A stretch of DNA of 35,370 bases from Burkholderiales bacterium. GTDB lineage: Bacteria > Pseudomonadota > Gammaproteobacteria > Burkholderiales > SG8-39. The position numbers and the translations under genes are program-made. The DNA lies in assembly GCA_014860355.1 (NCBI GenBank), contig JACZJV010000165.1, positions 1-35,370 on the forward strand, written 5' to 3'. Numbering within the stretch: position 1 is the first letter of the stretch; the number at the start of each line of letters is the position of its first letter. The notes under the pieces were generated by a model. It saw only the letters and a program-made list of their open reading frames with translations, was not told the DNA's origin and searched no databases. Positions 1-35,370 of this stretch are shown piece after piece.

Positions 1-1
1 G

Positions 2-706
2 CCTGAGCCGGCAGCTGCCGGAGCTGCGGCGGCGAGGCGCCCCGCGCCCCTCCTGCGCAAGAGCGCACCCGCCGGCGCCGTGGCGCAAGCGCGCACAGCC
101 CGGCGCGATGGCGACATCAAGATCACCCCCGCGAGCACGCAGGCCGACCCGGTGCTGCTGAGCGCCTACCAGGCATTCAACGCGGGCGATCTGGCGCGCT
201 CGCGCGACGACTACCAGCAGGTGCTGCGCAGCAGCCCCGACAACCGCGACGCGCTGCTGGGACTGGCGGCGGTGGAAATGCAGGACCGGCACTACGACGC
301 CGCGGCGCGCTTTTACACGCGCCTGCTCGAACTCGATCCGCTGGACGCCCACGCCCACGCCGGACTGATCGGCCTCAAGGGACAGATCGATCCGGTGTCC
401 GCCGAATCGCGCCTGAAGAACATGATCGCAGCGCAGCCCGAAGCGAGTTTCCTCAATTTCACCCTGGGCAACCAGTACGCGGCGCAGGGCCGCTGGGCCG
501 AGGCGCAGCAGGCGTATTTCCGCGCCTATACCGGCGACCCCGAGCATCCGGATTTTGCCTACAATCTCGCCGTCAGCCTGGACAAGATGCACCAGCCCGG
601 CCCGGCGCTGGAGTACTACCGGCGCGCACTGGCGCTGGCGCAAGGCCGCCCGGTCAGCTTCGATGCGGCCCAGGTCAGCAAGAGGGTGTCGCAGCTCGCG
701 CACTGA
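2..706 (+). CDS. mshN: TPR protein of the MSHA pilus locus, MshN-like (5' partial)
   Basis: The frame is open from the window edge, so the N-terminus is missing; 234 residues are visible. The visible start is a low-complexity Ala/Pro/Arg stretch, as expected of a linker after a membrane anchor. Then follow helical TPR-type repeats, for example ALLGLAAVEMQDRHYDAAA and later FAYNLAVSLDKM...ALEYYRRALALA. Proteins with a transmembrane segment, a Pro/Ala linker and C-terminal TPRs directly before mshE are called MshN; they are thought to act as assembly scaffolds at the inner membrane. The stop lies 2 nt before the mshE start, which indicates one operon. The family assignment rests on the TPRs plus gene order, since TPR sequence alone is not diagnostic. 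Confidence 0.75.
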   Translation, partial: PEPAAAGAAAARRPAPLLRKSAPAGAVAQARTARRDGDIKITPASTQADPVLLSAYQAFNAGDLARSRDDYQQVLRSSPDNRDALLGLAAVEMQDRHYDAAARFYTRLLELDPLDAHAHAGLIGLKGQIDPVSAESRLKNMIAAQPEASFLNFTLGNQYAAQGRWAEAQQAYFRAYTGDPEHPDFAYNLAVSLDKMHQPGPALEYYRRALALAQGRPVSFDAAQVSKRVSQLAH

Positions 707-708
707 AC

Positions 709-2427
709 ATGAACTCTCCCGCCTCTCCGACCACCGCCGCCGCCAAGCGCCATATCGGCCAGATCCTGATCTCGCAGGGCATCCTGACCGAGGATCAGTT
801 GCGCATCGCGCTGCTCGAGCAGATGAAGTCCAAGCTGCCGGTCGGGAAGCTCCTGGTCAACCTGGGCTTCGTTTCCGAAGCCACGCTGCGCGACGCGCTC
901 TCGGAGAAGCTCGGGCTGCAAAGCGTCGACCTGTCGCAGATCATCATCGACTCGCAGGCGATGAAGCTGGTGCCGCGCGATTTCGCGCTGCGCCACCACA
1001 TTTTCCCGATCGCGCTGGACCGCGAACGCGGCACGCTGATCGTCGCGCTGTCCGATACCAACAACATCGTCGCACTCGACCAGCTGCGCGCGCGCCTGCG
1101 CGGAGAGCTGGAGCTGGAGTCGCGCCTGGCCGGCGAAACCGAGATCGCGCGCGCGATCGAGCAGTACTACGGCCACGAACTCTCGATCGACGGCATCCTG
1201 CACGAGATCGAAACCGGCGAAGTCGACTACCAGAGCCTGGCCGGCGCGGGCGAACAGTACAGCCAGCCGGTGGTGCGGCTGATCGCGGCGCTGCTCGCCG
1301 ACGCGGTCGGAAAAAACGCCTCCGACATCCACTTCGAGCCGGAGCAGAACTTCCTGCGCATCCGCTACCGCATCGACGGCGTGCTGCGCCAGATCCGCTC
1401 GCTGCACAAGACCTACTGGCCGGCGATGGCGGTGCGCATCAAGGTGCTGGCGAAAATGAACATCGCCGAAACGCGCGCGCCCCAGGACGGGCGCATTTCG
1501 CTTTCCCTCACCGGGAGGCAGGTGGATTTCCGCGTCGCTTCGCAGGCCACGAGCCACGGCGAGAACGTGGTGCTGCGGATCCTGGACCGGCAAAAAGGCA
1601 TCGTGCCCCTGGACGGGCTGGGCCTGGAATCGAGCCAGCTCGATCTGTTGAAGCGCATGATCTCGCGCCCCGAGGGCATCATCCTGGTGACCGGCCCGAC
1701 CGGCAGCGGCAAGACCACCACCCTGTACTCGATCCTGAATCACATCAATTCCGATACGGTCAACATCATGACCATGGAGGACCCGGTCGAGTATCCGATG
1801 ACCATGATCCGCCAGACCTCGGTCAACGAGGCGGCGAAAATGGACTTCGCCAACGGCATCCGCTCGCTCATGCGCCAGGACCCGGACGTGATCCTGGTGG
1901 GCGAGATCCGCGACGAGGAAACCGCCGAAATGGCGTTTCGCGCAGCCATGACCGGCCACCAGGTGTATTCCACGCTGCACACCAATTCCGCAGTGGGCGC
2001 GTTTCCGCGCCTGCTCGATACCGGGGTCACGCCCGAGGTCATGGCCGGCAACATGATAGGCATCATCGCCCAGCGCCTGATCCGGCGCCTGTGCAAGCAC
2101 TGCCGCCAGCCCTACACCGCGACTTCGGCCGAATGCCGCCTGCTCGGGGTCAAGGCCGACCGGCCGCCCACCGTCTATCGCGCGGTGGGCTGCGACCACT
2201 GCGATTACCAGGGCTACCGCGGGCGGCTGGCCATCATGGAAATACTGAAGATGGACGTCGATATCGACGAACTGGTCGCGCGCCGCGCCACTGCGCGCGA
2301 GCTGCAGCTCGCCGCGATAGCCAAGGGTTTCCGCACCCTTGCCGACGACGGCTCGCGCCGCGTCCTGGAGGGCACGACCACACTGGACGAACTCATGCGG
2401 GTGGTGGATCTCACCGACCGCATGTAG
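709..2427 (+). CDS. mshE: Type IV pilus extension ATPase MshE (GspE/PilB family)
   Basis: This is the cytoplasmic hexameric ATPase that powers pilus extension. The 572 residues match the family length. The N-terminus is an MshEN domain with two 24-residue motifs at residues 15-38 and 44-67, separated by exactly 5 residues, the layout known for c-di-GMP binding. The first residue of each motif, normally Arg, is His15 and Pro44. The ATPase core has Walker A GPTGSGKTTT (329-338), Walker B near PDVILVGE (about 392-399), a His box STLHTNS, and the zinc tetracysteine CKHC (462, 465) and CDHC (495, 498) typical of GspE/PilB. Start and stop fit tightly between mshN and mshG. The enzyme class is certain; MshE rather than GspE rests on the neighbours. 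Confidence 0.93.
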   Translation: MNSPASPTTAAAKRHIGQILISQGILTEDQLRIALLEQMKSKLPVGKLLVNLGFVSEATLRDALSEKLGLQSVDLSQIIIDSQAMKLVPRDFALRHHIFPIALDRERGTLIVALSDTNNIVALDQLRARLRGELELESRLAGETEIARAIEQYYGHELSIDGILHEIETGEVDYQSLAGAGEQYSQPVVRLIAALLADAVGKNASDIHFEPEQNFLRIRYRIDGVLRQIRSLHKTYWPAMAVRIKVLAKMNIAETRAPQDGRISLSLTGRQVDFRVASQATSHGENVVLRILDRQKGIVPLDGLGLESSQLDLLKRMISRPEGIILVTGPTGSGKTTTLYSILNHINSDTVNIMTMEDPVEYPMTMIRQTSVNEAAKMDFANGIRSLMRQDPDVILVGEIRDEETAEMAFRAAMTGHQVYSTLHTNSAVGAFPRLLDTGVTPEVMAGNMIGIIAQRLIRRLCKHCRQPYTATSAECRLLGVKADRPPTVYRAVGCDHCDYQGYRGRLAIMEILKMDVDIDELVARRATARELQLAAIAKGFRTLADDGSRRVLEGTTTLDELMRVVDLTDRM

Positions 2428-2454
2428 GGCGGCTGCCGCCCGCCCCAGCCACGC

Positions 2455-3657
2455 ATGGCGCTGTACTCCTACAAGGCAATCGACGAGCGCGGCAAGTCGC
2501 TCATGGGCCAGATCGAAGCCATCAACCTGATCGACCTGGAACTGCGGCTGCAGCGCATGGGGCTGGACCTCATCGTCGGCGGGCCGGCGCGCAGGCGCGC
2601 GAGCATGTTCAAGGGCGCGGTAGGGCGGCCCGAGCTGATCAACTTCTGTTTTCACCTCGATCAGCTCACCTCGGCCGGCGTGCCCATCCTCGAATCGCTG
2701 ATCGACCTGCGCGACAGCGTCGAGAATCCGCGCTTCCGCGAGGTCATCGCCGGGCTGCTGGAGAGCATCCAGGGCGGGCAGAACCTGTCCACCGCCATGG
2801 CCGACTATACGGACGTGTTCCCCGTGGTCTTCGCCAGCCTGATCCGCGCCGGCGAGGAAACCGGGCGCCTGTCCCAGGTGCTGAAGAGCCTCGCGGAAAA
2901 CCTGAAATGGGAGGACGAACTGATCGCGCAGACGAAGAAGCTGATGATGTACCCGGCCTTCGTCGGCAGCATCGTGCTCGCGGTGACCATGTTCCTGATG
3001 ATCTACCTGGTGCCGCAGATGCTCGGCTTCATCAGGAGCACCGGCCAGGCGATCCCGCTGCAGACGCGCGTGCTGATCCTCGTGTCGAATTTCTTCATCA
3101 ACTACTGGTGGGCGGTGCTGATCGCGCCGGTGATCGCCTTTGCCGGCATCAGGTTCGCGCTCAAGCGCAGCGCCAAATTCCGCTACCGCTTCGACGATTT
3201 CAAGCTGCGCCTGCCGCTGCTCGGGCCGATCCAGCGCAAGATCATTCTGTCGCGCTTCGCCAGCATTTTCGCCATGATGTATTCGGCGGGCATCACCATA
3301 CTCGACTCCATCAAGACCTCCGAGGAAATCGCCGGCAATCTGGTGATCAGGGAAGGCCTGGAGCGCGCCGGGCAGCAGATCGCCGAGGGCAAAAACGTTT
3401 CCACCGCGTTCCAGGATGTGGGCCTGTTTCCGCCGCTGGTGATACGCATGCTGCGGGTGGGCGAATCCTCCGGCAGGCTGGACAACGCGCTGCTCAACGT
3501 ATCCTACTTCTACAACCGCGACGTAAAGGACGCGATCGGCAAGGTGGAAGTGATGATCGAGCCGGCCATGACCGTCATCCTCGGCGCGCTACTCGGTTGG
3601 GTGATGCTCTCGGTGCTGGGTCCGATTTACGACTCGATCACGAAGATCAAGTTCTAG
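2455..3657 (+). CDS. mshG: Type IV pilus inner-membrane platform protein MshG (PilC/GspF family)
   Basis: A polytopic inner-membrane protein on which the ATPase acts to assemble pilin subunits. It has 400 residues and opens with the typical PilC/GspF start MALYSYKAIDERGKSLMGQI. Two GspF domains can be seen: the first with FCFHLDQLTSAGVPILESL and IRAGEETGRLSQVLKSLA, the second with ILSRFASIFAMMYSAGITIL and MLRVGESSGRLDNAL. Hydrophobic segments lie near residues 170-192, 215-235 and 372-395. The gap to mshE is 27 nt and to the next gene 4 nt. No good ribosome binding site precedes the ATG, so translation is probably coupled to mshE. Confidence 0.93.
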   Translation: MALYSYKAIDERGKSLMGQIEAINLIDLELRLQRMGLDLIVGGPARRRASMFKGAVGRPELINFCFHLDQLTSAGVPILESLIDLRDSVENPRFREVIAGLLESIQGGQNLSTAMADYTDVFPVVFASLIRAGEETGRLSQVLKSLAENLKWEDELIAQTKKLMMYPAFVGSIVLAVTMFLMIYLVPQMLGFIRSTGQAIPLQTRVLILVSNFFINYWWAVLIAPVIAFAGIRFALKRSAKFRYRFDDFKLRLPLLGPIQRKIILSRFASIFAMMYSAGITILDSIKTSEEIAGNLVIREGLERAGQQIAEGKNVSTAFQDVGLFPPLVIRMLRVGESSGRLDNALLNVSYFYNRDVKDAIGKVEVMIEPAMTVILGALLGWVMLSVLGPIYDSITKIKF

Positions 3658-3661
3658 CCCG

Positions 3662-5212
3662 ATGCTGCGCAAAAAACGCCTGCTCTATCTCACCGCCAGC
3701 CGCCTGAGCGCGCACAGCCTGTCGCGCAGCGGCCTCGTCGCCGATGCCACCTTCGAGCGCTCCGACGCGGGGCTGGCCGCATTCGGCGCCTACCTCGCCG
3801 GCACGCGCAACATCTATTACCTGGTGGTGGACGTGGTGGAGGAGGACTATCACCAGGACACCATCCCCGCCCTCGGACGCAAGGACCGGCGCCTGGTGCT
3901 GGCGCGCAAGCTCGGCCAGCGCTATCGCGACACCAGTCTCACGCTCAGCATGTCCCTGGGTTTCGAAAAGGGTGAGCGGCGCAACGAAAAGGTCCTGTAC
4001 GCCTCGTTTTCCAATACGCAACAGTTCCAGCCCTGGTTGAGCGCGTTGGAGCAAAAGGAATGCCGCCTGGCCGGGATCTATTCGACCGGGCTGCTTGCCC
4101 CGGCCGTGATCAAGGGCGCAGGACTGAAATTGCCGCGCTGCCTGCTGGTGAGCGTGCAGGCGACGGGCATGCGGCAAAGCTACGTGGAAGACGACAAGAT
4201 CCGCTTTTCCCGCGTCGGCCGGCTGAGCCTGGAAGACGCGGCGAGCGTGGCCGCAACCTGCGCCGGCGAATCGGCGCGGCTGCAGCAATACCTGGTGACC
4301 ATGCGCGTGCTGCCGACCGCGACCACGCCGATCGACGTGATGGTGCTCGCCGCGGCGAAATACCAGGCCGCGCTCACCGCGGCCTGCCGCAGCAGCGAGC
4401 TGCTGCGCTACCACCTGGTCGATGCGGACAGCCAGTGCGGCGCGGTAGGCCTGAAGAGCTTTCCAGAAGATGCCCCTTGCGATGCCTTGTTTCTCAACGC
4501 GGCCGCCACCGCCGCGCCGGCAGAGCAGTTTGCGCAGGAGCAGCACCGCCATCATTATCGCTTGTGGCAGATCAGCCGCGGCCTGTATGCGGGGGGCGTG
4601 GCGGTGGCCGCATCAGGACTGCTGTATGCGGGCGGCCTGCTGCTCGAGGCCTACAGCCTGCGCGCCCAGATCGAGTCCGACCAGGCCCGCTACCAGGCGA
4701 TCAGCGCCGAATACGCGCGCCTCACCGCCACCTTTCCCCCGGCGCCGACCTCGACGGAAAACCTCAAGAGCACCATCAAGCAGTACCACATACTCGAGGC
4801 CCAGACTGCCACGCCCGCGGACCTGTACGCTGAAATCAGCAAGGCGCTGGCCGGCTTTCCGCAGGTGGAGATCGAGCGCATCCAGTGGAACGTCGGCAAG
4901 CCGGCAACGGGGCCCGGCGCAAGGCGCACGGCGTCCAAGGCCGCGGGCGCGCCCGCCGAGCTGGGCTATGCGCAGGCCACCGTCTCCGCGCGGGTGGTGG
5001 GCGCGCGTCGCGCCGATATACGCGCGATCACGGAAATGGCGGACCAGTTCATCGCCGCGCTGCAGAAGAACCCGCAGCTTGAGATCACGGGCGTCAGCAT
5101 GCCCTTCACGCTGACCTCGCGGGATACGCTCGCCGGCGACATCGGGTCGGAACGCGCGATCGCGGAAGCCGCCGCCTTCAGCTTCACCGTCGGCAGGAAA
5201 CTGGGGCGATGA
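3662..5212 (+). CDS. mshI: MshI-like pilus biogenesis protein (PilM-like domain plus membrane segment)
   Basis: The 516-residue protein appears to combine a cytoplasmic PilM-like half with a single membrane span at about residues 307-329 (GLYAGGVAVAASGLLYAGGL) and a C-terminal periplasmic part with a helical stretch resembling PilN. Such proteins link the cytoplasmic motor to the periplasmic alignment complex. It starts 4 nt after the mshG stop, and its own stop overlaps the next start as ATGA, so the three genes are translationally linked. The MshI name comes from its place between the platform gene and an MshJ-sized membrane protein, and from the half-cytoplasmic, half-periplasmic layout. 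The sequence is too divergent for the name to be secure by eye. Confidence 0.7.
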   Translation: MLRKKRLLYLTASRLSAHSLSRSGLVADATFERSDAGLAAFGAYLAGTRNIYYLVVDVVEEDYHQDTIPALGRKDRRLVLARKLGQRYRDTSLTLSMSLGFEKGERRNEKVLYASFSNTQQFQPWLSALEQKECRLAGIYSTGLLAPAVIKGAGLKLPRCLLVSVQATGMRQSYVEDDKIRFSRVGRLSLEDAASVAATCAGESARLQQYLVTMRVLPTATTPIDVMVLAAAKYQAALTAACRSSELLRYHLVDADSQCGAVGLKSFPEDAPCDALFLNAAATAAPAEQFAQEQHRHHYRLWQISRGLYAGGVAVAASGLLYAGGLLLEAYSLRAQIESDQARYQAISAEYARLTATFPPAPTSTENLKSTIKQYHILEAQTATPADLYAEISKALAGFPQVEIERIQWNVGKPATGPGARRTASKAAGAPAELGYAQATVSARVVGARRADIRAITEMADQFIAALQKNPQLEITGVSMPFTLTSRDTLAGDIGSERAIAEAAAFSFTVGRKLGR

Positions 5213-5820
5213 AGCTCGGCCGGCGCGACCTGAAACGGCTGGGCCTGCCGGTCGCGGTCGGCATCGTGCTGATCGCCGCGAGCGCGGCATGCTATTTCGC
5301 CGCCGAAGGCTATCTGCAGGAAACCAGGCGGCTGCGGGTAGCCGCATCGGCGCAGCGCGCCGAAATGCAGAAGCGGCTCGCGAGCGCGAGCGAGGAGGAG
5401 CGTGAAATCAAGGCGAGCCTGCAGCAGTTCCAGGCGCTGGCGGCGCGCGGCATGGTGGGCGAGGAAAAACGCCTGGACTGGATCGACACGATCACGGCGA
5501 TCAAGAACGAGCGGCGCCTGTTCAATATCCGCTACAGCATAGAGCCGCAGGAGGAACTCGACTATCCCGGCTTCAGTTCCGGCGGCCGCGTCAAATTCCT
5601 GGTGAGCCGCGTGAAAATAGACCTGCAGCTGCTGCACGAGGAAGACCTGCTCAACTTCATCAGCGAACTCACCCGGCGCGGAAAGCCCTACCTGTCGGTG
5701 CGTAGCTGCGACGTGCAGCGCGAAGCTCGCGCCGGCGGCAGCGGGGCAGCGCTCGCCCCGCGGCTGCGCGCGGATTGCCTGTTCGACCTGATTACCATAA
5801 GCCTCGACAAGCCGGCCTAG
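5209..5820 (+). CDS. mshJ: MshJ-like pilus alignment protein (PilO/GspM-like topology)
   Basis: A 203-residue bitopic inner-membrane protein: a short basic N-terminus, one transmembrane helix at about residues 11-30 (LGLPVAVGIVLIAASAACYF), a long charged helical stretch likely to form a coiled coil (about 32-75), and a periplasmic alpha/beta domain. This is the layout of PilO/GspM proteins, which pair with the preceding PilN-like partner to form the alignment complex. The ATG overlaps the TGA of the upstream gene by 4 nt, so the two are probably made in a fixed ratio. The call is based on topology, size and position; there is no catalytic motif to check. Confidence 0.7.
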   Translation: MKLGRRDLKRLGLPVAVGIVLIAASAACYFAAEGYLQETRRLRVAASAQRAEMQKRLASASEEEREIKASLQQFQALAARGMVGEEKRLDWIDTITAIKNERRLFNIRYSIEPQEELDYPGFSSGGRVKFLVSRVKIDLQLLHEEDLLNFISELTRRGKPYLSVRSCDVQREARAGGSGAALAPRLRADCLFDLITISLDKPA

Positions 5821-5858
5821 TGCGGCTGCCGGCGAACTTCCCACGTCTATAATGAATC

Positions 5859-6377
5859 ATGTGGATGTTAAGAAATCATCAATCTGAGAAATGTCATTCC
5901 GAGGCCGAAGGTCGAGGAATCTGCTTTATCCTTGCGCTCGCGCTGAGCTTGTCATCCTTGGTTGCGCCTGCCTCCGCGGAAGAACTCGGCCGCCTGTTTC
6001 TTACGCCGCAGCAGCGCCAGGACCTGGAACGCAGGCGCGCGACCAACCGCGCCGAGGAAGAGGCGCCGAAAATCGTAGAAGGCCCGCTCACGCTCGAGGG
6101 CCAGGTGCAGCGCTCCAGCGGCAGGACCACCACCTGGATCAATGGCGTGCCCCAATACGACAGCCACAGCAGCCCCGATCCGGCGCGGGTCACGGTGGTG
6201 CCGAACGAGGGCGAGCCCGGCGTCAGCCTCAGGATCGGCCAGACCTACGAGCGCTCCACTGGAAAGGTAAGCGGCCTGCTCGATGGCGGCGAAATCACAG
6301 TCGCAAAGCCGCCGGTCAGGAATTTGCCGGCGACCAGGCGCGGAGCCGCCGTGAAATCGCCGGCGCCGACCCGATAG
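5859..6377 (+). CDS. mshK: MshK-like periplasmic protein
   Basis: 172 codons from the first ATG; 5865 is an alternative start. A signal peptide ends near ILALALSLSSLVAPASA, with cleavage likely before EELGR. The mature part has an RTTTWINGVPQYDS stretch followed by a small beta domain, which fits MshK, a minor periplasmic component encoded after MshJ. The first 25 or so residues (including CHSEAEGRGI) are encoded by an element at 5893-5924 that looks like an interspersed palindromic repeat rather than native coding sequence. A TATAAT box at 5848-5853 lies only 5 nt before the ATG, so the true start is uncertain. The mature region is clearly coding; the MshK name is inferred from order. Confidence 0.6.
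   Translation: MWMLRNHQSEKCHSEAEGRGICFILALALSLSSLVAPASAEELGRLFLTPQQRQDLERRRATNRAEEEAPKIVEGPLTLEGQVQRSSGRTTTWINGVPQYDSHSSPDPARVTVVPNEGEPGVSLRIGQTYERSTGKVSGLLDGGEITVAKPPVRNLPATRRGAAVKSPAPTR
5893..5924. repeat. Short imperfect palindromic element inside the mshK 5' end
   Basis: The sequence runs cattcc-gaggcc-gaa-ggtc-gaggaatc; the arms attccgaggcc and ggtcgaggaat pair at 8 of 11 positions. Elements of this look, read in frame as CHSEAEGRGI, are recalled from intergenic interspersed repeats in other bacteria. That is recollection and not a database result. Here it lies between a TATAAT-like box and the signal peptide, and so forms the start of the reading frame. Confidence 0.45.
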
Positions 6378-6405
6378 ATCCATGCACGCGCGCGCGAGGA
6401 TGCAT

Positions 6406-7977
6406 ATGCCGGCGCGCCAGCGCGGCATCGCCCTGCTGGGCCTGCTCGCACTGATCAGCGTGATGGTGATCTTTGCCTATGTGAGCGGGCTGAATCGCAG
6501 CGCATCCGGCATGGCCAGCGCACGGGAGCAGCAGACCGCAATAGCGCTTTCGCAGGCGAAGGAGGCGCTTATTTCCTATGCCGTGACTTATATGGACACG
6601 CACACGAACCAGGTTCCGGGGTACCTGCCCTGCCCCGACGCCGGATCAGTATTGGGCGAAGGCGTGACTGCGGGCATTTGCGGCAGCGCCCTGGTCAGCC
6701 AACTGGGTCAGCTCCCATGGCGCACGCTGGGCCTCGATGCCCTCAAGGATGGTTCCGGGGAATGCCTCTGGTATGCGGTTTCAGGAACCTACAAGTACAA
6801 CCCCAACGGGCTAACGGTAACGAACAGCACCACGACCTCCAACATGATGAACTGGGACACCAACGGGCAGTTCAGGGTCATGGATGCAAACGGCACTACC
6901 GTTCTCGCCGGATCGAGCGCAGACAACCGCGCCGTCGCAGTTATTTTTGCCCCTGGCGCGCCATTGAGCGGCCAGGGCCGGACTCCGGATCCCAATGCCC
7001 CGGCCTGCGGCGGAAACTACACTGCGGCCGATTATCTGGAAACCGCCAACGGTTTCAATAACAGCACGCTGGTCACGGCTTCCTCGCCGCCCAGCGTCAA
7101 TGACGTCAGCACTTTCATCGCCGGCGCCAGTAGCGCGAGCTTCAATGACAAGCTGGTATTCATCACCCGCGCGGAAATCTGGAGCGCTATCAAAAAGCGC
7201 ACCGACTTCAACAATCATTTGCGCGCGCTGACCCGACGCGCGGCCGAGTGCACCGCCATGTACGGAAATCAGAACAACTCTGGCAGTGACTATCGACTGC
7301 CCTGGTCGGAGGACGTATCGTTGTCGACGAGTTCGGTGCCGACCTACGCGGTCAACGCGCAGTACAACGACGTCTCCGGCACTCTGGCCGGGCGCTTGTC
7401 CTTCAAAGTCAACACTTCCCGTAACGACACCAATAACAAGATTTCTTCCTCCATTTCCGACTACGGCACATCCAGCGCCTACCTCTTCACCCCGGCTTCT
7501 CCTGCTCCAGGCTCCTACTGCGCTTACGCGTCTGAGGAGAAGGCGTGGTACGACAACTGGAAAGACCAACTGTTTTACGCCGTCGCCGGCAGCTATAAAC
7601 CATCTGCTTCGTGGCAGTGGTGGTATCCGCTATCCTGTCCCACCTGCTTGAGCATTAACGCTAGCGGAGACTATGCGGCCGTGGTGATATTCGCCGGCGA
7701 AAAGCTTTCCAGCCAGACCAGGAACACGGCCAGCAACAAAGGCTCGATCGCAAACTATCTCGAAGGGCGCAATGCGAGCAACTATCCAAATAGCGGCGGA
7801 AACGGCAACTACCAGGCTGCCGCCGCAAGCGGAACCTTCAACGATATCGTCTATGCGATCGATAGCAATCTCGCGGTCTCGTGCTCCGACTCGAGCGGCG
7901 TAATGAGGTCGCCGGTAACCGCGCCGGCCGCACCCCCGGCCCCCGCCAACCTTGCAAATTACGCCGCCTGCCCATGA
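6406..7977 (+). CDS. Large prepilin-like protein with duplicated C-terminal module
   Basis: The start at 6406 is chosen over in-frame ATGs at 6382 and 6400 because GAGG lies 6 nt upstream and it gives a short leader, MPARQRG, before the hydrophobic segment IALLGLLALISVMVIFAYVSG. This is a prepilin peptidase site after Gly with no Glu at mature position 5, as in GspK/PilX-type initiating minor pilins. At 523 residues it is far larger than a pilin. A LPCPD...LPW.TLG motif is shared with the next gene. Two related blocks follow: LWYAVSGTYK...VAVIFAPGAPLS...NDKLVFITR and LFYAVAGSYK...AVVIFAGEKLS...NDIVYAID. It overlaps the next gene by ATGA. It could be a tip or minor pilin, or an adhesin, of this pilus; function unknown. 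Confidence 0.75.
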   Translation: MPARQRGIALLGLLALISVMVIFAYVSGLNRSASGMASAREQQTAIALSQAKEALISYAVTYMDTHTNQVPGYLPCPDAGSVLGEGVTAGICGSALVSQLGQLPWRTLGLDALKDGSGECLWYAVSGTYKYNPNGLTVTNSTTTSNMMNWDTNGQFRVMDANGTTVLAGSSADNRAVAVIFAPGAPLSGQGRTPDPNAPACGGNYTAADYLETANGFNNSTLVTASSPPSVNDVSTFIAGASSASFNDKLVFITRAEIWSAIKKRTDFNNHLRALTRRAAECTAMYGNQNNSGSDYRLPWSEDVSLSTSSVPTYAVNAQYNDVSGTLAGRLSFKVNTSRNDTNNKISSSISDYGTSSAYLFTPASPAPGSYCAYASEEKAWYDNWKDQLFYAVAGSYKPSASWQWWYPLSCPTCLSINASGDYAAVVIFAGEKLSSQTRNTASNKGSIANYLEGRNASNYPNSGGNGNYQAAAASGTFNDIVYAIDSNLAVSCSDSSGVMRSPVTAPAAPPAPANLANYAACP

Positions 7978-8786
7978 AACAATTCCAGACATGCCGCATC
8001 CGCCTGCCAAGTTTGCAATCTGGGTTCTCGCTGGTGGAACTCGCCATCGTGATGCTGATCGTATCGATACTCCTGGCTGGTGTGCTGATGCCGCTGTCGA
8101 TGCAAAGGGAAGTGCGCAGCTACGCCGACACCAAGAAGACCATGGACGACATCAGGGAGGCGCTGATCGGTTTCGCACTCGCCAACGGCAGGCTGCCCTG
8201 CCCGGCGACCAAGAACCTTGCCGACGGCACGGCAGGCGCCGGGACCGAGGCCCTGACCGGCAATGCATGCGCAGCGACCTCCGGAGTTATTCCGTGGGTG
8301 ACGCTCAATGTCCCGGAAACCGACGAATGGGGCGGGCGCTTTACCTACCGGGTGACTTCGACCTTTGGCGACACCTACGCGAATTCGACCTGGGGTTGCA
8401 CACCTGGCGCCAACCCGGCGTCACCGGCGAGCTTCGCCCTCTGCGCCAGCGGCGATATGAAAATCCAGTCACGCACCACGGCCAAGGCCGCATACGACCT
8501 GACCAATCTCGCCCTGCCGGCCGTATTTGTTTCCCACGGCAAGAACGGCAGGGGGGCCTATCGCTCGAACGGCGTTCAGATTGCGCCGGCCCCAGGCGGC
8601 ACCGACGAGTTGACCAACGCTGCCACCGGCACCACAACCTTCATCAGCCGCGAGATCACTCCCGAATCCGCGAGCTGCAGCGACGCCTTCGGCACCAATC
8701 CCATGTGCGAATTCGACGACCTGGTGGCCTTCGTGCCCCTGAGCACGCTGATGAACCGCATGATCCTTTCGCAGAAACTGCCTTGA
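7974..8786 (+). CDS. Type IV prepilin-like protein (minor pilin)
   Basis: 270 residues. The start at 7974 overlaps the upstream stop as ATGA, giving leader MKQFQTCRIRLPSLQSG followed by FSLVELAIVMLIVSILLAGV. This is a classical class III signal with Gly at -1, Phe at +1 and Glu at +5, cleaved and N-methylated by prepilin peptidase. The mature part repeats the LPCPA...IPWVTL...DEWGGRFTYRV pattern of the preceding protein, so the two are paralogues at domain level. It is the last gene of the plus-strand pilus operon and converges with the kinase gene 10 nt away. It is likely a minor pilin of the MSHA-type system. No gene symbol can be given safely. Confidence 0.82.
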   Translation: MKQFQTCRIRLPSLQSGFSLVELAIVMLIVSILLAGVLMPLSMQREVRSYADTKKTMDDIREALIGFALANGRLPCPATKNLADGTAGAGTEALTGNACAATSGVIPWVTLNVPETDEWGGRFTYRVTSTFGDTYANSTWGCTPGANPASPASFALCASGDMKIQSRTTAKAAYDLTNLALPAVFVSHGKNGRGAYRSNGVQIAPAPGGTDELTNAATGTTTFISREITPESASCSDAFGTNPMCEFDDLVAFVPLSTLMNRMILSQKLP

Positions 8787-8796
8787 ACGGCGTCGG

Positions 8797-10524
8797 CTAG
8801 GCCGCAGGCGGCCGCGCCGCCGGATTGAGCGGACCTGAAAGCACGAACGAAACCCTGCCCTCGGCATTGTGCGCCAGTTCCAGCGCGTAGCCGCAGGCCT
8901 CGGCCTGGCGCGCCACCTGGTACAGGCCTATGCCAAAGCCGCTGTCCGAGGGGACCGGTCCGCGCAGCAATTCGGCCGCAACCTCGCGCGCGATCGCGTG
9001 TCCGGCGTCGCGTATCTCCAGCCGCACTGCTTCGCTGCAAGTGAAGCTGACATTGATGGCGAATTCGCCCTGCTGCCGGCGCTTCCCCAGCGCGTTCTGG
9101 ATCAGATTGTCGGCTGCGCTGTCGAACAGTTCCCCCGGCAGCAAGACCTGATCGCCGATTTCGCCTGCGCCGAACTCGACCTTCTGGCCGGCGTAGCTGC
9201 GCTGCAAGCCCTGCCACCAGCTACGCGCCTGCACCTGGCTGCTGTTGTCGCTCTGCGGCTGGCGCAGCTTGTCCAGGGTATTCTGCAGGCGCTGCGCAAT
9301 CACCGGCAGCTGGCGCCGCATCAGCGCCTGCAACTCTTCCGAACGGTCAGAGTCCTGTTCGGCCGCCGCACACAGCACGTTCAAGGACTGCAGCAGGTTC
9401 TTAACGTCGTGCGTCATGCGCGCGCCGGTCTCGTACACGGCCTGCATGTACGATTGCTGCTGCAGCTTCTGCTCGCGCAGCTTCGCCGTGTAGAACTCCC
9501 CCAGCATCTGCCCGAGCAGATTGAAATGCCAGGTCAGCGCGGGGCTCAGGCTGTATTGCGTATAGACGCGCAGGTTCAGTTCGCGGTCGGCGTATTCCAC
9601 GGTGTTCCTGCTCGGCTGGCCGAATTCGCCACTGTAGGCGGAGCTGCGCCAGGCGCCGCCGCTGACCCAGGGCAGCTTGCCCAGGCCGGCGCAGGCCTGG
9701 CTCAGGAATTTTTCCGGCTGCGCTTCCGCCTGCGACAACCCGGCCAGAAAATACAGCCATTGCTCGAAGGGCAGGCCGACCGACAACAGATAGCGCGAAA
9801 ACAAGGTGCCCAGTCCGGAAAATCCTGCGCGCGGGTTCCAGGCGAGTCCCAGCAGCAGCAGGATCGCGGCGAGTACCAGCAGGCTGTAGGTGAGTGCGAC
9901 CGGATAGCTCAGCCTGCCCAGCGTCATGAAGGCGAAACTGCCCAGCACCAGCAGCGCGATGATCATGAACAGGAACGCGCTGTAGAAAAAATCCACCACC
10001 TGCGGCGTGTCGCTGGTTTCGCCCTTCGCCGGCAGGAACAGTAAAATCAGAAACAGCAGCGGCAGCCCGTACTCGGCGAACTGAGTCAGCTCCGGGGCCT
10101 GCGTAAACGCGGGCAGCAGCATCGGGAAGACCCAGATCAGCAGCAGAGATACCAGGTAGAGCAGCACGGTCAAATGGAAGTATCGCTGCCAGCGCTCCTG
10201 GAACGCGAACACCTTGCCGCCGACCACGCCGGCGAGGATGCACAACCACAGCAGCATCAGCCACCAGTTCCAGAAGAACAGGACAAGCACGCAGACGAGG
10301 ACGACGACGCCAAGCTGCTTCGGCGTCAGGCTCTGCTCGCCGCGCATGAACGGCTGCCACAGGATGAACAGGCCGAAGTGCGCGAGCATCAGCGCGCGCG
10401 CCCAGATGTCCTCGACGCCGCGCATCGCGGTAAGGTGCAGCAGCAGCAGCATGGCGACGAACAGCACCCGCCAATAACGTGCGATCTGCATCTGGTATGC
10501 GCGGGTCAGTCTGGTGGTGGCCAT
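8797..10524 (-). CDS. Polytopic membrane sensor histidine kinase
   Basis: 575 residues. The N-terminal half carries about ten hydrophobic segments (residues roughly 15-235) with little periplasmic sequence, as in kinases that sense within the membrane. The C-terminal half has a dimerisation and H-box region TGARMTHDVKNLLQSL with the phospho-acceptor candidate His372, an N box around residue 470 (DSAADNLIQNALGKRR), a G1 motif EIRDAGHAI and a G2 motif SGFGIGLYQVA. These are all the ATP-binding elements of an HATPase_c domain. No response regulator lies next to it in this window, so its partner must be elsewhere. Its 3' end faces the pilus operon. Met12 is an alternative start; neither has a clear ribosome binding site. 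Confidence 0.88.
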   Translation of the reverse strand: MATTRLTRAYQMQIARYWRVLFVAMLLLLHLTAMRGVEDIWARALMLAHFGLFILWQPFMRGEQSLTPKQLGVVVLVCVLVLFFWNWWLMLLWLCILAGVVGGKVFAFQERWQRYFHLTVLLYLVSLLLIWVFPMLLPAFTQAPELTQFAEYGLPLLFLILLFLPAKGETSDTPQVVDFFYSAFLFMIIALLVLGSFAFMTLGRLSYPVALTYSLLVLAAILLLLGLAWNPRAGFSGLGTLFSRYLLSVGLPFEQWLYFLAGLSQAEAQPEKFLSQACAGLGKLPWVSGGAWRSSAYSGEFGQPSRNTVEYADRELNLRVYTQYSLSPALTWHFNLLGQMLGEFYTAKLREQKLQQQSYMQAVYETGARMTHDVKNLLQSLNVLCAAAEQDSDRSEELQALMRRQLPVIAQRLQNTLDKLRQPQSDNSSQVQARSWWQGLQRSYAGQKVEFGAGEIGDQVLLPGELFDSAADNLIQNALGKRRQQGEFAINVSFTCSEAVRLEIRDAGHAIAREVAAELLRGPVPSDSGFGIGLYQVARQAEACGYALELAHNAEGRVSFVLSGPLNPAARPPAA

Positions 10525-10628
10525 GGTGCTTGCACTTGTGATGCCCGCAGTTTAACCTGACAAGGGCAGGCTCGGTATCCGCTGGATGTCGTGTATTTGC
10601 CGCATTCCTATTCTCCGTCGAAAGCATC

Positions 10629-11396
10629 GTGCTGCGCCATCTCCTGCCCATCGCCCGCTACACCCTGCTCGAGGCGCTGCGCAACCGCCTGCTGTGGCTC
10701 GCGCTCATCCTGGTGGCCGCAGGCCTGGCGTTCACCCAGTTCCTGCAGCAGGTGGCGATCACCGAATCCAGCCAGATTCAGGCGGCGCTGCTCGCGGCCG
10801 TGCTGCGCGTGGGCGCCGTATTCATGCTCGCGAGCTTCGTCGTCACCAGCATGGTGCGCGAATTCAACGACAAGGTGATGGAGCTGATACTTTCGCGGCC
10901 GCTGCGCCGCGGCAGTTATTTTTTCGGCAAGCTCGCGGGCTACGCCGCGGTCGCGCTCGCGCTCGCGCTGATCGCGAGCCTGCCGCTCGCGCTGTTCGCG
11001 CCGGCGGCGCGGGTCGCGCTGTGGGGCCTGTCGCTCGCCTGCGAGCTGCTGCTGGTGACCGCGTTTTCGCTGTTCTGCGTGTTCTCGCTGACGCAGGTGA
11101 TTTCGGCGCTCTCGGCGGTCGCCGGATTCTATCTGCTCTCGCGCTCGATCGGTGCGCTGCAGATCATGGCGGCCAACCCCCTGGGGGAACCGAGCCTGGG
11201 CCAGCAATTGGTCAATTTCGTCGTCGACGCCATCGCTTTCCTGCTGCCCGGCCTGGACCGCATGACCCAGACCGGATGGCTGATCTACGACGCGCCGACC
11301 CAGGCCGAAATTCTGGGGGTGCTCACGCAGACCGCGGTGTACGCGCTGCTGCTCAGCGGCGCCGCCCTGTTCGACCTGCAGCGCAAGAATTTCTGA
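10629..11396 (+). CDS. ABC-2 type transporter permease
   Basis: 255 residues from a GTG start (GTG CTG CGC). The start matches the usual opening of this family: a short amphipathic region LLPIARYTLLEALRNRLLWL followed by about six membrane helices. Features include an AVFMLASFVVTSMVREFNDKVMELILSRPLRRGSYFFGKL stretch (shown here in parts), which is the coupling-helix region of ABC-2 exporters. No ATP-binding subunit is visible in the window. It could be encoded elsewhere, so the substrate is unknown. The stop TGA at 11394-11396 overlaps an ATG at 11396 that begins the abandoned 5' copy of the next gene. Confidence 0.82.
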   Translation: MLRHLLPIARYTLLEALRNRLLWLALILVAAGLAFTQFLQQVAITESSQIQAALLAAVLRVGAVFMLASFVVTSMVREFNDKVMELILSRPLRRGSYFFGKLAGYAAVALALALIASLPLALFAPAARVALWGLSLACELLLVTAFSLFCVFSLTQVISALSAVAGFYLLSRSIGALQIMAANPLGEPSLGQQLVNFVVDAIAFLLPGLDRMTQTGWLIYDAPTQAEILGVLTQTAVYALLLSGAALFDLQRKNF

Positions 11397-11414
11397 TGCG
11401 CGACGAACCCCCGC
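11395..11414 (+). repeat. Left copy of 20-bp direct repeat flanking the hicBA cassette
   Basis: The 14 bases gatgcgcgacgaac are identical at 11395-11408 and 12106-12119. The next six match at five positions, giving 19 of 20 overall. This left copy contains an ATG overlapping the permease stop and reads MRDEPPPNIQ before ending at 11446. It looks like the original start of the gene now beginning at 12107. Confidence 0.8.
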
Positions 11415-11429
11415 CGAATATCCAGCCGG

Positions 11430-11459
11430 TTGACTGTTCGAACTAATTTACCCTATAGT
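11430..11459 (+). promoter_or_regulatory. Candidate sigma-70 promoter of hicBA
   Basis: TTGACT at 11430-11435 and TATAGT at 11454-11459 are separated by 18 nt. The box pair lies about 70 nt before the hicB start, within the inserted segment, so the cassette carries its own promoter. Confidence 0.65.
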
Positions 11460-11530
11460 TAATCGGACTCGGCGCAATGCCGATAAGCTTGCGAATGTGC
11501 AATCAAATTGATCTCTAATCGGAGAGGAGC

Positions 11531-11776
11531 ATGAAGAAATTGAAACCTTTGATCGTCCATGCAAAGTGGGATGACGAGGCAAAGGTGTGGGTTGCTACCA
11601 GCAAGGACATTTCAGGCTTGGTAACAGAAGCAGACAGCATGGACGCCATGGTCAGGAAACTGCAGGTAATTATTCCCGAGCTTTTGGATGCGAACGGCTA
11701 TCCGGCTGGCGATGGCGAAGTCCTGTTTCAGATCAACAGCGAACTGACCGCTATTGCATATCGGCAAGCGGCATGA
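11531..11776 (+). CDS. hicB: HicB-like antitoxin (DUF1902 family)
   Basis: An 81-residue protein with a strong ribosome binding site (AGGAG, 3-4 nt before the ATG). The sequence IVHAKWDDEAKVWVATSKDI followed by GLVTEADSMDAMVRKLQVII has the beta-strand then helix layout of the partial RNase H fold of HicB antitoxins. The DUF1902 branch usually precedes hicA, as here. The protein should neutralise the HicA mRNA interferase and probably represses its own promoter. Its lower GC content and its place between duplicated ends mark it as acquired. The short C-terminus lacks an obvious separate DNA-binding domain. Confidence 0.82.
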   Translation: MKKLKPLIVHAKWDDEAKVWVATSKDISGLVTEADSMDAMVRKLQVIIPELLDANGYPAGDGEVLFQINSELTAIAYRQAA

Positions 11777-11978
11777 GATTCCTGTGGCTGACTACGCCGC
11801 CAAGCTCAAGAAAATCCTGGCGGCGGCCAAATGCAGGAAGGTTCGCCAAGACAAGGGCGATCACGAAATATGGTATAGCCCCATTTCCGGAATAAACTTT
11901 ACTGTCGACAGCAAGATCAAGTCACGTCACACGGCAAATGCAGCCTTGAAACAGGCCGGCCTGGAGAACGAGTTCTAA
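11754..11978 (+). CDS. hicA: HicA-like mRNA interferase toxin
   Basis: The motifs RQDKGDHEIWYSP and FTVDSKIKSRHTANAALKQA identify a HicA dsRBD-like toxin; the His in GDHEIW is the expected catalytic residue. 74 codons from TTG at 11754, which overlaps hicB by 23 nt and keeps the conserved HEIPVADYA start. GTG at 11784 is the alternative but would remove that stretch. An ATG at 11773 is in a different frame. HicA would cleave mRNA in the cytoplasm when HicB is lost. A terminator begins at its stop codon. The gene looks intact, but the weak start means toxin output could be low. Confidence 0.8.
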   Translation: MHIGKRHEIPVADYAAKLKKILAAAKCRKVRQDKGDHEIWYSPISGINFTVDSKIKSRHTANAALKQAGLENEF

Positions 11979-11998
11979 ACCCGCTGCTGCGGGTTTTT
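11978..11998 (+). terminator. Rho-independent terminator after hicA
   Basis: The 7-bp stem aacccgc/gcgggtt with loop tgct runs from 11978 to 11995 and ends in a TTTTT run. It overlaps the last base of the hicA stop, so the cassette is transcriptionally closed at its 3' end. Confidence 0.85.
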
Positions 11999-12105
11999 CG
12001 TTGCTGCCGGCCAGATGGGATAACGGGCGCCAGAATTTTGAATCGGGTTGGCCCAGGGCGGTCGATCGAAATGCTCACGACCCTGGGATAAAGACGGAGA
12101 AGACG

Positions 12106-12125
12106 GATGCGCGACGAACGCCCGC
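12106..12125 (+). repeat. Right copy of 20-bp direct repeat flanking the hicBA cassette
   Basis: This copy matches 11395-11414 at 19 of 20 bases. It contains the functional ATG of the downstream gene. The inserted segment contributes a new ribosome binding site, GGAG at 12096-12099, 7 nt before the ATG. Confidence 0.8.
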
Positions 12126-12835
12126 TCAGCCATGTCCCGACGCCGGTGCTGGCCCTGCTCGCCGTGGGCCTGGCCTTGCAGATCGGCCTGCACGCCACCC
12201 AGAGCGCGCCGCAGGCGAAGGCGCCGGACCTGCTGCCCGCGCCCTCGGCAACACTGCTGCGCCTGGCGAGCCTGGGCGAACCCATCGCACTGGCAAAGAT
12301 CCTGATGCTGCAGCTGCAGGCTTTCGACTACCAGTCCGGCAGCAGGGTGCCCTACAAGGACCTGGACTACGACCGCGTGGAGGCCTGGCTCGCGCGCATC
12401 CTCGAACTGGATCCGAGGGGTCAGTACCCCTTGCTCGCGGCGGCGCGCCTGTATGCCGAGGTCCCGCTGGAAGCCAAACAGCGCAGCATGATGGATTTTA
12501 TTTACCGCCAGTATTTGCTCGACCCCAACCGGCGCTGGCCCTGGCTCGCGCATGCCGCATTTCTCGCCAAGCACCGGCTCAAGGACATGAATCTGGCGCT
12601 GAAATACGCGGCCGCGCTGCAAAAATACACCACCGCCAGGGACGTGCCGGCCTGGGTAAGCACCATGGAAATCTTCATGCGCGAAGACATGAACGAACTG
12701 GAAACCGCGCGGATCATGATCGGAGGCTTGCTTGCCAGCGACAAGATCACCGATCGCGGGGAACTCCGGTTTCTCGAGGGCCGTTTGCACGAAATTGAGG
12801 CGCGGCTGAAGAGTAAAAGAAAGGGGGCGCACTGA
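12107..12835 (+). CDS. Membrane-anchored helical (TPR-like) protein, unknown function
   Basis: 242 residues. A hydrophobic segment near residues 11-30 (VLALLAVGLALQIGLHA) suggests an N-terminal membrane anchor. The rest is helical, with TPR-like pairs such as VEAWLARILELDPRGQYPLLAAARLY and LALKYAAALQKY. The start sequence MRDERPL repeats the abandoned MRDEPPP start just after the permease stop. Before the hicBA insertion the gene probably overlapped the permease by ATGA and was co-translated with it, so a role tied to that transporter is plausible. I do not recognise the family beyond its fold type. Confidence 0.75.
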   Translation: MRDERPLSHVPTPVLALLAVGLALQIGLHATQSAPQAKAPDLLPAPSATLLRLASLGEPIALAKILMLQLQAFDYQSGSRVPYKDLDYDRVEAWLARILELDPRGQYPLLAAARLYAEVPLEAKQRSMMDFIYRQYLLDPNRRWPWLAHAAFLAKHRLKDMNLALKYAAALQKYTTARDVPAWVSTMEIFMREDMNELETARIMIGGLLASDKITDRGELRFLEGRLHEIEARLKSKRKGAH

Positions 12836-12841
12836 AGTGAC

Positions 12842-12880
12842 TTGTCAGAATATCGACACAACTGTCTGAATTCTGACGAA
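12842..12880 (+). promoter_or_regulatory. TGTC half-site cluster upstream of the pilin promoter
   Basis: TGTC occurs at 12843-12846 and 12863-12866, and GACA (TGTC on the other strand) at 12855-12858. TGTCAGAAT at 12843-12851 pairs with ATTCTGACG at 12870-12878 at 8 of 9 positions. The cluster ends about 50 bp before the -24 element, a normal place for a sigma-54 activator. TGTC-containing tandem sites are reported for PilR at Pseudomonas aeruginosa pilA; the assignment here is inference. Confidence 0.5.
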
Positions 12881-12928
12881 TCTCGGTCATATCCGATCAA
12901 AATAGTGTGAAATATCGCACTTTGGATT

Positions 12929-12944
12929 TGGCACGCATATTGCT
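12929..12944 (+). promoter_or_regulatory. Sigma-54 (-24/-12) promoter of the pilin gene
   Basis: TGGCACGCATATTGCT fits the consensus TGGCACG-N4-TTGCW at every defined position, with the GG and GC pairs 12 bp apart. It lies 43 bp before the pilin ATG. Expression would need RpoN, encoded at 22269 in this window, plus an ATP-dependent activator. Confidence 0.85.
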
Positions 12945-12986
12945 CATATCTCCCCACCGCCAACTTTCTCCAATGGGGGAAATGAT

Positions 12987-13655
12987 ATGAAAACGAAACA
13001 AGCTGGTTTTACCCTGGTCGAGATTGCCATCGTGCTGGTGATCATTGGCCTGCTCCTAGGCGGTATCCTGAAGGGCCAGGAAATGATCGTACAAGCCAAG
13101 GTGAAGAACTCGATCACCGACTTTTCCGGCATTTCTGCTGCTTATTTCGGTTATCAGGATCGCTATCGCGCGATTCCTGGTGACGACGCGGGTGCAGGTC
13201 GTTGGACTACCCCCACCGCCGCAACGCCAGGAAACGGCGATCGCGTCCTTACCGGATTGTATGTGCCAGCAACACCCGCAACCGACGAAACTGGGCTGTG
13301 GTGGGATCACCTGCGCCGCTCGGGCTTTGTCACGGGCTCAGGTACGGGTACTCCGCAAAACTCGTTCGCCGGCACTATTGGCGTACAGCAGGGCGACGGC
13401 ACCGGGGTTGGTGCAACTGCGCCGGCTGCGGTGCTGGGCGGCTTCACCAACCTGATCATGTGCTCGTCCAACCTGCCAGACAAGGTCGCGATCGCCCTGG
13501 ACGTGCAAATGGACGATGGCAATCCCATCGCCGGCGCGGTGCGCGCCACAGATGATGCGGGACAAGCTCCCCCGGTTTCGACCGCGGCGGCCATGTCTAC
13601 TTCCGGATACGTGGAAACCGGCACCAAGATATACACGCTCTGCCGCCAGTTCTAA
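12987..13655 (+). CDS. Type IV pilin (major-pilin candidate)
   Basis: 222 residues. The leader MKTKQAG is followed by FTLVEIAIVLVIIGLLLGGI, a canonical prepilin signal with cleavage after Gly, Phe +1 and Glu +5. The basic leader and the hydrophobic helix are those of a type IVa pilin. Cys in LIMCSSN and Cys four residues from the end (YTLCRQF) could form the C-terminal disulfide loop. The ribosome binding site GGGGGA precedes the ATG. It is a separate transcription unit from the assembly operon, with its own sigma-54 promoter and a terminator, as for a highly expressed subunit. Downstream lies a pilin-glycosylation-type ligase. Whether it is the MSHA major subunit cannot be decided by sight. 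Confidence 0.88.
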   Translation: MKTKQAGFTLVEIAIVLVIIGLLLGGILKGQEMIVQAKVKNSITDFSGISAAYFGYQDRYRAIPGDDAGAGRWTTPTAATPGNGDRVLTGLYVPATPATDETGLWWDHLRRSGFVTGSGTGTPQNSFAGTIGVQQGDGTGVGATAPAAVLGGFTNLIMCSSNLPDKVAIALDVQMDDGNPIAGAVRATDDAGQAPPVSTAAAMSTSGYVETGTKIYTLCRQF

Positions 13656-13670
13656 GCAGAGCCCGCGTAC

Positions 13671-13730
13671 GACGCCAGCATCCGGACTGGCGTCGCGCAA
13701 GAAAAAGCTCGCCGCGGCGGGCTTTTTCGT
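13671..13730 (+). terminator. Hairpin and terminator after the pilin gene
   Basis: Two stems follow the pilin stop. GACGCCAG (13671-13678) pairs with CTGGCGTC (13687-13694). A second stem, AAAAAGC...GCTTTTT with inner CGCC/GGCG (13702-13727), has A and T runs on its outer flanks, so it could terminate in both directions. Confidence 0.8.
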
Positions 13731-13811
13731 TTCTGCCGGCCTAATATCTGCCGGTGTGCACCATCCGCATCGGCTGAGGGAGCCCGATGATCCGCCGCAG
13801 GGGGCAGCAGA

Positions 13812-15626
13812 ATGTCCGGCGTGCAAGAGGTAAAGAACGCAAGCGCCGGCGGTGAGTCGGTGAGTCTGCTGCTCGCGGGCAGTCTGTGCCTTGTACCCTT
13901 CCTGCTTCCGTACCACCAGCTTCCTATCCTGAGCTTCCAGGCCGAGTGGCTTTCCGCTGCCCTCGGGATTGGCGCCGTGCTGGCTGCATTCGCGAGCCGG
14001 CGAAGCAGCGGGTTCACGGCAGTTCCACTGCCGGCCCGCTGGCTGATCGCGTTCGCGCTGTTTCTGGCGGTGCAAGCGCTGGCGGGCCATTCAAACTATC
14101 CGCAACGGCCGCTGTCGGGCGCACTGTATGTGCTCTACGCCGTTCTGCTTTTCTGGCTGGGCGCGCAGTTGGCGGTGTCAGTCGGGACAGAGCGCGTGGC
14201 AATTATTCTGGCCGCATGGCTGCTGACCGGCGCACTTGCGAATGCTGCAGCAGGTGTGATCCAGTTCTACGGCCGCCCCGCGCTGCTGGAAGATGTGGTC
14301 GCCGAACTGCGCCTCGGCCCGCAGCACAACGGCGCCTACGGCAACATCGCCCAGTCCAATTTGTACGTCAACTATATCGCGCTCGGCGGGACCGCCCTGC
14401 TGTTCCTGTGGTGGCGCCGCAGCCTGCGCACCGTCTACGCGGTGGCGGCTGCGCTGCTACTCGCCTACGGCAGCGCTCTGTCCGGCTCGCGCAGTGCGCT
14501 GTTGTATCCGCTTTGGCTCATGGTCCTCGGCGTGGTGGCCGGGCGCTTCCAGGCAGGTGCAGCAGGACGGTCCCTGAAATGCGCAGCCTATGGCTTGGCA
14601 GCGACAATGCTGGCGGCGCAGCTCGCGATACCCTGGCTAAACCACATGCTCGAACTGGGGCCGCCGAACAAAGGTGCGTTCGAACGCCTGGTGCAGATAT
14701 CGGGTGCGCAGGGCGACGGGCGCTGGCAGGCCTGGCTGCTGGCTTTGCGCGTGTTTGCCGACGCGCCGGTGTTCGGCGCCGGTATCGGTGAATTTGCCGG
14801 CGCGGCATTTGAGTCTGGCCTTGCGCCGCAGATGGCGGCAGGGGAAGTCTGGACCTCGCCACATAACTTGCCGCTGCAATTGCTGGCCGAAACCGGCGCT
14901 CTCGGCGCAGTTCTGGCGCTCGGCGGCCTTTGCATCTGGTGCTGGCAGGCCGGCCGGCGCTATTTCGCCGCGCCGCAAGCGGCAATGTGGTGGATCATCG
15001 CCGCAGTAGGCGTAGAACTTATCCACTCGATGGTCGAGTACCCGCTGTGGAACGCGCATTTCCTCGGCGTGACTGCGCTGCTGATGGGGCTGGGCACGGC
15101 GCCGCGCACGCTCCCGAAAAGGGCGTCGCGGCCAATCGTAGCCGCGGGATTCGGGATATGCGCAGTACTTGCGCTCGCCCTGGCATTGCTGCTCAGGGAC
15201 TACCTGCGGCTGGATGCGACGCGCGCCACCGGCACTGCGATGACGCTCGCCAGCGCCGCGGACACTGCACGCGACGTCGCCGTGATGCGCGCGCTCGCGC
15301 GCGGACCGCTGGCGCCGACGGCGGAACTCTGGATCATTCTGGGCGCGCCGCTGGACCGCGGCGCGCTTGCCGGCCGGCTCGAGATGAGCGCTCGCGTCGC
15401 GCGCCACTTCCCCTCCAATGCCGTCGTCGTGCGCCGGGCCGTGTTTCTTGCGTTCGACGGCCAGGCGAGCGCGGCGCGCAGCCTGCTCGCACGCGCGCTG
15501 CGTTCGTTTCCGCAGCGCTGCCGGCAGACCAGTTCGATTTTGCAGCAGGCACGCAACGCGGACCCGGGCGCAATAGATCCGCTTTTGCACCTCGCCCGGG
15601 ACGCGGGCGGCCTGGGCTGCAGCTGA
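13812..15626 (+). CDS. O-antigen ligase/pilin O-oligosaccharyltransferase-like membrane protein
   Basis: 604 residues with about eleven or twelve hydrophobic segments in the first 460, then a soluble, Ala-rich C-terminal region. The large periplasmic loop holds GRWQAWLLALRVFADAPVFG and TSPHNLPLQLLAETG, the Wzy_C/WaaL-type region with the conserved His. Near residue 405 ELIHSMVEYPLWNAHFLG resembles the PglL/PilO (TfpO) branch. Such enzymes move an oligosaccharide from undecaprenyl diphosphate onto pilin in the periplasm. The place directly after a pilin gene mirrors pilA-tfpO pairs. A general O-antigen ligase is the alternative. A purine-rich AGGGGG precedes the ATG. Confidence 0.8.
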   Translation: MSGVQEVKNASAGGESVSLLLAGSLCLVPFLLPYHQLPILSFQAEWLSAALGIGAVLAAFASRRSSGFTAVPLPARWLIAFALFLAVQALAGHSNYPQRPLSGALYVLYAVLLFWLGAQLAVSVGTERVAIILAAWLLTGALANAAAGVIQFYGRPALLEDVVAELRLGPQHNGAYGNIAQSNLYVNYIALGGTALLFLWWRRSLRTVYAVAAALLLAYGSALSGSRSALLYPLWLMVLGVVAGRFQAGAAGRSLKCAAYGLAATMLAAQLAIPWLNHMLELGPPNKGAFERLVQISGAQGDGRWQAWLLALRVFADAPVFGAGIGEFAGAAFESGLAPQMAAGEVWTSPHNLPLQLLAETGALGAVLALGGLCIWCWQAGRRYFAAPQAAMWWIIAAVGVELIHSMVEYPLWNAHFLGVTALLMGLGTAPRTLPKRASRPIVAAGFGICAVLALALALLLRDYLRLDATRATGTAMTLASAADTARDVAVMRALARGPLAPTAELWIILGAPLDRGALAGRLEMSARVARHFPSNAVVVRRAVFLAFDGQASAARSLLARALRSFPQRCRQTSSILQQARNADPGAIDPLLHLARDAGGLGCS

Positions 15627-15650
15627 AGTCATGCGCACGCGCTGCGGGTC

Positions 15651-15712
15651 GCGGGTTCGCCGGCACGGATGCCACAGCGTCGGGGACGGCCAAATCCAGC
15701 TCGACCAGCGTC
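15651..15712 (-). pseudogene. Fragment resembling the kefB-like 3' region
   Basis: Bases 15651-15673 match 16831-16853, inside the downstream antiporter gene, at 22 of 23 positions. The next bases match a second patch of that gene more weakly after a deletion. On the minus strand it reads TLVELDL, close to TLAELDL of the antiporter TrkA_C domain, but then shifts frame. It looks like a decayed partial duplicate. Confidence 0.45.
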
Positions 15713-15733
15713 GGCCATACACGCTTTGCAGGA

Positions 15734-15771
15734 TTGACAAACCCGCATCATCTAGATATCGCTAGAATATC
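15734..15771 (+). promoter_or_regulatory. Promoter/operator region of the antitoxin gene
   Basis: TTGACA at 15734-15739 is a perfect -35 box. The -10 is unclear. CTAGATATC (15752-15760) and CTAGAATATC (15762-15771) are tandem direct repeats just before the start. They fit an autoregulatory operator. Confidence 0.45.
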
Positions 15772-15792
15772 CATTACGACCGGGGGATTGCC

Positions 15793-16080
15793 GTGGGTGC
15801 CCGCAAGCAGAACAATCAGATCGCTTTTCGCTATCGCCCCGTCGATAGCGCGACCGGCGTAAGCCGCGAGACCGCAAAACGCCTTGCCGCACAATTGGGT
15901 GTGGACGAAACCCAGGCAATTCATCAGGCATTGCGTGAGCTCGCGGTGCGGATTTTGCCGCAATACGCGCAGGACGATGGCCCACTGACAACAATTCAGC
16001 TGCGGCAGATCAAAAAGCGCGTCCCCAGAGGGAAAAAGGGCTCGGCCCGATCGAGCCTGATCGAAACCGAATCGACGTAA
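15793..16080 (+). CDS. Antitoxin-like small protein partnered with a MazF/PemK-type toxin
   Basis: 95 residues from a GTG start; a GGGGG ribosome binding site lies 6 nt upstream. The middle part GVSRETAKRLAAQLGVDETQAIHQALRELA looks like a helical DNA-binding or dimerisation segment. The basic tail KKRVPRGKKGSARSSLIE is the kind of flexible C-terminus that wraps a toxin. TAA is followed at once by the ATG of the toxin gene, the usual operon order. The gene looks intact although its toxin is broken. The family is not recognised with certainty; the antitoxin call rests on the partner, the size and the tandem repeats upstream. Confidence 0.65.
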   Translation: MGARKQNNQIAFRYRPVDSATGVSRETAKRLAAQLGVDETQAIHQALRELAVRILPQYAQDDGPLTTIQLRQIKKRVPRGKKGSARSSLIETEST

Positions 16081-16488
16081 ATGCCCGACTGGTGGCGCGA
16101 ACCCACGGCGGGCGACAAAGTCTGGTGTCGTTTCTCGGATGACATTGGTCCGCGCCCCAAGCCCCGACCCGCACTGATACATGTCGTCTGCGACGAAGGC
16201 GCGGCGCGGTTCAAGGTGTGACTCGTTCATGGAGCGAACCAGCGCACCACCACGCTGCATCGAGGAGAGTTCTCCATCCTGCGCGAGCGCAATGCCGCCG
16301 CTTTTGCCGCAGCGGGCCTCAGTTACGACATCAAGTTCGATCTAAGACAAAGCGTCGATCTGCCCTATACCTCCGAATGGTTTTCCGTTCCGCCGGCGGC
16401 TCCCCACGGACAGACGCCGAAACTCGGAGTCCTGCACCCTTCCCTGGTCCGCGCGCTGCAGGCCGCGTACCGCGCCGCCGCCGAATGA
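16081..16488 (+). pseudogene. PemK/MazF-family toxin gene interrupted by an in-frame TGA
   Basis: The frame starts at the base after the antitoxin stop: MPDWWREPTAGDKVWCRF, then GPRPKPRPALIHVV, the typical beta-barrel start of a PemK/MazF toxin. At codon 47 (16219-16221) there is a TGA. After it the same frame continues without a gap: a HRGEFSILRERNAAAF stretch, then SYDIKFDL, LPYTSEWFSVPP and GQTPKLGVLHPSL to the stop at 16486-16488. In total 135 codons, including the TGA, fit the family length. The simplest reading is a nonsense mutation (CGA to TGA is possible) that inactivates the endoribonuclease. A sequencing error or read-through are alternatives. Confidence 0.8.
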
Positions 16489-16682
16489 CCAGCCGGCTCA
16501 AAGCCGCAGCCAGTCCTTGATCTCGAGTTCCCGCGCGAGTTTGTCCAGGGCAGCGCGGCCTTGCCGGGCACGCCTTACGCAGCCCGGGCCTGCAGCAGAT
16601 CTTTGCCCGACTTGCTTGCGAAGGTGCCTACGCGCTCACCGTACACCAGACACCAGAAGTTCGTGCAGCGCATAGCGCTCCA
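16489..16682 (-). pseudogene. Decayed small reading frame, family unknown
   Basis: On the minus strand, reading away from the inverted repeat, GGAG is followed by an ATG (MRCTNFWCLVYGERVGTF...KDLLQARAA) that ends after about 32 codons. A second frame continues in line as GRAALDKLARELEIKDWLRL to a stop near 16500. Together these look like one small protein broken by a frameshift. A helical C-terminus and an operator-like repeat in front suggest a regulator or antitoxin. No family is recognised. Confidence 0.35.
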
Positions 16683-16715
16683 GCTATACTAACAACGTTC
16701 AAATCTTAGTATAGC
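16683..16715. promoter_or_regulatory. Perfect 10-bp inverted repeat, operator-like
   Basis: GCTATACTAA (16683-16692) and TTAGTATAGC (16706-16715) are exact reverse complements around a 13-nt spacer. The arms are AT-rich, unlike the surroundings, and contain TATACT, a possible -10 box. There is no T-run, so an operator in front of the decayed minus-strand frame is more likely than a terminator. Confidence 0.5.
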
Positions 16716-16730
16716 CGCGGTGAGCCGCCC

Positions 16731-18713
16731 CTATTTCGTACCCTGCAGCAGCCGGATCTCCGCCGCCTCCAGCGCGTCGGGTTCGCCCAGCACCACCACC
16801 ACGTCGCCCGCCTCGAAGCGGGTTTCGGGCGCGGGTTCACCGGCACGGATGCCGCGCCGGCGCACCCGCGTCACCGCCGCAGCGTGCGCCTCCAGGTCCA
16901 ATTCGGCCAAGGTCTTGCCCACCGCATAGGACCCCTGCGTCAGGGTGACCGAATGCAGGCGCGGCTGGCGGTGCTCGGCCGCATCCGCCGCGGCGTCGCC
17001 CTCGCCGTGAAAGAATCCGCGCAGCATGCTGTAGCGGCTCTCGCGCACCGCGCGCACGCGGCGCACCACGCGCGTCACGGGTACGCCCATCAGCACCAGC
17101 GCATGGCTGGCGAGCATCAGGCTGGATTCGAACGTGTCGGGCACGACCTCGGCCGCTCCCGCCGCCTGCAGCCGCTCCATGTCCACATCGTCCAGGGTGC
17201 GCACGATCACCGGCAGCGCCGGATTGATTGCATGCGCGTGTTGCAGGATTTTCAGCGCGGCGGGCACGTCCGGGAACGAGATCACCAGCGCGCTGGCGCG
17301 CGCCAGGCCCGCGGCGATCAGGGCTTCGCGCCGCGCGCCGTCGCCGTACACCACGGTCTCGCCCGCCGCCGCGGCTTCGCGCACGCGCTCCGGGTCGAGG
17401 TCGAGCGCGATGTAGCTGATGCCCTCCTGCTCGAGAAAGCGCACCAGGTTCTGGCCGGTGCGGCCGTAGCCGCACAGCACCACGTGCTTCGCGGTGGCCA
17501 TGCCGGTGACGGCGATCTGGTGCAGCTCGAGCGAGCGCAGCATCCATTCCGAGGCGACGAAGCGCAGCACCAGCTTGTCGCTGTAATTGATCAGGAAGGG
17601 CGCGATCAGCATCGACAGGAGCATCGCCGCCAGTACGGGTTGCAGCAGCGCCGCGTCCACCAAGCCCGCCCCGCGGGCCTGCGCCAGCAGCACGAAGCCG
17701 AATTCGCCCGCCTGCGCCAGCGCCAGCGCGGTTCGCAGCGCGCTGCCCGGCGCCGCGCCGAACAGGCGCGAAAGCGCGGCGATCAGCGCAAATTTGAACA
17801 GCACCGGCACCGCGAACAACAGCATCACCAGCCAGAACCGCTCGACCACCACGGACACATCCAGCTGCATGCCCATGGTGACGAAGAACAGACCCAGCAG
17901 CAAATCGCGGAAGGGCTTGATGTCCTCTTCCACCTGGTGCCGGTATTCCGTCTCCGAGATCAGCATGCCGGCGAGAAACGCGCCCAGCGCGAGCGACAGG
18001 CCCGCCAGCTCGGTGGCCCAGGCGAGACCCAGGGTGATCAGCAGCACGTTCAGCACGAACAACTCGTGCGAACGCCGCCGCGCAACAATATGAAACCAGC
18101 CGCGCATCAGCTTCTGCCCGGCGACCAGGATCAGGAAGAGCACCGCCGCGGCCTTCAGCAGCGCCAGCCCGAGCTCGGACGCAAGCTGCTCCGCCGGCTG
18201 CACCAGCGCCGGAATCAGGATCAAGAGCGGCACCACGGCCAGGTCCTGAAACAGCAGAATGCCGATGATCTCGCGCCCGTGCGCCGATTCGAGCTGCATG
18301 CGCTCGGCCAGGAGCTTGCTCACGATCGCGGTCGAGGACATGGCGAGCGCACCGCCGAGCGCGAAGCCGAGCTGCCAGGGAAAACCCAACAGCCAGGCAC
18401 CCACGGTCGGCGCGAACAGGGTGAGCAGCACCTGCCCCATCCCCAGGCCGAACACCACGCGGCGCATGTTGAGCAGCTTGGGCAGGCTGAATTCCAGACC
18501 GATGGAAAACATCAGGAACACCACGCCGAACTCGGCCAGATAGATGTAGCCGGATTCCCTGCTCTCCGGGATCCAGTGCAGGGAGTGCGGCCCGATCGCC
18601 ACCCCGACCAGCAGGTAGCCGAGCATGGGCGGCAAATGCAGGATGCGCGCCAGCACCACCACCAATACGGCGCTGGCAAGAAGCATCAGTACCAGTTCCA
18701 GCGGAGTGCTCAT
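16731..18713 (-). CDS. CPA2-family cation:proton antiporter with TrkA domains (KefB/KefC-like)
   Basis: 660 residues. The first 380 form about twelve membrane helices with the motifs expected of CPA2 exchangers: LGYLLVGVAIGPHSL near residue 31, FLMFSIGLEFSLPKL, ALAMSSTAIVSKLLAER and LLFQDLAVVPLLIL. A TrkA-N/RCK domain starts near residue 400 (KHVVLCGYGRTGQNLVRFLE, with GxGxxG nucleotide binding), and a TrkA-C domain lies at about 575-655 (GKTLAELDLEA...DVVVVLGEPDAL). It would exchange K+ or Na+ for protons under ligand control. It diverges from the LPS operon, a common arrangement in Betaproteobacteria. KefB, KefC and related subtypes cannot be told apart here, so no symbol is given. Confidence 0.9.
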   Translation of the reverse strand: MSTPLELVLMLLASAVLVVVLARILHLPPMLGYLLVGVAIGPHSLHWIPESRESGYIYLAEFGVVFLMFSIGLEFSLPKLLNMRRVVFGLGMGQVLLTLFAPTVGAWLLGFPWQLGFALGGALAMSSTAIVSKLLAERMQLESAHGREIIGILLFQDLAVVPLLILIPALVQPAEQLASELGLALLKAAAVLFLILVAGQKLMRGWFHIVARRRSHELFVLNVLLITLGLAWATELAGLSLALGAFLAGMLISETEYRHQVEEDIKPFRDLLLGLFFVTMGMQLDVSVVVERFWLVMLLFAVPVLFKFALIAALSRLFGAAPGSALRTALALAQAGEFGFVLLAQARGAGLVDAALLQPVLAAMLLSMLIAPFLINYSDKLVLRFVASEWMLRSLELHQIAVTGMATAKHVVLCGYGRTGQNLVRFLEQEGISYIALDLDPERVREAAAAGETVVYGDGARREALIAAGLARASALVISFPDVPAALKILQHAHAINPALPVIVRTLDDVDMERLQAAGAAEVVPDTFESSLMLASHALVLMGVPVTRVVRRVRAVRESRYSMLRGFFHGEGDAAADAAEHRQPRLHSVTLTQGSYAVGKTLAELDLEAHAAAVTRVRRRGIRAGEPAPETRFEAGDVVVVLGEPDALEAAEIRLLQGTK

Positions 18714-18750
18714 CGGGTGGCGGATGTCGAAAAAGGGCTGATTGGGGTTC

Positions 18751-18759
18751 TGCTATACT
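18751..18759 (+). promoter_or_regulatory. Extended -10 promoter element of the kdsD operon
   Basis: TGCTATACT contains TGn followed by TATACT, the extended -10 form that can work without a strong -35. Transcription would begin near 18766, at the first ATG of kdsD (18767). The mRNA may thus be leaderless, or translation starts at 18788. Confidence 0.5.
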
Positions 18760-18766
18760 TTGAGCC

Positions 18767-19771
18767 ATGATACCTGCAGCATCCCGCATGGACAAAATCC
18801 TACCGTCCAAGACCGCGCTGGAGCTGGCAAAACAGGTGCTCGCCATCGAAGCGGAGGCCATTCAGAGCCTTTCTGCGCGGCTGGGCCAGAGCTTTCTCGA
18901 CGCCGTCGCGCTGCTGCTCAACTGCAAAGGCCGCGTGGTGGTGAGCGGCATCGGAAAGTCCGGCCATATCGCGCGCAAGATCGCTTCCACCATGGCGAGC
19001 ACCGGCACGCCGGCTTACTTCGTGCACCCGGCCGAGGCCAGCCACGGCGATATCGGCATGATCGCGCGCGACGACGTGCTGATTGCGCTGTCCAACTCGG
19101 GCGAAAGCGCGGAACTGCTCACCATCCTGCCGCTGCTCAAACGCCAGGGCGCGCACCTCATCGCCATCACGGGCGATGCGAATTCGGCGCTGGCGCGCGA
19201 AGCCGACGTGCACCTGGACGCGCACGTGGACAAGGAAGCCTGTCCGCTCAACCTCGCCCCCACTGCCAGCACCACTGCGGCGTTGGCGCTGGGCGATGCG
19301 CTCGCGATCGCCCTGCTCGACGCCAAGGGCTTCGGTGCCGAGGATTTCGCACGCTCGCATCCGGGCGGCGCGCTGGGACGGCGACTGCTGACGCATGTGC
19401 GCGACGTGATGCGCAGCGGCGACGAAATGCCCTGGGTGACGGAACAGGCGGGATTTTCCGAGGCGATGCTCGAGGTGTCGAAAAAGCGCCTGGGCATGAC
19501 CGCGGTGCTCGACGCCGGCGGGCGCGTGCGCGGCATATTCACCGACGGCGACCTGCGCCGCACGCTGGCCCAGGTCGAGGACATCAGGGCCGCGCGCATC
19601 GTCGACATCATGACGCGGCGGCCGCGCACCATCGGCCCCGACAAGCTGGCGGCCGAAGCGGTTCAGCTCATGGAAGAGCACAAAATCAATGCCCTGCTGG
19701 TGGTGGACGAGGACGGCAGGCTGGTGGGCGCGCTGAACATGCACGACCTGTTCCGCGCCAAGGTAATCTGA
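18767..19771 (+). CDS. kdsD: D-arabinose 5-phosphate isomerase
   Basis: Converts ribulose 5-phosphate to arabinose 5-phosphate, the first step towards Kdo for lipopolysaccharide. 334 residues: an SIS domain (about 40-180) with GIGKSGHIARKIASTMASTG, the sugar-phosphate and active-site stretch HPAEASHGDIGMIARDDVL and HPGGALGRRL, followed by two CBS domains (about 205-330) that include FTDGDLRRTL. Length and order match KdsD/KpsF. Two starts are possible, 18767 and 18788; the second removes MIPAASR. It is the first gene of the operon running through lptB, and its promoter is the extended -10 just upstream. Confidence 0.95.
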   Translation: MIPAASRMDKILPSKTALELAKQVLAIEAEAIQSLSARLGQSFLDAVALLLNCKGRVVVSGIGKSGHIARKIASTMASTGTPAYFVHPAEASHGDIGMIARDDVLIALSNSGESAELLTILPLLKRQGAHLIAITGDANSALAREADVHLDAHVDKEACPLNLAPTASTTAALALGDALAIALLDAKGFGAEDFARSHPGGALGRRLLTHVRDVMRSGDEMPWVTEQAGFSEAMLEVSKKRLGMTAVLDAGGRVRGIFTDGDLRRTLAQVEDIRAARIVDIMTRRPRTIGPDKLAAEAVQLMEEHKINALLVVDEDGRLVGALNMHDLFRAKVI

Positions 19772-19777
19772 TCCGGC

Positions 19778-20356
19778 ATGGGCGAAGCATTGGAGCGCGA
19801 GGACAGGGATGCAGCGCCGCAACGCGCTGGCCCGGAGGACGCGCTGGCGCGCGCCGGGGCGCTGAAGCTGATGATATTCGACGTCGACGGCGTGATGACC
19901 GACGGCATGCTCTATTACTCGGAGCGCGGCGAGGAACTGAAGGCATTCAACATCCAGGACGGCCTGGGCATGAAAATGCTGCGGCAAAACGGCGTGGAGA
20001 TCGCTTTGATCACGGCCAGAAGTTCGCGCGCAGTGGAACTGCGCGCGGCCAACCTCGGCATCGCGCATCTGTACCAGGGGGTGGAGGACAAGCGCGGATC
20101 CTACGCCGCATTGCTGGCGCAACTGGGCCTCGCCGCTGCGCAATCGGGTTACATGGGCGATGACCTGCCGGATCTGCCCTTGATTACGCGCTGCGGCTTT
20201 GCCGCGACCGTGCCTTCGGCGCCGCAGGCGCTGAAGCAGCGCGCCCATTACGTGACGCGCGCGCAGGGCGGGCAGGGCGCCGTGCGCGAAGTGTGTGAAC
20301 TCATACTGCGCGCGCAGGGCGCGCTCGAGCGCGCCATCAGCGCGCATCTGCAATGA
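19778..20356 (+). CDS. kdsC: 3-deoxy-D-manno-octulosonate 8-phosphate phosphatase
   Basis: Removes the phosphate from Kdo 8-phosphate in the cytoplasm. 192 residues of the HAD superfamily, subclass without a large cap. Motif I is FDVDGVMTDG with nucleophile Asp35 and acid/base Asp37. Motif II is LITARSS, the lysine motif lies near VEDKRGSY, and motif IV is GYMGDDLPDLP. An unusual charged N-terminal extension of about 25 residues precedes the domain. It starts 6 nt after the kdsD stop, so it is part of the same operon. The tail is longer than in Escherichia coli KdsC. Confidence 0.95.
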   Translation: MGEALEREDRDAAPQRAGPEDALARAGALKLMIFDVDGVMTDGMLYYSERGEELKAFNIQDGLGMKMLRQNGVEIALITARSSRAVELRAANLGIAHLYQGVEDKRGSYAALLAQLGLAAAQSGYMGDDLPDLPLITRCGFAATVPSAPQALKQRAHYVTRAQGGQGAVREVCELILRAQGALERAISAHLQ

Positions 20357-20380
20357 GCGCCGGGCGATGAGCGAGATACA

Positions 20381-20956
20381 ATGAAACGGGACCGGGCATC
20401 CAATCTGTTTCCACTGGTGCTGCTGCTGGCGCTGGCGGCAGGCAGCCTGTGGCTGGAACGCGCGGTACAGGCGCCCGAGCACGACCAATCGGGCAAGCTG
20501 CGCCACGATCCTGATTTCGTCGCGGAGGAATTCAGCGCCACCAAGATGAGCGTTTCGGGCAAGCCCGAGTACAGCCTGTCCGCAACGCGCATGCTGCATT
20601 ATCCGGACGACGAGAGCACCGACATCGTGGAACCGCTACTGGTGCAACGCCACGACGACGACCCCCGGATCGTCATCCGCGCCGACCGCGGCAAGGTCTC
20701 AAGAAACGGCGAAGAAGCGAGCTTCTACGGCAATGTGGAGGTGGTGCGCGAGGCCGGCCGGGGGCGTAGCGAACTGCAGATGCGGACCGAGTATCTGCAA
20801 ATCGTACCCGATCAGGATATCGCCCGCACCGACAAGCCGGTGATCATCACCGAGGGCCGCTCCCGGCTCGCCGGAGTCGGCATGGAGTTGAACAACAAGA
20901 CGCGGCAGTTCAAGCTGCTGTCGCAGGTCAGGGGCACCTACGATGCGGCCAAATAG
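20381..20956 (+). CDS. lptC: LPS export protein LptC
   Basis: An inner-membrane-anchored periplasmic protein that takes LPS from the LptBFG complex and hands it to LptA. 191 residues: one N-terminal membrane helix (about 9-26, LFPLVLLLALAAGSLWLE) and a beta-jellyroll domain of repeated strands, for example YSLSATRMLHYPDDES and IVIRADRGKVSRNGEEASFYGNVEV written here in part as evidence for the jellyroll. The sequence class is poorly conserved, but size, topology and place between kdsC and lptA make the call firm. Its 3' end overlaps lptA by 14 nt. Confidence 0.9.
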   Translation: MKRDRASNLFPLVLLLALAAGSLWLERAVQAPEHDQSGKLRHDPDFVAEEFSATKMSVSGKPEYSLSATRMLHYPDDESTDIVEPLLVQRHDDDPRIVIRADRGKVSRNGEEASFYGNVEVVREAGRGRSELQMRTEYLQIVPDQDIARTDKPVIITEGRSRLAGVGMELNNKTRQFKLLSQVRGTYDAAK

Positions 20957-21515
20957 CCTGCGGATGCTCCTCGCCGGTGCCTGCTGCGCTTTGCTGCTCG
21001 GCGGTCCGGCCCGGGCGGAAAAGGCGGACCGAAGCAAGCCCATCAATCTGGAGTCCGACCGCATGACCGTCGACGACGCGCAGCGCACCAGCGTGTTCGA
21101 AGGCAATGTGCTGATGACCCAGGGGACGCTGAGCATACGTGCGGACAAGGTTACGGTGCGCCAGGACAAGGACGGGAACCAGTACGGCACAGCCATCGGC
21201 AATCCCGCCGTCTTGCGCCAGAAGCGCGAGGGCGCGCAGGGGTATATCCAGGGCGAGGCCGAGCGCATCGAATACAACGGCAAGCTCGACCTGGTAGAAC
21301 TCTTCAATCGCGCCCGGCTCCTGCGCGAACCCGCGGACGAAGTGCGCGGCAACTACATCTCCTACAATTCACGCACCGAGTATTTCACCGTGACCGGCGG
21401 CGGTGGCGCCAGTGCGGGCGGCAGCCCCGCAGGCCGGGTGCACGCGGTAATCCAGCCGCGCACCGGCACCGAAGAGGCCGGCAAGGCGCCCGCAACCGGC
21501 GCGCCCAAACAATAG
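20943..21515 (+). CDS. lptA: LPS transport periplasmic bridge protein LptA
   Basis: 190 residues with a signal peptide ([18 protein letters not shown], cleavage before EKADRSK). The mature domain is of the OstA/LptA jellyroll type: [37 protein letters not shown] and a GQGY-like [17 protein letters not shown]. LptA oligomers span the periplasm and carry LPS to the outer membrane. The C-terminus is a long Gly/Ala/Pro-rich tail (about 155-190), not needed for the fold and likely disordered. It overlaps lptC by 14 nt and stops 5 nt before lptB. Confidence 0.93.
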
Positions 21516-21520
21516 CGCCG

Positions 21521-22243
21521 ATGAGTCAGCTCAAGGCCAGCAATCTGAAAAAGCGCTACAAGGCGCGCACCGTGGTACAGGACGTGTCACTGGAGGTCCA
21601 AAGCGGCGAGGTTGTCGGCCTGCTCGGTCCGAACGGCGCCGGCAAGACCACCTGTTTTTACATGATGGTCGGACTGGTGCGGCTCGATGGCGGCAGCATC
21701 AGCCTGGACGGCAAGGAAATCAGCAGGTTTCCGATTCATCGCCGGGCGCGACTGGGCCTGTCCTACCTGCCCCAGGAAACGTCGGTATTCAGAAAGTTGA
21801 CGGTACAGGAGAACGTGCAGGCGGTGCTCGAGCTGCAGGACCTGTCGGAAGAAGAAATCGAGGAGCGCCTGGAAAGCCTGCTGCGCGAACTGCATATCAA
21901 GCATTTGCGCAACAACCCGGCGCTGTCGCTCTCGGGCGGCGAGCGCCGTCGCGTCGAAATCGCGCGCGCGCTCGCCGCCCGCCCCAGCTTCATCCTGCTG
22001 GATGAACCGTTCGCCGGCGTCGACCCGATCGCGGTACTCGACATCCAGAAGATCATCGGATTTCTGAAGCAGCGTGGAATCGGCGTACTGATCACCGACC
22101 ACAATGTGCGCGAGACGCTGGGAATCTGCGACCACGCCTACATCATCAACGAAGGATCGGTGCTGGCGCAGGGCAAGCCGGATGAAATCGTCTACAATGA
22201 AAATGTGAGACGAGTCTATCTGGGAGAGCACTTCCGCATGTAG
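21521..22243 (+). CDS. lptB: LPS export ABC transporter ATP-binding protein LptB
   Basis: A 240-residue cytoplasmic ATPase that drives LPS extraction by LptFG. Walker A is GPNGAGKTT (about 38-46), the Q loop is in [20 protein letters not shown], the signature is [15 protein letters not shown], Walker B is [14 protein letters not shown], and the H loop is [10 protein letters not shown]. The YLPQE and PFAGVDPI stretches are characteristic of LptB as against other ABC ATPases. lptF and lptG are not in this window; they usually lie elsewhere. Confidence 0.97.
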
Positions 22244-22268
22244 TCTTCAGACTGCGCTCCCGTCCAAG

Positions 22269-23702
22269 ATGAAACAAACCCTACAACTCAAGCTGTCGCA
22301 ACAGCTGACCCTGACCCCGCAGTTGCAGCAATCCATACGGCTGCTGCAATTGTCCACTTTGGAGCTGAACCAGGAACTGGAAACATTCCTGATGGAAAAC
22401 CCGCTGCTGGAGCGCGACGACGCGGACAGCGAGCAGCCCCCGCCGGTGCCGCCCAATGGCGCGGAGCGCGAGGAATACGCCGCCAGCGCCGAGGAGGCGC
22501 CCGTGAACGATACGACCGCCCCGGAGGCGGCCGACATCGACTGGTTCGCGGACGCGCCCTCGGGAGCCGCCCGGCGCGAAGACGGCGAAGAGTCGGAGTA
22601 CCCGCAGCTGGCGGCGAGCACCCCGACGCTGAGCGAGCACCTGATGGAGCAGCTCTGCCTGACCCAGTTGTCGGAGCGAGACAAGAGCCTGGTCAACACC
22701 TTGATTGCAGCGCTGGACGAGGGCGGTTACCTGTCGCAGAGCCTAGAGGAAATTGCCGCAATGCTGCCGCCGCAACTGGAGGTGGAGCTCGACGAGTTGC
22801 AGATCGCACTGCATCATCTGCAGAGTTTCGAACCCACCGGGGTCGGCGCGCGCACGCCCGCCGAATGCCTGGAGCTGCAATTGAAAGCGCTGTCCGCCGA
22901 GGTTCCGGCGCGCGAACTCGCGATCACCATCGTACACAAGCACCTGGAGGCGCTCGCTGCGCACGACTACGCGCGGCTGAAGCGGCAACTGCACTGCGAC
23001 GACGAGAGCCTGCGCGAGGCGCAACACCTGATCCAGAGCCTGAACCCCCATCCCGGCGCCGAATACTCGACGAACGAGACGCGCTATATCGTGCCCGACG
23101 TGGTGGTGAAAAAGGTGAAGAACGCCTGGGTCGCCAGCCTCAACCCGGATGCCATGCCGAAGCTGCGCATCAACCGCATGTACGCGAACATTCTGCAGGA
23201 CAAGCAGCATTCGGCCTCCGGGCAGATGTCCAGCCAGCTGCAGGAGGCGCGCTGGCTGATCAAGAACGTGCAGCAGCGCTTCGAGACGATATTGCGCGTA
23301 AGCCAGGCGATCGTGGAGCGGCAACGCCATTTCCTGGACCACGGCGAAGTCGCGATGCGCCCGCTGGTGCTGCGCGAAATCGCCGAAACCCTGAGCCTGC
23401 ACGAATCCACGGTATCGCGCGTCACCACGCAGAAATTCATGGCCACCCCGCGCGGGATCTTCGAACTGAAATACTTTTTCGGCAGCCATGTGGCCACGGA
23501 AACCGGCGGCGCCTGTTCGGCCACGGCGATCCGCGCGCTGCTGAAGCAGATAGTCGACGCCGAGGACGGCAAGAAACCCCTGTCCGACAGCGAAATCGCT
23601 CGAATTCTCGGTGAGCAAGGCATCGTGGTCGCTCGTCGTACCATCGCCAAGTACCGGGAATCCCTGAATATTCCACCGGTAAGCTTGCGCAAGCTGTTGT
23701 AA
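22269..23702 (+). CDS. rpoN: RNA polymerase sigma-54 factor
   Basis: 477 residues. Region I is the Gln/Leu-rich start [20 protein letters not shown] through [11 protein letters not shown], which blocks open-complex formation until an activator acts. Region II is acidic (about 55-110). Region III contains the core-binding part and a helix-turn-helix ([19 protein letters not shown]), and the RpoN box [10 protein letters not shown] lies near the C-terminus for -24 recognition. The position after lptB and before hpf-ptsN is the classical rpoN locus. A perfect -24/-12 site lies in this window at 12929. Confidence 0.98.
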
Positions 23703-23720
23703 ATTTGAAAGGAGTCCAAG

Positions 23721-24044
23721 ATGAACGTTCAGGTCAGTGGTCATCACGTCGAGGTTACCCAGGCCATCCGCGATTACGTCATGTCCAAGCTGGAACGCAT
23801 TCAGCGCCATTTCGACCAGGTTATCGACGTCAACGTCATCCTTTCTGTGCAAAAACTGAGGCAGAAGGCGGAAATAAGCGTGCACATGCGCGGCAAGGAC
23901 ATCCATGTCGAAAGCGACGATGAGGACCTGTATGCGGCGATAGACCTGATGATGGACAAACTGGACCGCCAGATCATCAAGCACAAGCAAAAAGCCTATT
24001 CCCACCCCCATGACGCCATTAAACGCCAAGTGGCGGAGGAATAA
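23721..24044 (+). CDS. hpf: Ribosome hibernation promoting factor
   Basis: 107 residues, starting MNVQVSGHHVEVTQAIRDYV, then a beta-alpha-beta-beta-beta-alpha fold with RIQRHFDQVIDVNVILSVQK and ESDDEDLYAAIDLMMDKLDR. It is a short HPF/RaiA-type protein without the long dimerisation tail. It binds the decoding centre of 30S subunits in stationary phase. A strong AAAGGAG site lies before the ATG, and rpoN ends 18 nt upstream. A rpoN-hpf-ptsN-hprK order is typical. The name HPF against YfiA cannot be separated fully by sight, but context favours HPF. Confidence 0.93.
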   Translation: MNVQVSGHHVEVTQAIRDYVMSKLERIQRHFDQVIDVNVILSVQKLRQKAEISVHMRGKDIHVESDDEDLYAAIDLMMDKLDRQIIKHKQKAYSHPHDAIKRQVAEE

Positions 24045-24050
24045 GCCGGA

Positions 24051-24120
24051 CCCGGGGTTTGTTGGCCTACGGCGCCAAAGCGCTACGGATAGCAACGGAC
24101 CCCGGGAATTGCGGTAAAAT
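24051..24120 (+). other. Long hairpin and possible promoter between hpf and ptsN
   Basis: CCCGGGGT (24051-24058) pairs with ACCCCGGG (24099-24106), and inside it GTTG (24061-24064) pairs with CAAC (24093-24096). It may terminate or slow transcription after hpf, although no T-run follows. TAAAAT at 24115-24120 looks like a -10 box for ptsN; its -35 is poor. Confidence 0.4.
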
Positions 24121-24189
24121 GGCGCGCATTTCGGCATCCCCGGCCTTATCCAGGCGGGCCGGAATCCCTCCGCACACTTCACTTTCTCT

Positions 24190-24675
24190 ATGAATCTGAT
24201 CTCAAAACTGCTGCCGCCGTCAAACATCGTCCTCGACCTCGAGGTCAGCAGCAAGAAACGCATGTTCGAGCAGGCCGGTCTCATTTTCGAGAACAACCAG
24301 GGTCTTGCGCGCAGCCTCGTGTTCGACAGCTTGTTCGCACGCGAGCGCCTGGGCTCGACCGGCCTGGGCCAGGGGGTGGCCATACCACACGGCAGGATCA
24401 AGGGCTTGCGCGAAGCGGTGGCCGCATTCGTGCGCCTGAGCACCCCGGTACCCTTCGACTCTCCCGACGGCAAGCCGGTCGAGTTGTTGTTCGTCCTGCT
24501 GGTACCGGAGCAGGCAACCGAGCAGCACCTGCAAATCCTGTCGGAACTGGCGCAGATGTTTTCCGATCCCGTTCTGCGCGAGCAGTTGATTCAGACCAAG
24601 GAAGTCAGCGCGCTGCACCAGCTCATAGCCAATTGGCAACCGGATGTTACAGACCAGCATCGCGCGGCTGTATGA
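24190..24675 (+). CDS. ptsN: Nitrogen-PTS enzyme IIA (EIIA-Ntr)
   Basis: A 161-residue cytoplasmic phosphotransfer protein that receives phosphate from the PTS-Ntr chain and regulates, for example, potassium transport and stress responses rather than sugar uptake. The phosphorylated residue is His67 in GQGVAIPHGRIKG, and the helix-rich C-terminus has LFVLLVPEQATEQHLQILSE in line with the PTS_EIIA type 2 domain. The 3' end overlaps hprK by 32 nt, so the two are co-translated. The nearby KefB-like antiporter is a possible physiological target by analogy; that is inference. Confidence 0.96.
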   Translation: MNLISKLLPPSNIVLDLEVSSKKRMFEQAGLIFENNQGLARSLVFDSLFARERLGSTGLGQGVAIPHGRIKGLREAVAAFVRLSTPVPFDSPDGKPVELLFVLLVPEQATEQHLQILSELAQMFSDPVLREQLIQTKEVSALHQLIANWQPDVTDQHRAAV

Positions 24676-25582
24676 AGACAACGCCGCAAGACTAGACCTG
24701 GTCTGGGTCACCGGCCGCGGCGGCGAAGCGCTGCCGGTGCGCCGCGACAGCGCCGATACCGCAGCCTTGGTCGGCCATCTCAACCTGATCCATCCGAACC
24801 GCATCCAGGTGCTGGGCCAGCGCGAGCTGGCCTATATAGACGGGTATAGCGGCGACGCCAGCGGCCAGGTCATTGCCAATCTGTTTTCGGCTCAGCCGGC
24901 CGCCGTCATCCTCGCCGACGGCGTTCGCGCGCCGACGGCCTTGCTGGATTCGGCGCAGGAACGAGACGTGCCGGTGCTGGCGACCGCCTCGGCTGCCGAT
25001 GCCGTCATCGACACGCTGCGCCGTTACCTCGCCAAAGCGCTGGCAGACTCGACTTCCCGGCATGGTGTGTTCGTGGATGTGCTCGGCCTGGGCGTACTGA
25101 TCACCGGCGAATCGGGCGTGGGCAAGAGCGAACTCGCGCTGGAACTGATCAGCCGCGGCCACGGCCTGGTGGCCGACGATGTCGTGGAAATCTCGCGCAT
25201 CGCCTCTAAGACCCTGGAGGGACGCTGCCCGCCGCTGCTCAAGGATTTCCTCGAAGTGCGCGGCCTGGGCGTGCTCAATATCCGCGTCATCTTCGGCGAG
25301 ACGGCGGTACGGCCGAAAATGAACCTCAAGCTGATCGTGCATCTGGCGAAACCGGACCGGGCCGGCGCCGCAGCGACCGAGCGCCTGCCCCTGCACGAAC
25401 TCACCGAGGATATCCTGGGCCTGCCCATACGCGAGATCGTCATCCCGGTCGCAGCCGGCCGCAACCTGGCAGTGCTGGTGGAGGCGGCGGTGCGCAATTA
25501 CATACTGCAATTGCGCGGCTACGACAGCACGCAGGAATTCATCGCCCGGCAGTCGGGAGAACTCAAGCGCGAGGTCAACTGA
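24644..25582 (+). CDS. hprK: HPr kinase/phosphorylase
   Basis: 312 residues. An N-terminal domain of about 130 residues is followed by the kinase domain with P-loop GESGVGKS (155-162) and the HprK signature stretch LEVRGLGVLNIRVIFGETAV near residue 203. It phosphorylates a serine of HPr or an HPr-like protein with ATP and also removes it. In Betaproteobacteria the gene sits between ptsN and rapZ and helps to control PTS-Ntr. The start overlaps ptsN. No HPr or EI gene is present in the window. Confidence 0.96.
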   Translation: MLQTSIARLYEDNAARLDLVWVTGRGGEALPVRRDSADTAALVGHLNLIHPNRIQVLGQRELAYIDGYSGDASGQVIANLFSAQPAAVILADGVRAPTALLDSAQERDVPVLATASAADAVIDTLRRYLAKALADSTSRHGVFVDVLGLGVLITGESGVGKSELALELISRGHGLVADDVVEISRIASKTLEGRCPPLLKDFLEVRGLGVLNIRVIFGETAVRPKMNLKLIVHLAKPDRAGAAATERLPLHELTEDILGLPIREIVIPVAAGRNLAVLVEAAVRNYILQLRGYDSTQEFIARQSGELKREVN

Positions 25583-25648
25583 TTCCTGGGTTTGGCGTTA
25601 TGCGGTTCGTAGTCCCCCTATGAACTAGCCGAATCCAAGGAGAGAAAC

Positions 25649-26071
25649 ATGAGCACGAGCAAGTTGACGGCGGCACTGTTGGCGGGAATGTTTTGCCTGT
25701 CCGTGGCGCAAGCCCAGGACAAGAAACCGGCCGACAAAGCCGCAGCGCCCGCGGCGCAAAAACAATCAAGCGCCCAGCAAAACAAGATGGCTGATTGCAA
25801 CAATGAAGCCGGCGCGAAACAACTCAAAGGCGACGAGCGCAAGCAGTTCATGAGCAGTTGCTTGAAGGGCGCAGATAGCGCACCCAAGACGGCGGCGGAA
25901 AAACCGGCGGCAGCCAAGGCCGCGGCAGAAAAACCGGCAGCAGCCAAGGTCGCGGCAGAAAAGCCCGCGGATCAGAAGCAGAAGATGGGTTTCTGCAACA
26001 AGGAAGCCGGCGCAAAGCAACTCAAGGGCGGCGAGCGCAAGAAATTCATGAGCGAGTGCCTCAAGGCCTAG
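25649..26071 (+). CDS. PsiF-repeat secreted protein
   Basis: 140 residues with a signal peptide (LTAALLAGMFCLSVAQAQ, cleavage before DKKPADK). It has two copies of a PsiF-type Cys motif, MADCNNEAGAKQLKGDERKQ and MGFCNKEAGAKQLKGGERKK, each ending in a second Cys (SSCLKG, SECLKA). Between them lies a linker of AAEKPAAAK repeats. E. coli PsiF is a phosphate-starvation-induced periplasmic protein of unknown function and carries the same motif. The strong ribosome binding site GGAG precedes the ATG. It has its own terminator and probably its own promoter, unrelated to the flanking hprK and rapZ. Confidence 0.88.
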   Translation: MSTSKLTAALLAGMFCLSVAQAQDKKPADKAAAPAAQKQSSAQQNKMADCNNEAGAKQLKGDERKQFMSSCLKGADSAPKTAAEKPAAAKAAAEKPAAAKVAAEKPADQKQKMGFCNKEAGAKQLKGGERKKFMSECLKA

Positions 26072-26084
26072 CGATGTCCTGAAG

Positions 26085-26116
26085 AGGGGCGCGAGCATTG
26101 CTCGCGCCCCTTTGTT
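26085..26116 (+). terminator. Terminator after the PsiF-like gene
   Basis: The perfect 12-bp stem aggggcgcgagc/gctcgcgcccct with loop att (26085-26111) is followed by a short T-rich tail. This is a classical rho-independent terminator that separates the gene from rapZ. Confidence 0.9.
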
Positions 26117-26200
26117 CGAGGACCTGCCCGCGCGCGTTTGGCGATGCGCAGGGCGCCGGTGAATTGGCGTTCTGATGCGCCCGGATGATATCCTGACGCC

Positions 26201-27037
26201 ATGCAACTAGTACTGATCAGCGGTCTGTCCGGTTCGGGCAAGAGCGTCGCGCTAAATGTGCTGGAGGACAGCGGCTACTACTGCGTGGACAATCTTCCGG
26301 TCGAACTGGTGGTGCCCTTGCTCGATTCGCTCACCGGCTCCGGCCATGAGCGCGTGGCGCTGAGCATGGACGCGCGCAGCGGCGCCTCGGTGCGCCGGCT
26401 GCCGCAGACCGTCGCGGTGCTCAAGCAGGCCGGGGTGGACGTGAGGCTGCTGTTCCTGGAGGCCAAGGACGAGACCCTGATCAAGCGTTTCTCCGAAACG
26501 CGGCGGCGCCATCCATTGAGCCGGGGCGGGCTTACCGTGGCCGAGAGCATCGCGCGCGAGCGCGAAGTTCTGGGCGATATAGGCGAATTCGGCCATCACA
26601 TCGATACCAGCGAACTCTCGCCCAACATCCTGCGCAGCTGGGTCAAGAACCTGGTCGAAATCGACCGCTCGCGCATGACGCTGTTGTTCGAGTCCTTCGG
26701 CTTCAAGCAGGGGATACCGCTGGACGCCGATTTCGTGTTCGACGTACGCTGTCTGCCCAACCCGTATTACGAACCCGGACTGCGCGAACTGACCGGCCTG
26801 GACGCCGCGGTCGCAGCCTTCCTGGAAAGCGACGAAGCGACGCAACACATGTATCGCGACATACACGCATTCATAGACACCTGGCTGCCCGCCTTCGTGC
26901 GCGAGAACCGCAGCTATCTGACGGTAGCCGTAGGTTGCACCGGCGGTCAGCACCGGTCGGTGTATTTCGCCGAGCGCCTGGGCGCGGCCTTCAGCGCCGC
27001 CAACCAGGTGATGATTCGGCACCGGCAGATCAAATGA
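26201..27037 (+). CDS. rapZ: RNase adapter/nucleotide-binding protein RapZ
   Basis: 278 residues. Walker A is GLSGSGKS (8-15), and the following VLEDSGYYCVDNLPVELV is a hallmark of the family. The C-terminal domain contains FDVRCLPNPYYEPGLRELTG and VGCTGGQHRSVYFAERL. In E. coli RapZ controls decay of the sRNA GlmZ and binds glucosamine 6-phosphate; in other bacteria the partner is unclear. It lies beside hprK-ptsN, interrupted here by the PsiF-like gene. The stop overlaps the ubiX start as ATGA. Confidence 0.96.
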   Translation: MQLVLISGLSGSGKSVALNVLEDSGYYCVDNLPVELVVPLLDSLTGSGHERVALSMDARSGASVRRLPQTVAVLKQAGVDVRLLFLEAKDETLIKRFSETRRRHPLSRGGLTVAESIAREREVLGDIGEFGHHIDTSELSPNILRSWVKNLVEIDRSRMTLLFESFGFKQGIPLDADFVFDVRCLPNPYYEPGLRELTGLDAAVAAFLESDEATQHMYRDIHAFIDTWLPAFVRENRSYLTVAVGCTGGQHRSVYFAERLGAAFSAANQVMIRHRQIK

Positions 27038-27639
27038 TCAAAACCGTCACGCTCGCCCTCACCGGCGCCTCCGGCATGGCCTATGGCATACGCCTGCTCG
27101 AATGCCTGCTCGCCGCCGGCGTGCGCGTCTACCTGATCTACTCGCAGGCGGCGCAGGTGGTGGCCAGGCAGGAGATGGACCTCACTCTGCCCGCGCGCAC
27201 CGCGGAGGCCGAAGCGCTGTTCAACGAACGCTTCAAGGCGCAGCCGGGCCAGCTGCGGGTGTTCGGACGCGAGGAATGGTTCGCGCCGGTGGCCTCGGGC
27301 TCCAATGCGCCGGATGTTATGGTGATCATCCCCTGCACCATAGGCACCCTGGCGGCGGTCGCTGCGGGGATGTCGGACAACCTGATCGAGCGCGCTGCGG
27401 ACGTCATGCTGAAGGAGGGGCGCAAGCTGGTGCTGGTGCCGCGCGAAACGCCTTTTTCCGCGATCCATCTGGAGGCCATGCTCAAGCTCGCGCACGCCGG
27501 CGCCGTGATCCTGCCGGCCAACCCGGGTTTCTACCACCGGCCGCAGAGCGTCGCCGCGGTGGTCGATTTCATCGTCGCGCGCGTGCTCGACCAGCTCGAC
27601 GTCGAGCACCAGCTGATGCAGCGCTGGGGCGAGAAATAG
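27034..27639 (+). CDS. ubiX: Flavin prenyltransferase UbiX
   Basis: 201 residues. The start at 27034 (MIKTVTLALTGASGMAYG) overlaps the rapZ stop as ATGA; an in-frame ATG further upstream would only add sequence inside rapZ. The domain is a flavoprotein with TGASGMAYGIRLLECL at the N-terminus, IIPCTIGTLAAVAAGMSDNL for phosphate and dimer contacts, LVLVPRETPFSAIHLEAML and the C-terminal NPGFYHRPQS. UbiX joins dimethylallyl phosphate to reduced FMN to make prenyl-FMN for UbiD-type decarboxylases in ubiquinone synthesis or aromatic-acid decarboxylation. UbiD is not in the window. Downstream lies the hairpin array. Confidence 0.95.
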   Translation: MIKTVTLALTGASGMAYGIRLLECLLAAGVRVYLIYSQAAQVVARQEMDLTLPARTAEAEALFNERFKAQPGQLRVFGREEWFAPVASGSNAPDVMVIIPCTIGTLAAVAAGMSDNLIERAADVMLKEGRKLVLVPRETPFSAIHLEAMLKLAHAGAVILPANPGFYHRPQSVAAVVDFIVARVLDQLDVEHQLMQRWGEK

Positions 27640-27706
27640 AACCAGCTCTGGCGCGACCGCTCGGCTGACCGCGCTTAAGTACCGTCGCATACGAGCAGCG
27701 GCCATT
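27640..27706. other. Unassigned intergenic stretch before the hairpin array
   Basis: No gene, strong hairpin or promoter is seen between the ubiX stop and the first repeat unit. Confidence 0.5.
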
Positions 27707-27722
27707 GCGCGCTGCGCGCGCC

Positions 27723-27773
27723 AACCGTGTTTTCTGCACGGATGAAAAACACATCCGTGCAGAAAACACGGTT
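27723..27773. repeat. Hairpin A of unit 1
   Basis: Perfect 22-bp stem at 27723-27744 and 27752-27773 with a 7-nt loop (aaaaaca). The outer end is aaccgtg, the inner end acggatg, the core ttttctgc. Confidence 0.9.
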
Positions 27774-27813
27774 ATTGATAAAAGCAAGGACAATGCAGGA
27801 GGGGCTTATACAA

Positions 27814-27864
27814 GATCCTCGATTGCGCACGGATGGGTTTTTCATCCGTGCGCAATCGAGGATC
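27814..27864. repeat. Hairpin B of unit 1
   Basis: Perfect 22-bp stem at 27814-27835 and 27843-27864 with a 7-nt loop (ggttttt). It begins gatcctcgattgcgc and ends acggatg at the apex. Confidence 0.9.
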
Positions 27865-27865
27865 C

Positions 27866-27910
27866 GCGCGGACGGCTTCTCGTCCGCGCAGGTTTTTGCA
27901 GGACCTGCGC
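27866..27910. repeat. Hairpins C and D of unit 1, mutually exclusive
   Basis: gcgcggacg (27866-27874) pairs with cgtccgcgc (27881-27889) as hairpin C. gcgcaggt (27886-27893) pairs with acctgcgc (27903-27910) as hairpin D. Both need bases 27886-27889, so only one of the two can form fully. Confidence 0.75.
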
Positions 27911-27922
27911 GCTGCGCGCGCC

Positions 27923-27971
27923 AACCGTGCTATTGGTACGGATAGACACCATCCGTACCAATAGCACGGTT
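27923..27971. repeat. Hairpin A of unit 2
   Basis: Perfect 21-bp stem at 27923-27943 and 27951-27971 with a 7-nt loop (agacacc). The ends aaccgtg and acggat are as in unit 1, but the core is ctattggt instead of ttttctgc, and both arms are changed together. Confidence 0.9.
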
Positions 27972-28009
27972 AGGGTTAACGCCAAACATAGCGCAAGGGT
28001 TTAATCCAA

Positions 28010-28061
28010 GATCGCCGATTGCACGCGGATGTGCTTTTTCATCCGTGCGCAATCGGCGATC
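28010..28061. repeat. Hairpin B of unit 2
   Basis: 22-bp stem at 28010-28031 and 28040-28061 with an 8-nt loop; 20 of 22 pairs match. The right arm is canonical (catccgtgcgc), the left arm has gcacgcgg where gcgcacgg is expected. Confidence 0.85.
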
Positions 28062-28062
28062 C

Positions 28063-28107
28063 GCGCGGACGGCTTCTCGTCCGCGCAGGTTTTTGCACGA
28101 CCTGCGC
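28063..28107. repeat. Hairpins C and D of unit 2
   Basis: Same layout as unit 1: hairpin C at 28063-28071 and 28078-28086, hairpin D at 28083-28090 and 28100-28107, overlapping at 28083-28086. The loop of D has c in place of g. Confidence 0.75.
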
Positions 28108-28132
28108 GCTGCGCGCAAGCCATGGCAGCCTG

Positions 28133-29773
28133 CTAACCCATCTGGCGCAGCTTGAAGCGCTGCAGTTTGCCGGTTTCGGTCCGCGGCAGCGAATCCACGA
28201 ACTTGACCGAGCGCGGATACTTGTATGCCGCGATGGTCTTCTTCACGAACTCCTGCAGCTCCCTCGCCATCGGCTCGTTGCCGGTGTAGCCCGGCTTGAG
28301 CACCACGCAGGCCTTCACGATCTGGCCGCGTTCCACATCCGGCTCTCCAACTACGCCGCATTCGGCCACGGCTGGATGCTGCAGCAGCGACGCCTCGACT
28401 TCGGGTCCGGCGATGTTGTAGCCGGCAGAAATGATCATGTCGTCGGTGCGCGCCTGGTAATAGAAATAGCCGTCCGCATCCATCCTGTAGGCATCGCCGG
28501 TAAGGTTCCAGCCGCGCAAAGCTCCTGCGCTGACCACATAGTCCTTCTGGCGCTGGTCGGCGAGGTAGCGGCAGCCCGTAGGGCCCATTACCGCGAGCCG
28601 CCCGACCACCCCGGGCGCGCAGGGCTTGCCGGTTTCGTCAATCACCGTCGCCCGGTAACCCGGGATGGCGTAACCGGTCGCGCCGCGGCGCACGCGCTCG
28701 GGCGTGTGCGAAATGAAAATATGGATCATCTCGGTCGCGCCTATGCCGTCGATGATCTCGATGCCGCTCGCCTGCTTGAACAGTTGGCGCGTGGCGTCGG
28801 GCAGGGCTTCGCCCGCGGATACGCATTTTTTCAGGCTGCGCAGGTCGTAGCTCGCGGCCAGGCCGGCCATCTGCCGATAGTAGGTCGGAGCCGTGAAGCA
28901 GATCGTCGCCTTCATCTTCTGGATGGTCGCGAGCAAGGAGTCCGGGCTGAGCCTTTCCATCAGCACCGTGGATGCGCCGAAACGCATGGGAAAGCACAGC
29001 AGGCCGCCCAGCCCGAAGGTAAACGCGAGCGGCGGCGTACCGCAGAAAATGTCATTCTGCGTCGGCTTCAGGCAGGAGCGCGGGAAACAGTCGCACATGG
29101 CCAGCACGTCGCGATGAAAGTGCACCGTGCCTTTTGGGCGTCCCGTAGTGCCCGAGGTGAAGGCGATCAGGCAGGGATCGTCGGCCGCGGTATCGACGTT
29201 GTCGAACGCAGTCGGCTTCGCCGCGAGCATTTGTTCGAGCGAGCCGGCGCCGCCGCCGTTGAAATAGAGCACCTGCTTCAGGTCCGGGCACCCGGTCCGC
29301 GCCAGCTCCATTTCGTCTTTCAGGCGCAGGTCGCATAGCGCGGCGCCGACCCTGGCCTTGTCGATGATCTGTTTGAGTTCGGTCGCGCGCAACAGCGGCA
29401 TGGTGGGCACCGCCACCAGTCCGGCTTTTACCACCGCCAGCCAGCAGGCCGCCATCATCGGATTGTTGGGCGCGCGCAGCAGCACGCGATTCCCGGTCCT
29501 GAGCTTCAGATCCCCGCTGAGCACATGCGCAATCTGGTTGGCGCGAGCCAGCAACGCCTCGTAGGTGCAGGAATAGGCCTTGCCGTCCACCAGGGCGTGG
29601 ATAAGGGCGCGCCCGCCGTGACCGGTCGCGACCATCCTGTCGAGCAGCTCGGCGGCACAGTTCAGGCGCCTGGGATACTGCAATTCTGGAAATTCGAAAA
29701 CCAGTTTCGGCCACTGGCTTTTCGGCGGCAGCCTGTCCCTGACAAACGTATCGATGTGAGCCGTAGCTTCCAT
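28133..29773 (-). CDS. Acyl/aryl-CoA ligase, benzoate-CoA ligase type (ANL superfamily)
   Basis: 546 residues. ATP-binding motif FTSGTTGRPKGTVHFH (A3), GATEMIHIF region (A5), LTGDAYRMDADGYFYYQART (A7), and a C-terminal SLPRTETGKLQRFKLRQ with the catalytic Lys. The sequence type, including GNRVLLRAPNNPMMAACWLA and IFGTPP-like IFCGTPPLAFTFGLGGLL, resembles benzoate- or 2-aminobenzoate-CoA ligases. It would activate an aromatic or related acid to its CoA thioester with ATP. GGAG is found upstream of the ATG. The substrate is not decided by sequence; the nearby acyl-CoA dehydrogenase and dienelactone hydrolase suggest a catabolic route. Confidence 0.85.
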   Translation of the reverse strand: MEATAHIDTFVRDRLPPKSQWPKLVFEFPELQYPRRLNCAAELLDRMVATGHGGRALIHALVDGKAYSCTYEALLARANQIAHVLSGDLKLRTGNRVLLRAPNNPMMAACWLAVVKAGLVAVPTMPLLRATELKQIIDKARVGAALCDLRLKDEMELARTGCPDLKQVLYFNGGGAGSLEQMLAAKPTAFDNVDTAADDPCLIAFTSGTTGRPKGTVHFHRDVLAMCDCFPRSCLKPTQNDIFCGTPPLAFTFGLGGLLCFPMRFGASTVLMERLSPDSLLATIQKMKATICFTAPTYYRQMAGLAASYDLRSLKKCVSAGEALPDATRQLFKQASGIEIIDGIGATEMIHIFISHTPERVRRGATGYAIPGYRATVIDETGKPCAPGVVGRLAVMGPTGCRYLADQRQKDYVVSAGALRGWNLTGDAYRMDADGYFYYQARTDDMIISAGYNIAGPEVEASLLQHPAVAECGVVGEPDVERGQIVKACVVLKPGYTGNEPMARELQEFVKKTIAAYKYPRSVKFVDSLPRTETGKLQRFKLRQMG

Positions 29774-29836
29774 GCAGTCTCCAGTAAACCGGCTGCCGAT
29801 GGGCGCCAGGGGACGGACAGAACCGCGCGTGCCTGC

Positions 29837-30997
29837 CTAGCCCTTCAGCGTTTCGCGCGCGATGATCAGCTTTTGCACCTCGGTCGCGCCTTCGTAAATG
29901 CGCAGCGCGCGAATTTCGCGGTAAAGCTTTTCCACCGGGTATCCGCTCACCACGCCGAGGCCGCCGAATATCTGCAACGCGCGGTCGATGACCTGCTGCG
30001 CCGATTCGGTCGCCACCATCTTGGCCATCGCCGCCTCGCGCGTGGTGCGCTCGCCCCGCACATCGCGCAGCCAGGCGGCACGATAGGTGAGCAGCGCCGC
30101 GCTGTCGATGGCCGTGGCCATGTCGGCGATCGCGGCCTGTGTGAGCTGGAAATCGGCCAGCGTCTGGCCGAACATCTTGCGCCCCTTGGCCCGCATCAGC
30201 GCCTCGTCCAGCGCGCGCCGCGCGAATCCCAGCGCCGCCGCGGCGACCGAGGCGCGGAAAATGTCCAGCGTCTGCATCGCCACCTTGAATCCCTGGCCGG
30301 GTTCGCCCAGGCGCTGCGCTGCGCTCACGCGACAGCCGCGAAAACGCAGGCTCGCCAGCGGGTGCGGCGCGATCAACTCGATGCGTCCGGAAATTTCCAG
30401 GCCGGATGTGGCGGCATCGACCACGAAGGCGCTCAGTCCGCGCGCTCCCGCGGCCTCCCCGGTGCGCGCGAAGACACAGTAGAAATCGGCGATGCCACCG
30501 TTGGAGATCCAGGTTTTCTCGCCGTCGAGCACATAGTGTTCGCCCTCGCGGCGCGCGCTGGTGGTCATGGCGCCCACGTCCGACCCGGCATCGGGTTCGG
30601 ACAAGGCAAAGGCCGCTATGGCCTCGCCGCGGGCCACGCGCGGCAGGTAGCGCTGCTTGAGTTCATCGCTGCCGGCAATCGAAATGGCGCCCGAGCCCAG
30701 GCCCTGCATGGCAAAGGCAAAATCGGCCAGGCCCTCGTGGCGCGCGAGCGTCTCGCGCGCGATGCACAAGGAACGCGAATCGATGTCCGCGGCGGCCCCG
30801 CCATAGGCCGCGGGTACGCAGTGCCTGAGCCAGCCGCCTGCGCCCAGGCGCGCGACCAGATCGCGGCAGAGCGCATCCACGCCCGCGTGATGATCCAGAT
30901 GCGCGAGGTTTTCCGCCGCCCAGGCATCGAGTTCGGCCGCGAGGCGGCGCTGCGGCGCATCGAAGAACGGCCAGTCTAGATAGGTCTTGTCGCTCAT
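29837..30997 (-). CDS. Acyl-CoA dehydrogenase
   Basis: 386 residues, FAD-dependent, makes the alpha,beta double bond in acyl-CoA. N-terminal helical domain, central beta domain with [20 protein letters not shown] (FAD binding) and [14 protein letters not shown], and C-terminal helical domain with [20 protein letters not shown] and [19 protein letters not shown], where the Glu in YEG is the expected catalytic base. The start is chosen for GGAG upstream of ATG. It lies 63 nt before the ligase gene and 17 nt after the hydrolase gene on the same strand, so they form one operon. Its chain-length specificity cannot be read. Confidence 0.93.
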
Positions 30998-31014
30998 CGC
31001 CGGCCGCTCCTAGT

Positions 31015-31725
31015 TCAACTTATGGTGGTTGCGAGAAAAGCCAGCGTACGCCCGCGTGCGAGCGCCGCGCTTTGCTGCTTGTAAGCGGCGCGATCCCAGC
31101 AATTGAAGCCGTGATTTGCGCCGGGATAAACGTCGATGCGCACGCCCTCGCGCCCGGCGAAGGTCTGCTTTACCGACTCGACCGCTGCTGCCGGGATGTG
31201 TGCGTCCTCGCCGGCGAAGTGAAACAGCAGCGGGCATTTGATTTTTCCGGCTTCCGCAAGCCGGGTATGAATGCCGCCGCCGTAATAGCACACCGCCGCG
31301 TCCACGCCGGCGCCGGCTGCGCAAAGATAGGACAGCATTCCGCCCATGCAGTATCCGATGGAAGCCACCTTGCCCGTGCATTCGCGCAGTCCGCGCAATG
31401 CGGCCACCGTGGCAGCGAGGTCCATCAGCCCTGCGGCGAAATCCATTTTCTGCATGTAGCCCATGCCTTTTTGCATATCTTCCGGACCGTAGCCCACATC
31501 GACCATGGGCTGCATGCGCCAGAACATGTCGGGCGCAAGCACGGTATAGCCGTCGCTCGCGTATTGATCGGCCACCCCTCGAATATGCGCGTTGACGCCG
31601 AAAATCTCCTGGATCAGCACGATGCCCGGACCCTTGGCGCCTTTGTCAGCGTGGTGCGGAAGCGCCAGATAGCCCTTGAAACTGCCGCCGTCGTGCGCCT
31701 TGATGTCCATCCAGCGTGTATGCAT
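31015..31725 (-). CDS. Dienelactone hydrolase family protein
   Basis: 236 residues from the ATG at 31725, preceded by a GGGGGAGG ribosome binding site; the frame is open far upstream but the homologous domain starts here with MHTRWMDIKAHDGGSFKGYL. Alpha/beta hydrolase fold: LIQEIFGVNAHIRGVADQYA, nucleophile motif GYCMGG with Cys, and GANHGFN with the catalytic His, plus a probable Asp in AGEDAHIP. DLH hydrolyses dienelactone-type intermediates of aromatic breakdown. It is the first gene of the operon with the acyl-CoA dehydrogenase and ligase. Related proteins of broad function are common, so the substrate is open. Confidence 0.88.
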   Translation of the reverse strand: MHTRWMDIKAHDGGSFKGYLALPHHADKGAKGPGIVLIQEIFGVNAHIRGVADQYASDGYTVLAPDMFWRMQPMVDVGYGPEDMQKGMGYMQKMDFAAGLMDLAATVAALRGLRECTGKVASIGYCMGGMLSYLCAAGAGVDAAVCYYGGGIHTRLAEAGKIKCPLLFHFAGEDAHIPAAAVESVKQTFAGREGVRIDVYPGANHGFNCWDRAAYKQQSAALARGRTLAFLATTIS

Positions 31726-31770
31726 CGCCGCCTCCCCCGCCAATTGTCGGATTTGTCCGTGCTTCAGGAA

Positions 31771-31802
31771 CCCAATATATTGGGCCCGGGGTAATTGCGC
31801 AA
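31771..31802 (-). promoter_or_regulatory. Promoter of the dienelactone hydrolase operon, -10 inside a palindrome
   Basis: On the minus strand TTGCGC (31802-31797) and TATATT (31779-31774) are separated by 17 nt. The -10 lies within the perfect 14-bp palindrome CCCAATATATTGGG (31771-31784), which could be a repressor site. Confidence 0.5.
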
Positions 31803-31905
31803 GCCAAAGACACGCCGGCCGCGCATGCTTGCGCGCGCACGCTGCGCACGACCGACTGCGACGCACACGCAGTCGGCGCCCATTTCCGCGATAATCGCGG
31901 TTCTC

Positions 31906-33087
31906 ATGACCAAGCGCGCGGTGTTCCTGCTCTCGCTTGCGGCTTTCGCGAGCGCCGCAAGCATGCGCGCGACCGACACGCTGCTGCCCCAGCTCGCGGC
32001 GGAATTCTCGGTGAGCACCGGCAGCGCAGCTGCGGTGGTGACCGCCTTCGCCATTTCCTACGGTCTGCTGCAGGCCGTCTACGGGCCGCTCGGCGACCGC
32101 TACGGCAAGTACCTCATGGTGTGCGCGACGACCCTCGTTTCCGCGCTGGGCACCTACGCCTGCGCCATCGCGCCGACCCTGGATGCACTGATCCTCGCGC
32201 GCTTTGCCGCCGGCGCCACGGTCGGCGCGCTGATCCCGCTGTCGATGGCCTGGATCGGCGATGTCGTCGCCTATGAGCAGCGCCAGGCGCTGATCGCGCG
32301 CTTCCTGCTCGGGCAGATTCTGGGCACCGCCTTCGGACAATCGTTCGCGGGCGTGCTCGCAGAGCACTACGGCTGGCGCGCAATTTTCGTCGTGCTCGCC
32401 CTGCTCTACCTGATCGTCGGAGCACTGCTGTTGCTGGAATTGCGCCGCAACCCGATCACCCGGCGCGCGGCCGGGGAAACCAGGGTGACGATACTCGCGG
32501 GCCTCGCGCGCATGGCCGCACTGCTCGCGCACCCCTGGGTGCGCACCATTGTCGCCACGGTGTTCCTCGAGGGCATGCTGATGGGATCGATCGCTTTCAT
32601 ACCGGCGCATTTGCAGCAGCGCTTTTCCCTGGGCCCGGCGGCAGCCGGCGCAATGGTCAGCGCGTACGCGGCGGGTGGCGTGCTGTATGCGCTCGGCGCA
32701 AGAGGTTTTGTCGCGAGGCTGGGTGAACGCGGCCTCGCAGCAGGAGGCGGCCTGGTGCTCGCAGCAGGCTATCTCGCGCTCGCGTTTGCGCCGCTTGCAT
32801 GGGCAAGCCTGCCGGGCATACTGCTGATCGGCGTCGGCTTCTACATGCTGCACAATACGCTGCAGGTCAACGCCACCCAGATGGCGCCAGCCGCGCGGGG
32901 TTCGGCGGTGTCACTGTTCGCGCTGTGCCTGTTCACGGGCCAGTCTGCCGGCGTCTGGATGGCAGCGAAGGTGGTCGACGCCTACGGCACCGTGCCGGTA
33001 TTCGTGGCGGTGTCCCTGGGCCTAGTCTCGCTCGGATTCGGCTTTCGCTGGCGCCTAAAAATCCAGGCGCAATCCTTACGCGCTTAG
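31906..33087 (+). CDS. MFS transporter (drug:proton antiporter type)
   Basis: 393 residues from ATG 31906, chosen because the upstream in-frame region is not hydrophobic and the family starts with a first helix near here. About twelve membrane helices and motif A after helix 2, GPLGDRYGKYLMV. The central part LLELRRNPITRRAAGETRVT is the cytoplasmic loop between helices 6 and 7. Single-domain exporters of this type (DHA1, 12 helices) use the proton gradient to expel small molecules; the substrate is unknown. It diverges from the dienelactone hydrolase operon. It could export a metabolite or an aromatic compound. Confidence 0.88.
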   Translation: MTKRAVFLLSLAAFASAASMRATDTLLPQLAAEFSVSTGSAAAVVTAFAISYGLLQAVYGPLGDRYGKYLMVCATTLVSALGTYACAIAPTLDALILARFAAGATVGALIPLSMAWIGDVVAYEQRQALIARFLLGQILGTAFGQSFAGVLAEHYGWRAIFVVLALLYLIVGALLLLELRRNPITRRAAGETRVTILAGLARMAALLAHPWVRTIVATVFLEGMLMGSIAFIPAHLQQRFSLGPAAAGAMVSAYAAGGVLYALGARGFVARLGERGLAAGGGLVLAAGYLALAFAPLAWASLPGILLIGVGFYMLHNTLQVNATQMAPAARGSAVSLFALCLFTGQSAGVWMAAKVVDAYGTVPVFVAVSLGLVSLGFGFRWRLKIQAQSLRA

Positions 33088-33103
33088 GTACGCGCGCCCG
33101 CGA

Positions 33104-34510
33104 TCACAGCGGCGGCCGGCGCAAATGGTGCTCGGTCGCCTGCTGATAGGCGTGCGCCGCGCGCAGCACCAGGTCCTCGCGCTGCATCGGCCCGACCAGC
33201 TGCAGGCCGATGGGCAAACCATCCTTGCTGAATCCGCAGGGCACGGACATCGCCGGCTGCTGCGTCAGATTGAAGGGGAAGGAGAACGGCGTCCACCAGG
33301 TCCAGTCCTCCTCGCCCTCGGGGCGCTCCGGCGCCACCACGCCGGCGGCGAAAGCCGCAACGGCGGTTGCCGGCGTGAGCAGCAGATCGTACTTCTGGTG
33401 AAAGCGCTTCATCTGCTCGCCCAGTGCGCCGCGTGCATTGACCGCGTCCAGATACTGCGCCAGCGTGTGCTGCGAGCCGCTGGAGCAGGCTTGCTGCAGA
33501 CCGGGGTCGAGCAGCGCGAATTTTTCCCTGGCCATATTGCGCAGCAGGTTGTAGGCCCCCGAAGTCCAGTGCACCCAGAAGATCTCGCGGCAATCGGCAA
33601 AACCCGGGTCCACCAGTTCCACCTGCGCGCCCAGGCCTGCGAGCACGCTGACCGCGTCCGCGACGCGCGCTTCGACCTCGGCGTCCACGTGTTTCACGTA
33701 GCCCAAGCGCGGGCTGTAGGCGACGCGCAGGCCCTTCACGCCTGCTTCCAGCCCCTGGGTCCAGTCGATATTTGCATATGGCAGGGCAGTCCAGTCGCGC
33801 GCATCGGGCTGCGACAGCACGTTCAACATCAGCGCACAGTCGGCGACCGAGCGCGCCATCGGGCCGACATGCGCCACCGTGCCGAAGGGCGAGAGCGGCC
33901 AGGCCGGCACGCGGCCGAAGCCCGCCTTGATGCCGGAAATGCCGGCAAAGGAACAGGGAATGCGGATCGAACCGCCGCCGTCGGTACCGACCGCGAGCTG
34001 TCCCATGCCGGCGGCGACCTGCGCCGAGGCGCCGCCGCTGGAGCCCCCGGGGGTGCGTTCGAGTTTCCAGGGATTGCGCGTGATGCCGGTGAGCGCGCTG
34101 TCGGTCACGCCTTTCCAGCCGAACTCCGGCGTGCAGGTCTTGCCCAGCAGCACCGCGCCGTTCTCACGCAGGCGCGCCGTCGCCGGGCCGTCTTCCAGCC
34201 ACGGGCCGGCGGGATCCACGGTCCTGGAACCGCGCAGCGTGGGCCAGTCGCGCGTGAGGATCAGGTCCTTGATCGAGGCGGGCACGCCGTCCACCGGGCC
34301 CAGGGGCGCGCTTTTCATCCAGCGCGCCTCGGAAGCGCGCGCGGCGGCGAGCGCACCGGCTTCGTCTACAAGGCAGTAGGCGTTCAGCTTCGGGTTGAGT
34401 TCGCCTATGCGCGCGAGCACCGCCTGGGTCACCTCGACCGGCGACAGCTGCTTCGCGCGATAGCGCCGCACCAGTTCGGTGGCGGAAGTGTAGGCGAGTT
34501 CGGCGCTCAT
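33104..34510 (-). CDS. Amidase (amidase signature family)
   Basis: 468 residues. The Ser-Ser-Lys triad is visible: Lys81 in VPASIKDLIL, cis-Ser157 in TPGGSSGGASAQVAAG and nucleophile Ser181 in TDGGGSIRIPCSFAG, with the 24-residue spacing between the serines expected for the family. The enzyme hydrolyses an amide bond in the cytoplasm, substrate unknown. It resembles the catabolic amidases rather than GatA. The gene converges with the MFS gene and lies downstream of the aminotransferase on the same strand; a role in nitrogen or amide catabolism is plausible. Confidence 0.9.
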   Translation of the reverse strand: MSAELAYTSATELVRRYRAKQLSPVEVTQAVLARIGELNPKLNAYCLVDEAGALAAARASEARWMKSAPLGPVDGVPASIKDLILTRDWPTLRGSRTVDPAGPWLEDGPATARLRENGAVLLGKTCTPEFGWKGVTDSALTGITRNPWKLERTPGGSSGGASAQVAAGMGQLAVGTDGGGSIRIPCSFAGISGIKAGFGRVPAWPLSPFGTVAHVGPMARSVADCALMLNVLSQPDARDWTALPYANIDWTQGLEAGVKGLRVAYSPRLGYVKHVDAEVEARVADAVSVLAGLGAQVELVDPGFADCREIFWVHWTSGAYNLLRNMAREKFALLDPGLQQACSSGSQHTLAQYLDAVNARGALGEQMKRFHQKYDLLLTPATAVAAFAAGVVAPERPEGEEDWTWWTPFSFPFNLTQQPAMSVPCGFSKDGLPIGLQLVGPMQREDLVLRAAHAYQQATEHHLRRPPL

Positions 34511-34568
34511 ATCGTGTCCTTTATATCCAAGGCAAGATTTTTTGTGTTCCGGTCCGACTGGCGGAAAC

Positions 34569-34590
34569 GCGAGGGGAGCAGTCCCCTCGC
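34569..34590. terminator. Hairpin between the aminotransferase and amidase genes
   Basis: Perfect 9-bp stem gcgagggga/tcccctcgc with a 4-nt loop. The bases after it on the minus strand begin gttt, a weak T-run, so termination is possible and incomplete. Confidence 0.5.
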
Positions 34591-34605
34591 CATGCTGCAG
34601 ACCAT

Positions 34606-35370
34606 TCAGGCGACGCGCTTGAGCGCGGCGCCCAGCTTGTCCAGCATTTCGTCGATGTGCCGCTGCTCCACGATCAAGGGCGGCGACAGCGCCAGCGTGT
34701 CCCCCGCAGGCCGCACCAGCAGGCCATGGGCGTAACAGTCGGTGAAAACCTCGAACGCGCGTGCCCCGACCTTGCCCGGGCGTGCCTCCAGCTCGATCAC
34801 CCCGATCAGCCCCAGGTTGCGGATGTCGATGATCCCGGGCAGGCCTTTGAGCGCATGCAGCGCCTGCTCGAAATACGGTGCGATGGCAGCGGTACGCTCG
34901 AACAGCCCCTCCTCCCGGTAAACATCTATCGTGGCGCAGGCAGCTGCCGCCGCGACCGGATGCCCGGAGTAGGTGTAGCCGTGGAAAAGCTCGATCGCGC
35001 CCTCCGGCCCCTGCATGAACGCCTCATGGACGCGCTTGTGCGCGATTACGCCGCCCATCGGTATGGTGCCGTTGGTGACGCCCTTGGCAAAGCTGATGAG
35101 GTCGGGCACGACGCCGAAATAATCCGCGGCAAAGGCCTTGCCCAGACGCCCGAAGCCGGTGATCACTTCGTCGAATATGAGCAGGATCCCGTGTCTGTCG
35201 CAGATTGCGCGCAGGCGCTCGAGATAGCCCTTGGGCGGAATCAGTCCGCCGGTGGAGCCTGCCACCGGCTCTACGATCACGGCCGCGATGTTGGATGCAT
35301 CGTGCAGCGGGATGATGCGGTTCTCCAGTTCGTCGGCGAAATGCGCGCCCCATTCGGGCTGGCCGCGCGT
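34606..35370 (-). CDS. Class III aminotransferase, beta-alanine/omega-amino acid:pyruvate type (5' partial)
   Basis: The open frame runs off the right edge of the window; 254 C-terminal residues are visible, including a GTG internal codon at 35280. Visible pieces: IAAVIVEPVAGSTGG, ERLRAICDRHGILLIFDEVITG with the Asp that binds the PLP ring nitrogen, FGRLGKAFAADYFGVVPDLI and SFAKGVTNGTIPMGGV with the PLP lysine. These are hallmarks of omega-amino acid:pyruvate aminotransferases, which move the amino group of substrates such as beta-alanine to pyruvate. The gene ends at 34606, 95 nt before the amidase start. A 4-aminobutyrate type would be a less likely alternative. Confidence 0.85.
   Translation of the reverse strand, partial: TRGQPEWGAHFADELENRIIPLHDASNIAAVIVEPVAGSTGGLIPPKGYLERLRAICDRHGILLIFDEVITGFGRLGKAFAADYFGVVPDLISFAKGVTNGTIPMGGVIAHKRVHEAFMQGPEGAIELFHGYTYSGHPVAAAAACATIDVYREEGLFERTAAIAPYFEQALHALKGLPGIIDIRNLGLIGVIELEARPGKVGARAFEVFTDCYAHGLLVRPAGDTLALSPPLIVEQRHIDEMLDKLGAALKRVA

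Follow-up and report, generated by a model that had tools for sequence, protein, structure and literature searches.

A tandem repeat of probable MITE type with a conserved folded core behind genes in a Burkholderiales genus

Results

A folded tandem array lies between two convergent genes

The window analyzed here, a 35,370-nt stretch of contig JACZJV010000165.1 from a Burkholderiales bacterium, contains an array of two head-to-tail units of ~184 nt (each with hairpins A, B, and C) followed by the first box of a third unit (27707–28116). Profile matches identify the neighboring genes as the initial annotation had named them, a convergent ubiX and CoA ligase pair; the product of 28133–29683 scores just below the cut-off of TIGR02262 and above those of PF00501 and PF13193. 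Each unit reads in the order GC box (GCGCGCTGCGCGC), hairpin A (21–22 bp), a linker of ~40 nt, hairpin B (22 bp), and hairpin C (~10 bp). The GCGCGCTGCGCGC boxes start at 27707, 27907, and 28104, and the unit copies are offset by 200 bp when measured from the 5' side and by 197 bp from the 3' side. The features of the locus are as follows.

27034–27639, + strand: UbiX-family flavin prenyltransferase gene, upstream neighbor
27669–27706, + strand: worn left arm, in which the left terminal inverted repeat and its subterminal arm survive in part (27674–27717 matches the left-arm consensus at 84%)
27707–27720, + strand: GC box of unit 1, GCGCGCTGCGCGC (box divergence between orthologues, 7%)
27723–27773, + strand: hairpin A of unit 1, 22-bp stem and 7-nt loop (pairing; covariation in the family)
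27774–27813, + strand: linker of unit 1, its end overlapping a TTATACAAG motif
27814–27864, + strand: hairpin B of unit 1, 22-bp stem with GATC at the stem base (pairing; covariation in the family)
27866–27889, + strand: hairpin C of unit 1 (pairing; compensated version in another genus, L307)
27890–27906, + strand: 17-nt junction between units, AGGTTTTTGCAGGACCT, type R3
27907–27920, + strand: GC box of unit 2
27923–27971, + strand: hairpin A of unit 2, 21-bp stem
27972–28009, + strand: linker of unit 2
28010–28061, + strand: hairpin B of unit 2, 91% paired
28063–28086, + strand: hairpin C of unit 2
28087–28103, + strand: second R3 junction
28104–28116, + strand: GC box of the third, truncated unit
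28133–29683, − strand: benzoate-CoA-ligase-type AMP-binding enzyme gene, downstream and convergent

Pairing is complete in both long hairpins of unit 1 (22/22 in A, arms 27723–27744 and 27752–27773; 22/22 in B, arms 27814–27835 and 27843–27864) and in hairpin A of unit 2 (21/21, arms 27923–27943 and 27951–27971), and reaches 91% in hairpin B of unit 2 (arms 28010–28031 and 28040–28061). These coordinates bear out the initial description of two 197–200 bp units with 21–22 bp stems, a short hairpin, and the start of a third unit. Two of its details need correction. The statement that almost every base can pair is wrong, as the family alignment yields no consensus structure for the ~40-nt linker that separates A from B, and the element begins before the proposed start at 27707, with the worn left arm at about 27669–27706. 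On the 3' side of the third GC box (28104–28116), we found no recognizable right arm or terminal inverted repeat.

Folded as RNA, one window unit gave a z-score of −11.7, with none of 200 shuffles folding equally well; the 410-nt array folded as DNA gave −19.6, with none of 100 shuffles matching it. These scores and the lack of matching shuffles exclude chance as the source of the window fold. No Rfam family exceeded its gathering score for the window element. Sixteen of the 20 sub-threshold Rfam matches (E up to 1; best 50 bits against a gathering score of 90) were miRNA hairpin models, which we read as chance matches to long perfect stems.

Several further sequence features were observed. 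A GATC (Dam-type) site lies at the base of both arms of hairpin B (27814–27817 and 27861–27864) and is nearly invariant across the family. The linker borders at 27772–27780 (− strand) and 27806–27814 (+ strand) are DnaA-box-like, with TTATMCAAG on + and a TTATCCATA-like sequence on −, and such sequences occupy the same place in other copies; they resemble TTATNCACA, which we take to be the DnaA box. Elsewhere in the window, a 30-bp tandem repeat (25880–25970, three copies at 85%) lies upstream of a RapZ gene.

The element is repeated throughout one genus

A covariance model built from 110 copies of the element was searched against the window's own genome (G000). Its 148 rows resolved, with opposite-strand echoes excluded, into at least 90 non-overlapping units at 76 sites on 54 contigs; 150 of 4,970 candidates were scored, and more units may exist. 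Scores were 130 bits or higher for 52 units, between 60 and 130 for 34, and below 60 for four (86 at 60 or higher). At fourteen sites there are two units, which share one direction in every case. Searched at the DNA level, with 40 of 132 candidates scored, the same genome returned at least 63 match rows.

By DNA search, the element is present in all 14 genus members (own genome included) and in four of the 22 family genomes searched outside the genus (in two of these by weak matches only); none of 24 genomes from other families contains it. Copy number varies, with a single matching place in the 99% complete G012. Among 300 genomes drawn from the order, a draw that included few genus members, the covariance model, run under stricter filters, matched only G000 and G027. 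A pattern scan of public genomes returned at least 92 stretches, and the titles among the matches listed all named MAGs of Betaproteobacteria, Burkholderiales, or 'Proteobacteria'. Part of these loci match loci of the genus identically (L051/L061, L057/L113), and on these grounds we label the element as one of Burkholderiales. Because the scan pattern fixes part of B and C, the loci it retrieves favor an intact C. Searches of plasmid and phage collections gave no match to the element. In copies from other genera, the order of parts is preserved and the stem sequences differ; hairpin C of G025 has GCACGAACG/CGTTCGTGC where GCGCGGACG/CGTCCGCGC is usual, a compensated change. The initial annotation had reasoned that an array with no other copy and no covariation would be a simple local duplication. 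The opposite was found on both points, and the search of the genome and its relatives that it proposed revealed many intergenic copies, with copy number differing between relatives.

At the window locus itself, a single complete copy is present in G003, and in G008 a copy is cut off within its first box by the end of the contig. The gene pair is retained and the element absent in G004 and G012; in G013 and G010 the neighbor gene differs and there is no copy. The element-free convergent gap after the UbiX-type gene in G004 (L258) contains a short GC hairpin with T's behind it, which on visual inspection may be an ordinary terminator. Three loci of the window's genome (L012, L029, and L039) share an alternative left end, GCGCCGCGAAGCAAGTCCTC then GGGGGACGCGCGCC, and apparently form a sub-family with an altered GC box.

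Better-preserved copies end in inverted repeats flanked by TA

The better-preserved copies are ~275 bp long, with imperfect terminal inverted repeats (TIRs) of ~19 nt (TATAC-GGCGnCTTAAAT) flanked by TA, and many single copies run into conserved arms with imperfect inverted repeats at their ends. The end consensus is TATAC-GGCGTCTTAAAT on the left and ATTTAAGTCGCCACGTATA on the right; only 41 of 159 left ends and 31 of 171 right ends satisfy strict TIR patterns. Allowing up to three mismatches, the right-TIR pattern occurs 49 times in 6 of 14 genomes and its reversed control not at all. A core match accompanied it at 29 of the 30 loci opened, the exception lying at a contig end. No G000 copy matches the right-TIR pattern, suggesting that this genome's copies are old. 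A loose pattern identified both ends of 23 copies, of which 19 measure 264–280 bp and 14 have TA before the left end. L239 has a second end pair with nearly the whole core gone.

Filled and empty sites were compared directly. An insertion in G005 lies four bases after the in-frame TGA of the upstream gene, and its joined flanks align without a junction gap to G000, G003, G008, and G009, which thus have empty sites of equal length; the site in G007 contains unrelated extra bases (10 of the 14 genomes gave any flank match and four gave none). The four empty relatives lack TA at this site, and the TA duplication is therefore read from the filled G005 copy. L068 and L128 form a second TA-flanked filled/empty pair; at the further empty sites in that comparison, the junction is too diverged to be read. 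Overall, 11 of 193 directed locus comparisons were filled versus empty. One orthologous locus (L131:4853–5038, L084:4250–4500, and L138:5096–5322) has the element in opposite orientation in one genome, the result of either a local inversion or an independent insertion.

A conserved outer closing stem was considered and rejected. Pairing of each copy's own left and right flanks (−40.9 kcal/mol) exceeded that of swapped flanks (−40.1 kcal/mol; sd 0.51, 86 copies) by just 1.6 permutation standard deviations, and given this weak advantage we read the flanks as TIRs rather than as a closing stem. DDE_3 (PF13358) matches occur in 4 of 14 genomes, and none of the eight DDE_3 loci opened has the element's TIRs, arguing against an IS630-type partner. 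Across the DDE_3 and Y1 families searched, no transposase or autonomous relative carrying these TIRs was found. At L152:1011–1188 (G010), pieces of the element lie ~300 bp from a Y1 (IS200-type) transposase gene.

Units also differ by what follows them. Those followed by a TIR arm (R1) have a T-rich C-loop in 44 of 48 cases, and those followed by another type of arm (R2) have a GGCSCC-type C-loop in 42 of 43, with a further unit 50–69 nt on in 22 of the 43. Eight of the 10 units with a short junction (R3, the type in the window) precede another unit; 98 units fall in none of these classes. By these patterns, the element occurs both as monomers and as dimers of fixed order, and its terminal units are of a different type from its internal ones.

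Pairing in the core is maintained at orthologous loci

In the alignment of 110 copies, standard pairs fill 97.8% of the pair cells. Two-sided changes occupy 378 cells, compared with 87 in shuffles and 17–43 with slid partners. Loop-proximal stem bases, the GC box, and stem C are nearly invariant; with so little variation, stem C and the box neither support nor oppose pairing. Copies were recognized by their core, and decayed or lost cores are thus under-counted in these conservation figures.

To follow change at fixed loci, we used an orthologue set of 20 same-locus pairs in two genomes, which leaves out identical copies and tandem neighbors and in which flanks are 88% identical on average. 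The unpaired parts have diverged by 33–36% (arms), 32% (linker), and 16–21% (loops), compared with 11–12% in stems A and B, 7% in the box, and 3.6% in stem C. Of the two-sided changes in the stems, 56 are Watson-Crick (33 in A and 23 in B) and eight are of other kinds; one-sided changes number 68, divided 21, 36, and 11 among A, B, and C. The 56 double changes consist of 44 transitions and 12 transversions, compared with 163 and 150 at unpaired sites, an excess of transitions expected if the stems stayed paired by passing through wobble pairs. Counted per hairpin, double changes follow a roughly Poisson distribution in A (mean 1.65, variance 1.92) and show some clustering in B (mean 1.15, variance 1.71). 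A separate, hand-picked set of 18 pairs contains 64 double and 48 one-sided changes.

Paralogues within a genome are more distant than orthologues, with 3.06 versus 1.65 double changes in A and a linker divergence of 46% versus 32%. That orthologues are closer in both stems and linker argues against wholesale conversion or block replacement. Given the contrast between arms (33–36%) and stems (4–12%) and the 56 compensatory changes, the core looks selected in place, its predicted folding kept at each locus after insertion.

Hairpins A and B have mirror-image mismatch biases

Mismatches in hairpin B are mostly G-U (95, versus 36 A-C), and those in hairpin A mostly A-C (54, versus 26 G-U; 133 copies, which are not independent; Fisher 1e-8). 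One-sided orthologue changes follow the same division, with G-U versus A-C counts of 22 and 8 in B and of 5 and 12 in A. The consensus tips read CGGATGAAAAGCGCATCCG in A and CGGATGTGCTTTTCATCCG in B, and from its sequence A looks like a diverged inverted copy of B. In many copies, a TTTTATMCA-like motif precedes both hairpins, reading outward. Given this mirror-image bias, each half behaves as though folded on the strand that runs outward from it. This wobble bias does not change with the direction of the flanking genes (p 0.76 and 0.78), which weakens plain 3'-UTR and plain terminator readings.

The element is placed behind genes

Placement was assessed with a codon-model gene caller on loci fetched for carrying the element, some of which are duplicates of one genome under two ids. 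After seven low-scoring arrays were dropped from 161, 154 remained, 24 of them lacking a neighbor on one side. None of the 154 overlaps a gene by more than 30 bp. The 130 arrays with both neighbors comprise 42 convergent, 84 codirectional, and four divergent contexts, compared with 26, 169, and 72 among element-free gaps of at least 50 nt. Codirectional arrays divide 47 to 37 by orientation. Facing stop codons lie 40–69 nt from the core in 42 of 89 cases on the left and 41 of 79 on the right, about where the arms end. Non-Watson-Crick pairs in hairpin A are rarer between convergent genes (2.2%) than in the other contexts (5.4% and 3.8%); hairpin B has no such trend (5.7, 5.5, and 5.2%). No promoter-like site was found in the element, and its U-tracts are weak.

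Discussion

A MITE-like element with a constrained core

We consider the window array probably to be a composite (tandem) copy of a small, non-autonomous, TA-inserting MITE-like element whose core is kept by selection. The TIRs, TA, precise empty site, size, and copy number support filing it as MITE-like. TIRs are present, though worn in many copies and, by the strict right-end pattern, in all G000 copies; TA duplication at a precise insertion is read in G005 and L068/L128, and TA precedes the left end in 14 of 23 copies; and the element is shorter than 500 bp, numerous, and intergenic. The suggestion in the initial annotation of a non-autonomous mobile repeat, of MITE or REP/BIME type, thus gains support from the copies and their differing number, the TIRs with TA, and the filled and empty sites. 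Its alternative of a structured RNA survives in part, as a possible function of the core, since stem pairing is conserved by compensatory change, and its recombination-site array received no specific support.

The complete form, as we reconstruct it, would consist of ~19-nt imperfect TIRs flanked by TA, subterminal arms, and a 183-nt core. This core may be viewed as a dyad of two outward units, B on the + strand and A on the − strand, each comprising a TTTTATMCA-like motif, a 21–22-bp hairpin, and a GC-rich box, with hairpin C in addition. A transposase acting in trans would move the element through its TIRs. After insertion, as divergence rates suggest, the TIR arms would decay while selection preserves core folding at each locus.

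At gene 3' ends, in either orientation, the core could act in folded form, as RNA or as a single strand, and influence mRNA 3' ends, mRNA stability, or read-through between neighboring genes, a role we find plausible and propose tentatively. More speculatively, a transposed folded cassette might have been adopted across the genus as a 3'-end module that works in either orientation. Selection would then keep it at ~76 sites in one genome, its two mirror-image half-sites would each serve their own outward strand, and the ends needed for transposition would be left to decay.

Alternative explanations

A folded gene-end element appears to be the best guess, and transposition alone its main rival. 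The element could be a purely selfish MITE, its fold aiding its own spread through transposase binding or protection, with other insertions purged and the pairing a reflection of source copies. The TIRs, TA, and empty sites agree with this account, as do the lack of a clear orientation preference beside codirectional genes and a wobble bias tied to the hairpin and not to gene direction. It is nonetheless somewhat unlikely, given that arms at orthologous loci decay by about a third while stem C hardly changes and A and B change largely by compensated pairs. This contrast at fixed loci requires either constraint after insertion or efficient arm-to-arm correction.

Pairing could also be kept by a mutational process, with one palindrome arm copied from the other in replication (template switching) and no selection involved. 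Two-sided Watson-Crick changes do rival the one-sided ones in number (57 of the latter are in A and B). We nevertheless regard this explanation as improbable, because compensatory changes are dominated by transitions where unpaired sites are not, one-sided changes are biased to wobble on one strand per hairpin, and hardly any variation is seen in the stem bases next to the loop, in the box, or in stem C.

Slightly less probable again is a simple bidirectional intrinsic transcription terminator. The element lies behind genes, is enriched between convergent ones, and has six loose terminator-like matches (0.9 in shuffles) that include A on + and B on −. Against this, the stems are followed by mixed tails (TTATTGATAA, TCTTGTATAA), and hairpin A read on the + strand tolerates A-C over G-U (54 versus 26), the reverse of what would be expected of an RNA hairpin on that strand.

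Finally, A and B could be inverted REPs recognized as single-strand hairpins and moved by a RAYT (Y1 HUH transposase), as in REPINs; this is very unlikely, for although A and B are inverted relatives with mirror-image mismatch bias and Y1 proteins occur in 26 of 36 genomes searched, the stems are 21–22 bp, GTAG/CGTC tags are absent beside them, the ends are TIRs with TA, G003 (89% complete) has many copies and no Y1 match, and the RAYT link is rejected with the element near 1 of 20 opened Y1 loci (L152).

The host function of bacterial interspersed palindromes is a long-open question. Orthologous copies of the folded gene-end element allow the decay of its mobile parts to be told apart from the constraint on its core, making this question testable, and the element provides a marker and search model for a little-known Burkholderiales genus.

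Comparison with known systems

We found no earlier description of this element family in the open-licence literature, and one may be in print elsewhere. The following comparisons draw on excerpts of the cited articles. The element resembles REP/BIME/REPIN sequences in its inverted palindrome pair, extragenic location, tandem clusters, and compensatory changes, and differs from them, as excerpted, in having 21–22-bp rather than 5–13-bp stems, TIRs with TA, and no RAYT link (PMC3116915, PMC3733652). A REP is defined in the excerpt by a GTAG or CGTC tag beside the stem (PMC3733652). The flanks of our stems are instead TTTTATMCA and the GC box, and we reject REP membership on tag, stem length, and RAYT link, the intergenic placement being alike.

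Correia/NEMIS, ERIC, and RUP are TA-inserting MITEs, and for Correia and ERIC the excerpts report effects of RNase III or RNase E (PMC2229807, PMC10969869). Like the element, they are small, have TIRs with TA, and occur in tens to hundreds of mostly intergenic copies; their transcripts are folded, a likeness that for our element is a predicted fold (PMC2229807, PMC10969869). According to the excerpted review they fold by end-to-end pairing, whereas the conserved structure here is internal, comprising two long hairpins and a short one, and occurs in tandem units.

CIR repeats of Caulobacter and Brucella are ~110 bp long, belong to alphaproteobacteria, and carry a conserved GANTC methylation site at the loop (Chen and Shapiro 2003, as excerpted from the review PMC2229807). 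GANTC is absent from the core consensus of our element, which also differs in its Burkholderiales host, its TIRs, and its size, a 183-nt core within ~275 bp (compared with PMC2229807, in part). As far as the excerpted review describes them, both have two long hairpin arms joined by a linker, an intergenic location, TA at the termini, and a conserved fold (PMC2229807), and it is to CIR repeats that the layout of the element is nearest.
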